Source: Grifola frondosa
Lineage: Eukaryota; Basidiomycota; Agaricomycetes; Polyporales; Grifolaceae
DNA: 64,000 nucleotides
NCBI GenBank assembly: GCA_001683735.1
Contig: LUGG01000006.1
Coordinates: 1,736,001 to 1,800,000, forward strand
Direction of reading: 5' to 3'
A model generated the notes under the pieces. The model worked only from the letters and a program-made list of their open reading frames with translations. It ran no database searches and was not told where the DNA came from. The position numbers and the translations under genes were made by a program. Below are positions 1-64,000 of the stretch, piece by piece. Each line of letters begins with the position of its first letter. Within the stretch, counting starts at the first letter, position 1.

Positions 1-3000
1 GGAGGGTGTGCTGTATGTCGCTCGCACATCGAAGCGTTCTGTGTATCCATGTATATGCAAGGCACAGCCCTAAGACAACACCATCAGAGAATGCATTTCG
101 ACCTGTGCCGCGGTACTGACCGTGTGATCACACTCATACTTGTTGCCTTGAGAATCTGTCTTCGGAGGCGCCAAACGCTTCCAGCTTCCGCCTAATTGGC
201 TATATAAGTTGCGTTACACACCAATCGAAAGGAATCACGTACCATCATTATGAGTGATTCGAGTCTGTATATCCTTTCTTCCGGTCAGAGGTGCCTCCCC
301 GGGATTCGCGACGATATTGACGAGGGCAATGCCGTCGAGGCCGATCATTTTCTCGAAGTCAACATATCCTGCGTCATTACGGTTCACATTGTCTATGGAG
401 AGACCGAAGTACGTTCCGTTAGAATTAGACTTCAAGATATTGCCCCACCATGGACTGGGCGGCTCGGAGGTTGTGACATGCAGAAAAACGGCCTTGGTAC
501 TAGATTCGAGGATGGTATATGCCTAGCACAAATTGATCAGTCCATTTCATTGCCGGTCCCAATTCTACTTACATGTTGGTCAGGGCGCATGTTGGGAGGG
601 AACAATCCTGTAGCGAAGGTCCTTCCATCCAATGACACCTGTAGATCTAAAGACTGCCTCTGGGTTTGGTACTGAAATATGTCATAAATATTATATCGCA
701 GTGGGTGACCAGTCAAAACACTCACCTCCGCAACGATCAAGAACTCTGAGAATTTAGCGAAACCAACTACGTGATCAAACAGCTTTGTCTTCTTGTCGAA
801 AAAGTCAGTACCTCCAATCAACTCCAGGGGGTTATCCATAGTGAAAAAGCGTTGTGACCCCTCCTTTTTCTTATACGACTCGCATATGATTTGATTTGGA
901 TCGACAAGGAGCTCCTGATCCCGTGCCCATGCACAGTTACGAACGTACTTGTCTATGAGTGTCCACTTCCGACCGTTGTTTCGCGTATAGTGCGCCTGGA
1001 CTTGGCAATTCTCGCCAAAACCGGTACATCCTTCGCTGCCAGTCCAAATAAGATAGTCTGACTGGGTGGGATGGAAATGGAGGACGGGCAAATTGAAGCC
1101 GTTCGGAACGGTAGGCGCTTCGAGTACGTGCCACGATTTACCAGTATCCGTGGTATACATATATTTCTTTGAATTCGTGATGAGGTATGCACGGTCGGGA
1201 GAGAAGGAATGGTGGTAGAAAGCAACAAATTGTTCCTCGGGGCCGATCTGTTCCCAGTTATAGCCTTCGTTGCTGGATTGCCATATACTATTGTCGTTGA
1301 GACGAACAAGGATAGTCTAAAATATAGTTAGCGTTTTGATCTAGGCCGCGTTAGTGTCACTTACGGTAGACTCTTTGAAGTATGCAAACTGTGCAATCCC
1401 TGCCCGGAACTCAAACTAAAAAGCATGTCAATCACACTGCAACGCCGTATCAAAAACTGCTCACGGTTTGGTGAGTGATTTCTCCCTCCTCGGGTTGGGC
1501 TATACGCTTCGGGATCAGGTAAGCGAAGATGAGTAACAGCTATACAACGCACCCGAGGAACATGGCTTCTCCTGAGGCGTATCCTTCTTTTCACCGCGGT
1601 CCCGATCGCACGTATTGCCGGGAATCGACGAAATCCCGACGATCCCATATACGTCTGCTTCGCATCTCCCGCACGACAAACACCCGCGGGGATGGGCTCA
1701 GGTCCGGCAGGAACACATTTATCGCCCTGGCGCACGAAGTTATAATCGCTTCGATGTAAGTTAGTCATGAGCATATCATCAAGACGTAAGATAAGTAACG
1801 CACCACTCGTAATCCTGAGCAGTGCAAGGGCAGTTGTCCTCATTTGAAACAGGATCAGCGAACTTGTTACCGACATAGCAATTCGCGTCGGCCTTGCGTC
1901 GCTTGTACCATTGCTGTTAATCAATGCACACACATTAGAATCTCTTCGTGGTATCTATCCTAGTTATTGTAACTTACCTTGTGGCCCATAAGGCACTCGT
2001 TGTGTTGCGAGGACCTTGCATAAAATCGCTCGAAGTCCTCGTCAGTGCATTGTCGGCGGTTCAGCGTGGCAAAATCGAGGAATACCGCCGCAAAGCGGCC
2101 TTGCCCCTCCTTTTGGTCCCGCTTTGCAATCTGACCGACAAGCAAAAACTTCTGCGACGTAGAATCTCCGATAGTCGTCAGCACTCGCGCACGCATTTTG
2201 AGGCCAATATGAAGCTCTTCCTGGCGAACAAAGATAACTAGTCAGATCTTGACGAAACTGGGGGCTCTGGTAATCGATTATCTCAAACGCACCAGGACTT
2301 CCCCAGGTCGGTGGAGTAACTAACGCTATCAACGCCGTCCTCATCGTTGACACGACAATGACACTGCCTTGGTCTCCGAACTCATACTTGTGCGCGTCCA
2401 TACGTACCATCCGCCATGTAATGCCGGCATCTGTGCTCAAAAAGGTATCGCATTCTTCATACGGCCGCAAGAACTCCCCGATAGACCCCACCCCCATTAC
2501 AAAGCCGGGCGCGGGTGACGAGAAGACACGGCCGAAATTGTGCGGAAGTGTCACCGAGTGTAAATGGAGAGAGCATTCCTCGTCGCTGGGATTACACCAG
2601 ATACGTTTGCCCTCGCTGTCCTCCGAGGGCGGGCGCAGACGAGACCACGAGCGACCTATACAGTGGTCAGATTCGTGCGTAGAAACAGAATGGGGCTGCC
2701 TGACCGTCATCGAATGTGATCTTCGTCTGCAGGTGCTTTGGGGCCCGTCTCCCCTCTACTTCCTCTGCATTCTCAACGACGTTTGCAAGCCCGACGCCCT
2801 CGATCCCGTATAAATTCTCGTAGTCCACGTATCCCATCTCATTGCGATTTGTGTCCTTGAGGCTCTCGACGAAGAACGTCCCATTCGAGTTGCTCACGAA
2901 CAACGTCCCGATAGCACTCATGTCCTGCAGGATCACGTCCACCGCGAGCGAGTGCGTTGTCGACTCCACGATCGTATACGCGTTCTCCCGCAGCTGTGCA

Positions 3001-4120
3001 GATGACGCATGTGGGAACTGCGCCTGCGCCCACGTCCGGGTATCCACGGACACGTACAGCAGCATCTCCCCGTTGTTCCCGGTCGCCAGATCCTTCAGCG
3101 CCACTACCGCGAACTTGGACACGATAGCGAACGCAACCACGCCCCGCGCGTTCTTTCCGATCCCCAAGTCTTCCACCTTCTTCTCCGTCTCGAAGAAGTC
3201 CGTCGATGAGAACAAACGACTTGAAGACAGCGCGTGTCCACCCGTTGTGCTCGTGGTGTCGAAGGCGACGCAGTAGATCAGGTCCTCGTTCGCCTCGTGC
3301 TTGAAATCCTTGCTGCTGTGTGCGAACTGGCACCGTGACGTCTCCAGAAGCAGCAGCCGTGGCTCATCGCTGAAGGCCTCTTTCGTGTAGTATGTCTGTG
3401 AGTGAGATGTCAGCGTGCACGTGAGGCGCAAATGGGAGGCGCGAATGGGAGGCGTGAATGGGAGGCACGAAAGGGAAACGGAAGGCGAAGACGGATGATG
3501 TTATGGTCGCTACTCGAGGAACATACCTCATCGTGGCAAAAGTCTCCCCTCCGCCCGACCTCTCGCAGCTCGTGCCTTGATAGAGAATGTAGCCGTACTT
3601 GGACTTGTCCGAATGGAACGAGAGTGGTTTTGCGACTAGAGCCGGCTCGATGGGCATGTCAAACGGCCGCCACGTCTTGCCGCGGTCTTCCGTGCGGTAG
3701 TGTGTCCTCCCCCGCGAAAGTATGAATGCCTACCGCAAAAATGTGAGATGGCTGGAAAGAGCAGGTTGCGCACTCACGAAGCGATTGTCGAACGGATGCT
3801 CGATGACCATCGCGGCCTGTCCCTCTGGTACACCGTCCGCTCGGTTCCATGTCTTGCCTTCGTCCGGAGACACGTACACGTTGCCTTCCACAACATCATG
3901 GTATATGGCATACTGTTGTCCGTCGGCATCCATCAGCTCGGCATAGCATAGTCGTGTACGCGTCTCCACTCACCGTGGTATCGTCAAAGAAGAATAGTCT
4001 GGCCGGTAGGTTCTGGAAGTAGCTCACGGAAGATTGTGGCTGTTGGGCATTGACGAAGGAGAAATACAAGAACAGTATCAGTGACCAGAAGAGGACTGCA
4101 GTTCTGTGGTGGGGAGCCAT
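1..4120 (-). CDS. VPS10: VPS10/sortilin-type vacuolar sorting receptor (C terminus beyond the window)
   Basis: Type I receptor that carries soluble vacuolar hydrolases from the late Golgi to endosomes. The start ATG at 4120 opens a signal peptide (hydrophobic [16 protein letters not shown]) followed by Vps10 domain 1 with [20 protein letters not shown] and [12 protein letters not shown]. The Cys-rich 10CC module ends domain 1 around 2200-1600. A second Vps10 domain follows ([37 protein letters not shown]), as in yeast Vps10. Many small exons: 4120-3974, 3912-3778 and 3729 onward are clear. The last visible exons, at about 190-130 and 76-1, match the Vps10 CALH..GYTER..RATYS region, so the transmembrane tail lies left of base 1. 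Two places (about 3548-3575 and 1621-1632) need one extra base to keep frame. Without them the gene is otherwise full and conserved. It is divergent from RPB7. Confidence 0.93.
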
Positions 4121-4259
4121 GATTAAGATGCTGGTCGCTGCGGACAGCGAGGAGGGGAGTCGCGGTGTCACAAACACGTGACCCATTGCTCGTCACCTAT
4201 AGTCACACGAACTGTACTCTCTGAATTCGACGAGCATCGGGCGGCCACCGTCGTCCACC
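4121..4259. promoter_or_regulatory. Shared divergent promoter of VPS10 and RPB7
   Basis: Only 139 bp separate the VPS10 and RPB7 start codons, which point away from each other, so both core promoters and 5' UTRs must fit here or overlap the genes. No clear TATA box is visible. The role is inferred from the arrangement. Confidence 0.6.
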
Positions 4260-5076
4260 ATGTTCTTTATCGTAAGTCTTTCGGTCATATAACCTCCAAC
4301 GACGCTATAATTTCGTCTAGAAAGAGCTTTCGCACACGATACTCCTCCACCCGTCTTACTTTGGCCCCCGCATGCTCCAGTTCCTTGAGTCCAAGCTTTA
4401 CTCTGACGTCGAGGGCACCTGTTCTGGTCAGTTCGGCTACATCATCGCCGTGGTCTCAATCCTCGACATTGGCAAGGGTATGGTTCTCAGCGGTAGCGGT
4501 CAGGCCGAGTTTGTCACCCGCTACCGTGCCATCGTCTTCAAGCCCTTCAAGGGTGAAGTCGTCGACGGCGTTGTCAACAACGTTAACAAGGTGCGTAGAA
4601 CGGTTCCCGCTTTCGAACGTACAGCGCCGGACGTGATACGGCGTGGCTTCTCGCGTGCAGATGGGCTTCTTTGCGGACGTCGGACCTCTGACCGTCTTCG
4701 TGTCACATCAGGTGCGCTTAGTTCTTTGCGATTTTGCTACCCTGCGGTGCGGAGAGTGCACCTTTGACTCATTGCATTTTAGCTTATTCATCCAGACATG
4801 CGATTCGACCCAAATTCGAATCCCCCTTCATTTGCCTCAGAAGAGCAGGTGCGTCTGTTCCCCATGATCGATTCCTGCGCCGCTCCTCCATCTCTTGTTC
4901 CCAGATAATCGAAAAGAATACAAAGGTGCGGCTAAAAATTGTCGGTACCCGTGTCGATGCTACAGAAATTGTACGTGATACCTCTCCCGTCTCCTTCTCG
5001 CTCGCCTCACCCGTGGACCGCCGCCCAGTTCGCCATCGGAACAATAAAAGAAGATCACCTGGGTGTCATCGACTAG
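4260..5076 (+). CDS. RPB7: DNA-directed RNA polymerase II subunit Rpb7
   Basis: Rpb7 pairs with Rpb4 to form the stalk of RNA polymerase II, which binds nascent RNA and helps initiation. Six exons: 4260-4271, 4321-4590, 4661-4711, 4783-4848, 4905-4970 and 5029-5076, all with GT..AG introns. They join to 170 codons plus stop without a frame problem, close to the usual 171 residues of the family. The N-terminal half ([20 protein letters not shown], then [14 protein letters not shown]) is the tip-associated RNP-like domain. The C-terminal half ([14 protein letters not shown], then [20 protein letters not shown]) is the OB fold, ending in KEDHLGVID. The first exon codes for only four residues. 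It is transcribed away from VPS10. Confidence 0.97.
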
Positions 5077-5301
5077 AAGACTCAGCATATACCCGCTCGC
5101 TTTCGCTGCTATGTATCCACTATCTGTAATCATATCGCACGGCACTCCCTCGCACGATCAATACATTCGTGTCCTGGCTCTAACTCATCTGGTGTTTAAT
5201 AAGTTCATGCCTCTGTAATGTTAACGGTTTAGTACCGTGTCAATATTGATTTCCTGTAATTTAATAAAGAGATAGAAAACCGACAATATTTCATTTTTTA
5301 A

Positions 5302-5426
5302 GGCCGACTAGCTCAGTTGGTTAGAGCGTGGTGCTAATATATTGATATAAGTAACTTTCCAGTACTCTGAGTTACTTACAATGATATATTACGCCAAGGT
5401 CGTCGGTTCGATCCCGGCGTTGGCCA
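5302..5426 (+). tRNA. tRNA-Ile (anticodon AAU) with a 51-nt intron
   Basis: Acceptor GGCCGAC pairs with GTTGGCC followed by discriminator A. The A box TAGCTCAGTTGG and B box GGTTCGATCC are perfect. The anticodon loop reads CTAATAA once the intron at 5340-5390 is removed, placing the intron after position 37 as in canonical nuclear tRNA introns. The spliced GTGGTGCTAATAACGCC block is the usual eukaryotic tRNA-Ile(AAU) anticodon arm. The intron holds an inverted repeat (AAGTAACT / AGTTACTT) that could form a hairpin. Confidence 0.96.
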
Positions 5427-5443
5427 TCTGTAATTCGGGTACT

Positions 5444-5451
5444 TCTTTTTT
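5444..5451 (+). terminator. Pol III oligo-T terminator of tRNA-Ile
   Basis: A run of six T residues lies about 18-25 nt past the end of the tRNA, the expected place and sequence for RNA polymerase III termination. Confidence 0.8.
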
Positions 5452-5650
5452 GTAAAACTATGTACATGCTTCGAAACCCCTACTTACATATCAAAATTAC
5501 TTACGATGAAATGCAGTCGACCGGTCGGGTCGAGTTGTCCGCGCAAGCTATGCACCTTTATGTTGAAACAATCTCTGCGTAACTTTACACGCCCTTCCTC
5601 CCTCCCTAACGCCTACGAAAATATTCTCTTGTAAATACCCTTCTATCACG

Positions 5651-6764
5651 ATGTCCTTCAAGCGGTCCCGTTCTACCTCTTCACCACCGCCTTACTCAGA
5701 GCCTCAGAAAGCAGCCCGCCCTTCTGATTCACCCAATGCGCCTATCCTCTGTACGCTCCCACCGACATGTAACCACCCCAATCTGCCTACGCACCTCACA
5801 AACACCCGTGAACTCGAGGCACACTATGCCACACATCACGCCCATGTCTGCGAGGAGCACGGCTGTGCCTGCGTCTTCCCAGATGCCCGACTGCTCGAGC
5901 TGGTGAGCATTGCTCGCCAAAACATCCGCTGTTGCTGCGGAATTCCACTAACTGCCTATCTCACACATCTCTCAGCATCAGATAGAGTGCCACGACCCCC
6001 TGGCGGCCATGCGTAAAGAGCGTGGTGAGAAAATCGTGAGTTCTATTTCTCATCTCACAAAGGACACCTTGCCGACTCCGCTCTGCCTTTGGCAGTTCGC
6101 ATGCCACCTCGCCGCCTGCCCGCGCCGCTTCCTCACGCCGAAGGCCCGCCGCCTGCACCTCATCCAGGCGCACGCGTACCCGAAGGAGTATTTCTTTGCA
6201 GTTACGAACAAGGGCATCGGCGGGCTGCTCCGTCGCTGGGGAGAGGGCGCGAGCATGATCCGCAACCCGTGGCACGCGCGCGACGGGGATGGCGGAGGGG
6301 AGAGTGAGAATGGCAGTGGGAGCACGAGCGTGGACAGCGACGAAGAGAGAAAGGTGGTGTCTGAGGGCGCTAGCGCACACGCGGAGACGGGGGAGTCGAC
6401 GCCGAAGGCGGGGGGACGCGCCGAGCCGGTGGAGTCGCTCACGGACGCCCTGGATGCGCTCGCGCTTGTGCCGTCGGCGGTCCGCTTTGGGCGCGGCGGC
6501 AAGCGCGGCGGGTTTGCGCATGCGAACGACCATCCTCGTGGGGCACATGGAGGAGCGAGGGGACGTGAAGTAGAAGTGCCACAAGGGCAGACGCGGGGCA
6601 TGGGAAGGGGACGCGCAAGAGGCGTGCCGCTTCCCCGTGGCGGCGCCATCCGAGCAAGAGGATTGGTTGGTAGAGGGCGGGCGTTGGGTGTGCTCGGTGG
6701 CGGCATAGGGAGGGGGATGGGCCCTGGGCGGGGAGTGGGAGGCGTGCGTTCTGGTACGGCGTGA
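5651..6764 (+). CDS. ZNF511-like C2H2 zinc-finger protein
   Basis: Three exons (5651-5902, 5976-6035, 6096-6764) give 326 codons. Three zinc fingers fit the ZNF511 pattern: C34/C40 with HYATHH (about 59-63); C67/C72 with HQIECH spanning the exon 1-2 join; and FACHLAACPRRF...HLIQAH (C107, C112, H125, H130) followed by YPKEYFF. The ZNF511 family is conserved from fungi to animals, but its function is poorly known. The C-terminal 190 residues are low complexity: an acidic Ser/Glu stretch, then an Arg/Gly-rich tail (GRGRARG, GRGMGPGRG) that suggests RNA binding. The exon 2 splice keeps the finger histidines in frame, which supports the model. No operon-like neighbour. Confidence 0.88.
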
Positions 6765-8641
6765 GCTCGTCGTCTGCCATTATACCTGATGATTGAGTTG
6801 TGCTCCACATATCCTGAGATTGGAAGGTGAGCTTGTGTGTTACGGAAGGATGCTGGTGCTTTACGTGGATGATGGAGATTTCTTGCTCTGTGGACTATTC
6901 GTTCCGGAGGTCAGTACGCGTCAGTTATCGTGCAGGTCCACGAGGATCGGGCAGCGTTACTTAACTACAAGTGTATGTGATATTGGATCTTCAAGCTAAG
7001 TTGAGTAGTGTAGGAGAGCCATCACGCCTTCACTGCGTATCCTACCACTCATCTTCTCTAACTCTACAATGTTAGATATAATTATGCCTGATATACGACC
7101 TTGTCGCTAGATTGGGCAACTTGCTTGCTCACCGCACTACCGTAGCGGACGCGCGTTTCACTGATATTTGGATTGAATTATGGCTCAAGCGTACAGTATG
7201 AGATAGCGGAGCGCAGGTGCCGTAATATATATGTTATCGTTTGGCTGCGACGCCTCTTTCATCGCGGACTCTTCGAAGTACTGCTAAGTTTTGGGCGCCA
7301 GAAATCGCGTGACAGTCGCGTGACGGTACGCGTGTGAAGCGCCACAAATCCCTTCTACTCCTCCTCAGTTAGGACCAAATCTACTTATACGCTAACGGCA
7401 AAACACTTGGTGTCTTTAGTGATTGGAGGCTCCCACCATCATCATTTCTTCGCCAATTTCTCCTCCGAATGTTAGTAGGAACGGTGATGCTGCTGTCGAC
7501 GACTCGACATGTTGGCTGCCGATTTTTCCGTTGAACTGCCACAAAATGTCCCATGCCGATGTACGAGATTCAAGATCCATACTCTATGCTCATTCCATTG
7601 CTTTGCTCACTTCAATCTCAAACAGACTTCAGATCATCCGCTTGCATCCCTGATAGCCGCCTATGCTATCAACATCATCCGCAGTCCAGTAAACGGGCAT
7701 CTTAGGCAGAGTTCTTGCAAGCAAGTCGACTGCGCGTAGCTGACTTTCAATCAGGAGCCATTTCTGACCGCTGTCTCGTCGAAGATCCTGTACCTCGACA
7801 TCACTGGGAGCCTGGTGTATCAGGGAGCTTACCGTGCAGCATTTGACCATCCAGTATGGCGAGAACTGGCCCATCTCACAGCGGATACTACACATTCTAC
7901 CTGCTACCTTCTTGTGCTGTGCGCTGTTGTGTGCTACTGGATTTCCTTACCCCATAGAAATTTTGCGCGGTGAAGAGCATTGACGACAGTGTCGCTTCCG
8001 TCGTTCTTATGTGTGGACACATGCGCCACAACGCAGGCGCGGACTTCGCAGGTAGTGTTCATGCTCAAGATGGAGAGCCCACGTTAGAAATGACTGCTTC
8101 CAAGGTCGTGTTCTTGAATAGTAATCGATGGTGAGTGCTTGGAATGCCCGCCCTGTAAGGGTCGCATACTTATCTTGCTCTCCCCGCAGAATGCATGGTA
8201 ACCAGCGCGATTAGTGCTAAATTTCCATTAAGTATCAGAAAGTTCAGGTTGCCCTTGAAGTCTCCTTAACATGATTTCATTTTTTTCTACTTATCTTTAC
8301 AGTCAGAGGATCGGCCAACAGTGTATCAGATTTGAAAGGGATTCGGCGATTCGACAAAAGCATGCAATGATTTCACCGTAGGCCGATGCGGAGGCCCGAA
8401 CACACGCAAGGTCTCTTGCTCGCCATTCTTGCTTACCCATATCTTTCATAGCGACCTCATAAATGAGCGTTTATGCCCTTCGTCTCAGCATTTGATCAGC
8501 AGCGCGTTCGGAGACATCAAATGATCTCATTAGAAGTGTTCGTACGATCCTTACATATGTTACAGATCGCTTCACCCTGCCGACGAAATAAATAAAATAC
8601 AAACAAAAGCGAGTCCGAACTCAGACACGCGCAATAGGCAT
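6765..8641. other. 1.9-kb intergenic region, no confident gene
   Basis: Several short open frames occur on both strands, none with a recognisable domain. At about 7500-7660 a stretch could be read as a decayed BTB fragment (RFKIHTL), but frames are broken and the match is weak. The right part (8100-8640) contains the likely 3' flank of the lipase. Confidence 0.5.
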
Positions 8642-9989
8642 TTACTGTGGGCACTGCGCATCTCCAAAGGACACGTTCGCAAAATAGGGACCAAGGTGGT
8701 TGGGAATCGATGTGTCAACGAGCGAGTTTCCATCCGAGCATTTCTGAAAAATTCGATGTCAAGCGAGAGTGCGTGTCATGCCCACAAATCCACTTACTTG
8801 ATTTTCCTGACCTGGGCAATCGACCATGGTGGCATCTCCCGAACTCGAATCCACAGCGGTGATGTGCGCCTCGCCCTGTGGGTGCTGGAACGAGAGGAAC
8901 TGCGGGGGCACGTTTGGGACGGGGTCATCCTGGTTTGTGACGTGCGTGAAATTTGGGAGCTGGACATAAAATTAGTATGCGTATCGGAACAGAGGCCAGT
9001 GGAACGTGCATACCAACTTGTCCATGAGGTCTGCCCATGGCTGATTGCCCACGCGCGGTAAGCCGAACACGACGGAGTCCACCTCGACATCGGACGGTAG
9101 CGCCATACGGAGCATCGCCGCGTCCAAGCTTGCGATTGCCGCACCCAGTGAGTGACCAGTGACAAGGACGCGCTTGAAGCCGGTGGAAGACAATGCACTT
9201 TGGACAGTCGACATGACGATGTCGGCCGTGCGACCTTGTGTGTCCTGGAATCCATCATGCAACTGCACATCGCCTGCAACACCCGGGTGTAAGTAGGGTT
9301 CAAAGGGACATTTGTTCGGAAAATAACGTGTGACTTACTTCCTGCTTGCGGGAAGAGTGTCGTATTAGCATCAGCCTGTGCAAACTCCGCATCATTCAAG
9401 ATGGAAAGAAGCTCCTTCGGATCAGTCCCTTGGTGCGCGACCACGACAGTCTGGGATTGCGGGTCACTGGCGACGAAGACTACATGACGATCAGCATCAA
9501 AATCATGCTGTTTTGGAAACCAGATCACGAAGATTTCAGCAGATTGAAAGCCGAGAAAGCTGCCTTCGTGGCGCCACTTAACGCGCAATGTCTCGCTATA
9601 TCTTTGAAAAGGTCTTTGGCCACCAGAGATATAACGAGTAAATAGACTTTTCTTCTATACTCGTTCAAGATGCCACGTTTTCCTTCGAACATAGAATGAT
9701 ACGTACAGCGTGGTATCACGGCTTCGTCTCCGCCTGATGCAAGTACTTGTATGCCTGGTAATGCATCGCACGGGGCGCCGCAGGTCCAATTAGCGACAGT
9801 CGCTGATGGGCAGTACGCTGTCCGCGAGAATAGTGCAGGCTGGAGGAAATTAGAGGTAATTTCGTCCTGCGAGATAGAGACTGGATTTCCATTAGCAGTA
9901 TTGCCCGACCCGAGGTTGATGCCGAAGAGTGGTGCAGGTGCTGCGAGGACTACAGGAGTCGCGAAAAGTAGAAAGAACGAAGAGATCAT
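8642..9989 (-). CDS. Secreted class 3 lipase (alpha/beta hydrolase, Lipase_3)
   Basis: Hydrolyses ester bonds of triacylglycerols or related lipids outside the cell. The ATG at 9989 gives a signal peptide (MISSFFLLFATPVVLAAPAP), then the usual AAYC-like segment as FSRTAYCPSATVANWTCG. Clear exons: 9989-9707, the exon ending at 9339 (VVVAHQGTDPKE, the oxyanion-side strand), 9273-9014, 8959-8798 and 8743-8642. The nucleophile elbow is GHSLGAA, the acid lies in NQDDPVPNVP, and the His in NHLGPYF, so the Ser-Asp-His triad is complete. Cys pairs near both ends match fungal members. The join between exon 1 and the VVVAHQGT exon (9706 to about 9513) is not resolved: a 56-nt intron ending near 9651 and a longer one ending near 9513 are both possible. 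Confidence 0.88.
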
Positions 9990-10663
9990 CACAGCCAGTG
10001 TGGAAGAGATAAATAAAATGAAAGAGTGGGTCAGAAATAAGGAAAGACCTCTGGGGTCTGGTAGCAAACGATGGGCGAGCAGATATCGCGACTGTTGAAT
10101 CTGCCGCCCTTTATACGTGTTCGCGTTGGGCGCTGGCTGGCATGGTCGCTACCACTGAAACCATGTGCGAGATATGTCAGTCGGCTATGCAACTGATGGA
10201 TGATCATACGTGTTGGCGACAGTCAATTTGATCACTTGGGCTGTAAAAGTGCAGTGCTTGCATTTTCGATTTCACTGATTGTTCGAAAAGTAGTATCAAA
10301 TCGATGAGTGTATTAGTGGCACTATAACTATGCTCTACTAAGAGTCCCCATTCAGATGTGTAGGAGTCTTAGAAGTTGGAGAGTGAAACAGATCAAGCGG
10401 TTACGTTAGTCGATAGGATATAATCTTCTCCTGCTCATCTTGCCCGGGGAGAGAACCATCCCATTACTCGCATTCTTGATATGTATTCCGTTCAGTAAAA
10501 GGTGTATGACATCGGAATACTACATGAATATGGATGATAATTGGGTATGTGACGTGACAGTATCCAACGCGATGGTATTTCGCCATCGTTGTCCACGTGA
10601 GTTCGACAGAAACGCATACCTCACGTCCGATACAGGAATTCCGGGACTTCGAACAAATTTGCC
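9990..10663. other. Intergenic region between lipase promoter and kinase K1 3' end
   Basis: Holds the lipase promoter and the 3' flank of the kinase gene. An 82-codon open frame at 10440-10688 has no recognisable domain and overlaps the kinase end. I see nothing else. Confidence 0.5.
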
Positions 10664-13188
10664 TCAGGACACTTCCTCCACAGGATGAAGATTCGATTGA
10701 CCAGTCTTCCTAGTCTTCGGCGTTCGATCGCGTCCGGATCGTCGCAGGCGTGCTTCCTCTGAGGTACGTGCTTCAAGCAATGCAGTTTCTGTACTGCGCC
10801 TGCTTTGGACTGGCGTACCGGAATTCGTGAAACCAACGAGCGGGTTTTTTGTCTTGTCCGTTAGAAACCATGGATCCCGAGCAATAGCATCTTCGAACGC
10901 GGCGATAATAGCATCATGAGTGTTGAGCACAGGCTCCCTCGTGGTGGAAGGAGGCATGCGCTGGGTGGAGATAGCAGAAGTCTTCATCTTGGTGACAATA
11001 TGGCGGGTCGCGAGCACGTCCTGCTCCTCATTCGACGCTCTTTCAGATGTCAAATTTGATATATCAGGTTCGACGGCCGCATAATGTTCTTCTGCAAGCG
11101 TGGCCAGGGAGTGTAGGAGATGAGAATGAGACGATTTCTTTTCGAGCCGGACAGGAGGAACTCCTGATCTGATGTCGGACAATTTCCTCCTACCTCCTAC
11201 ATCATAGCCTTCGGCGTCAGTCATGAACGTATCGTAAATGTCGTGAAGTTCATGCGTGAGAACGTTTGGGTCCAGAACAAGATGTCTGTGGTATTGGAAC
11301 GAGAGCCAATTGACCAGATGGATGAACGACTCCAAGTCGTCAGACACTTCGTGCGGTTTCTTGGGAGATGTGAGAAGCAAAGCGGACATAAATTGCCATG
11401 TTCCCTGTCAAGCATATAACTAAGTAATGCTCAAGATGAATGCTGCCAAGTTCCCGAACACTTACTGAGCGGGATCTCTGTGTATGGGACTTCGTCAAAT
11501 CTTCTCGGTACTTGGCAAGGTCCCAATCATTGAGTAGACCTTTCAGCGTCATCGTATCCTGGTCGCCGATGACTTCGTATATCAAAATGTTACCATCGCT
11601 GATATCGCGGTGCAGCACTCCAGCATTGATCCACGCATCTTGATGAGCTATAAAAACAGTCAAAATAAAATCTATTCGATAACTGCGAAGAATCTCACCA
11701 AGCAAAGCGCAGTAGATGACTTCCGCCATTTGTAGCGAATTTGTGTATGTTGATAGAGGACGCCCAATCTCTGCGAATACGAGCCGATAATGATTTCGAC
11801 GCAGAATCTTGGGGCATTTTTCGCGCGTCCATTCCTGTGTGAGGGTCTGTTGCGGCTGAGCTCCACCGACATCGCCACAGTGTAGAAGTGTAGCAATGCA
11901 GCGTACTCCTTTCGCGTGGAGTCTCTCGTACACCTCACCTTCTGTCCGAATATCAGCGGAAACGGGTCGCCATGTGTCTTTCAGCAGGACGGCTTGGTGA
12001 GTCGTCATGTCGTAGGCAGCAAAACATTTGGTACCTCTTCCAGTCGGAGAACGACTGTAGTCCAGCGCGTGACCAACAAGCAGATGTTGTTTGAAGTCCT
12101 CCTTCGTCTGTTCGGCCGTCTTCGCTCCGCCGCCACGTCTCCCCGTCCCCTCACGCGTATTCTCTCCTTCGCTACCACCATCCTCCCTGGATTTGCTCTC
12201 GCCTGAAACCAACTCGATCTTGTATATTGGCCATCCGTGGACGTGAAGGCGCAAGACGTCATTCAGGCAGGACTTCACATAGCCGGAGATATTTGTGACA
12301 GATTCGACGTACGACCTCAATATCTCGATCTCCTCCGCAGTAGCGAGGGTTGCCGTAGGATCGAATCCACGTTGAGTAGCGGTCATGTTGGCATATTGAT
12401 AAACCAAGCGACCGAGGATATCAGGAGACTTGACGTAATTGAATGGCTTCGAGACGACGGCACCGACACGATCCCATCGCACGAGACGAGCATGATCCCG
12501 GATGAAGATGATCATGAAGAAGAACTGGCGATGTTGATGAGCGAGAATCTGCATGGCATAGTCGGCCAGTTGTCCTCGTGACTTCCGAGCCTCATCGTTG
12601 TGCGGCAACCAGTCTTCCCTTTCTTTTTGAGAGAATGGTGCGGTGTTGACGTTGTGCTTGATCTCTATTGGCATATCGACCCAAGCCCAAGACGGTGACG
12701 CAACATAGTCTAAGCGGGGACCAAGCGATTTGCATGTCTTTTCAGGCCACTCGCTGACGTCGATTGAAGTCTCCTTCAAGGCCTGGGGATTGCACGGATA
12801 GATCCCTAGGTCCGGTTTCTTGCCGCTCGCAGAATGGGAAGGATCCGTTAGCAGAGTCTTTAGACGCTTCTGGCCATTCACTTGTGTCCTTGATGGCGAA
12901 TTTAGGTTTGCCATCTGGTAGAGAATTTTCGAGACCTTCGCACTGAAATTTGAGACTAGCGATTAGTTGCAGTTGTAGGATGAAAGAGTGTATGTATCCA
13001 CTCACAATTTTAGAATACATCGACGGCTCAGATTTCAAATCGACATCGAATTGGAACACCTTTGTTGCGGGTGGCTGATTGTCAGTATTGACGTTGATGA
13101 TATTGAGGAATTCCACGAAGGAAACTTCGAGAAAATGCTCTGCATTTCTTTATCAAGTTGGACACGTGTGTCCACCAGTTTGTCTACA
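10664..13188 (-). pseudogene. FunK1 fungal-type protein kinase K1 (frame breaks)
   Basis: FunK1 is an agaricomycete-expanded, kinase-like family of unknown substrate. Exons: about 13188-13006, 12942-11699, 11647-11466, 11404-10664. Kinase features in order: SPTGRGTKCF glycine loop, AVLLKDTWRP with the VAIK-type lysine, HRDISDGN catalytic loop, NDWDLAK in place of DFG, then GTWQFMSA and HEVSDDLESFIHLVNWL. All catalytic residues are present. Two breaks: a base is missing at about 13140 (compare K3 and K6), with an in-frame TGA upstream, and one extra base lies at about 12850 in exon 2. These could be real decay or assembly errors. It belongs to the same subfamily as K3 and K6 (FVEV.V.EFLN N terminus). 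Its upstream DNA resembles that of K3 and was interrupted by a hAT element. Confidence 0.75.
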
Positions 13189-13693
13189 GGCTTGTCTTTT
13201 CAACGCTGCAGAGTTTGGCAGCACGTGGGGTGGAGGTCTGGGAAATACCTGAGCTCAGAACAGGTGTGGATCGACTGTCAACTGGAATGTTGATGACAGT
13301 GGAACGTGTTTGATGCCAATCGGGTTCAGTGGTGGCACTTAAGCAAGAATGAACGTACGGAAACGAGGGCCCGAGAGCAAGGACTTATATATGATCAAAT
13401 CTGGGCCACAATGGTCGCTGGATGGTCACAGTGGCTTTTTCAGCACCACTAGCCAAGCATTCGCCCAACATGTTGAAGCCCACGCACCTTGCCACACGAA
13501 CAGCCGTGGCCGATGGCTCCGTAGTTGAAAATGAATTCGAAAAATCTGGGACTTGGCAATATTCAAATCAATGCAATCCTGCCCGTCACTAAGGCTGATG
13601 TCCACTCGGAACCGAGGAGATGACCACAAGCATCAAGATTCAATATTCAAGCATCAAGATGACCACGCGTTCAACGTCGCCACGAGTCACGAC

Positions 13694-14368
13694 TAGGGCT
13701 GTCCAAAAATAAAAATATAATGCATTATAATCTCAGAATACTGATTAAATATGATTAAATATGACCCTCGGATGTATTCTTTTCCTACAGAATATCATTG
13801 AATTCAATACATTAAAATACAATACAATAGATTACGGGTGCTGTATTTAATCATATTTTTATAATACCGGAAGCGCAGATTCTTCGAGCTGAGATGGGCG
13901 AAAATCAACGGAAGTGCACCGGTTCGGCCTTCTCCATACAGAATGTCTCAGCATACCCAAGTTTGAAGTTTTCTTACAATGAACAATTGATTTTAGACTC
14001 ATACACTACATTTTCCGACACATTCTCGCATTGCACGGGATGTTCTTACCATTCCCGGAGTCAGTGTGTCGGTCGAGCATTTATTCTCACAGAGTAGACA
14101 CACCTCTCGGATGCACGCTCTTCGATGACTGCCGAATCCGCGTCGAAGACGGTGGTCACCGAGGTGTGGCTGAAGCGGGGCTTGGGAGACGACGTCACGT
14201 ATCTGGATGTATTTCAATCCACAATAAATAGAATTACATATGAATACAATACGAGTACAATACGATACAATTCAGTAAAAATAAATACTTCTCGGCGGTG
14301 TCGAAGTATTGATATGTATCAATAATTATTGCGCTTCGAGTGTATTTAATCGTATTTGGACAGCCCTA
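13694..14368 (+). mobile_element. hAT-superfamily element, internally deleted (675 bp)
   Basis: The ends are inverted: TAGGGCTGTCCAAAAATA on the left and, in reverse complement, TAGGGCTGTCCAAATACG on the right. Both are flanked by a perfect 8-bp duplication GTCACGAC (13686-13693 and 14369-14376), diagnostic of hAT insertion. At about 14030-14180 the plus strand still encodes the hAT C-terminal dimerisation segment (ARDVLTIPGVSVSVEHLFS, then EVWLKRGLGDD after a frame break). There is no BED finger or full catalytic core, so it is non-autonomous. It lies in the region upstream of K1. Confidence 0.9.
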
Positions 14369-15265
14369 GTCACGACTTTCAAGTTGAACTTGGCGACGCG
14401 GTCACGTGACTGAAGTGGCCGGTCTTTTTTTCTTTCTTTTTTTTCGGAACTTGAAGTATGTACTTTTAGTCTACTTTCGTCCTGCTATAGCTAATTAGAT
14501 GTTTTTATACTCGCAAGCTATGTAAGTACGCTCGACGCATTGGATCTCAAGCTAGGAAACGCCGGGAAGTAAAGGACACGCATCACAAATTTAGGTTTGT
14601 GTGTGATGCTGTCATGTTTGAAGTCGGTTCTGAAGCTGCCGTCGATGTGACCGCCATAGGTTTCTTGCAAAGTTGATAGGCATGCGCCCGCAGCACCGGA
14701 TTTTGTTTCATGCCTAGTGAATGCTCCTCCGCGAGCGTTTCATTCTGCTGGGCCCGTAGTGTCTGGTACATCATGTGCACACGGGTAATGCACGAAGGCC
14801 TACGCCGCAGGCCTTTAACATTCAGTGAACAGCAATACGTACAGATCGCAACCTTCCAAACGCGCATACCCTGGTCAAGCCGATGGCAGAACCTTCAGAG
14901 TTTTCAACTCGGGCCCCAGCGTCTCGATAAGAGGTAGAGCCAAGATGAGAAGGACGTTTGTGTCAGAGTCCAAGTACGCCGATTGCTGGCATGCTACTCC
15001 TCCATTTCATCCAAGTACTCCATAACAAATCATCATATGCTCACTGTCGATCACGTGTTGCCTTCCGCGAATTCGTTGATTAGGCTGGCATTAGCAATCC
15101 TCTCAGGCGACCGTTGTCAATCACCGTGCCGCTCAGTGACGACATCAATTCTAACTTCAGCTGAATTCTAGATGTATATTATGCGCTTCGTTTCTCTAGG
15201 TCTCCATACTTATCATCCCCAGCCTTCTCCGTCTATCTTCCGTCCCTTCCTGACTTCACACCACC
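14369..15265. other. Intergenic region between the hAT element and F-box gene 1
   Basis: Starts with the right target duplication and DNA similar to the K3 upstream region (GACTTTCAAGTTGAA). Short open frames on both strands have no recognisable product. The last 100 bp form the promoter of the F-box gene. Confidence 0.5.
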
Positions 15266-16717
15266 ATGACCAACTTGCTTTCGATTAACGGGGATGTCCT
15301 CTACAATATCCTCTCGTTCCTTCCGACTCGAAGTGGTCTAAACCTCGCTGCCACCTCCCATGCCCTCTATGCAGAAGCAATCTGCCACGCCATCTCCGTA
15401 GTAACTCTGAGCAATTCACCAGAACAGGTCACGGAATTTTGTGCATACATGCTGGCTGACCCAGCGAACCGTCTTTCGCAGCTACGTGCACTCACAATCA
15501 CATCGTCTGCCTTCTGCGAAAATTCCATCCTCTCCATTGGGGACTATTCCTCTGGTCCACTCCTTGCCGACGTACTCGCCCAGACCCCTGGCTTGCGTTC
15601 GCTATCGCTTGCATGCACGGAGCATCTTTTTCAGAGCGAACCGCGCATCAGCCAGGCGATCATTTCTCTTGCGCTTCTTGAGCAACTCAAGCTGTACCAC
15701 ATCTCACCTTCCGTCCTCGATATCCTACCGAAGATGCGTAGCAAGCCCCGCACACTTGCCCTGTCGGTGCATGCATCAGGCGTGCATGCGTTCAGCCTGT
15801 CGTCATACCTAACACACCTCCACTACCTCGAAACACTCGATTTATCGGGCTTCTCACCTTCTCACGTCGATTTGCAGGCGACAGATGTCGCACATCCTCC
15901 CTGGCCGGCTGTACGCAGTCTCAGCCTAACCGACATCGGCATCCATTCATCCGCAGTGGTGCATGCGTTCCCGAACGTCCGTGATCTGCGGTTCTGGGGT
16001 AACAGCGCTCATGGATGGGACATGCTCGGTCTCCAATTTGGCGGCTGCTGGCCAAGTCTCGACCACGTACATGGCTCGATTTACGAATTGAAGTCGTGGT
16101 GCATCACCTGTCCCATATCCTGGCTTCAGTTAGATGGGATCATCACGGAGGATCCTATTGTACAGCGTGACGCGCTGCATGTCGTGCAGAGTGTATCACC
16201 GGTGACGCTGTCAATGGAGATTCGTCCAGGTGTCAACGTCAGTTTTTGGACGCGTCTCAGTGAAGCGATACCTCGGTTACGATGCCTCGAGCTGCTGCTT
16301 GTCACCAACTCTACGAACCTCCAGGAGTGGATGGTGTGTGCCCTCTCTTTTTCATCCACATGAGTAGTGCAAGTCTAACGGTCTCCAGGAGAAAATTATA
16401 CCTACCCTCCAAACATCGAATATCCAGTGCCTAACCATTTACGTCGATCTTCAAGATGATCACAATCGCCCCACGGAAATATCCGGTAGGAGAATGGTTG
16501 AGAGCCTTTGTGCTCCCCTCGCGCGGGCTGTCCCGTCCATTCAATATCTTTCCCTCGCGACGGGGTGAATTCCAACGGGACTCATGCACGTTTCCAATGC
16601 TTTGAGGAGTCCCATATGTGGTGGTGTGTAGTGGGCGGTGAGCGGAAACTGATGGTCATATCATCGGAAGAGGGAGAGAGCATGCGAGCCCGGTTACGGT
16701 GTGGCACTGCAGTTTGA
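15266..16717 (+). CDS. F-box protein FB1
   Basis: Likely substrate-recognition subunit of an SCF ubiquitin ligase. The N-terminal F-box reads LLSINGDVLYNILSFLPTRS, then LNLAATSHALYAEAI, followed by leucine-rich-repeat-like segments typical of large agaricomycete F-box families. Exon 1 is 15266-16333; a 55-nt intron (16334-16388) follows. Exon 2 carries the C terminus ending in SIQYLSLATG, then NSNGTHARFQC and MWWCVVGGE to the stop at 16717. One base is missing in the GGGG run near 16561-16566. With five G residues the frame continues as in FB2 and FB3, whose C termini also hold a paired Trp motif (ARWWRI). It converges on FB2. Confidence 0.85.
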
Positions 16718-16883
16718 AGCTCTGATACATTTTACTGGTGGATTCCTTGAGTATAAAATCTCACATAGCTTCCTTGGTGCGTGTGTAATAGTATATCGTA
16801 GCTCTGTAGTATCGACTATATCATTTGAACTGCCTTTGTTAGTGCTAAACATGTCAGACGCCATTGGGTTAATGACCACGTAT

Positions 16884-18651
16884 CTACTTGGGGGTATCAG
16901 CGAGAAAAGAAAATAGCTCCAGGAGATGTATTCTTAGAAGTGGACAATATGTTGGCGACGGAGAGTGGCCACGAACGGCCCTTCCTGATAATCCTCCCAG
17001 CTTCAGAATTCGCTTGGTATGCGTCTGAAATCTTTGCAGTACGTGAATTAGCGCACATTCATGAAGCGACATAAAGTCAAACATTGCGAACCAAATTGAA
17101 TTGCTGAACATAGATAAGCCATTGGATCCCACCGATGTGTCGTAGTCCGCATCACATAGATAGGCCCGAACACGATCGCCCAACTCCGTGGATATCCGCT
17201 CTGCATTCCTTGGCTCTGAGTCTCCAATATTGGCAATCCGCCACCACCGAGCGGCCTTTCGTTCCCGAATCGACGGGCGAACGAAAGCGCTGCAACCGTT
17301 TATCATCCACTCGTAATCACTCGCCCCGACATACTGAAGAGACGGGCTGGATGAAGCAAGAGACTGTACAATCGTGGCGATAGCGGCTTGGGCGTCGGTT
17401 GGACAGTGATGCGAATTCGTTCTTGGGGATGCAAAACGGATAGAAAAGAACATGACGAGAATGGGGAGTTTGCTGAGGGGCGTAATAACATTATCCTGGA
17501 CCGAAGTTTCAATTTAGATTGCCAAAGGACGGTTTGAAAGACAGCTATGCACTTACTTGCCAAGCAACGAGATTGCTCGAGCACCGTTCATGAAAGGTAA
17601 CGACGAACTCCAGATATCGGAGTTGTGGTGCAGAAGTAGGTAGCCGAGCCCAAAATTCCAGGTTGTCTGTGCTGGTGGCAATAGTCAAGATCCTAGGTGA
17701 TGTCTGCCGCACCGCAACGAGTGCGCTTTCGATCTGCGATGCTATAGCATTTGGCATGCCGTTGTACATGTTTCCGAGGTCTAGCCTGTGTACCGTGCAA
17801 GACAGCCTAAGCGGCCATAAGTTTCCCGCCTCCGTACCTCCCGACATCCCAAAATCGGTTTCTACGTGGTGCAAATGCTTCCAACATTTGTCATTGGTCA
17901 TTTGCCTAGCAGAAAGCCTATCTTCGAAATTGCTGAAGACCATCCAGCATTTGAGATTACGAAGATTCGGAAACATCTGCACTGCAAGTGTTATAGGTAG
18001 CGTCCCGGCTGCGACATCCAAGCTACGCAGGCTTGGCACACGGAGCTTCGTGTGAAGCGAGGGTGGCAGAATCATGCCTCCAAAATTCCAGAGTTGAAGT
18101 GTCTGCAGATGCTGGAACTTTGCAACGGCAACGAAAATGTGGTCGAAAGGAACGGTTCCAATGCAATTGGGATGGATAGCAAGCTTCCATATATCTCGAC
18201 ATGTCTCCGACACTCTCGAAAGTAATTGGAGCGTCAATGATCCACATTGCAAGAGTGAAAGAACCACCAGGTGTTGGAGGCCAGCACACGCTTCAAGTGC
18301 ACCAGGGTAACTGCTGAGGAAGTCTTCGAATCGTTCGATGTGGAGGCGGCGTAGCAAACGCGATCGCTCGAGGAGATGCATGAGGATTTCGGTATCATTC
18401 TTGGGTTCAATCGCATTATATGAGACGTAAAGTCCGCGCAACCATAGTGGACGTTCTTCGTTTTCGAGCATGAATACGCAAAACTGTCTCGTCTTCTTTG
18501 TGTCTGTGGAAAGTACGACTGAAGAGAGCGCATCTGGCATAGCAAGCTTGTACATCGTCCGGGAGACCGCGCAGAATCGAAGAGCATCTCGAATTGGGAG
18601 GTAGACGACAACGAGATGCAAGATATCTTCGTTGAGAAAGAGAAGCGGCAT
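16884..18651 (-). CDS. F-box protein FB2
   Basis: Paralogue of FB1 and FB3. The ATG at 18651 gives MPLLFLNEDILHLVVVYLP then DALRFCAVSRTMYKLAMPDALSSV, a standard F-box opening, and LRR-like repeats. Exon 1 is 18651-17557, the intron 17556-17496, and exon 2 17495-16884, phase-consistent with no frame break. The C-terminal block holds SLQYVGASDYEWMING, ERKAARWWRI and a tail to FLADTPK. Probably a nuclear or cytoplasmic SCF adaptor with unknown target. It lies between kinases K1 and K2 and converges with FB1. Confidence 0.88.
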
Positions 18652-19871
18652 TCTGATAATCAAGCCGTATATATGAGCATCGTTGAACCTGATGTATCTC
18701 GACCCACGAAAGCTGAACTCGCCTCAGATTAATCACGGCGATAAACCTGCAGAACTATGGATAAAATGTGAGGAACAAACCAACAACTTCGTGAATGCTT
18801 CTCATGTGAACACATCGACTCGAAAACTGCCATGCGCACCTTGGCTTCGAGAAGAATTTGAGTGAGTAGTATGGGTTGCTGGCGGTCTGCGGATGAATGC
18901 CTGTTGAACGTTGATCATTGCTATAGTACGGCAAGATACCAAACATACCTATCAATGACAGAAGGTCATGTGAGATGCTCGAAAGCGGACACAATCAGCG
19001 CTCAGCACTTCCGGTCAAGCAATCAATGAAACGTCAAATGCGCTACGTTATGAAAATAAGTAAGAGCTCGATAGGGACCATCTCGAGCATACAGATTTTG
19101 ATCTAGGAAATGGAAATTCAGGCAAGATCAGCAACTGGAGGGTGTTCACAAGCGGTATTTCGATTCAAGTACGGAAGTTGAACACTGAACGCCTTTGCTG
19201 CTGCACGGGGAGTCTCGTACATGTATCATAGGTTCGCGTAGTTGTCATTACTTCCCAGGAATTCGGGGTTCGTGAAAATATCGTCGCGCAGATTCCCAGC
19301 AGAGTATGGCCGTCGGAGCCCGCGTGGTTGGGCACATTGGGGCTATAATTGCTTCTAGCTTTGTTTCGAGACGGAGGTTAGACCTGAATACTGCATTATA
19401 GACCTATATGCACTTGCGTGTGTACATTAGCGGACAACAGGAGAAGACAAAAACGGTGCCATACATATAGAATCACCAGCCACCGACACCGGCGCGGCTG
19501 CGCATTGGGCGCACATGCTGTAAATGAATGCATATATATAGGCAACAGGAGAATAATGAATATACTCACCAGTATTCACCGGTCACCGTCAAAACTGTCC
19601 ACTGAAGGGATGATCAGAAGAGGTCAGAAGTAAGTGGTAAGTATAGAATCAAAAAACCAAATATGGCGGAGTTTACTAAACACGCCTCATCAACTGCGCA
19701 GCGCCTCCGAGTCACTCCGGATAGTCGCTCGTTGGTGATTGTTCGAAAAGGTCCCACATACTGAGTATTGCATCAACGAACGTTCTCCCACTTCCTGTTA
19801 GTATTTCATCACTCGCCAGACTTAATGCAGCGTCTACTTACACACCAGATTCTTTCATACAGTGCACGGAC
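18652..19871. other. 1.2-kb intergenic region, nothing recognised
   Basis: Contains the FB2 upstream region and the promoter of the downstream small gene. The open frames here (about 60-79 codons) have no domain, and I find no inverted terminal repeats or RNA gene. Confidence 0.5.
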
Positions 19872-20372
19872 ATGCCTGGGCTCTACATAGCTCTCTACCG
19901 GTCCAGCCAGTCCACCATTTTCCATTGGGCTATTGTCGCAGCACATACCGATGATCTCAGCCAGCCGCTCAAAGCATACCACATTCGTATGGCCGGTGGG
20001 CCATGGGAGCGTGGTCAGTCCACCGTCAACTTGCTGCAGACCTCAGACGAATTCGTCTGCTGCGTTGCTCTTCCACCTCTCATTGCCCCGCTCGCCGATG
20101 CCGAAAGAGTGCTTGCTGCGCAGCCCATCGAGCAAGGTGCCACTCCGCTCATATCGTATTACAAACAGTGGTCGTGCGAACAATGGGCTCTCCGTGCCAT
20201 ATCCGAGCTCGTCGCGCAGAACTGTCTGCCCGCAGCTCCGTTTCACATTCCCCACCCTCGATGGAAGGATATAGTATACGTGGATGTTAATATGTGTGCG
20301 CATCGGGCGTTGACTGACAAGAATGCTGGTCAGAATGTGAACGGTGTACCCGTTTTCTCCCTCCCAATGTGA
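19872..20372 (+). CDS. Small single-exon protein of unknown function (166 aa)
   Basis: An intact ATG-to-TGA frame with good coding character: MPGLYIALYRSSQSTIFHWA start, AYHIRMAGGPWERG, then a Cys/Trp motif YKQWSCEQWALRAISELVAQN and a C-terminal PHPRWKDIVYVDVN. The combination of HWAI, AYHIR and WSCEQW looks like a conserved small fungal family, but I cannot name it. No signal peptide or membrane segment. It lies between the FB2 upstream region and kinase K2. Confidence 0.7.
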   Translation: MPGLYIALYRSSQSTIFHWAIVAAHTDDLSQPLKAYHIRMAGGPWERGQSTVNLLQTSDEFVCCVALPPLIAPLADAERVLAAQPIEQGATPLISYYKQWSCEQWALRAISELVAQNCLPAAPFHIPHPRWKDIVYVDVNMCAHRALTDKNAGQNVNGVPVFSLPM

Positions 20373-21234
20373 CGTGGGGTCTGTACATTATAAGTTTGTC
20401 ATCACCTCGAGTGTTACACGACGATTGTAACACTCTGTATACATATTCCTAGCTTCAAGTAAGTTCATGAACATTCGATGTACTTAGTAAACCTGCCTGG
20501 CGCAATCGCACTTCAGACGTTGTGGAACCCGCATCAATGCTCAGTTCACCACGTTAAGAGGTTTGACTAACGGTACTGCTTGTTCCTCGCACCTTGATTA
20601 TCGCTGACAATCTCGGACCTACAGATTTGGCAAGCCCTCGTCGGTATGTTGAAGGCATCCTCACTCTAGTATCTACGCACGTCTCCTTTGCGTCTCCTTC
20701 CTTCAAGAGCAACATGTTCGAGAAGGCGGCGGCATGAGCGCACCAAGACAGGTCGCCAGCATCCAGTTCGCGAAAGGAAATTCAAGCTGATTGAGAGACG
20801 TGAGATGAAAGAGCAGAAGAGGCTAGCGCGCGAATGTTCGAGTAAACGAGACAGCGTATGCTCGTCAAGCGCCAGTGTTACAACTTAGCGCTCAGCCGTT
20901 ATGACTGCCGTGAGCTTGAACGACCTAGGTGGTTCAATCTGAACTGATATAGTCCATATGCTCCATAGGCCTTCAAGTTCCGATGTCGAGCGTATTCAAA
21001 AGATGAGACCAGCGAAGATGCCGGCACACTGTGCCACCAGCACCAGTGGCTCTCTGTGTGGCGCCGATCATCCGTGCGCAGACGCCAACAACTTTCTGAG
21101 ACTTTCGTTACTTCTAATTACTCTCATCGTTCTGAAACTGTGGATATCACGTCGCTTGGTCTGAGTACTCCCAACCGCTTCTTTCAGCGCGTCGGAACAA
21201 GTAACATAAAATCAGAAAAACGAATCCGAACAAA
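20373..21234. other. Region upstream of kinase K2
   Basis: An Arg/Lys-rich open frame (20688-20888, KFKLIERREMKEQKRLAREC) may be a small exon but has no ATG-supported model. From about 21010 the sequence resembles the promoters of K4 and K5 (GTGGCTCT...GTGTGGCGC), so it is likely the K2 promoter and first exon. Confidence 0.45.
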
Positions 21235-23715
21235 GTGGACAACACTCGCGTCCAGTTAACTATGGAGAGCCTTTTCCTCGAAGTCACCGTCGAGGAGTTC
21301 TTGAAGGAATTCGTTCTCGGTCCGCAACCCCCAAGCACAAAGAAATTTGAATTTCGGGTAGAGATGGAGTCGGAGCATAAGATGTGTTCGGGACTGGTGA
21401 GTTGTTGGTTTTCGATTTTGGTCCTGAGATTTCTCACCAGTGTACAGTGCACGAGCTTGAACAAAACTTTGGCGAATGTGAATGACGAGCCGAGGCGACT
21501 CTCTGCCAAGATTACGGGCCACTGGCCGGACCTGACCGTCGATGCTGGAGACGATGAAGAGGAGAATGCTAAGCAGCCCAATCTATGCATCTATCCGTCC
21601 GCTCCAGAGGCTACAGCGACATATACGCTAAGCGATGATATGATTGCCAACAGCACGTACCCGGACCTGAAGAAGCACGAGGCTCTTTCGGGAGGGTCTC
21701 CTGGTCCACGTTATCAGTACCTGTAGAGGTCACGCTGGATCCAACTATGGCTGCGTTTTCGTATGCTGACAGAAAGGAATGGCTTCTGGATAACGAGAAT
21801 GCACAGAAGGCGAGAGGACAGCTCGCATACTACGCTCGCCACATCCTAGCCCGTCAGCATCGTCAGTTCCTGTTCATGATCGTCATCACCAAGGATCATG
21901 CTCGTCTTCTGCGCTGGGATCGCGTCGGGGCTGTCGTCTCGAAACCGTTCGCCTACATCAAGTCTCCTGAGATCTTGGGTGGCTTCGTGTGGCGGTATTC
22001 CGTGATGACACCGGCTCAACGCGGATTCGACCCTACGGCGACTCCCGCGACGAAGGACGAGGTAGCGCTGCTCAAGGCATATGCCAATACACTCCATGGC
22101 AGCAAGACCCATTTGGGAGCAGCGGTGAATAACATATTCAGCAATGGATGGCCGATCCACAAGATCGAGCTTGACGCAGATGGCTTCGTCGACATGGACA
22201 ACGCTCTCACAGCAACACCCATGAGGGAGGACGCCCTCATCGAGCAAAATATAGGTAAGGAGGGTCGCGCTGAAAAATTTGTCTGTTCAAAACGATGCCT
22301 TCTCGTCGGCCGCCCCATGAATGCAAGTATTTCCCCGACTGGCCGAGGTACTAAATGTTTTGTTGCCTACGATATGACGACAAAGGAAGCGGTGATGATG
22401 AAAGATACATGGCGGCCGATGTCTTCAGATATCCATCCCGAAGGCAAGATATACATGCGGCTCTATGAGCGAAACGTACGTCGCAATATCGCTACCTTAC
22501 TGTATTGCAGAGATGTAGGTGTCGAGCATCCACAACAAACGCGTACTCAAGACTGGTCGAGCAAGTCCCACCGGATACTCCCTCGGATCCATTATCGTCT
22601 AATTCTGAAAGAGGTTGCACGTCCTCTGGAAAAGTACGTAAATACAGTTGAAATGGTGCGAACTATATTTTCAGCCCTGGAAGGTAAGTTCCCATTCGCA
22701 TTCGCATACGAGTATTGTATGAGCTCATCATCGACTCAGCGCACCAAGAAGCCTGGGAGATCGGTGAAGTCTTACACCGGGATATCAGTGATGGAAATGT
22801 AGTGATATATGATGATCCTGTCAGTGGGGAAGCGAAAGGTTTGCTTATCGACTGGGACCTCGCCAAATTTAAGGAGGATTTGGAGAATCCGCGGGCCCGA
22901 AAATCTCGCTCGGTGCGTCCACAACATTTTCTTTGACACAGATGTCTGATTTTCTTCGTATTCACCAGGGCACATGGCAATTCATGTCGGCACTCTTACT
23001 CCAGATTCCGACCAAGCCGCATGAAGTCTCTGACGATCTGGAGTCGTTCATCCATCTCGTCAACTGGCTCACCTTTCGATTTCACAAGAACCAGCATTCG
23101 AATCTTCCCGTCCAGCTCGCGACTGTAATGTTCAACATGTATGACGACTTTTATACTTCTCCGGATGGCTTCGACATCGGTGGGTGGATGAAATTTAGCA
23201 CTAACCTATCAGGAAGACCGCCAGTTTTCCTAGCAAAGGAGCTAACGTCCAAACGGAAATTCGGTCATACAATGCTTTTGGAGTCCTTGGCCCTTCTTGT
23301 ACAACAACACTACCAAGAAATTGATGCTGAGAACCTCTTACTTTCTCCGACGGACGAACCTTCCGAGACGTCCGATACTACACGAATTGTCGTCGTTTCC
23401 GACAAGGATGGGCGTCACGTTTGGCGCATAGTCCGGGTTGCCGTCTCACATACAAAGCGGCCTCAACGCGCGGCCGAAGGAGTCCTAAGCAATCACCGTG
23501 CCATTATCATGTTTTCAAGAAACTGCTTGGGGTGAACGCCGGGATCGTTTGGTGTCAAAGAAGATATAATAACGAGATTCCATCGTGGACACGTTCTGGC
23601 ACGTTGAAGCGTAGCGCAAAGCAGGCATCACTCGGAGGTCCCAGGATGGCGATGAGCTCATCGGAAGCGAGCCCGGCCATCGCAGCTAGTGCTGGTGGAG
23701 AGCGAAGACATGTGA
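21235..23715 (+). pseudogene. FunK1 kinase K2 (frame breaks)
   Basis: Same subfamily as K4 and K5. Exons: about 21235-21396, 21448-22683, 22740-22912 and 22969-23715. Motifs: SPTGRGTKCF, AVMMKDTWRP, HRDISDGNVVIYDD, IDWDLAKF, GTWQFMSALLLQIPTKPHEV. The catalytic residues are intact. Breaks relative to K5: one base missing at about 21683 (AAGAAGCACGAGG), one at about 23500 (ATCATGTTTTC), and a changed region near 23650. No upstream ATG is evident: the frame runs into TAA at about 21212, so exon 1 is uncertain. The tail KRARPS is followed by a late stop at 23713. It may be decaying or misassembled. It faces away from K1. Confidence 0.72.
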
Positions 23716-24103
23716 AACCGATTAGACGTTGGCAGTACGATTCGGTTTGGTTTATCGCAGTCTGGGCATCGTTCAATTCTGTCTGTATTTATGTCTTTGG
23801 CTTGTATCGCTCGCGGCCTTTTGGAATATATTCCTTTGGGCCTGTGCGCGAATTCCACCTGAGCCTGGCGCATCTGTCCCCCGTAAGGTAGTCGGTGGAT
23901 CGTTTTTGGACACAAATACTCTTGATAGTAGTGTAGCATCATCATACCAAGCTCGGAAACAGCACATCTGACGACGTTGAACCACGCGCAGATGAGTAAG
24001 AATGAAACTTGTGTTGCTATATGCTCTACTGAACGGTACATCACATATTTAATCCAGAAACTCCAAACCTGTCGACATTCATAAGATCTCTTCATGCACA
24101 GAA

Positions 24104-26610
24104 TCAAGACCCAATTGACCACGGCTTCCAGCTTGCGAACGCGTGGATCGTCCACGCGCTTCTCTCGTGGATTTCTGCGTGGTACAATCTCTGTACTGCG
24201 CCTACTCGGGACTGGAGTACCAGTTCTCGTGAATTTGACAAGCGGGTTTTTAGCCTTGCCCGGATACCATCTGATTGCTGGCGCGTTTGGATTCTCAGAT
24301 TGAATGAGAACGTTCTCGAATGCGGCGATGATGGCATCGGGGTGCGGCGAGCATGCGCTCCTTCACAGTAGGACTTGGAGGAGGGCGCACAGGCTGCGTG
24401 AAAGTGTAGAATTTTTTGGGTTTGGGGGGAATCCGGGGAGTGATGAACGCCCTTTCCTCGTTCACATCTGACGCTGTGTGTAGAGTACCAGTTCGGTGCG
24501 TTCGACTCGATTGCGACATAATGTGTTTCCGCAAGCTTAGCCAGGGATTCCAGGAGTCGACGGTGACCTGAATCATACTTGAGTTTGACTGGTGGTCCGC
24601 TCTGATTGATTTCGGCCAGCTTCCTTCTCCCGCCTATATCATAACCTTCATCGTCAGTCATGAACTCGTCGTAAATGGCATGAAGATCGTGGGTGAGAAC
24701 AATCGAAACCTGGTCTGACTTGTTCATTGGTACTGAACGAGAGCCAGTTGAGAAGGTGGATGAATGACTCCAGGTCATCCGAGACTTCGTGGGGCTTCTT
24801 GGGGAAATTGAGCAAGAAGGCTGACATGAACTGCCATTCCCTGATAGCACAATGCATCAATGGTCTGGATACGATATAAATAAATTCTTCTGCACTTACG
24901 GAGCGAGATATTTCTGTGTATGCGGCTTCGTTAAATCTTCGTTGTATTTGGCAAGGTCCCAGTCGTTGAGCAGTCCGTTCGGCACCTGGCCATCACCAGA
25001 TCATATATTAAAATGTTACTATCGCTCACGTCACAATGTAGTATGCGGCCTTGTTCACGCATCCTGATGAGCTATCAAAAAAAGGTCAAAATAGAGTCGC
25101 ATTTGATAACTTCGAGTGAAACTCACCGAGCAAGGCACAATAGACAGCTTCTGCCATCTCTAGTGCACACTGATACGTGTGGAGAGGGCGTCCTATCTCC
25201 GCAAACACGAGCCGATGATGATTTCGACGCAGAATATTCGGGTGGCGCTCGCGCGTCCATTCCTGTGTGAGAGTCTGTTGCGGCTGAGTTCCGCCGACAT
25301 CGTCACAGTGTAGAACCGTAGCGATGTAACGTACTCCCTTAGAATGAAGCCGCTCATATACCTCACCTTCCGTCCAAATTTCCGCGGAAACTGGTCGCCA
25401 TGTGTCTTTCAGCAAGACGGCTTGGTGAGTCATCATGTCATAGGCAGTAAAACATTTGGTGCCTCTTCCAGTCGGAGAACGACTGTAGTCCAGCGCGTGA
25501 CCAACAAGCAGATGTTGTTTGAAGTCCTCCTTCGTCTGGTCAGCCGTCATCGCTCCGCCGCCACGTCTCTTCGTCCCTCCACGAGCATTCTTCCTTCCCA
25601 TAGTGTTGCCCTCCTCGGGTTTGCTCTCGCCTGAAATCAACTCGATCTTGTATATTGGCCATCCGTGAACGTGAAGACGCAAGACGTCCTTCAGGTAAGA
25701 CTCCACATAGTCGGAAATATTTGTGACAGATTCGACGTACGACCTCAATATCTCGATTTCCTCCGCCGTGGCGAGGATCGCCGTAGGATCAAATCCACGT
25801 TGAGCAGCGGTCATGTTCGCATATTGATAAACAAAGCGACCCAGGATATTAGGAGACTTGACGTAGTTGAATGGCTTCGAGACGATGGCACCGACACGAT
25901 CCCATCGCACGAGACGAGCATGATCCCGGATAAAGATGATCATGAAGAAAAACTGACGATGCTGATGAGCGAGAATTTGTCTGGTGTAGTCAGCCAGTTG
26001 TCCTCGTGACTTCCGAGCCTCATCGTTGTTCGGCAACCAGTCTTCCTTTTCTTTCTGAGAGAATGGTGCGGTCTTGAGGTTGTGCTTGACCTCTATTGGT
26101 ATATCGACCCAAGCCCAGGATGGTTTCGCGACATAGTCCAAGCGGGCACCGAGCGATTTGCATGTCTTTTCAGGCCACTCGCTTACGTCGATTGAGATCT
26201 CCTGCAAGGCCTGGGGATTGCACGGATAGAATCCTAGGTCCGGTTTCTTGCCGCTCGCAGAAGCGGAAGGGTCCGTGGCAGAGTGTTTAGATGCCTGTGG
26301 CCATCTGCCGGTATCCTTGATGGCGAACCTAGGCTTTATATCTGGTAGGGAATTTTCGAGACCTTCGCACTGAAATTTCGCATCAGTTACGGCTGCAGGA
26401 TAAAAGAGTGTATATGTCCACTCACAATCCCAGAATACATCGACGGCTCAGATTTCAAATCGACATTGAATCGGAACGCCTTTGTTGCTGGTGGCTGATT
26501 GTCATCGTCGACATTGACGGTGTTGAGGAACTCCCCAACGGAAACTTCGACAAAGACACTATGCATTTCTTCATCAAGTTGGATACGTGTGTCGACCAGT
26601 TCGTCTAAAT
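24104..26610 (-). pseudogene. FunK1 kinase K3 (degraded)
   Basis: K1-subfamily copy. The N-terminal exon (QLDEEMHSVFVEVSVGEFLN) and the large second exon (CEGLENSL through SPTGRGTKCF, AVLLKDTWRPV) are intact. The third exon is damaged: TGG has become TGA just before the catalytic loop, two bases are lost, and the loop reads HCDVSDSN where the others have HRDISDGN, so the HRD arginine is gone. Further breaks occur in the C-terminal exon (LSFSTNEQV at about 24735). It is therefore unlikely to be an active kinase even if some frame breaks are assembly errors. The 3' end is uncertain and may overlap the K2 3' flank. Confidence 0.75.
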
Positions 26611-27536
26611 GTGTGCGTATCGCTTTCTTTTCTGTAGTTGGGATGTGAAGGTTTGAGCAATATCTGAGTTCTGGGCAGGTATGGATCGACCGTCAACCAG
26701 AGGATTAATGACAGTGGAACGTGTCTGACACCGAGGGGGTTTCAGAGTTAGACATGGCGGCAAGCAAGGATGAACGTACAGAAATATGGGGAAGCGAGGA
26801 CCTTTTATATGATCTTATGGGACAGAATGGTCACTGTATGGTCACTGTGGACCTTTCAGCGGCGTAAGTTCAACACGTTGAAGCTTACGCACTTTGCCAC
26901 ACAACCGTGCTGATGATCCGTTGTTGAAATGACTTTCTTGATGTGGCCCGAGATTTTTGGATTTAGTTACGATTCAAATCAATGGGGACTTGAGCGAGTT
27001 CAAGCAAATGGCGGTTACGCTGTCACAAATGCTGACGCCACTGTGAAGGTGAGCAAAATTCAAAACCACTACGACTTTCAAGTTGAAATAACGCCCAAAG
27101 GTAAAAGGTTAAAACTATGTGTGACAATGACTAGGATCATGTGATCGCGTCAAAAGTCAGCAGTGTGACGAAGTTCAAAATGTGGCGCAGGACTTTAACG
27201 CCTACATCGTGTACTGTAACACTGTGAGAAGTCTTCAGTACGATAATTTCATCATTCGGCATTTGTGCTTGCTAATGTAAAGATGTTTCACGGTTGTCAG
27301 GGACACCGATTTACCCGTTTCATTTCAACCAAACATCAGCCATCAACCACTAGCCACACAGAACTTGCCAACCCGTGCCACGGCTCTTTGGGTGGCACAG
27401 CTCATTTGTACGTGCCATCTAAAACGTGTTCCGCACACTATTTGTGACCGTCGAGTGACATGTGTGGCCCAGTATCGATCACTTAAAAACGTCCCCGTCT
27501 GCTCTTGTTTCTGTACGCACATTCTCCTACTCCACC
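26611..27536. promoter_or_regulatory. Divergent intergenic region of the K3/K4 kinase pair
   Basis: Separates the head-to-head K3 and K4. The block at 27137-27290 (starting CATGTGATCGCGTCAAAA) is clearly related to 34499-34640 between K6 and K5, and the segment before K4 shares AAAACGTGTTCCGCAC with the segment before K5. This points to duplication of the pair with its promoter. No coding gene seen. Confidence 0.6.
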
Positions 27537-30215
27537 ATGTCTGATTCTCGCACTGAAGCTCCTCGTCCTCAGACACCTCCTCGCATAGAGGCCTCAAAGC
27601 CACCTAATCCTTCGACGCCTCGTAGTGCCAAGCTCTCGAGCAGGGAACAAAGAATGAACCCAACGAAGCAGAACAAACGAGACAACACCACATCCAACTG
27701 AATCTCGAGATGCAGAGTGTTCTCGTCGAGGTTACCGTCGGTGAATTCTTGGAGGAATTCGTTGATGGTCCGAACCCTCCTAGCACCAAGAAATTTGGAT
27801 TTGCAGTGGATACCGACTCGGAGGAAACGATGTATTCGGGACTGGTGAGTCATTAATTCTGATATTTGAGTGCATATTGCGATCATCTATATACAGTGCA
27901 AGGGCTTCAATACAGCCATGGCGAAGGTAAAGCACAAGGAGATGCGACACGCTGCCAAGATCACGGGCCACTGGCCAGATCTGAGTTTCGATGCTGCGAA
28001 CAAGAAGAATATGAAGCAGCCCGATATCTGCATCTATCCATCCACTCCTGAGGCGATATCTGCATACACGCTGAACGACGAGACGATTGCCAAGAGCACG
28101 TATCCGAACCTGAAGAAGACGCGAGGTTCCTTCGGGAGGGTGTCTTGGTCCATGTTGTCAGTACCGGTCGAGGTCAAGCGGAATCCCAAGATGGCTGCAT
28201 TCTCGTATGCTAAAGGCAAGAATTGGCTTCCGGAGAATGACGACGCACGAAAGGCGAGAGGGCAGCTGGTAGACTACGCCCGTGAAGTTCTCGCCCGCCA
28301 GCACCGTCAGTTCCTGTTTATGATCGTCATCATCAAAGACCACGCACGTCTTCTACGCTGGGATCGCGTCGGCGCTGTCGTCTCGGAGCCATTCGAATAC
28401 ATCAAGGATCCCGATACCTTGGGTGGCTTCGTGTGGCGGTATTCTATGATAACCCTGGCCCAACGCGGATTCGATACTACTGCGATCCCCGCCACTGAGG
28501 AGGAGGTATCGCTGCTTCAAGCGTATGTCAAGACACTCCAGGATAGCGACAACTACTTGAAGACGGCGGTGAACGAGATGTTCAGCAACGGATGGCCGAT
28601 CCATAAGGTCGAGCTTGATGCCGAAGGCTTCGTCGACACGGATGATAACACCACCGAAGCAATTATCGCGGAGAATGTCAAGAGCGCAGCTGAAGTGGGT
28701 CACGTCCAGCAAAAGAAGAAAGGTGCGCGCGGCAAGAAGAGTACTCCGATAAAACTGATGTTTCAAAACGGTGCCTGCTCGTTGGTCATGCCATGAACGC
28801 GAGTCTTTCCCCGACTGGTCGAGGTACCAAATGCTTTGTCGCCTACGACATGGCGACAAAGAAAGCGGTGATGTTGAAGGATACATGGCGGCCGATGTCT
28901 TCGGATATCCATCCTGAAGGCGAGGTATACATGCGGCTCTACGAGCGGCAAGTACGTCGCAATATCGCTACACTCCTATACTGCAGAGATGTAGGTGGAG
29001 AACACCCGCAAAAAACTCGCACGCATGAGTGGTCGAAGAAGCTTCACCCGATGACTCTTCCTCGGATCCACTATCGTCTAGTACTCAAAGAAATCGCACG
29101 CCCTCTTGAGAGTCATGTAGATTCTGGTGAATTGGTAGAAACCATACTTTCCGCCCTGCAAGGTAAGTTTCCCTTCCCATTCGTATGCGAGTATTATGAA
29201 TTCATCATCGACTCAGCGCACCAAGAAGCTTGGGAGATCGGTGAAGTCTTGCACCGTGACATCAGTGATGGAAACGTCGTGATACATGATGATCCTATCA
29301 GCGGGGAAGCGAAAGGTTTGCTCATCGACTGGGACCTCGCAAAATTCAGGGAGGATTTGGAGAAGCCGCCGACCCAAAAATCTCGCTCTGTATGACCATG
29401 TTTCATCGCATAAGTGTACAGATATCTGATTATCTTCGTATTCACTAGGGTACATGGCAGTTTATGTCAGCGCTCCTCCTTCAATCGACAAGCCACATCA
29501 AGTCTCTGACGACTTGGAGTCATTCGTCCATCTTGTCAACTGGTTAACTTTTCGATTTCACGAGAACACCCTTTCACGTCGCCCTGTCGGACTCGGGACC
29601 ACAATGTTCCACATGTATGACGACTTCGAGACCTCTCCGGATGGCTTCGACATCGGCGGGGATGCCAAATTCAACGCCAACATCTCAGGAATACCGCCAG
29701 TTTTTCTCGAAGAGGACAAGGGATCTGACAAGAAATCTGGACATACAATGCTCCTCGAATCCTTAGCCCTCCTTTTACAGCGGCACTATAAAGAAATTGG
29801 AGCGGGGAACGTCTTGCCATCCTCGACTTCCTCGACCTCCGGTGCTAAGAAAAACAAGGAAGTCTACGTTTACGTTTACGATAACGATGGGCGTCGTGTT
29901 CGGCGCAGACTTGAGGTCGATATCTCTCATCGAATACCTCCCCAATACACCGCTGAGGGAGTCCTAAGCAATCACTGCGCGATTATCAGTGCTTTCACGC
30001 AGCTGCTGGAGGGGAACACCGGAATCATCTGGCATCAAACAAGATACGACAACGTGATTCCGTCATGGACAAATTCCGGAACACTGAAGCGTAGCTCAGA
30101 TCAAGCATTACTCGAAGAGTCTTGGGACAGCGACGAGGAGCCAAATCGGAAGCGAGCCAGGCCATTGCGGACTGTGTCGGAGGAGGGCGAAGACACGCAA
30201 ACACGGGCGGAATAG
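27537..30215 (+). pseudogene. FunK1 kinase K4 (frame breaks)
   Basis: Exons: 27537-27844, 27897-29162, 29217-29389, 29449-30215. Starts MSDSRTEAPRPQTPP (Pro-rich). Motifs: SPTGRGTKCF, AVMLKDTWRP, HRDISDGNVVIHDD, IDWDLAKF, GTWQFMSALLL, and a basic tail NRKRARPL ending at 30215. Breaks relative to K5: a missing base at about 27690 (ACACCACATCC), a frame change at about 28740-28765 just before KRCLLVGHAMNA, and a 4-bp shortfall at about 29485 after ALLLQ. The last is too large for a single base-call slip and suggests genuine decay. It is closely related to K2 and K5, including the 3' flank. Confidence 0.73.
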
Positions 30216-31367
30216 TACAATGTAGGTTTGGTTTACCGCAGCCGTGGACAGTAGTCGGATTTCTCTCATTGATCTTTGTGTATGTAGTCATGTCTCTGCC
30301 AGTGGATTTCATCGCTCTTCGGACTTTTGGAATAGATATCATTTGACGGGCCTGTGTGCGATTTCGCTTAAGTCTGGCTTATTTTCCCCCGTAGCATGGT
30401 CTATGGATTGTTCCTGACTATGCTAGGGTAGTACTGCAGCGTCATAGGGACATCATGCCAAGCCCTGCGGTACTGCGCTTCCGACTTCGATCTCACTGAA
30501 GTACTCGTCTTGTCACACGTGCATCTTGCGCTGGGACGGGACACTCGCGGCGTGGGTGCGTGTACCCCCATTTCCACTTGTTGCCGTGTCTGACATCCAC
30601 TCACAGGATACTCGGAATTCCACATGTCTCATTAGCCATCTGCGGCACCGCTCACCCACGCATATAGGTGGCCTTGGGGAAGAGGCCGAGGATATGGACG
30701 AGATAGACAAGGATGCAAATGAGGCACGAATGAGGACATAGATGATGAGGATGAACCGGAGGAAGAGCTGGAAGACGAGGACAGAGACGGAGAGGATGAG
30801 CTAGAGGGTTTTGCAGTATTATAAATATGTTTATTTGCATATTTGATGTATAATGTTTCCAGCGAACTTGGAGACTGGATGGAGGGGAATAAAATATATT
30901 GCAGGAGCTCTACTGAGCAGATCGAGTGGAATACAATACACTACCAGAACTCTACAGTATGTAGTCGCTTACAGTCACTCGTATGCTACACCCTAGATAC
31001 CGCCGGTCGCTGGTAAGCTCCGGCAAGCGCGCGGCATCTGGTAGCCTCATGGCGTCGACTGCCGGATTGGGGAATGCTGGTAAGTGCCTGCATTACTTAT
31101 CGTATGGGCGACGTTTTGCTGATGTACGAACTTGAGTTGACTTGATATAACGCTCTAAGCAATAAAGCTGCACCACACGAGACACTGCCATCGCAAATAC
31201 GATTATTACTACCGTCCCGAAAAACGCAAGCATAATAACCATTCCTCATGCTGCCAACAAACAAATGAAGTTTAGACGAAGCTACCGGTCAGCCGGTACG
31301 AACTCCTCGAGCGCGTCATCTCCCAGCAGGTCCCTCCGCGCACACTCGCTCTCCGCGCGCGACATAT
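30216..31367. other. Intergenic region with kinase 3' flank and an acidic fragment
   Basis: 30216-30400 resembles the 3' flanks of K2 and K5 (TTTTGGAATA...CCTG), showing the duplication included flanking DNA. At about 30655-30825 the plus strand encodes a strongly acidic stretch (EEAEDMDEIDKDANEARMR, then DDEDEPEEELEDED after a frame change) that may be the tail of a lost gene. The rest shows nothing. Confidence 0.5.
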
Positions 31368-32845
31368 CTACCGCTTCTCCCCCACGATGCGCCACCACCG
31401 CGCCGCCTCCCGTTCGCACGGCTGGACAGGGTAGGACTCCATATACCCGAACGCCGTGTTGACCGCGACGCCGACGAACTCGATCGGGCACGCGCGCGCG
31501 AGCGTCCGTACGAAGGTTGACACCGTCTCCTGCGTGACGCCCTCATCGTACTCGCAGAACGTGCGCAGCCGGAGACATAGGAAGATGCCGCGCAGGCCCA
31601 GCTTCGCAAAGAAAAGCGCCACTTCTGTCTGGAAAATATCGGCTCCGTGAGAGAAATGCGCGCGGACACGGAGAAGAAGAAGCGTACTATGGTGTGCACC
31701 CACTGCTGTTGTCCTTCCGTCATGTCGCATACCCATTTCCCATCCTCGCGGCGTCTCGTCTTGGGCGCCTTGATATTGGGGAGATCGTGCGGCACTAGCG
31801 TGAACTCGACAAACTGCAGCGTAGTGGGAACGTCGACGCATGCGCGGAATGGCTGCATGAGGTCGTGGTCGCACTTGACATGGAACGACAGGACACGCAC
31901 AGCGCAATGCCTCGCGCGCTCGAAGCAGTACGACAGCTCGATCAAATCGTCCGCCACGTCCAGCCGGTAGATGGGTGCGACCAGCGACCACACATCGTAG
32001 TCGTCGAGCGAGCACACCAGCCGCTCCAGCTTCCCCCACCGAGCGTTGGGGTCTCCGGACGTCGGCATGATGGTGTCGTACCCGCACCCGAGCTCGAGCC
32101 GCCGCACGCTCGGAAAGGCGTGCATGGCGTGTCGGATCGGGAGGATGCATATCAGGAGGCGGAGGGTGTGGATCGTGGTGCACGGGACGATGGGGGCCTC
32201 GTCGCACGCGAACACTATATTCCGCAGAGTAAGGTGCGTCAGGCGCGGGAGGGCCACGAGCGACTGCTGGAACTCAGAGAACGAAAATGCAGCTTGTCCC
32301 TTGTCGCTTTTTGCTGTGAGGTCGAGGTTCCAGAGGTCCGGGGAGGACATCCGTGCGACCATGCCTAGAGTGAGGGGCCCGATGTCGCACAGCATCAGCT
32401 CGAGGAGCCGGGCGTTCGCTATGAAAGTACGCGCCACGCCGGGATGGCGTGAAAGGAACATCTCGAAGTGGTCGATATCGACCACTGAGAGGCGACGGGC
32501 GAGCACGAGGACTTTGCACAACAAGACGATCGCCAGATCGTTCAGATCCGAGTGTACGGCATTGTCAGTAACGGCACTGTTAGTGACGGACAGCTTTTGG
32601 AGGAGGTCCGCACGGTGTGGCTCGGCGAGAACGGTAGCGCAGAACCTGCAGATCGCAACTTGAGAGTGGAAGCCGAAGGTGACCGAGGAGAGCAGGTGCG
32701 GCATCGCGACCTCGCGTGCGTCTTTGCATGTTTCGGAGAAGGACACGAGGTCGTGCACGGAGAGGAAGGAGAAAATGATGCGGAACACTTCGTCGTCGTA
32801 CGGAAACTGTCTTGCAGAGCTGGCGTTTTCGGTTTCATCTTTCAA
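31368..32845 (-). CDS. F-box protein FB3
   Basis: Paralogue of FB1 and FB2. The F-box: FPYDDEVFRIIFSFLSVHD then FSETCKDAREVAMPHLLSSV. A long LRR-like body follows, then a 57-nt intron (31687-31631) joins to TEVALFFAKLGLRGIFLC and the family C-terminal block ending EREAARWWRIVGEKR. No frame break. No in-frame ATG lies just upstream of the F-box. A likely first intron (GTAAGATGG ... CCCCCCAG, about 32894-32855) would join it to an exon at about 32895-33090, so the true start is probably upstream of the given 5' end. It lies between kinases K4 and K6. Confidence 0.82.
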
Positions 32846-33114
32846 ACTAGGCAGCTGGGGGGAACGACGATGAATTAGCGCCCTGCCATCTTACCCCGGA
32901 CGAATGCTCACAGTGGGCAGCGCAAGCCTGCACGGAGACGGCACTTGTTCCAGATGATGTTTGGGTTGTAAGTGGGGCCGGATTTGGAGCGAGGATTTGA
33001 GAAAGGCAAGAAGTTTCATGGAAGTACGATTGAGTACGGAAAAGGTGTATGACAAGAATTACCCATCGCGCCGCAGACACAGTTAAATACCCCAAATTCG
33101 TTTATGTGGCGCAT
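32846..33114. other. Putative first exon and promoter of FB3
   Basis: On the minus strand an open frame (TSSGTSAVSVQACAAHCEHS) ends at a consensus donor GTAAGA at about 32894, with a branch-like GCTAATTC and acceptor CCCCCCAG before the F-box exon. The start codon is not identified. Confidence 0.4.
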
Positions 33115-33823
33115 CCTTTGTGAACAGCCATTCCAAAGCCACTAGTCCTGTGGCCACGGATGTGAATGATGAAGGCTTTGAGGAGAATCTTGAGATCGGC
33201 AGTATCTACTGATGTACTTAGGGCCTAGGGGCATGTTCCACAATTGGAGATATGCCGAGAGAGCCACAGACTGAGGATCCTGCCTGAATTCTGGAGGTCA
33301 TGTGTTCAGTCCACGCGCTTGGCATATTCATGAGCTTTATGAGGTCTTTTTGTGCTCTGCAAAGTCATACCCGCCGACATCGCCGCGCGCACAAGCTTAT
33401 TCAAAATGTCTTCAAGCGGAGAGCGCCGACGGTTTTGTGCACACGGCATCGATGCTCATCCGCCCGTAAGCCGTGCAAGCTCTACATACCGTAGCCTCCA
33501 TGCTCGCAGCGTTCTCCGTGCAAGGGAGATAAGAGCTCAGCACCACACTCTCCCTTACACGCGGAGACAGCACACGAGCATTCAGAAACGAGCACTTTCA
33601 AGCCTATGGGACAGCAGCGGCACCGCCCCGTCTTCCAAAAACCATGCACATGCAGCGGCGCGGAACTCCAGCCAGACCAAGCAACATAGTGAAGGAATAC
33701 CTTTGTATTGCGCACGGTGGGGGGAGATGCAGATGGGGAACGCGCGCACGGTGCTAGTCGTTTCATTTGCACATTTGAAGCCGGGACCGCAAGCGCGCAC
33801 ATCCGAGGGCGAGACGGCTGCGG
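33115..33823 (-). repeat. Dispersed repeat R, copy 1
   Basis: Aligns end to end, with divergence, to 63285-64000 in opposite orientation: shared blocks include the segment similar to AACAGCCATTCCAAAGCCAC, a tRNA-Phe-like piece, and the TGGTCTGGC...GGGGCGGTGCC block. It truncates the C-terminal exon of kinase K6 at about 33823. The coding potential seen in copy 2 (a Cys motif) is broken here. Confidence 0.75.
33254..33324 (+). pseudogene. tRNA-Phe-derived pseudogene in repeat R copy 1
   Basis: The acceptor stem GCCGAG/CTTGGC, an ACAGACTGAGGA anticodon arm with an intron-like insert, TCTGGAGGTC, and the B-box-like TGTTCAGTCC follow tRNA-Phe order. Most of the D arm is missing and the anticodon GAA has become GAG. 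Confidence 0.55.
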
Positions 33824-34500
33824 AGACCTCGTGTGGTTTCTGCGGGAATTCGAGAAGGAGGGCCGACATAAATTGCCACGTACCCTTTCGAACCTATAAC
33901 TTTTACTAATACCCAGGACGAATATAGATGAATTCTTTAGAGCCCAAGACGGTGTCGCGACATAGTCTAAGCAGACACCGAGCGATTTGCATGCATTCTC
34001 AGGCCACTCGCTTACGTCGATCGTGATCTCCTTCAAGGCCTGGGGATAGCGCGGATATATTGCCAAGTTTATTTCTTGCCACTGACAGAAGGCGAAGCGT
34101 CAGTGACAGAGTGTTTAGATGACCATTCACTGGTGTCCTTGATGGGGCACCTAGGCTTGCCATCTGGTAGGGAATTTTCGAGACCTTCGCACTGAACTTC
34201 GACATTAGTCACAGCTCTAGGATAAAAGAGCTTGTATATCCACGCACAATCCCGGAATACATTGACAGCTCAGATTTCGAATCGACATTGAGTCGGAACA
34301 CCTTTGTGGCCGGTGGCTGATTGTCAGCATCAACGTTAACGATATTGAGGAACTCCCCAACGGAAAATTCAACAAAGGCACTGTGCATTTGTTTATCAAG
34401 TTGGATACGTGTGTCGAGTTTGTCTAACTGTGCAGTTGCGAGAGATGTCGTTGGAACGCCATACCCGATTTGGAAAGCATAGGGTGTGACATATGTCATG
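33824..34500 (-). pseudogene. FunK1 kinase K6, internally deleted remnant
   Basis: K1-subfamily remnant. The N-terminal exon (QLDKQMHSAFVEFSVGEFLN) and the start of exon 2 up to LDYVATPSWAL (about 33950) are present. The sequence then jumps into the intron before the last exon and resumes at GTWQFMSALLLEFPQKPHEV, where repeat R cuts it off. All kinase catalytic motifs (glycine loop, lysine, HRD, DWD) are deleted, about 1.5 kb compared with K1. It lies head-to-head with K5. Confidence 0.85.
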
Positions 34501-34866
34501 TGATCGCGTCAAAATCACTGCCAGCGTGACGAGTTCAAGATGTGGCGGAGCACCTCAGGCCTCGATGTTCAACGTCTACGCCGAATACTGAAGTATCGTG
34601 AGAAACATTCAGTGCAAAAATTTATTGTTTGTAATTTGTACTTGCCGATACGAACTGCGTTCAGCGACAGCTGACTCACCCACTTTCAACGGTTTCAACC
34701 ATCAACGAGCCTTCCGATCCGGTGCCACGGTCAAGTTTGCGTGGCGCAGATCACATGTAAGTGCCCTTCAAAACGTGTTCCGCACGCGCAATTTTTGTGA
34801 AAGTATAGTGACAAGAGTGGCTCAGCACCGAAAGTTGCCGCGTACTCTTTTTTCTGTATGCACCCC
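34501..34866. promoter_or_regulatory. Divergent promoter of the K6/K5 kinase pair
   Basis: Related to the K3/K4 intergenic region (CATGTGATCGCGTCAAAA at 34497 and AAAACGTGTTCCGCAC near 34770). It must contain the K5 promoter. No separate gene is seen. Confidence 0.6.
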
Positions 34867-37147
34867 ATGTCTGGCCCTCACACTGAAGCTCCTCGTCCTC
34901 AGATACCTCCTCTCCCCGCTGCCTCAAAACCACCTCATCCTTCGACGTCTCACCGTGCCAAGCCATGCAGCCGGGAATACAGTGCCCACAAAATGAAGGA
35001 GAACAAACGAGACAACACCCGCATTCAAGTGAATCTCGAGATGCAGAGTCTTCTCGTCGAGCTTACCGTCGATAAATTCTTGGAGGAATTTGTCGATGGT
35101 ACGCACCCCCCTGATACCAAGAAATTCCAATTTGTAGTAGATACCGGCTCGAAGAAAACATCGTATTTGGGACTTGTGAGTCGATAAATCATGTACTTAG
35201 GTTTTGGCACTGATCGTCTTATATAGTGCAAAGGATTCAACGAAGCTATGGCTAAAGTAAAGCACAAGGAGAAACGACATGCCGCCAGGATCACTTGTCG
35301 CTGGCCAGACCTGACTACCGACGCTGGACCCGAGGAAAAGCGAAATATAAAGCAGCCCGACATCTGCATATATCCGTCCACGCCAGAGGCTATAGCGGCA
35401 TGTACACTCAGCGATGATACGATTTCGACCAGCACATATCCGAACATGAAGAGGACACGAGGTTTGTTCGGGAGAGTGTCCTGGTCCATGTTGTCAATAC
35501 CAGTGGAGGTCACGCTGGATCCAACTATGGCACCGTTTTCGTATGCGGACAAAAAGGAATGGCTTCCGGATAATGAGAATGCACAGAATGCAAGAGGACA
35601 GCTCGCATACTACGCTCGCCAAATTCTAGCCCGCCAGCACCGTCAGTTCCTATTTATGATCGTCATTATCAAAGATCATGCTCGTCTTCTGCGCTGGGAC
35701 CGTGTCGGGGCTGTCGTCTCGAAACCGTTCGACTACGTCAAGTCTCCGGAGACGTTGGGTGGCTTCGTGTGGCGGTATTCCGTGATGACACCGGCTCAAC
35801 GCGGATTAGACCCTACGGTGACTCCTGCGACGAAGGACGAGGTAATACTACTCAAAGCATATGCCAATGCACTCCATGGCAGCAAGACCCATTTGAAGAC
35901 AGCGGTGAATAACATATTCAGCGACGGATGGCCAATCCACAAGATCGAGCTTGACGCGGATGGCTTCGTCCACATGGACAACGCTCTCACAACAACGACC
36001 ATAACGGAGGACGTCCCCGTCGAGCAAGTTATAGGTAAGGAGGGTCATGCTGAAAAGCAAGACCGGTCAAAACGATACCTTCTCGTCGGCCGCGCCATGA
36101 ATACAAGTATTTCCCCGACTGGCCGAGGTACCAAATGCTTCGTCGCCTACGACATGACGACGAAGAAAGCGGTGATGTTGAAGGATACATGGCGGCCGGT
36201 GTCTTCGAATGCCCATCCAGAAGGTGAGGTATACATGCGGCTCTACGAGCGAAACGTACGTCGCAACATCGCTACCTTATTGTATTGCAGAGATGTGGGT
36301 GGCGAGCACGCGCAAAAAACTCGCACGCATGAGTGGCCGAAGAAGTCTCGCCCGATGACTCTCCCTCGGATCCATTATCGTCTAGTATTCAAAGAAATCG
36401 CACGCCCTCTTGAGAGTCATGTAGATTCTGGTGAAATGGCGGAAACCATACTGTCAGCCCTGGAAGGTAAGCTCTGGCTTTCACATTCGCATCAGAGTAC
36501 TCTACAAACTCACCATCGACTCAGCGCATCAAGAAGCTTGGGAGATGGGTGAAGTCTTGCACCGGGACATCAGCGATGGAAACATAGTGATATACGATGA
36601 CCCCGTCAGCGGTGAATCCAACGGTTTGCTCATCGACTGGGATCTCGCGAAATTCAAGGAGGATTTGGAGAAGTCACCCACTCAAAAATCCCGCGCTGTA
36701 CATCCACCACATTTCATTGCATATCTGTCTAAATATCTGATCATCCTCGTATTCACCAGGGAACATGGCAATTCATGTCGGCACTCTTGCTCCAGATCCC
36801 GACCAAGCCACACGAAGTCTCCGACGATCTAGAGTCATTCATCCATCTCGTCAACTGGCTCACGTTCAAATACCACGAAAACGACTGTTCCTATCTTCCC
36901 GCCCAACTCGGCACTGCAATGTTCAACATGTACGACCTCTTCCATACCTCTCCTGATGGTTTCGACATCGGCGGACTGGGGAAACTCACCACTAATGTGT
37001 CGGGAATCCCCCCTGTTGCACTCGTTCACGATATAAGATACGGCCGGAAATCGGGACATACATTACTCCTGGAATCCTTGGCCCTTCTTGTGCGACAACA
37101 CTACGAAGAAGTCCGCGCAAAGGATCTCATCTTTTCCTGGAGGCGCG
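34867..37147 (+). pseudogene. FunK1 kinase K5, left part (split by a KDZ element)
   Basis: Exons: 34867-35175, 35227-36466, 36525-36697 and 36760-37147, all in phase. ATG MSGPHTEAPRPQIPP (an upstream in-frame ATG lies at 34858). Motifs: SPTGRGTKCF near residue 400, AVMLKDTWRP, HRDISDGNIVIYDD near 528, IDWDLAKF near 553, GTWQFMSALLLQIPTKPHEV from 575. The coding sequence stops matching its relatives at codon 704, exactly at the 8-bp duplication GAGGCGCG. The rest is at 52632-52984. Unlike K1-K4 there is no frame break. Read into the transposon, the frame continues to a stop at 37326 and would give a truncated protein lacking the basic tail but keeping all catalytic motifs. Confidence 0.9.
37140..37147. 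repeat. Left target-site duplication (GAGGCGCG)
   Basis: Identical to 52624-52631. Eight base pairs, the size reported for KDZ/Zisupton insertions. Confidence 0.9.
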
Positions 37148-37172
37148 TAGAGATTCAGTTAGCCAGATACAT
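37148..37172 (+). repeat. Left terminal inverted repeat of the KDZ element
   Basis: Starts TAGAGATTCAG. Pairs with the right end, allowing one gap and several mismatches in about 25 bp. Confidence 0.75.
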
Positions 37173-37324
37173 CCGGTACATCACCTTCACCTGTGCCGGA
37201 TACACCCGGGAGGTGGGCTCACCTCCTGCTTTTGCCCTTGCATTGGGTCAGATACATCTCGCCAATTCGGATACAACCGAGATTGCGAGATGCATCGGAC
37301 TCCACGCTTCAATTATGGCAAAAT

Positions 37325-37400
37325 AGATGCATTTGGCCCGGATCGAACCCGCGACTTTGGAAAGCAAAGCACATACCTGATACAACTGCGCCATGAAGGC
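37325..37400 (-). pseudogene. tRNA-like sequence with Pol III A and B boxes
   Basis: On the minus strand GCCTTCATGGCGCAGTTG resembles a 5' half with an A box, and GGGTTCGATCC is a perfect B box. A TTTCCAAA anticodon-arm-like piece recalls tRNA-Gly(UCC). The acceptor does not close and the T stem is mismatched, so it is a degenerate tRNA or SINE-like head inside the left end of the KDZ element. Confidence 0.5.
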
Positions 37401-37460
37401 TTTACAAATCTATATGGAGCTATTCTAATATCCACTCATTTTGGCGTGGTGCTCGATATA

Positions 37461-37550
37461 TCCATCCCGCCGCCCATATACATCCCGCCGCCCATATACA
37501 TCCTGCCTCCCATATACATCCAGCTGTCCATATCCATCCCACCTCCCTTC
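37461..37550 (-). repeat. Left subterminal tandem array of the KDZ element
   Basis: About five copies of an 18-bp unit (CATCCCGCCGCCCATATA). Its reverse complement resembles the unit of the right-end array (GATACATATGGCGGYG), so the two arrays face each other as expected for transposase-binding sites. Confidence 0.7.
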
Positions 37551-38344
37551 CTCATTCATGCAGGTCGGATATTCATACATACCAAGATCATTTCATCTTA
37601 TAACTACATGCTCACATGTATACATAAAGTAGTACACTCTTACATGTATAGTAATAATCCAGCATTCCTTTCCCCTCCGTTATAGTGGACAACTGTCCAA
37701 ACAGAGCTCTGTGCCGGCTTGCGCACGCGGGTAATGTCCCAAGCTCAAATACGAAGCGCGCCAAAACCGTGCGCACGGATCTCTTCGAAATTGTGTGCGC
37801 GCATCTCTTCATTGAAGTGTATGCAAATTCAATCATTTACCTAATTGCGCATGCACTTTCTGTGTGTCCTCTCAGCACAAAATACAATGCACACCAGCAT
37901 CATGCACATAGATTTCTTCAAAGTTATGCATGCAGCGTGCAGACCTCTTCAAAAAAACACCGTGCATCATAATCGTGCGCGAGTCTCTCTTCAACGCAAA
38001 TTGAACTGTTTGCTTAATTGCGCGGGTACATTTTGTGCATCTCGCAAGCTCGTGCATACATGCGCTTCCGTCGCGCTTCTAATAATACGAAAACACCGAA
38101 ATCCATTACAGTACTCAATGCCACCATCCTACATACTAATCCACATCCGTAATGCTTACCCTAAGGTCCAGCACTGTAACCGCATTCTACCAAACACGTT
38201 AGTGTAGTGCTAACTGCATTTGTTCAATACTTACCGTCTCTATCCTATTTGCGAACGAAATCCGCCCCAACGACAACAACCGCGAATAACGACATGCTTG
38301 CCTAGATTATAATGAGTACGGCACCACCTACGCGAATATCTGAC
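37551..38344. other. KDZ element left internal region, no gene recognised
   Basis: Open frames on both strands are Cys/His-rich but with no clear start, domain or splice model. It probably contains the transposase 3' UTR. Confidence 0.45.
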
Positions 38345-41300
38345 TCACTTTCGCGCATATGCGGCTGCCCCATGGTCTCCGCCCTTATCCAACTCCTCCG
38401 CTTTCCTCAGCCAGTCGCGCTCGAAGTATAAGAAAAATCGCAATGTCCGCCGCATTTCCTCCTCGACCAGCAACACTTCCTCGTGCCAACGCGCCTTGAG
38501 GGCATTTGATCTGAACCAGTGAACGCGCAGTGCTTTCCCGATGCACGTCAGTCCTAAATCCTCTGTGGAATATTCGTGTACATACCGTCCTCGAAAAACT
38601 CCTCATATCCCCCCGCAGCTTGACCTTCCACAAAAGAAAAGTTCTCCCAGATCCACGAAGGTGCTTCCTTGCTTTGCCCGATTTGTTGTTGCGCCGAATA
38701 CATTGTGAACTTGCGGACATCTTCACGCTTCAGTTCCCTGTATGTAGGATCGTTAGCATTCATACCCAGCATTACCATAATCCGTCGCGCGCGGCGATAT
38801 TCGTCGGCCGCTCTGTTGATGGCTAGTTGCTTCTGCCGGATTTGGTTTGTTGCCCGAGTATTCGCCCTTTGGCCCGAAACATTATGTTTCGCGATCTTGA
38901 AAGCCTCGTTAGTGATGATGTGAGTGCGCACATCGTCCAGGGCATCGTTCGCTTGAGATTGTCGCAATTTCTGTTCTACCTCGATTGCACCGGCCAAATG
39001 TTGTGGTTGCGCACGGCCGGATCGTACGACGATGGCACATCTATCTGGATCGCATCGACCTCGAACCACGCCGTACTTTTTGTACGCTGCGCGTCATCCT
39101 CCGGCTCCGGGTCACGCTTGCGCTTCCCTTTGGCGTTGCTGGTGGAATCAGTGACGGAGTCTTCGTTCTTGTCGTCTACTGCAGGCGCGGCCAAAGGAAA
39201 TGATCTGGAGAAAGGACCGGGTGATTCCTCTTCTACAGCCTTCGCCGCCTCGTCGACCAACGGGGACAGATATCGATCCGATATATCTCTCCATTCCTTC
39301 CACTTCGCTGCGAACTGCTTGCGCTTATCGTCCAGCTCAGAGTGCCCACTATCCGTGCCATAATCATCTTGAATTGCGGTGAGAAGTGATAATCTAGCCA
39401 GTGTATGTCAGCAGTGCTGCTCGAAAGCAGAGGTCCTACGCACTTTTGAGTCTGGAGAGAGATGCCTTGCTCAATAGCCTCCACTAGACCCGGTGTCGCC
39501 GAATGATTGGGATCCGTTCGTGTGTTGAGATGCGCCAACATTTGTTTTTGTGTCAGGGCTGCGGCGCTTCGTCAGAACGGCAAAGGTCATCTGAACATTT
39601 ACTCACCTGCCTCCGGCGAGGCTCATACACATTCTCTAGGTCCTTGTGTTTCCCCATATCGACCACTTTCCGCAGCCACTCATCCTCCTGCTGCTTCCAG
39701 TTTGCTAATTTCTCCGTGCTCACGTTTTCCTCCACACTGACCAGATGATCAGTTGCCACCTTCAGCTGCTTGACCGCACGTTCGTGTTTGCTTGATAACG
39801 ATCGACCTGTGCAATGTACATCAGTAGTATACGTCAAATTCAGCAATGAAGACCACACTTAAGCTGTGAACGCGGCGGATGTTCATGTCGGAGTGATGAT
39901 CGTTGATCACGTCGTGGCGGTGACCCGACGTCATTTCTCGAGTCCGCGAAGCTAAGGCGTTGAGGGTAGCCCAAATCCTCTCAGGAGCTTCACCATCAGT
40001 CATCCCCACCCCTGGCAACCAATAGTAAGAGAACTTGAACCGACATTGCGCGATGTGAGCCGGCAAATGGAATTTGCCAACCGCTGCCAACGTCTGAGGC
40101 AAGCGGTAAGACTGTATCGAGGGGAGGTCTATCGCACGTCGTGCAATCCAATGTAGGCGTGCGGCCAAATGAATTCGGTATTGACAATTGATATCGTAGC
40201 CGGAAACGTGTAATCGAAGTCCCATCCATGGCTGTAACGCGGAAAGCATTGCAAAATCAACATTCGCGAATCTGCGCCATCGGTTAGATCATAAGTGTGC
40301 GAGCATACCGTGGTGCATACCTTTCGCCTTTCTGCAGGTCCACGCCACCACACGGAAGCACGAACATGTGGCGAGCGCACGACAACCCAACTGTTCCTGA
40401 TATTCGCCCGCCGTACCGCCCGTAGCCCAACGCCCCGAACTTGTGGCATGTGGTAGGCTGATAAACTGTTAGCGTTCATGTCTGACGAAACAGAAAATCG
40501 CTCACCTCTTTTTGAATCGGCCCAAGCCGCTTTTGATACAAGTCGAACTCTCGCTCATTCGCTAGTACGCTGCCCCAAGGGTCAGCGGTAGATCGTTCGG
40601 GTCCATGGGTTTCTCGCGTTGATTTTGATGGAAGTTGCCATCCACGGTATGAAAAAGAGCGTCCAGAAAACTAGATATCAACGTATTAAGCACAATCCAT
40701 TATAATGAATTAGGTATCACGCTCACCGTTGCCCTTCCGGTCTCGTTCGCCAGTGTGGATCCATGTTGATGCCCGGCTGTGGGCATGCTGGACACAACAC
40801 CGCGAGACTGCCCCTTGGCAAATGAATTTGCGGCTGTGTGCCTGCTCGTTTGACCGATCGTAAAAATGTAAATTCACGAGCAGCCGTCAAAAGCTCTCGA
40901 TAGCGGTCCTGTACGCCCGTCACGTCAGCGCGCAATCCCTCACAACCAGATCCACTCACCGGAACACTGTCGGGAGCCACGTTGTCCGTAGTCCGCCGCA
41001 GAAAAGTGTAGTAGTCGTGCGCATTCATCTGCGACTGCAGAGATAGCAAATGGAAGTCGCGGAGCATACTGATCGCGAAAGCCGTCATCGGACGTTCCCA
41101 GGATGCAGGAAACAACCCAAATTTGATCAGCTGAAGGGGTCTGCTAGTGGCGGACGACCGTCGGACAGACGACAAGCGCAAAAATGCACAGACATGGAAT
41201 GCACGCCATGGGCATGAACTACCGTCATGCGGCGAGGTTCTGATAACGAATTAGGGCATATGGAACCTTCATGACCCAATCGGATAACGAGACCGAGCTC

Positions 41301-41872
41301 TCCAAGAGCACGTCGACGCCAAAAACGCTCGTGGCATCCCACTCTTCTACTCGGTGGAAAGGGGTGTTGAAATGGTCGGCGATGATGCATTTGCGACACG
41401 AGGAGGATGAGTGATAACAGTCGAAGCAACGGTACATTGGGTCCTCTGTACCGCATGCAGACTTGCACTTCGCGCACGAGCATGTCTCTCCGCCGGTTCC
41501 AGACGTTGGACCTTGTTCTCGTTGCAAAATCCCTGCCAAGGCTTGCGTCGCCCAATCTTTGAGAAATTGGGCCATGCGCACGGAAGGTGGCTATGAGTAG
41601 AATTAGTAAATCATCAGAGTCGCCACCGTGCTACGCACAATTGTATTGTTGACCGTAGCATTGCCACTTTGCACCTTCGACGGCTGTGACTCCTTCGCAT
41701 ATGGTGCGGGTAAAGCCCCAGGTTGATCCCCAACTCCAACCTTTCGAGCCGCCCAAGGATCAGGGGACACTGACGCCGAGGAAGATGAAGCCGCAGATTG
41801 GAATATATTTGATAGCCCAAACAGCCCGCTTTGCTTCGCGCGGACTTTGCTCGCCTTAGGTTTGGTCGCCAT
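38345..41872 (-). CDS. KDZ-superfamily transposase with CxC2 cysteine cluster
   Basis: DDE-type transposase of the Kyakuja-Dileera-Zisupton group. ATG at 41872 (MATKPKASKVRAK). In order: a CxC2-type cysteine cluster (CSCAKCKSAC, CFDCYH, CRKC), LGHEGSICPN, HFCAC, CPACPQPGIN, a HTVDGNF segment (first catalytic Asp region), TTCHKFGA, YDINCQY (second Asp), GKFHLPAH, PGVGMTDGEAPERIWA (Glu), and SRTREMTSGHRHDVINDHHS. A Lys/Glu-rich coiled coil and a charged C terminus end at a TGA at 38345. There are about ten exons. One base is missing at three sites: AAAAA 41321-41325, GGGG 41135-41138 and GGG 40579-40581. All three lie in homopolymers, and each restored base returns the family sequence. If these are assembly slips, the transposase may be intact. 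Confidence 0.92.
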
Positions 41873-42259
41873 AGGTCATGTCGTCGAACTGAAGGTAGAA
41901 ACGAAGTCAAAATCCTTCATGAAAAAGCACGTGACCCGCACATTTGCCAGGCAGCCGCATTCCATATCAACACCCGCGTTCACCGACAATCGCTCGTTTT
42001 CAATGCGAGGGGCCGTACTACGTCCAGCGGGGACCAGTATTGGTTACTTTCGCAGATACACGCCGTACAACACGGAATACATATTACAAAGCTCAGGCAG
42101 CGCTGCTTCCCCCCCCCCCCCCTACATATTCTCCTGAAATACAGACGACAGGTTACCTTAATTGTCTTCACCATGGGCTTCCGGCTCCGTATACGAATGC
42201 AGAAAGATCCAATACTGCAATCCTGACATCAGTCAAGAAAGCGGTGTATAAAAAGTCAA

Positions 42260-42937
42260 TTATCGTACCGGTAGGTTACGGCGTGCCCAACGATCGATTT
42301 CTAAAAGACGCGCTTCGATCGGACGAGCAGGTTCCTTCGCAGCATCTTCAATCTTCCGGATGAACATCTCCCAACCTTCTACATAATCCTCCCGGTCCTC
42401 ACAAAAGAATATGTAAATCCTAGCGAGGTCGTGCACGATAGCGCGCCCATACTCCGGCACCACGCGCACTACGTCAGGGCTTCCGAGACGCGCGATCCAT
42501 TGTTCGAACTGTGCTGAGGGGAACAGTTGTTCAGCGGACAGTGGGAGATTGAACTTGTCGAAGACGTGAATTTTCTGTTAAAAGATGATATGTGCATGAC
42601 TTACGCGTTTGTCGACCTGCGATGGCAACCCCTCCATCTCAATGTAACACTCCGGCAACTGGGTGACACCTGCGCGGTTGAAGGACATCGACCAGTGCAT
42701 GGAGAGGCCGCACTCCTTGCGCAAGGATGCGGCATTCGACGTGAATGAGGGGTTGGTCGACGAGAATTCTACCCGCACTGTCACACCACGTACGTCTTGA
42801 TCCAAACGGACGTGGGGGGAAGACGATGCAGGTGCAGAGGAACGCGAGCGGGACTGGCGTAATCTTGAGAGAAACTGAGCGCGACGGCGCGCCATGTACG
42901 ACGTAGGGCTGTCGGGAGAGCTACGAACACGCGGCAT
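42260..42937 (-). CDS. KDZ-element cargo protein A, small, unknown (about 215 aa)
   Basis: ATG at 42937 (MPRVRSSPDSPTSYMARRRA). The Arg/Ser-rich N-terminal third looks like a basic DNA- or RNA-binding tail; the C-terminal part (FEQWIARLGSPDVVRVV, then ARIYIFFCEDREDYVEGWE) is folded-looking and helical. The two halves join in phase through a GTAAGT...TTTTAACAG segment of only 30 nt (42604-42575) that contains a TAA, so either this is a very short intron or bases are missing. It lies beside the transposase gene on the same strand, so co-expression is plausible. No family recognised. Confidence 0.6.
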
Positions 42938-44534
42938 TCAGGAATCAGCTAGTGAATAGTGGGGGATTAGTCTTAAGTCCTGCGGCAGAACATTTACATC
43001 CACGTACCGGATGAACAGGGGTGGATCAAGTACACCTGAGAAGACAAGATTATTCGTGAGATCAGGATAAAAAATGAAGCATGCACCGATATTCCGCAAT
43101 GCAAGCCGGACTGTGAAATCCGTGGCATTCGTCCAGACGAGTGATCCAGAAAGAACCCTGGAGGTCCAGAGGGAAAGCATGCGGCCAAACAAGGGGTTTC
43201 GTGGCAGGCGGTCGTGGGATGCTCAAACAGCAGGTGGTACCTGCCGGAGCGTATCCCGGGCCATCGAGCTCGCCAGACGGTTATGCGTCTGGGTCTCGGT
43301 GGGTTTCATGGCCACGTGCGGGGGAGAGAGAGCGGGGAGAGTGTGAGCGAGAGCGAGAGGCCCACGGAAGAGCGTGGAGAAGAGAGCGGTTGGCAGAGCA
43401 AGCTAGAGTGACGAAGGAGTGGCAAGGAGAGCGGCAGAGAGAAGGAGCGACGAGGAGAGCGGCAGAGAGGAGAGCGAGGGAGATGGCGGGGAAGTGCGAG
43501 CGGCGGCGAGGAAAGCGAGCGAGAGTGGCGGGGAAGAGAGGCTGGGAGAGCGAGGGCGGGAGCGGGGACATAGAGCCAGAAACGGGGGGGGAGGCATCGT
43601 TCAGCTCGAAGGCTGAACGCAACTCCGATGGTCCGTGCGTGGGAGCTGATGACGACTTGGCGCTTAAGCGTACTGGGCGCTGAGCTGCCATTTTGGCGCT
43701 CACTGCTCAGCGCCCAGTCACACCACTTCGGCGCTCAGGTGACTGGGTGGCTTTGGCGCGGAGCTTCAATGCCTTCCCACGCACGGGCCAGCCAGGCGCT
43801 CAGTCCTCTGACTTCCGCCTCTGACTTCTGCCTCACTCCCCTTCCCCAATCCGGCCTCCATCCTCACTGTCTTCTGCTTGCAGCTCGCTGTTCGCCTCCC
43901 CTATCCTTCTCCGCACGCCTCGACGTCACGATACGCCTCCCTCACTGCTTCTTAGTTCCTTCGCGTCCTCTTGGTTCCCTCGCGTCCTCACCATACTCTG
44001 TAAGTCCTGGACCTCGTCGCGCATACCTGGGCTGATACGCGTGCTCCCCAGTACGCCTTTGTTTTCTTCACAGGTCTTCGACGCGGCGCGTGAAGGGCTG
44101 GCACATACCAACCCTACACCGCCGTATACGCCTTGGCCCGGTAGACACCGTCTACTGTGTGCCTGGTCGTTGTCTCGTACGTCGTACGTCCATCCGCGTT
44201 CGTGGTCCCGGTCCGTGCCTCCCTCGGTTTCGTGCTCTCTGCTGGTGGTGGTTCCCCCGTGTCTCCCTCGGCGTCGTGTCCTTTCCCGTTGTGCCTCTTC
44301 TGTTCCCCCCAGCTCAACCCTTCGTGCGCGTGTGCGGTGATTTGGCTTGTTCTTCCAGGTATGATTCACTTATTTCTTCCGACCATTTCAGTGGGCTAAT
44401 CATGCGCGCTTGGCGATCGGTTTCGATTGTAGCTACGTCACTTGTTGTATTAGGGTTCGGTCATCCAATATACCTTTTTTTCTCTTGTGTAGGTCTCAGA
44501 ATGTAGTACATGTGTTTCTTGGGCGCGCGCTGAC
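42938..44534. other. KDZ element central spacer with purine tract and hairpin
   Basis: Separates minus-strand from plus-strand genes and so should hold both promoters. 43310-43600 is almost pure G/A on the plus strand (GAGAGAGAGCGGGGAGAG type). 43672-43718 holds a perfect 14-bp inverted repeat. An 84-codon minus frame at 42938-43192 (LVWTNATDFTVRLALRNIG) could be a 5' exon of the cargo A gene, but is not proven. Confidence 0.5.
43672..43718. repeat. Perfect 14-bp inverted repeat (hairpin)
   Basis: ACTGGGCGCTGAGC at 43672-43685 and its exact complement at 43705-43718, with a 19-nt loop. The loop and flanks carry further GGCGCTCA / GCGCTCAG half-sites. Confidence 0.75.
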
Positions 44535-46620
44535 AATGAGCAAAGAATCATGTCGCGAAATATGCAGGAGATTTCTCCTGAGCCAAAGCCTCGTCCCACG
44601 AACGAGCCCTCGATCGTAAGGGTCCATGATGTAGCATTGAAGCGCACCCACAAATTGCGTGCGTTTCTTTCTTTGTAGTTTCCTTTTCGCATCCGATGTT
44701 CAATTTTCAAATTTGGAATTAGGTTCAGGGCAGAAGATCCACGCCTACGATGCACTTGTGGCCGCCGAAAGTCTCAGTGACAGCTGCCTATGGACCACGC
44801 CCAATATGACGTGGGTGCCGAAGTTCCCTCTCGCTCGCCATGGTCTCCTAGAGATCATGCACGACGGCCGCTTCGGCCTTCACGAATATTCTCGCTGGCC
44901 GCAATATTATTCTCAAAACATCATTCACTGCGCTTGCATTCCCAGCACTGCTTCCCCTGAGTTCGCGCCGACCGTTCTCTTCCGATACATTCGCGAAGAG
45001 GATTTCGAACGCGATAAGCAATGCGGGGTCCAGGACGTTGGCTTCCTGCGGCCGCAGCTTATGTCCGAGCTGTTTCAAGGAGCTGAGCAAATCATCCAGC
45101 GCTGGGACCGTTCAGGCATGAACCGCAAGGCACACCGTGCGCCTGGAGACCGGATGAAGTTGGCGCTCCAGAATTCGATGGATCGTCTACGCCGGCTGCC
45201 TTCTGGATGGGAGACCGTACTCGTGATTGCTGCTCACGTCCAGCGGCTCTCGCTGGAGCTAGCAGGTTTCATTACCTGGAATGAAGTCGTCGCTCCACGA
45301 TGGGAGAATCCGTCCTTCGCCACGCATGATGTGCTCCCTGTCCTCGGCGCGTTCACGAACTCTCCCACCACGGCGATGATGTTCCATCGCGTCGGCTTAC
45401 CTGTGTGGCTCATCCAGCAACACACGCGCTCCCTCATCATCTATGACATCGTGGAGCCAGTCGGTCTGCCGTTCGACATGGACAACAACCCCACTCGTCC
45501 CTCATTAGTCAACATTTTCGACAACGGCCAAGGCATTGTGGCTGCCCCAGGCTATTGGACCGAGCTCATCCAGTGTGCGTTGATGAAGAACATCGGCGAC
45601 CGTCGTCTTGGATCTCTCCTCCCCCCTGCTCGTGAACAAGTCGTCAAGCGTCAGAAGCTCGACGAAGGCGCTGCCTTGCGGCAGCGCTCGAAGTCAACTC
45701 ATCGAGGCCCGAGGCGATCGCGCAGGAAGGCTGCTGCCGCAGGCAAGGAAAACGGCGGCGATGAGTCTCCTGCAGGCGAACACATCAGTCCGCCACCTAC
45801 CGTCGTCACTAATCTCACCCATCCGGCCGTCACACATTATCCTCCCCTTCCCCTCGTCGGCATGTCTTCGCCATGGATGCGTGCATTGCAGAGCATCTCT
45901 CCTGTCCCCCCGTCGGAGGATGCTCATAGATTTTTCTACGCGCCTCCTTTCCTCTTGTCCTCCATGCCGGGGGCAAACGCAGCTGATGAGGACGAGATGC
46001 TGAAGATCACGCGGTACATCCATAGTCTGGCTCGCATTCGCTCATTCTGCCGCTCCCGCATAATGGAGCCCACCCTCTCTGGCGACCCCCTCACGCTCAC
46101 GCAATGGCGTGATGCCCTGTGGGGCGAATATCTATATGATGCACACGCCGTGCCCCCTCCAAAGGTCTCTCCGGCCGCTGAGAGGCGCCACCACTCGAAG
46201 GTGGACGCTCGCCGACTTTTCGGCAAAGTTGGCCGCATCCCGACCTACTTCTCCGATGACGAGCCTATCGTCAGTGGCATCACGGTCTCGACAGCGGTGG
46301 CTCGCGATGACCGCCGCCTTCGTACGCTACTCCTCTGGGAGTGCCACGAGATCAATTTCAGGGGAGAGCTGTTGGCACTGGATGAGGTGCTCCTGGGATC
46401 CGCTGCGTGGTCGCCGTTGGCTAGATGGGCTCGGGAGAAGGAGGTTGCGAAGGTCTGGACGGCAGCTGGGGGAACAGCGGTGAGCGTGGTGCCATTGGAC
46501 TTCGAGACGCAGCGAGAGAGCTATAGATGGCGTGTTACCGTCCCCCGGCAGCACGCGCAGCAGGGATACCGTCGTCGCGTTCGTCTCGGTGCTTGCGTCC
46601 TGGCCATCACTCCCTCGTGA
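44535..46620 (+). CDS. KDZ-element cargo protein B, large, unknown
   Basis: A long open frame runs to a TGA at 46620 with clear coding character (WVPKFPLARHGLLEIMHDG, then HEYSRWPQYYSQNIIHCACI, then YTELIQCALM-like segments). The open frame begins at about 44659 without an ATG. An upstream ATG at 44535 followed by a GTAAGG...TTTGTAG intron (about 44618-44680) joins it in phase. A central basic stretch (VVKRQKLDEG, RGPRRSRRKAAAAGKE) looks like a nuclear localisation signal and splits an N-terminal globular domain from a C-terminal one (FRGELLALDEVLLG, ESYRWRVTVP). No catalytic motif is recognised, and the HxD signature of TET/JBP dioxygenases, known KDZ cargo, is absent. Confidence 0.65.
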
Positions 46621-47188
46621 GCTTGCTGTGCAGCCTGCTTGGCTCCAGACATGTTCGAGCGAGGAGCTTGCGCACGCTCAGGACCATGCAGTATCGTTTT
46701 ACGCACAGTCCTTTGCAAGGGTGTTCCATCGTTTGCCGACGCCGCCTGTTTTCATGAACTTGGATTAGTGTAGTGCGGACGTCATCGTTTTTGTTGCTAT
46801 GTTCATTCTATGCCTTGCTCTTCGTGTATGCTCTCTGCTTTCGCGCTGCCTGTGGATCGACGCTTTTCTCCTCAGGTGCTTTCGTTTGATCCTTCGTCGT
46901 GATTGTGCTGGATCTGGACTTCTCGGGCGGTTTATCGAGTTTTTTCTCCTTGCCGTTGGATGTATTATTTTGCAGTTATCGGAATTGATCGTTGTTTCCT
47001 TCATGGGTCTCCTCGGAGACCATCGGGATCATTTGAGATTGGCCACCGGGTAAGTTGGATTTCCGGCGCTGAACAATGTCTTGCAGGATCTCTTGCGCTC
47101 TGGCAGGGTAGCTTTCTGCGGCGGGAACGTTCGGTGAGAAATCGTCCCTGTGTTGAACTCAGGTACTGACGATTACGCCGTAGAAAAG
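46621..47188. other. Spacer between cargo genes B and C
   Basis: Pyrimidine-rich, no convincing gene. Probably the 3' UTR of B and promoter of C. Confidence 0.45.
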
Positions 47189-49150
47189 ATGGGGAAGACG
47201 AAATGGCGTCCCGAAGAGCTGGCTTTCTTGCTAGAGGCTCGCAATTCGCAGGAGGTAATGGACTTACTGAACGGGGGAGAGACTGGTAGTCAGCGAGCTG
47301 CTGCGACTTGCATCACTCAGCGATACCGCGAACATTTTGGCAACACTCCCTTTCAGGCTGAGAGCGCCGAGGAATTCACAGTACGATTGGCAGGTGCGAA
47401 GCGCAAGAATCGGTCACGAATGGTTTGTCTTGAGGAGGAGTCCGTTGAAGAAGCAGAGGCTCGTCTGGAGGGTATTGCCAAGGTACGAGGTGCCTGGCGT
47501 TGAATGATTAATACTAACGTCTTACTTAGCGCATCTACAACTGGGTGAAGAACGCCAGCGAGAAGCGCAAGCGCACGAAGGCTACTGTGGTGCCGCCTGT
47601 GCCAATGGCCGGTACGCCAGCCCGCAAGCCCAGCGCGTGGACATCTACAAGAAACAACATCCGGATCGCCCTCAAGCTGAAGTCAGCACGGGAACCGACG
47701 GACGCGCTAGAGCCAACATTGGTAAATGGGCCTCCGAAGCCAAAGCCCGATTCGACCAGCTGAGCCCGGCGGAGAAAGCTGCCTTCGCGCAGGAAGCGGA
47801 GACTCAAGGGAAGGCACTTGAAGCTGAACTCGCAGCTCTTGGCCCTGATGGCATTGCGCGGCGTAAGTCAATACGATTTCTGTGCGGGATAATTCTTACG
47901 GCGTGCACAGGAAAGCTTCCTCGATGCCAGACTGGTTGGAAGCTTGTGCACGAGGATGGTATGATCAAACCGGTTGGGTAGGGTTCTACATCGCGGGCGG
48001 CGTTGATGCCAATGGGAATCTACAAGCATATGCGTGAGTCCGTTTAAACTCGTTACTGGTTGATTCAGCTGACATCACACGTAGAACAAGCATTGGCAAG
48101 GACGCAGCGGGCTGTGACTTCGAAACGCGGCTGTGTGCTCTTGCAGGTTGGCCTTCCGACCGTATTCGCGGCAAATTCACAGAGTTTTTATCTGACTTAT
48201 TCAAACGTGAGTATCAGTCGTGTTCGATCGGCCATTTTCCTCAATCGATCCTATACTACAGCACCCGCCGCCTTCGCCGCCGTCGCACACACGAGCGTCG
48301 TGCTCCACCTTGCCGAGCAAGGTGACGAGCTCTCTGGCGCATTGGCTGCGTCCCAGCCGTCGCCTTCTCCCCCACGAGACAGCTCGCCGGAGCTCTACCA
48401 ACCAGAATCACCCCAACTATCGTCTCCATCGCCTGCTCGCACGCGTGAGAACTCACAGGAGGTTTCGCGACCAGCATCTCCTCAACCATCCGTCCCATCG
48501 CCTACTTGTGTGCGACAGATGCCGCAGGAGGTTTCTCAACCGGCATCCCCTCAACCTTCATTGTCACAGGCAGTCGTGGCGGAGATCGTGCACAAGGGTG
48601 CGTATTCTTCGTGGTCGATCATTCAGGATTAGCTAACACATGAACTTCGACTCACAGCGATCCAAGGTAAGCTTGCAATAATGTTGATGAGGCAATCGTA
48701 CTGACGAACGCAATGTAGAAACCTTGACTGACGGAAACCAGCAGACGCGCAAGAAGTCGAGGAAGTCCAAGTCAAAGAAATTCAAATCAAAGAAATCAAA
48801 GTCTCTTGATAACGGTACGTAGTTGACCGCATTCTTCATACATTCTCATCTACAGCATAATATTACAGACCCCGCTTCAGCCGCCAAATCTTCTGGACCG
48901 CGCGCGTTGCAAAACCAGTACGAACGGTCCAGCCTGTGGACACTCTCACTGATTACTCGAGCTCCACGGGAACGCAAACCTTCAGGTCGCCTTCTTGGCG
49001 AAGATCCGTAAGTGAAATATTCTGTCAATCAACAGACTAGAAGGAACTCACTTACGGTGCAGGGTGCAGACTGTCGCTCTGCAAAAGCGGAAGGCGGCGC
49101 AGAGCCTCGAGTCGCTTGAACCGAAGTCGACGAAGCGTCGCCGCGGGTGA
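47189..49150 (+). CDS. KDZ-element cargo protein C, HMG-box-like
   Basis: ATG at 47189 (MGKTKWRPEELAFLLEARNS, a Myb/SANT-like opening). Exon 1 is 47189-47482, exon 2 from 47530. An HMG-box-like segment follows: VDIYKKQHPDRPQ, then ANIGKWASEAKARFDQLSPA and EKAAFAQEAE. Next are WYDQTGWVGFYIAGGVD and FETRLCALAGWPSDRIRGKF, a Pro/Ser-rich linker with EVSRPASPQP-type repeats, a Lys/Ser stretch (KKSRKSKSKKFKSKKSKS), and the end STKRRRG. The DNA-binding character suggests a role in element regulation or transposition. One base is missing at about 47636 (AGCGCGTGG) between KPSA and VDIYKK. The remaining introns are phase-consistent. Confidence 0.7.
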
Positions 49151-49593
49151 ACTTCACGCAGCTACTTTCCACTAAATTCCGTAGCTACGTTATCGTATTT
49201 TTGTCTTAGTTACTTGGTTCCCGACTGTGACAAGAGTGATACACCTCGACAGGCAGCCGGTGTCCGTGGGATAAGATCTGCTGTCCCGGGCGTTGGTGGA
49301 TAAATGAGTGATCTTGATATTTCCGGTATGTTTTGAAACCAATCTTGAGGCGATCGATCTTCACGGGCACTTAGAAACACGGCAGGGAAGTTTCGTCGTT
49401 CCGTGCCCTGAAAGTGTGGTCGAGCTGGAGCGTTATCGCGTATTTGCTTCCTCCAACGCATCGGCCGACGCGCTCTTCCGCCTTCTGGAGAAATTTGACA
49501 TGGCGAGATCCAGGCTGCGTATGTTATAATCTGTCTGACTTCGTGTATTTGTCTTCTTGTGGACATCCACCTCTCACTATTCTCACATTTCCC
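49151..49593. other. Spacer between cargo genes C and D
   Basis: A 73-codon frame (49308-49529) has no domain. Likely the promoter and 5' UTR of D. Confidence 0.45.
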
Positions 49594-52052
49594 ATGCCTT
49601 CTAAATACTCTAACGCTCTCAGGACTCTCTGCGAGGAGGGTTCGAAAGAATATCGCCCTAAAGACAGCCCGAAAGTTTGCCCTACTTGCGGCAACGGCGG
49701 CAAGATCATCTGTAAGTTGGCGTTCGCCAGCGAGCATGCGGGCGAATGGTTCTTTAAGGTATGTTTCTACTTACTTAGACGCACTGCGGGGCTCATTTGC
49801 TGTCCATCAGTGCACGTACAAAAATTTCGAGAAGAACAAGTACTGCGATTGGTTCTCCTGGACCGGGGCAGCTCCCTCTCCATCGAAGATTGCCGCTATT
49901 CAGGCACTCATTGCCGATGAAGAACGTATTCGCCTGGAGGCTGATGCGAATCGTCTGGGAGCGACGGCGGAACGCGCCCGGGTTGCTGAAGAGAAGGCGG
50001 GTGCGCGCGAGGAGGTGGCTAAGGTGCGGCACGAGAGGGCGGTAGTGACGGCGCGAGCGGCACAAGAACGAGCAGACCGTGCTTTGGCGACGAAACTGCA
50101 AAGTGAATTGGATAACGAGGTAAGTGAGAGATCAATACGCGGTAATTCTACACTAACCTAGTGAATAATAGGGATGTTTGGGGAAGCGTCGCGCTTCGAT
50201 GGACCTCACTGAGGGCATCCCTGAGAAAAAAAGGCTGGTTGAAGAGGGTGCTAGCCCCCAGGTAAGTGATATGCAACCCGCAAATGAACACCTGCTGACT
50301 GCTACCACATAGACGACAGGTTCGTCGAGCGGTGTGACTCCATCCGGGCTTGGATGGTCCAGCTCGCAGGTGAGCCTCGATTCTTGTGTTATGCATTATA
50401 TAACTAATCATACATTGATCCAGCCCACGGCTTCTACTCCTCGCACGCCAGCTACGAGCCCTACCGACTCCTTGAAGGGTAAAGGCAAAGGCAAGGCGCT
50501 GTCGTCTCGCAAGACACCTGCCATCAATGCCATCGTCCGCGTGCCGACCATGACTCGAATTCCTAGGCCAGTGACGTTCCCCCTCCTCAGCCAGACCTTT
50601 AACGAGAAGGTCGCGACCTCGGGTACTGCGGCATCTGCTGGTGATCGTTCTTCTGGATCGTCGTCTCTCCCGAGCACCTTTTTCGTCCCTTCCACGCCCT
50701 CGGATGGACCATCTCCTCCTACCAAGGCAGCTCGCATCGTACGCATCACGACTGGCACTAGGCCGGTCACCCAGCCTCTCACCCAGAAGTCCAACGACGT
50801 GTTTGGCCCTTCCACGCCCTCGGATGGACCGTCTTCTCCTACCAAGGCAGCTCGCATCGTACGCATAACGACTGGCACTAAACCGGTCACTCAGCCCCTC
50901 GTCACTCAGAAGTCCAGCGAGAAGACGGCGACTGGGGCATCGGCTGGCAGCGCTCCTCCTGGCTCCGCGTCTCGCTCTAAGAGCACGTTTTTTGTCCCTT
51001 CCACGCCCTCGGATGGACCGTCTTCTCCCAGTAAGAGAGCTCGCATCGTACGCACATCGACCTTCTCGCGCCTCCCAATCCCCATTACACGGACGCCAGT
51101 CACGCCAAAGGCGTCCGTCGTTCATACCACTGACCCAAGCTATGCCCGCTCTCCCTCTCCCGCTTGTAGCGTCATCTCTATCTCTTCCGATTCGGATGCT
51201 GAGCCGACGTTGGATATTGGCGCGGCAGTCGATGCAGCAATCTCGGACACCTTTCCCACTCAAAAAGTGTGGATGACGGCCGCCCGCAAGGTGTACACCT
51301 CCCTTGCATCTGAATTCTTGAAACAACAGGCATCGAAGGAGCCTAGCCCTTCAAGCGGGAACGACAGCGGCAAGGAGAATCGCCACCCCCCGCTGCTCGC
51401 AGCGGAGGAGGCGATCGGGCCCGACGACGACGATGCATTACCCCGTTCATCGCAGGTCAACTCCAGCCCGGAGTTGGTGGCTGGTCTTCGAACTGACAAG
51501 GACCCCTTCGCCTCCCTCTTTACAGAAGAGATGTCGGGTGGGCATGCTTCGGACCTATACACTTCCGACGAGGATCCCCTCGACAAGTTGACATGGGATG
51601 AGTCGGACGAGGAGTTTGAGCCGGAAAGGGGCGGCATGGGGTCCTCATCTTCTGAGCCGGAATGGGCGGGGTGTCGACGGAGCAGGACTGGTTCGCGCTC
51701 GAAATTTACGTGTGGAACCAGGTATGTCCGCTTGCTAATTCTCTCGAGCGCGAACTCACATTCACGTTAGTCGGGCAAGCGACCACGGCCGTTCTATATC
51801 ACTGTCCCTCGTGAGGGGAAAATCAGCATCGCGCGACTTCCAATCGTTTTAAAGTGCTTTACCGATGCTAATGTTGTGCATTTCCAGCGTTGGAACCCGG
51901 TGATGCGGATATGGGAGGCGAATAAACTTACGGACGCTTTCTGGGTCCACTGCGAGCTGCGGCGAACACTCATCTTACGTTTTCCTGGGGTGGATCCGTG
52001 CACCGGGATGGAGGACTTCCTTCACAAGTTGGACAGGGAGTCCATGTTGTAG
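49594..52052 (+). CDS. KDZ-element cargo protein D, GRF-type zinc finger with disordered tail
   Basis: Exons: 49594-49758, 49811-50119, 50172-50261, 50313-50369, 50424-51721, 51771-52052. The N terminus has a GRF-like zinc finger across the first intron: CPTCG, then EWFFKCTYKNFEKNKYCDWF. GRF fingers bind single-stranded nucleic acid in NEIL3, APE2 and TOP3A. An Ala/Arg/Glu coiled coil follows (RARVAEEKAGAREEVAKV), then a Ser/Pro-rich region with three repeats of FVPSTPSDGPSSP plus ARIVR. SVISISSDSDAEP resembles a SUMO-interacting motif. The C-terminal domain (PRPFYITVPREGKISIARLP, then HFQRWNPVMRIWE, FLHKLDRESML) looks folded but unknown. One base is missing at about 51664-51671 (GGGCGGGG). 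Probably nuclear; role in the element inferred only from location. Confidence 0.72.
50679..51062 (+). repeat. Three in-frame coding repeats in cargo protein D
   Basis: Three related units start near 50680, 50808 and 50985, sharing CCTTCCACGCCCTCGGATGG and the following GCTCGCATCGTACGCA block. They encode PSTPSDGPSSP(T/S)K then ARIVRI. Spacing is about 120-180 bp. Confidence 0.85.
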
Positions 52053-52210
52053 GAAGGTGTGTTGTTTATATTCAATGCCTGTGCTGCACACTAACCGTTG
52101 ACAATGCAGAAGTCTACTTAAAATACAATAGAGAATGTGATGTTCATATTTTGTCTGATGTTGAAACCGCGTGCAAGTGTGAGAATATAGGTGAGTCATT
52201 CTCAGTCATG

Positions 52211-52530
52211 GCGTAGCTACGGGTGAGGATGCGAGCGTCGTCGTCGGATACATATGGTGGCGTCGGATACATCTGGCGGCGTCGGATACATATGGCGGTG
52301 TCGGGGCACTTGGGGTATGATGGGTCCGGCGTAGCTACGGGCGAGGATGCGAGCGTCGTCGTCGGATACATCTGACGGCGTCGGATACATCTGGCGGCGT
52401 CGGATACATATGGCGGTGTCGGGGCACTTGGGGTATGATGGGTCCGGCGTAGCTACGGGCGAGGATGCGAGCGTCGTCGTCGGATACATCTGGCGGTGTC
52501 GGATACATATGGCGGTGTCAGGCAATGATA
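52211..52530 (+). repeat. Right subterminal minisatellite of the KDZ element (118-bp period)
   Basis: Units start at 52211, 52329 and 52447 (GCGTAGCTACGGGYGAGGAT), nearly identical, the last partial. Each contains two or three copies of an 18-bp sub-unit GTCGGATACATMTGGCGG. The sub-unit shares GGATACA with the terminal repeat and is inverted relative to the left array. Confidence 0.85.
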
Positions 52531-52599
52531 CATATGGTATTACGATCTATATACACCTCGGAATATGTATCTATTTTTGTTCTACTCCATCTTCTTTCT

Positions 52600-52623
52600 G
52601 TATCCGGCCAACTGAAGTCCCTC
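52600..52623 (-). repeat. Right terminal inverted repeat of the KDZ element
   Basis: The reverse complement starts GAGGGACTTCAGTTGGCC, matching the left end imperfectly. Confidence 0.75.
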
Positions 52624-52631
52624 GAGGCGCG
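52624..52631. repeat. Right target-site duplication (GAGGCGCG)
   Basis: Exact copy of 37140-37147. Confidence 0.9.
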
Positions 52632-52984
52632 ATACTTGGAATACTGCGAATGTTCAGAACGAAGAGGAAGACGATGACATCATTTTGGTGTCCGACCAGG
52701 AAGGGCGCCGCGTTGAGCGCAAATACCATGCCAGTGTCTCACAGCCAGAACCTTTTGAACCCACCGCTGAGGGAGTCCTAAGCCATCACCGCCCCATTGT
52801 TAGCGCATTCAAGAAAGTGTTAGCTGCAGATACCGGGATCGTTTGGTATCAAACGAAATATGCCAACGTGATTCCGTCGTTCACGGGTTCCGGCACACTG
52901 AAGCGTAGCGCAGAGTGCAGATCGCTCGGAGATTCTGAGGATAGCGATGAAGAGCCCACTCGGAAGCGAGCCCGGCCATCGTAG
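52632..52984 (+). pseudogene. FunK1 kinase K5, right part (C terminus)
   Basis: Encodes TWNTANVQNEEEDDDIILVS, then AEGVLSHHRPIVSAFKKVL, NVIPSFTGSGTLKRSA, and the basic end RKRARPS with TAG at 52982. These match the tails of K2 and K4 (AEGVLSNH, NVIPSWT.SGTLKRS, KRARP). It has no start of its own. It follows codon 704 of the left part in frame across the target site. The flank after it (TTGGAATATCTTCCTTTGGG) also matches the K2 flank. Confidence 0.92.
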
Positions 52985-53464
52985 ACAGCGTCAGAGGAGG
53001 GCGAAAACATGTGAAACCCGTGCCGAATAGATATTGACAGTACCATGCAGGTTTGATCTACCGCATTCGTGGGCATCGTTAAATCCTGTTTCCGTATTTA
53101 TGTATTTGGTTTTTATCGCTCGTCAGAAGTGTTGGAATATCTTCCTTTGGGTGTGTTCGAACTTCACCTAAGCCTGGCCCATGATTGATGGAAGTTAGTA
53201 GCAGTTAGCGCGTCAACTCGCGTACCGTGCACAATGCGACCATGTGTAAGGTTAGTACGCACGATGCATCACGACTATACACGCCTTAGGTGGTAGAGTC
53301 GGTCCTGCGGGGGACTGCATCCGCCTGTTCATGATCCTTTGATCTCGACGGCCAGGTTTGCCGAAGTAGAAAAATCGCGGATGTTGATATAGAGCGAGGC
53401 CTTCTGCAATGCATCAGCAAAATGTCGATTTGACTTATGGCTCTTAAATAACCCTTATGAACTT
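52985..53464. other. Kinase 3' flank and left arm of an inverted-repeat element
   Basis: 52985-53190 is the K5 3' flank. 53405-53459 (CATCAGCAAAATGTCGATTT...AACCCTTATGA) is the imperfect reverse complement of parts of 60405-60478 on the other side of the Ngaro element. No gene. Confidence 0.6.
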
Positions 53465-53683
53465 TCTATGGACGCGCTCGCTCCGACACTTCAAGGTTTG
53501 GCACACAAACCGAACTGAGTTCGGTGATTACCATTCTGGGAATATACACGAACCGAGACGCCGACTAGTAGATACGCAACAAGCTAGGATGGGCGAAAGC
53601 CCGACGGCGGGCTTCCCGACCTCGAGCTGTGAGACACCCAAGAAAACCCAACACCCAAGCCTGGGACATCAGAGAACAGCGAC
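53465..53683 (-). repeat. Split direct repeat B2 (219 bp)
   Basis: Apparently identical to 55259-55477, beginning TCTATGGACGCGCTCGCTCC. The match ends sharply at AGCGAC. Confidence 0.93.
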
Positions 53684-54216
53684 GGGGCGGGAGGGCCGCC
53701 TGCGGAGGGCGGGCGGGCTTCGGCAATCTCTAGTAAACTGATGCTCCATTTCGACGCTCGAGCTTGCAGATCTACTGCATCGGGTCTCGAGACGGGAGTT
53801 TTGGGGTAAATTGGGAGGGTATCTCTCGGCCAGAGGTCCGCGACATAACTAAATTTCAATGTAAGTTTCTTGAGAGTGTTCTCGCCTCTTCTCCTCGCTC
53901 TCGTCTGACTGTCCATGTATCCGACAGGCGGGCGAGGCAGGAGGAAGGGGCAGGGGTAGGGAGTGTCCCGAACATCGGTGTGTCCCTTATTCTCATTGTT
54001 GACGGCTCACTTTTGATGTGTGTCATTCATCAGGACCAAATTTGCAGTTCCTTGCAATTTGTCTGGCCCCCGACCGGCGGCGTTAGCGCATCGTGCACTA
54101 AAACTGCCCCGTTCCCTTTTTCGTCTCGGGTGCGTCAATGGCCGGGGTTTATCTTGTTACCATGCAGGCAATTTCTGGGCCGCTACATGCAGCCCGCTGC
54201 CGTTTGGACTTTCGAA

Positions 54217-54843
54217 ATGGAAAATGAAAAAGACGCTCTTGACCATGGTATAAAGGTCTGTCTTTTCCTGCATCTTTCTCTAGCTCACTCGTCTGCCTTC
54301 ATGTTTCTGATAACTCGAAACCAGTCCTCTGCAGCCTTGAATGCTTCCATGCCTGCACCTCCTGCCCCTCTGCAGGCACTCTACCCATTCCCCTATCCCT
54401 CGCATCCTCAAGTCATCGTCGCTCCGCACGCTTATGGGTTCCCTCATCAGGCTCATACTTGGGTTGTCAAGGACGAGGCTAGCCCCTGGATCCGGGTCGG
54501 CCGATCGTACACTTGTGTCCCACGCCCTGGTGACATGTCCACCTATTTTGATGCGACCATCCTTGGGGTCCGCTTCTTGGAGCGTAATTACGTTGAGTTC
54601 CTCGCTCGCGTGTATCCATCATCCAACCTCACGACTTTCATCCACCTCCGAGTCACTATCGAGCAAGCGAAGCTGCCTCCAATCAGCCGCTTGCGTTATG
54701 TGACGTGTCGCCGCTTCCTGCCGAACACTATTTGGGCCCCCCCTACACCCATCCCTTCTTTAGGGGTCCCTCTCGAGCGCTCCGTTGAGCGAGATGCTCA
54801 ACGTGTCAGTCGATGGAAGCGTATTGGTAGACGTGGCGACTAG
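54217..54843 (+). CDS. Antisense gene of unknown function in segment X of the Ngaro element
   Basis: ATG at 54217 (MENEKDALDHGIK), a 69-nt intron 54256-54324, then exon 54325-54843 in phase. The predicted 185-residue protein has a Pro/Ala-rich start (MPAPPAPLQALYPFPYPSHP), then HAYGFPHQAHTWVVKDEASP, YFDATILGVRFLERNYVEFL and FIHLRVTIEQAKLPPISRLR, and a basic end. It looks coding but resembles no family I know. It is transcribed opposite to gag-pol and lies between repeats A2 and B2, so it is part of the transposed unit or a later insertion. Confidence 0.5.
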   Translation: MENEKDALDHGIKVCLFLHLSLAHSSAFMFLITRNQSSAALNASMPAPPAPLQALYPFPYPSHPQVIVAPHAYGFPHQAHTWVVKDEASPWIRVGRSYTCVPRPGDMSTYFDATILGVRFLERNYVEFLARVYPSSNLTTFIHLRVTIEQAKLPPISRLRYVTCRRFLPNTIWAPPTPIPSLGVPLERSVERDAQRVSRWKRIGRRGD

Positions 54844-55103
54844 GGATAGGATTATGACCCGGGAGGAGGTTGAGGGTTTGGACGAAAGGAAATTAGGATG
54901 GGCGGAACCTGGGGCTGGAGTGGGGATGCAGAGCGGGGAGGCAGAATGGGGAGTTGGTAAAATTGACTGTGCTGTGTATTCAAGGTCTTGACCTGTATTT
55001 CCAGCTCATCACATGCTTGTCGCCCCCTGGGCAATTTCACACTTCTCAGAAAATTCTATTTCTGACAACTAAATTTGGTCATGACTTGGAGTGGGAGGGC
55101 GGG

Positions 55104-55258
55104 CGAGCAAATTTAGCTAGGTGAGAAGGGGGAACGTGTCGGACAACGAGCGCGACGTGGCGGGAGCGCAACAAGAGACTTAAGCGCTCTCCGCTTATGC
55201 TTGTACATAGACGCTGCTCTTTGATTACCTCGTGCCTCGGTACATCTAAGAGCTCTGA
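55104..55258 (-). repeat. Split direct repeat A2 (155 bp)
   Basis: Matches 60161-60315 (CGAGCAAATTTAGCTAGGTG ... CTAAGAGCTCTGA) and abuts repeat B1 with no gap. Confidence 0.93.
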
Positions 55259-55477
55259 TCTATGGACGCGCTCGCTCCGACACTTCAAGGTTTGGCACAC
55301 AAACCGAACTGAGTTCGGTGATTACCATTCTGGGAATATACACGAACCGAGACGCCGACTAGTAGATACGCAACAAGCTAGGATGGGCGAAAGCCCGACG
55401 GCGGGCTTCCCGACCTCGAGCTGTGAGACACCCAAGAAAACCCAACACCCAAGCCTGGGACATCAGAGAACAGCGAC
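55259..55477 (-). repeat. Split direct repeat B1 (219 bp)
   Basis: Copy of B2. Its outer edge touches A2 at 55258/55259, giving the A-B circle-junction arrangement. Confidence 0.93.
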
Positions 55478-55567
55478 TCCCAATGAGAACTAGGAGTTTG
55501 ACGACGCGTCAGAGAACTGATTCCCATGTGCCAACTAGGCGGCAAAGTCCTGGACGTACCTCACTAC

Positions 55568-56737
55568 TCAACGCACAGGAGGCATCGCATACCGCACAAA
55601 TGATTCGTGTACTGCAGGCACTGCTTGCATATACGGAGCCATGATTTCCGCGTGGCGGCGCAGGTACAGCGTGAACGCATCACTCGCCCATCGACCTTTC
55701 GACTTGACGACATCAAACGGGACCCCACGCAGCAGGTACTCCAGTGTACCACCAATGCGCAGCCCATGCCCCTGAAGCGGCTGTAAGCCGGCTCGCTCTG
55801 CGGCTTTCGACAGGTGAGAAAGGAAGAACGCTCTCGTCAGAGGGCGTACAGAGCCCTGGTGCTTGTACCCGAACAATGGCTCCGTTGCTGCTGGGTTGTT
55901 CACCATTAGGTGGTTCTCCAGGGCTGCCTGCGGGTCCGTGGGGCCTTCTTGTCTTGCCCAGAAGACATCCTCCCCTCCCGGGGCTGATTTCGTGCGTGGT
56001 ATGGCAAACACTGTCTCTGTGAGGCCACTCCGATCCGTGGCCTCACGGATGTTTCGTCGTGTGACGTGGACCGCTGCATCGAACGCCGGCAGCTTCGTCA
56101 CTGTGAATTCTCCTACTCGGGCTACTGCCCAAAATATTGTGGTGGCGCATGCCCACACGGCTGCATCTCTAGAATCTGTTAGGTTGAACTGTTCCCGAAT
56201 GGATGTGAGAATTTCGACGGTGAACGGTGATCGCTTCTTCCGTTTGGATAAATTTGGCGCATGAGTGTTTGCCGCCTTCAGAAGGGCCTCTAGTTCAACA
56301 TCGTTCATCCTCCATGGGACCCGGTGCAAGGTATGCCAAGCTCTGACTCCGCTCAAGTAGTTACTCAGCGTCTTGGCGGAGTATGCTCCTGTCAGCGTCG
56401 CAATGAAGGCTGCCACAAGGTCTGCACTTGCTGGGGCCCGTTCATTCTCCGGTATGCCCTTCTGATCACACACGACATGAAAAACCAATAGGCCTGAACC
56501 ATAGGACTCTAGCGTTGCTTCAGTCCAAGCGCTCGCGAGCACTTCAAAAATGCGTTGAAGGTCCAGTTCTGTCAGTGATGACCCGGATGGTGAAGGGCTG
56601 GGCGCCGGTGACCAGAGCCTCAGACGGTCTCTGGCGAGACAGTGGGGTCGGAGCGGAGAGGGGATGGGGACCAGCCCTGGAGTGTATGGCTTCGGGCGAC
56701 GCGACGGAGAGCGAGGAAGGGCTAGCGGTGCGTCCAT
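55568..56737 (-). CDS. Ngaro tyrosine recombinase (389 aa)
   Basis: Integrates the element by tyrosine-recombinase chemistry. ATG at 56737, 7 nt after the RNase H stop (TAG at 56747-56745), stop at 55568. An N-terminal SAM-like/core-binding region (ATLESYGSGLLVFHVVCDQ, TLSNYLSGVRAWH) precedes the catalytic domain: R207 in AVARVGEF, H324 and R327 in HGLR, W350 in GRWAS, and a nucleophile that is Y358 or Y369. All key residues are present and the frame is intact. The close stop-start spacing suggests reinitiation or termination-coupled translation from the polycistronic RNA. Confidence 0.9.
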   Translation of the reverse strand: MDAPLALPRSPSRRPKPYTPGLVPIPSPLRPHCLARDRLRLWSPAPSPSPSGSSLTELDLQRIFEVLASAWTEATLESYGSGLLVFHVVCDQKGIPENERAPASADLVAAFIATLTGAYSAKTLSNYLSGVRAWHTLHRVPWRMNDVELEALLKAANTHAPNLSKRKKRSPFTVEILTSIREQFNLTDSRDAAVWACATTIFWAVARVGEFTVTKLPAFDAAVHVTRRNIREATDRSGLTETVFAIPRTKSAPGGEDVFWARQEGPTDPQAALENHLMVNNPAATEPLFGYKHQGSVRPLTRAFFLSHLSKAAERAGLQPLQGHGLRIGGTLEYLLRGVPFDVVKSKGRWASDAFTLYLRRHAEIMAPYMQAVPAVHESFVRYAMPPVR

Positions 56738-56744
56738 TCGCTGC

Positions 56745-58790
56745 CTATTCCCACTCCTCGAGCTCATCTCTAAGGAGCTCATCGTTCTGTCGGTCCCGCT
56801 CGAAGCCCTCGTAGGCTCGAGCGATTGCCGTGCTGTCTCGGGGCTCTTTTGCCAAGGGTTTGGGAAGCTCGCCTTGTCGTTGGAGCCCGGTCTCGGCTGC
56901 GGTGAAGGGTGCGTCGAAGTCGATAATGAATGCACGGAGCTCTTCCGGGATGGGAACTGGAGGAAGGAGGAGGGAGGAGGGAGGGTATATCCCACGGGAT
57001 GGGTCATCCGCTGGGTTTGATGCGCTGACAACGTACCTGGAATGCGCAACGCATCCGCAGTCATCCAGCTTGGCGTGTACGCGCCGGAACACTGCATTGA
57101 CTTGTCTGTTCCGGCTCCTGCCATTCCACCATCCTTCAACAACCCCTTTGTTGTCTCCGAAGACTTTGAAGTGTGGGTGCTCATCGTTGTGTTGAAGGAT
57201 GGTCTGAACGAGAAGTTCAAATCCGACCGCTTCGGCCCAACCAATCTCTCGCCCGTCTCGCTTCCAGCCTGGGAGGAGGCGCCACGCCCGCCATCGTCCA
57301 TTGATAACAATTGCGATCCCGACCCCTGAGCTCGCGTCGGAGAAGGCTCTGGGATCGAATACTTTCACGGGGCCGGGAATTGTCCGATGAATGGATGGGC
57401 GCGAGAGGACGTTGAACCACCACTGGAGGTCATCAGCGGTCGAAGTGGGGGGGTGCGAGGCATGAACGGGCGGTCGCCAAATATACCCAGCATCGCCTCG
57501 AGGTTTGTGAGATATGCGCGTCCCGCCGGGATGACCAACGAGGCATGCAACAACTTTCCGTAAAGTTGTTGTACTTCTCGTAGCGCATGCATACGAGAAG
57601 CTTGCCACGCGGTGATTGCGGCCCGGTACTTCTCTTTTTTCTCGGGAGAGATGGCGACGGTTTGTGCACTAATGTTCCAAACGAAACCTGTGTATGGAAA
57701 TTCATTCGCAAAGTCAATGTCTTTCGATTCCTGCCAAGGAATCCCCAGGCGCGTCGTGACTCGGTTGATATCTTGAAGATTGTAAGAAAAGCCTGTATCT
57801 GTCGCGGGCCTTGGAGAATCATGAGATAAGTCAACAATCGGGAAGGACATATCTTCGTCGAATTCTTCAGTTCTGCCATCAGGCAAACGGTCCCCTCCAT
57901 ACCAGATTCTACCGCCCTCGTGGTGCCTTCCGCCGGCCGCGGCAATCTTCCGATGCCACTCCTTTCGCCTCCTGTTGTACTCTCCGATGAAGATACACAA
58001 GATTCTGATAAAAACATGATCATCCACCCACTTTGATATTGGGCCCATTCCCACGGATCTGATGATGTCGCAGGCTGCGTCGTCGACGTTCCCGTACACT
58101 CCCGCATTCGGCTTGCATCCGAAGCTCGTGGAGGTATCAATGACGAACTTGTCATCTTCGTCGACGCGGACCACTGTCCCTGGCCACTGGGATGAAGCCA
58201 GGGGAATGTTCCGGTATGCTTCGGCGACATCTCGCACAGCTGCTTGAGACCCGGGTGGGAGTCGAGCGAGCAACAGGCAGAATGTCGTAAACGTGCCCCA
58301 TGTGCACGGATAGTCGCTCGAGTTAATTGCAGAATTAATAGAGGAATATAAGGGGGTAGGTGTTCGAGGGAACGAATAGTCTTGTATGAGACGATATGTA
58401 TTAGGTTTCGTTTTAGGTATAATTCCCAATGGGGAGGACTGGAAGGGGCCAATGAGTGACTCGACTTCAGCGCGCGACAACGGACCGAGGTATCGCTCGG
58501 CTTTGAGCTCGTGCGCCACGATCCGTCCAATTCTTCCTTATGTACTCTGATGGATGGGCTATTACTGGGGGCGAAGGTATGCTGTATTGGTGGTATGCCC
58601 ACCACGAAACCGGAGCGGATTGATTCGGGAATGTGTGGATATTTACGTAGAAGGTTAGCTTTCCGCAGAAAGAACTCCCATTGGTCCGCCTGCAGCGGCG
58701 TGAACGCCTCATGCGCTCTGTGCTTGAGGACATTTGTGAGCACCGTGATCGAATTGGCCACAGCCGGAGCATTCGTGCTTGTGGTCGGTG
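56745..58790 (-). CDS. Ngaro reverse transcriptase - RNase H polyprotein
   Basis: The RT opens around LKHRAHEAFTPLQADQWEFF and continues through SPLGIIPKTKPNTYRLIQDY, YRNIPLASSQWPGTVV and the catalytic WVDD in SKWVDDHVF. RNase H follows: FSDASSGVGIAIVINGRW, GWAEAVGFELLV, FGDNKGVVEGWW, ending EELEEWE at 56745. Two one-base breaks: about 58528-58536 (before GRIVAHELKAERY), and in the seven-G run at 57447-57453 joining RT to RNase H. The start overlaps the end of gag in another frame and is not fixed. The element looks recent, since its repeats appear identical, so the breaks may be assembly slips. Confidence 0.88.
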
Positions 58791-60092
58791 TTGGCGGAGC
58801 TGCATCCTCCTGCGCGCTGCCAGTCGGTGCATATGACGACCCCTTTCGGGTTGATAATGCGGCCGCTCGCGTTGCGCCGGCATCTTGCTGGCTTTCCATC
58901 CCATGTGGAAGTTGATGAGCAGGAGGATATCTCGTGCCGGTGCCGCCCCAGACAGATGGCGCACGCTGCGAGGCCCGAGCGTCGTGCGCCTTCTCGAAAA
59001 GACGATGCGGGGGGCGATCTATCTCTTTCCCTTCCACGCTGAGAGTCCGGCTTGCGGCGGTCATCTGACCTCTGGTCGCGTCGGCGTTTGCTGCGTGGTG
59101 GGGACTTGTAACGTCCTGCCCTCTTCGGGGACCTCGCGCTGTCAACGGGGGATGAGGACCTCTTACGAGCTAATGCGCCCGATGACCGCCTGTCTCGCTC
59201 TCCCTTGACCTCTTCAATCAATGTGTTTAACTTCCCGATGGACTCCACTCTTGAAGCGTTGAGAACGTCGTCCACCGCCTGACGGAGCACATCCTCACTG
59301 ATGATGGCAATGTTGAACCCTTCATCCCTCTGGAGGGACTCGTGCCAGCTCCGTCTGATTCGCGCGTGGTATAGGACGATTGCTGCCGTGCCCCACGTCT
59401 CTGACCGAAGGTCGTGGTTGTCGAGGTCCCAGTAGAACTTCGACAGGGCTAGCAGGTGCTTCTCGTTCCACCCCGCTCGCTGCATCTCGGCGAGCATAAC
59501 CGCTTTCCCTTGCATGATCTGCTCCCATGACAGCTGGCTGTCGGGAACTACCTTGCGTGAGGGTTTGAACGCCGCCATCGGCCTCAGCGCTAGCCCGTCA
59601 TCAGTTTTGCTGAGCCCGAACGTCTCTTCCGCGATGGCGTGTTGAAGTTCGGCAGCTTCTCGACGGCCCTCGCTTGTAAAGTACCAGATGTCGCAAAGCT
59701 GGAACTGTTGAATCTTGTTTATGGCGAAGGGAGAGGGGCGAGCAGTTATCCTCGACGGCGGGGGACATTCTCGTCGAAATCGGGTAGCTTTGGCTCTTTC
59801 TTCTTGCCCTCCGCCCGCGCCGCTCGGGCTGCGAGCTCGACTTCCTCGGCCTCCCGCCGTAGCCGCTCCTGTTCTTCCTGGCGTGTTCTCTCGGCGGCCT
59901 CTTCTGCCAGCCTGTCGTCTTCGACCTGTTGAGCCCATATTAGCTTTCTCTTCTCGTGCTCACTATTCCAACCAGCTAAGAGGATGGCCGCTGCCGGCCC
60001 GGATCAGGGAAGACGGCTCGAGCGTTGGCGTAGTCGTCCGACTCGAAGTCCGGAGGGATTTCTAGTTCCGGGTCAAATCTCAACCTAGGCAT
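58709..60092 (-). CDS. Ngaro gag-like protein with zinc knuckle
   Basis: ATG at 60092 (MPRLRFDPELEIPPDFESDD). A charged coiled coil follows (RLAEEAAERTRQEEQERLRR), then the conserved RPSPFAINKIQQFQLCDIWY, WEQIMQGKAVMLAEMQRAGW and HARIRRSWHESL gag core, an Arg/Ser-rich region, and a C-terminal CCHC-type knuckle (CSGCGQFDHGAHKCP) for RNA binding. One base is missing at two sites: about 59981 (before LAGWNSEHEKRK) and in the G run at 59760-59764. The stop is at 58709. Confidence 0.82.
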
Positions 60093-60160
60093 TAGACTAA
60101 AGCAGCAGAGTTTCTTATATGATTAAAAGGCTCTTAGAACTTTCTAACGAGGGTGACTTC

Positions 60161-60315
60161 CGAGCAAATTTAGCTAGGTGAGAAGGGGGAACGTGTCGGA
60201 CAACGAGCGCGACGTGGCGGGAGCGCAACAAGAGACTTAAGCGCTCTCCGCTTATGCTTGTACATAGACGCTGCTCTTTGATTACCTCGTGCCTCGGTAC
60301 ATCTAAGAGCTCTGA
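60161..60315 (-). repeat. Split direct repeat A1 (155 bp, 5' end of the Ngaro element)
   Basis: Copy of A2. Lies just upstream of the gag start, so it should hold the promoter. Confidence 0.93.
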
Positions 60316-61662
60316 ACTTTTAAGTCTTATTTCTCTTTTTTTTCTTAATTAAGACCAATAAGAGCGATTAAGACGTAAAAGAGGTCTCATAAGGGTTTTT
60401 AGCCGCCCAAATAAGTGCATTTAAGTACATTTAAGACACAAAAGTATGGTAAGTCAAATTGACATTTTGCTGATGTGCTAGAAGGCGTGAAAGGAGATAC
60501 AAGTGCCGACAGGGGAGTGGAGAGCATATCAAATAGAGGCAGGATCATACAGAGCATGGAAGTCGGATAGCCTCATTAGACCTTCAGGCTTGTCAAGCAC
60601 AGATGAAGAGAGATTTCGGAAGCCTTCAGGTGAATGGAAAGTGCAGTTGAGATGAATGAGGATTGCGGTCAGAAAAGCGCATGAGAAGATGATCGTACGA
60701 GCTCCGGAGAAGATTAAGGAAGTATGGAATCAGGTACGCGCGCGACGTGAGATAATATGCCACTAGACACTCACATCATAAACTGGTGTTCGGAGCTGAG
60801 CGCCGAGAACATAAATGACCGGTATTGGTCGGTGATTTAAAAGAATGACCCCATCAGATACCGGAGGATCTCAAGAGGTGACATAGCAGACGAAGTTGAG
60901 AACGAGGGCGAAGAATCCGGAGGAAACTGAGGGCGAAAGTTTAAGTGGACGTGCGAGCGACGTGCCCGGACGGTCACATACGGCGACGAGCGAGTACCGT
61001 GGATTAATCTTGTACGGTAACCAACAGACGCGGTTGCGAGCGAAAGCATCATAGACTCGGCCACGTTCCAACCCTACTCGCTCGCAAGGGTTAGGCCGAT
61101 GATGTGGCCGTGCGGGCTCCACGATGCACAGGTCGCGACTCGTATCCTTCGGTGCTTCACTCGACGGAGCACACTCGATGCACCTCCGAATGCAGTACGA
61201 TCTCCACGGCGTCATGGCACGGCGTCATGGCGGCACCGTCATCGACCGTGCGCTGTCCCTGCAGGCAGCTGCAGGGACGACAAAGCTTATCATCACCATT
61301 TGGTACCCAGCGGTTGTGGCAAGCGCTGCTCGGGTTAGGGCTTCGATCATGCAACCCGATTTGGATGAAGGACTTAAAGGCCGCTTGGTTCATTTTCCAA
61401 CTTGACCCACGACCGACAACCTTCTTCGACAACGCCCACTCCTGCCGCGACCTCTGCCCACGATCTCTGCCCACGCTTTGAGCCTGCTCTGGGTACAACT
61501 GCGTCACCGCCGCGTCTCCCTGTAACCGGCTCTTCTCGTAAGTGCACTCGTCGCCCAGGAATCCGCCGCAGCTGTCATATTCCGGCTGCCGTCTCCTCGC
61601 TGCCGCCTCCTCGTTACCACTCCCTCTTATATACCTACCCATCGCCGCCTCCTCAACTCAAC
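60316..61662. other. Right arm of inverted-repeat element, then intergenic DNA
   Basis: 60316-60478 contains CTCATAAGGG and TAAGTCAAATTGACATTTTG, inverse of the left arm at 53405-53459. After this no gene is recognised. The final 40 bp include a TATA-like TCTTATATACC (about 61624) ahead of the next gene. Confidence 0.55.
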
Positions 61663-62406
61663 ATGGCTACTTTCTATTCCTCTTTCTTCTCTTCCGGCCT
61701 CCTCGCGCCGGACGCCCAATCTCTGCGCGACCGCACTCCCCAGCCACCCTCTCCCAGCACACCCCGCCAGTCCCTCCGCGCCCTGCCAGTCGAGGAAGAC
61801 GACATCTTCCACTTCGAGTACGATGCCCCACCCATGGCCTCTCTTCGCCGCCGTCGCTCGTCTCTCACCGTCGCCGCCTCCCCTGTCGCCGTCTACAAGT
61901 CCTCCTCATCTTCTAATGCCCTCCGTGCTGCTCACCGCCAGGCCCGCCTCCGCTCAGGAAGCAATGCCAGCACCAGTGACACTTCTACTGCCAGCATCTC
62001 TCCGCCCACCTTCGTCGGCAGGCTCCGCAGCGGCAGCCTCGGAACCGCTCTTCGGTGCGTCCCCTTTCTTCTGTACTCTTTGTCCGCTAACCTGTATCTC
62101 AACAGACCGCGACGCGGCCTCCACAGATATGCGCCTCCCGTACCTGCACCTCCCCCGCCTACTATGCCTCTCCCTCCTCCTCCCGTCCTTTCCAGGGTCC
62201 CGCAGCTCCCTGTCGAGCCTACCACACCGCGTCGTCCCCTCGCCCGCCGCTCCCACTGCTCGACAACTGCTCATTTCTCAGCCCGGGTGCCGAGGATGCC
62301 GCCCTGCCGTCCAGCCCTGGTTACCCATGCGGCGATAGCAGCGTCGTCATGCTCGTCGATGACGCGACTGACGCCGAGGAGGACGAGCCCATGAAGGAGA
62401 ACTAGT
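61663..62406 (+). CDS. Ser/Pro-rich protein of unknown function
   Basis: ATG at 61663 (MATFYSSFFSSGLLAPDAQS), with a TATA-like box about 40 bp upstream. Exon 1 ends at about 62054 (GTGCGT), the intron runs to ATCTCAACAG near 62104, and exon 2 ends DDATDAEEDEPMKEN with TAG at 62404-62406. The protein is mostly disordered: PPSPSTPRQS, then LRRRRSSLTVAASP (a possible basophilic kinase site), then a Pro-rich stretch. One base is missing near 62241-62248 (CTCGCCCGCC). With it the acidic C terminus follows in frame. No domain recognised. Confidence 0.65.
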
Positions 62407-63284
62407 GCTGGGCGCTGTCGCACACGCGTGCAGCTGTGCTGCCCGTTGAGATATTTGGACTTTCTTTCGCGCGGCCTTTGCGGCGCCGCGCACGTACGTT
62501 AATGAACGCTATCGTCTTGTCTTGTCCTCCTCTCCCTTTTCGCATCGTACAATCCCGTTTGAACCCTGCTCTGCTTAATTTACTCACAGCTAATACCCTA
62601 TCTATCCTCGCATGCTTTCACGTCGCCCCTAGACTCCTGTATCCTTCTAATCTCCCCTCTCGATCTGTCCGCGCTCTCCTCTGCTCCGTCGTCTGCTCTT
62701 CCTCCAACCCATCCCATCCTGTGCTCCAATCTTGTCGCGTGCATCTTCGAATTTGACATCCGGTACTCCGTGCTGCGTACGTAGATGCTTGTATTTACAC
62801 AAAAGGCGGCCTGTCGCCCAATCTATTGTCGTTCATTGTCTGTAGTGTGAAGGCGCCCGACGCGTGTGCGCCGCGCACATGATCGCGTCTGTGCGCTTCT
62901 GGTATGTGCATTCCCGCTCGTACTCGGCGCTGACTGCGTGTAGGTATCTAACAGATGTGATCTGTCCGGGACGTGCTCGTCTTGGTCTCGGTCGCCTCGC
63001 TGCACTGTGCTCTGGCCGTCTGGACTCTCGTCTGTCGTTTCGGTGCTGGTGGTCCTGGGTTTCTCTGCGGCGGCCTGCTCCTCTTCGCTCATCAAGTATG
63101 GTTCGCGTCTGACGATGTGCTCTATGTCTGCGCGTCGGCTCTTCCTGCCGACCTAGCTCCCATAAGGCCCGTCACAACACCACTCGCTCGTCGTGCGCGT
63201 GGAGGCATCCGCAGCTTTCTGGAACTCTCACATCCTCGCGAGCCGTCGCGTCCCGTGGCCTCTCTGGAGCTCTCGCATGCTGTC
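62407..63284. other. Intergenic region, nothing recognised
   Basis: 3' flank of the Ser/Pro-rich gene and GC-rich DNA with overlapping open frames of low-complexity composition. No domain, RNA gene or terminal repeat seen. Confidence 0.45.
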
Positions 63285-64000
63285 CCCCCTCGTCTCGCTC
63301 TCGGGTTGCGCGCACCCACGGTCTCGATTTCAGATATGCGAATGAAATCACCAGCGCGGTGCCCACGTTCCCCATCTGGGACCCGTCTGCATCTCCGCCT
63401 GGCGGCGCGCACTACGAAGGTACGGCTTCACTACATCGCTTGGTCTGGCTGGAGGCCCGCGTCGCTGCATACGCGCGGCCTTCTTTTAGGAGAGGGGCGG
63501 TGCCACCGCCGTACCGTTGGCTTGGAAGTGCTCGTTTCCGGGCTGTCGCGTGCTGTCCCGCGTGTAGAGAGTGGTACTGAGCCCTTGTTCCCCCGGTGCG
63601 GAGCACGCGCCGAGCATGGGGCGTGTCCTGGCTGCGGTATTTCGAGTGGTGCCGCGGCCTTGCGAACGAATGAGGATGGACGCCGTCTGTGCAGGGCCTG
63701 TAGATATGCGTCCTGACGTTGGACGGGTGTGACATTACAGAGCCACAAAATGTGGTAAATAGTCAATATTTCAATTCCAAGGGCATGGATTGAACACGCG
63801 GAATGCAGGTGGGATCTTCAGTCTGTCGCTTTCATAGCTGAGCTCTCTCGGCATAACAGAGAAATAGATGGAACATAATGATACACATCAACGTGGACGT
63901 TACTGCCGATCTCACTCGAGGATCTTTGATCGTCCTCAAAGCTTTCATCGCCACCTGCGGCCACCGCACTAGTGCTAGTGGCTTTGGGAGGGCTGTTCAC
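63285..64000 (+). repeat. Dispersed repeat R, copy 2 (may extend past the window)
   Basis: Diverged copy of 33115-33823 in the opposite orientation. It carries an open frame ending at 63716 whose last 31 residues hold C-x2-C-x18-C-x2-C (CPGCG ... LRTNEDGRRLCRACRY), with GATA-finger-like spacing. Splice-like GTACGG...CTTTTAG borders (about 63420-63489) precede it. Confidence 0.7.
63777..63852 (-). pseudogene. tRNA-Phe(GAA)-derived pseudogene in repeat R copy 2
   Basis: On the minus strand: GCCGAGA, GAGCTCAGCTATGAAAGCG (D arm), ACAGACTGAAGA (anticodon arm with GAA), an intron-like 11 nt, then GTGTTCAATCC (B box). The 3' anticodon stem and variable region are shortened and the acceptor does not close fully. 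Confidence 0.6.

Follow-up and report, generated by a model that had tools for sequence, protein, structure and literature searches.

The FunK1 kinase gene K5 of Grifola frondosa is very probably interrupted in its last exon by a 15,477-bp KDZ cut-and-paste transposon. The element would have entered K5 while the gene was still intact in frame, duplicating the 7-bp target GAGGCGC, and it would belong to a KDZ lineage that carries two linked accessory genes, not TET/JBP. The window analysed here is a stretch of 64,000 nucleotides (assembly GCA_001683735.1, contig LUGG01000006.1), and the complete KDZ-superfamily DNA transposon occupies its positions 37147..52623. The features of the superfamily are present in it: the PF18758 core, a CxC cluster, and defined ends with a target duplication. 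There is nothing unusual about a DNA transposon within one gene of a large family, and its target repeat is of the textbook kind. What makes the element interesting is its lineage and companion genes, not the split kinase.

Transposase and companion genes

The left third of the element holds the transposase gene, on the minus strand. Its region spans several exons (38336..41800; borders approximate, drawn by eye), and the frame changes at several places in this copy as assembled. The core exon (39881..40276, minus strand; C6:1775881-1776276 in the genome search) matches the KDZ core PF18758 with 112.9 bits (cut-off 26.6; E 2.3e-32). The CxC2 cysteine cluster, PF18803, is found at 40978..41306 on the same strand; here it is divided between two frames (E 1e-11 and 2.6e-16), but it lies in a single frame in the C20 copy (E 1.3e-25). 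The frame-changing indels of the transposase differ in place between copies. A frame open throughout was seen in none of the 6 copies (of 11 complete ones) for which open frames were listed. These broken frames could be assembly errors, real decay or both.

The companion genes are on the plus strand. Gene 2 (44641..46617) is a frame of 659 amino acids, counted from stop to stop. Gene 3 (47189..48632) is a spliced region with an uncertain 3' border, supported by relatives of its first 136 residues. Gene 4 (49594..52053) has a CxxC-containing N-terminus and a low-complexity middle, and its model is incomplete at the later introns. When the pieces of genes 2, 3 and 4 were scanned against Pfam, no family exceeded the cut-off, and gene 2 matched nothing in Pfam or NCBIfam. 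An assignment of gene 4 as a zinc-finger GRF protein was rejected because Pfam gave no such match. Gene 2 has at least 13 database relatives at E <= 0.001 with 30-35% identity, the five named ones being from polypores, and a profile search from the gene-2 alignment found at least 11 proteins, 1 of them new. Both searches scored 7994 candidates sharing most words, so these numbers are lower bounds. The AlphaFold2 model of gene 2, built from 14 sequences, had a mean pLDDT of 51, which was too low for a fold search.

A proposed KDZ lineage with two linked genes

The 97 genome matches to gene 2 were grouped into 34 loci (rows partly entered by hand), and 77 KDZ loci were obtained from 102 of 128 match rows, the remaining 26 rows adding no locus. 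Twenty-five of the 34 gene-2 loci have a KDZ locus within 9 kb, compared with about 1.2 expected by chance; this limit was chosen after the distances were seen, and 10 kb also gives 25. Linkage was found for 12/13 loci of the window family, 7/7 of a sister family with 3 changed bases in its left end, and 6/14 of the others, where the remaining 8 unlinked loci are mostly short, weak matches. The 34 loci are not independent because 20 of them are copies of two families. Nevertheless, the linkage holds in the sister family and in six further loci, where the protein identity to the gene 2 of the window copy is down to 30-53%, and 24 of the 25 linked loci have KDZ and gene 2 in divergent orientation (judged by eye). 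The first 136 residues of gene 3 have matches in 12 copies of the family, in 6 of the 7 sister elements and in 9 further loci, 6 of which are within 10 kb of a KDZ match (distances by eye). In the genome search, relatives of the first 188 residues of gene 4 were confined to copies of the window element's family.

TET/JBP genes showed a different distribution. The genome contains 22 Tet_JBP matches, none of them inside a copy of the window element's family. No gene-2 locus (0/34) lies within 20 kb of any of these 22 TET/JBP loci, whereas 17/22 of the latter are within 9 kb of KDZ. The two groups were also separated in a tree of 26 short KDZ fragments, which were picked from the 77 loci of this genome and included no labelled reference transposases. 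Eight KDZ bearing the gene-2 label (in one case at a distance of 15 kb) split off together with two in which no gene 2 was detected (support 0.986), while seven TET/JBP-linked KDZ formed a separate clade (support 0.994). The window transposase therefore stands in a clade apart from the sampled TET/JBP-linked KDZ of the same genome. These results suggest that the element represents a KDZ lineage whose transposase has two accessory genes, and not a TET/JBP gene, as its linked partners.

It is possible, but rather unlikely, that genes 2 and 3 are passengers captured from the host and not functional parts of the element. For nine of the 34 gene-2 loci, no KDZ match lies within 9 kb, the predominance of two families means that the 34 loci are not independent, and the restriction of gene 4 to a single family indicates that passengers may occur. 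However, the linkage with KDZ has been kept over a large protein divergence, the divergent arrangement recurs in nearly every linked locus, and the sampled KDZ with gene 2 fall in one clade. Genes 2 and 3 may have a role in transposition or in escape from silencing. The TET/JBP genes of fungal transposons have been proposed, in the part of the source used here, to aid in escaping methylation-based silencing (PMC12730594). A wider proposal is that the KDZ elements of Agaricomycetes fall into two or more lineages whose accessory genes exclude each other: TET/JBP in one, and gene 3 with the divergently transcribed, Pfam-less gene 2 in a second, the latter set being needed for transposition or silencing escape in place of TET/JBP. 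We give this proposal about even chances. The literature searched on KDZ accessory genes, which did not include the founding KDZ paper, contains no description of a KDZ lineage with genes 2 and 3.

The interrupted kinase gene

K5 is a FunK1 kinase gene of four exons on the plus strand of the window, the last of which is interrupted by the transposon. Exon 1 (34867..35175, 309 nt) starts with the ATG at 34867 and ends at a GT donor; exon 2 (35227..36466, 1240 nt) and exon 3 (36525..36697, 173 nt) have AG/GT borders. The 5' part of exon 4 (36760..37146) ends at the insertion, after codon 703, and its 3' part (52631..52984) aligns with the C-termini of paralogues and carries the stop codon, with 52984 as its end. 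The sequence-only reading had assembled K5 from five coding pieces of 309, 1240, 173, 388 and 353 nt. Their sum was reproduced, although the pieces amount to four exons with the last one interrupted: the joined gene has 2463 nt and encodes 820 residues plus a stop, which is the only one and terminal, and its introns are GT/AG.

The joined protein contains a FunK1 kinase domain (Pkinase_fungal, PF17667, E 1.6e-49). As had been proposed as a check, it was aligned with FunK1 homologues, and both halves can be aligned to one paralogue, A0H81_06530, with the junction within a weakly conserved linker. This annotated G. frondosa neighbor is 79% identical over 94% of the joined query, and A0H81_06523, the annotated 5' part of K5 itself, 96% over 55% (both among the best 120 of 140 proteins). 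K5 is surrounded by many other FunK1 matches on its contig.

The earlier statement that the transposon splits a FunK1 kinase holds for the gene but not for the catalytic domain, which is uncut because the PF17667 match extends only to residue 608 and the element entered after residue 703. In the present frame (open frame 36733-37326), 59 residues of the element are read before a stop at 37324-37326. The disrupted K5 is thus predicted to consist of 703 codons and a 59-residue tail from the element, with the kinase domain kept and the C-terminal 117 residues lost.

Age of the insertion

The closest relative of the window copy is the C13 copy. BLAST found 12 mismatches between them over the first 15,373 bases, and a MAFFT alignment of five copies gave 26 substitutions and 35 indels over the whole length. 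Private changes were counted in an alignment of 8 of the 11 complete copies, each being judged against the three other copies of subfamily A in it. In the window copy, 9 substitutions over about 15.4 kb and 3 single-base deletions are private. The corresponding numbers of substitutions and single-base deletions are 9 and 8 in C13, 46 and 46 in C22, and 94 and 83 in C5. The window copy is apparently among the youngest of the family and its insertion apparently recent, in agreement with the earlier view of a young insertion.

Several FunK1 matches to the K5 protein in the G. frondosa genome have internal stop codons, and K5 might likewise have been a pseudogene already, with the insertion being old and neutral. 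This is improbable, since 820 codons are open across both flanks of the element, the window copy has few private changes and the target repeat is perfect. The open frame across the junction is consistent with the earlier claim that K5 was intact when it was hit. Many single-base indels are present between near-identical copies in this assembly; the single-base deletions are biased toward CpG and, like the transposase frame changes, may be sequencing artefacts.

Ends, copies in the genome and an empty site

The octamer GAGGCGCG is present at both 37140-37147 and 52624-52631, and the inverted ends lie just inside. The target site duplications proper, GAGGCGC, are placed at 37140..37146 and 52624..52630 from the window repeat and the sister copies. 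The left terminal inverted repeat GTAGAGATTCAGTTAGCCAGATACA (37147..37171, plus strand) and the inverted right one (52599..52623, minus strand) match at 18/25 bases, with a core TTCAGTTRGCCRGATACA matching at 16/18 (counted by eye). None of 200,000 random pairs of 25-mers from the window reached 18/25, which bears out the inverted ends first noticed in the sequence-only reading. The RGATACA motifs of the element cluster near its ends (14 of 15 within 450 bp of one); four of these repeats are at 37165..37275 on the left. On the right, a subterminal array (52210..52519, plus strand) consists of a 118-bp unit repeated 2.6 times and contains 19-bp units of the GGATACATMTGGCGG type.

Both ends were used as queries against the whole genome (39.06 Mb, 64 contigs). 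The left end had 13 matches and the right end 59, of which 12 extend to the end. A pattern search allowing up to 3 mismatches gave 13 exact places and 7 with 3 mismatches for the left end, and 12 exact places and 1 with 3 mismatches for the right end. All 13 left ends start with GTAGAGATTCAG, and the termini of the family read GTAGAG..CCCTC (13 left ends, 12 right ends). The left end of the window element is thus identical to 12 others, and its right end to 11 others. Eleven copies have both ends, and each is flanked by its own, different 7-mer repeat, identical at 7/7 bases in 9 copies and at 6/7 in 2. The nine perfect repeats are GAGGCGC (window), CAGAGAC, TACCCAT, CCATCGA, TCTGAGG, GATTGGG, CTCCCTC, AGCGCAA and AGGAGTC. 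With 11 such copies in one genome, the claimed rarity of such clean, complete KDZ elements was not upheld, and it is also contradicted by other elements described in the consulted parts of two papers (PMC12730594, PMC12810828). One element is divided between contigs C28 and C25 in the assembly.

One of 12 joined flank pairs, that of the C20 copy, was searched for an empty site, and it corresponds to an uninterrupted stretch at C10:1166418-1166617 (200/200 bases, 99%). A second uninterrupted match, at C26, is 82% identical. The flanks of the C20 copy overlap by 7 bases. As judged from this alignment, the C10 stretch is an in-genome empty site for the C20 copy and fits a 7-bp target.

These copies bear on the possibility that K5 was broken by an assembly join or a segmental rearrangement and not by transposition. 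The single-base indels between near-identical copies and odd structures such as the element split over C28 and C25 would fit a faulty assembly. However, the same ends recur with differing 7-bp repeats at 11 sites, and an empty site exists for one sister copy, which makes a join very improbable. Least credible is an 8-bp target duplication, as in Zisupton and Dileera, with the element beginning with T at 37148: the octamer GAGGCGCG does stand on both sides at the window site, but the eighth base is refuted as target by the sister copies, the C20 flanks overlapping by only 7 bases. Base 37147 is taken as part of the element because this position is G in 13/13 left ends, whereas the base 3' of the right-hand target copy is G in just 3/11 copies. 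The target length of 8 bp given earlier is accordingly corrected to 7 bp (GAGGCGC). The reconstructed empty site of K5 is identical under either length.

A cut-and-paste insertion at K5 would proceed as follows. A KDZ transposase, encoded by the element itself or by a sibling, would bind the RGATACA-type subterminal repeats and the degenerate inverted ends and excise the element. At its new site, a staggered cut of 7 bp would then leave GAGGCGC duplicated.

Comparison with known systems

The comparisons below refer to the consulted parts of the cited papers. Two Kyakuja families of L. bicolor are described with 7-bp target duplications, CA..TG termini, no inverted repeats and a TET/JBP gene (Kojima 2025, PMC12730594). 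Like Kyakuja, the window element has a KDZ transposase, an Agaricomycetes host and a 7-bp target duplication. Unlike Kyakuja as described there, it has G..C termini, degenerate 25-bp inverted repeats and no TET/JBP match. We file the element as KDZ without naming a lineage because its target length fits Kyakuja while its termini and inverted repeats do not. Dileera and Kyakuja elements have also been assigned, by homology, in M. oreades, with no target length given there (PMC8290104). Zisupton and a Dileera family share the PF18758 superfamily with the window element, but their target duplications are 8 bp long (PMC12730594) and not 7 bp as here.

In C. neoformans, KDZ1, KDZ2 and KDZ3 are mobile, measure about 9-11 kb and have a cysteine-cluster transposase (PMC12810828). 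The same source gives 8-bp target repeats for KDZ1 and 4-8-bp ones for KDZ2 and KDZ3, inverted repeats of 139-241 bp, and CxC1 as the best match. The window element resembles them in its cysteine-cluster transposase and defined target repeats. It differs from these elements, as described, in its 7-bp target repeat, its 25-bp inverted repeats and its CxC2 cluster. From its sequence, the element is a putative new family, and its mechanism appears ordinary. As for the host gene, K5 has the PF17667 domain of FunK1 kinases, and the window allele is without the C-terminal 117 residues.

A lineage that has no TET/JBP but keeps two linked genes over a large divergence provides a natural comparison and named proteins to test. 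The insertion in K5 is a defined and apparently recent event, and other G. frondosa assemblies can be searched for its exactly predicted empty allele. One such assembly, CH1, has been described in a paper that, in the part consulted, names three others, GCA_001683735.1, GCA_003313135.1 and GCA_041464085.1 (PMC12028448).

Subfamily structure of the element

The KDZ element family represented by the 15,477-bp copy at window 37147-52623 is mosaic. Its two subfamilies are about 98% alike over the first 5.5 kb, where the transposase lies. They show 19-31% divergence across a stretch of about 1.8 kb (window 42547-44347), after which the likeness is about 92%. Moreover, the left 2 kb of the window copy is nearer to subfamily B, represented by the copy on contig C20, than to the C5 copy, which belongs to the window copy's own subfamily.

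Length also varies among the copies. Some, on C12, C8, C2 and C19, are much longer; the C12 copy carries about 16.9 kb of additional sequence at element position 4823, and the C2 copy about 3.6 kb whose borders overlap by 3 bases, a pattern that nested insertions would produce. The copy number of the 118-bp array at the right end (window 52210-52519) differs between elements, and the C13 copy has one additional 118-base stretch relative to the window copy.

CpG bias of private changes

Private single-base deletions, counted in an eight-copy alignment, were concentrated at CpG, where about 20% would be expected: 62 of 83 in the C5 copy, 12 of 13 in C3, 18 of 25 in C20, 29 of 46 in C2 and 15 of 27 in C19a. 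The CpG deletions were accompanied by CpG-to-TpG/CpA changes, which in the C5 copy made up 47 of 94 substitutions. CpG was involved in one of three private single-base deletions and one of nine private substitutions in the window copy. These changes may be footprints of methylation, or may have arisen as an artefact when methylated sites were sequenced.

Genomic surroundings

One element appears to be divided between two contigs, with bases 1-1385 on C28:43039-44401 and bases from 1373 to a right end on C25:252743-267303. The 7-mer AGCGCAG is present at both outer flanks of these pieces. This arrangement suggests a translocation or misassembly with its breakpoint inside the element. Elsewhere in the genome, at C19:859450/879499, C2:1543180/1559907 and C7:95144/119873, two KDZ matches of identical score lie on opposite strands, separated by 17-25 kb. 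These pairs would be inverted duplications or assembly artefacts.

On C6, the window's own contig, FunK1 kinase matches are heavily clustered at roughly 1.07-1.81 Mb. A 13-bp tandem repeat, GAGGCGCGAATGG, at window 3423-3476 includes eight bases identical to the insertion target as the sequence-only reading had it (eight bases rather than seven), probably by coincidence.
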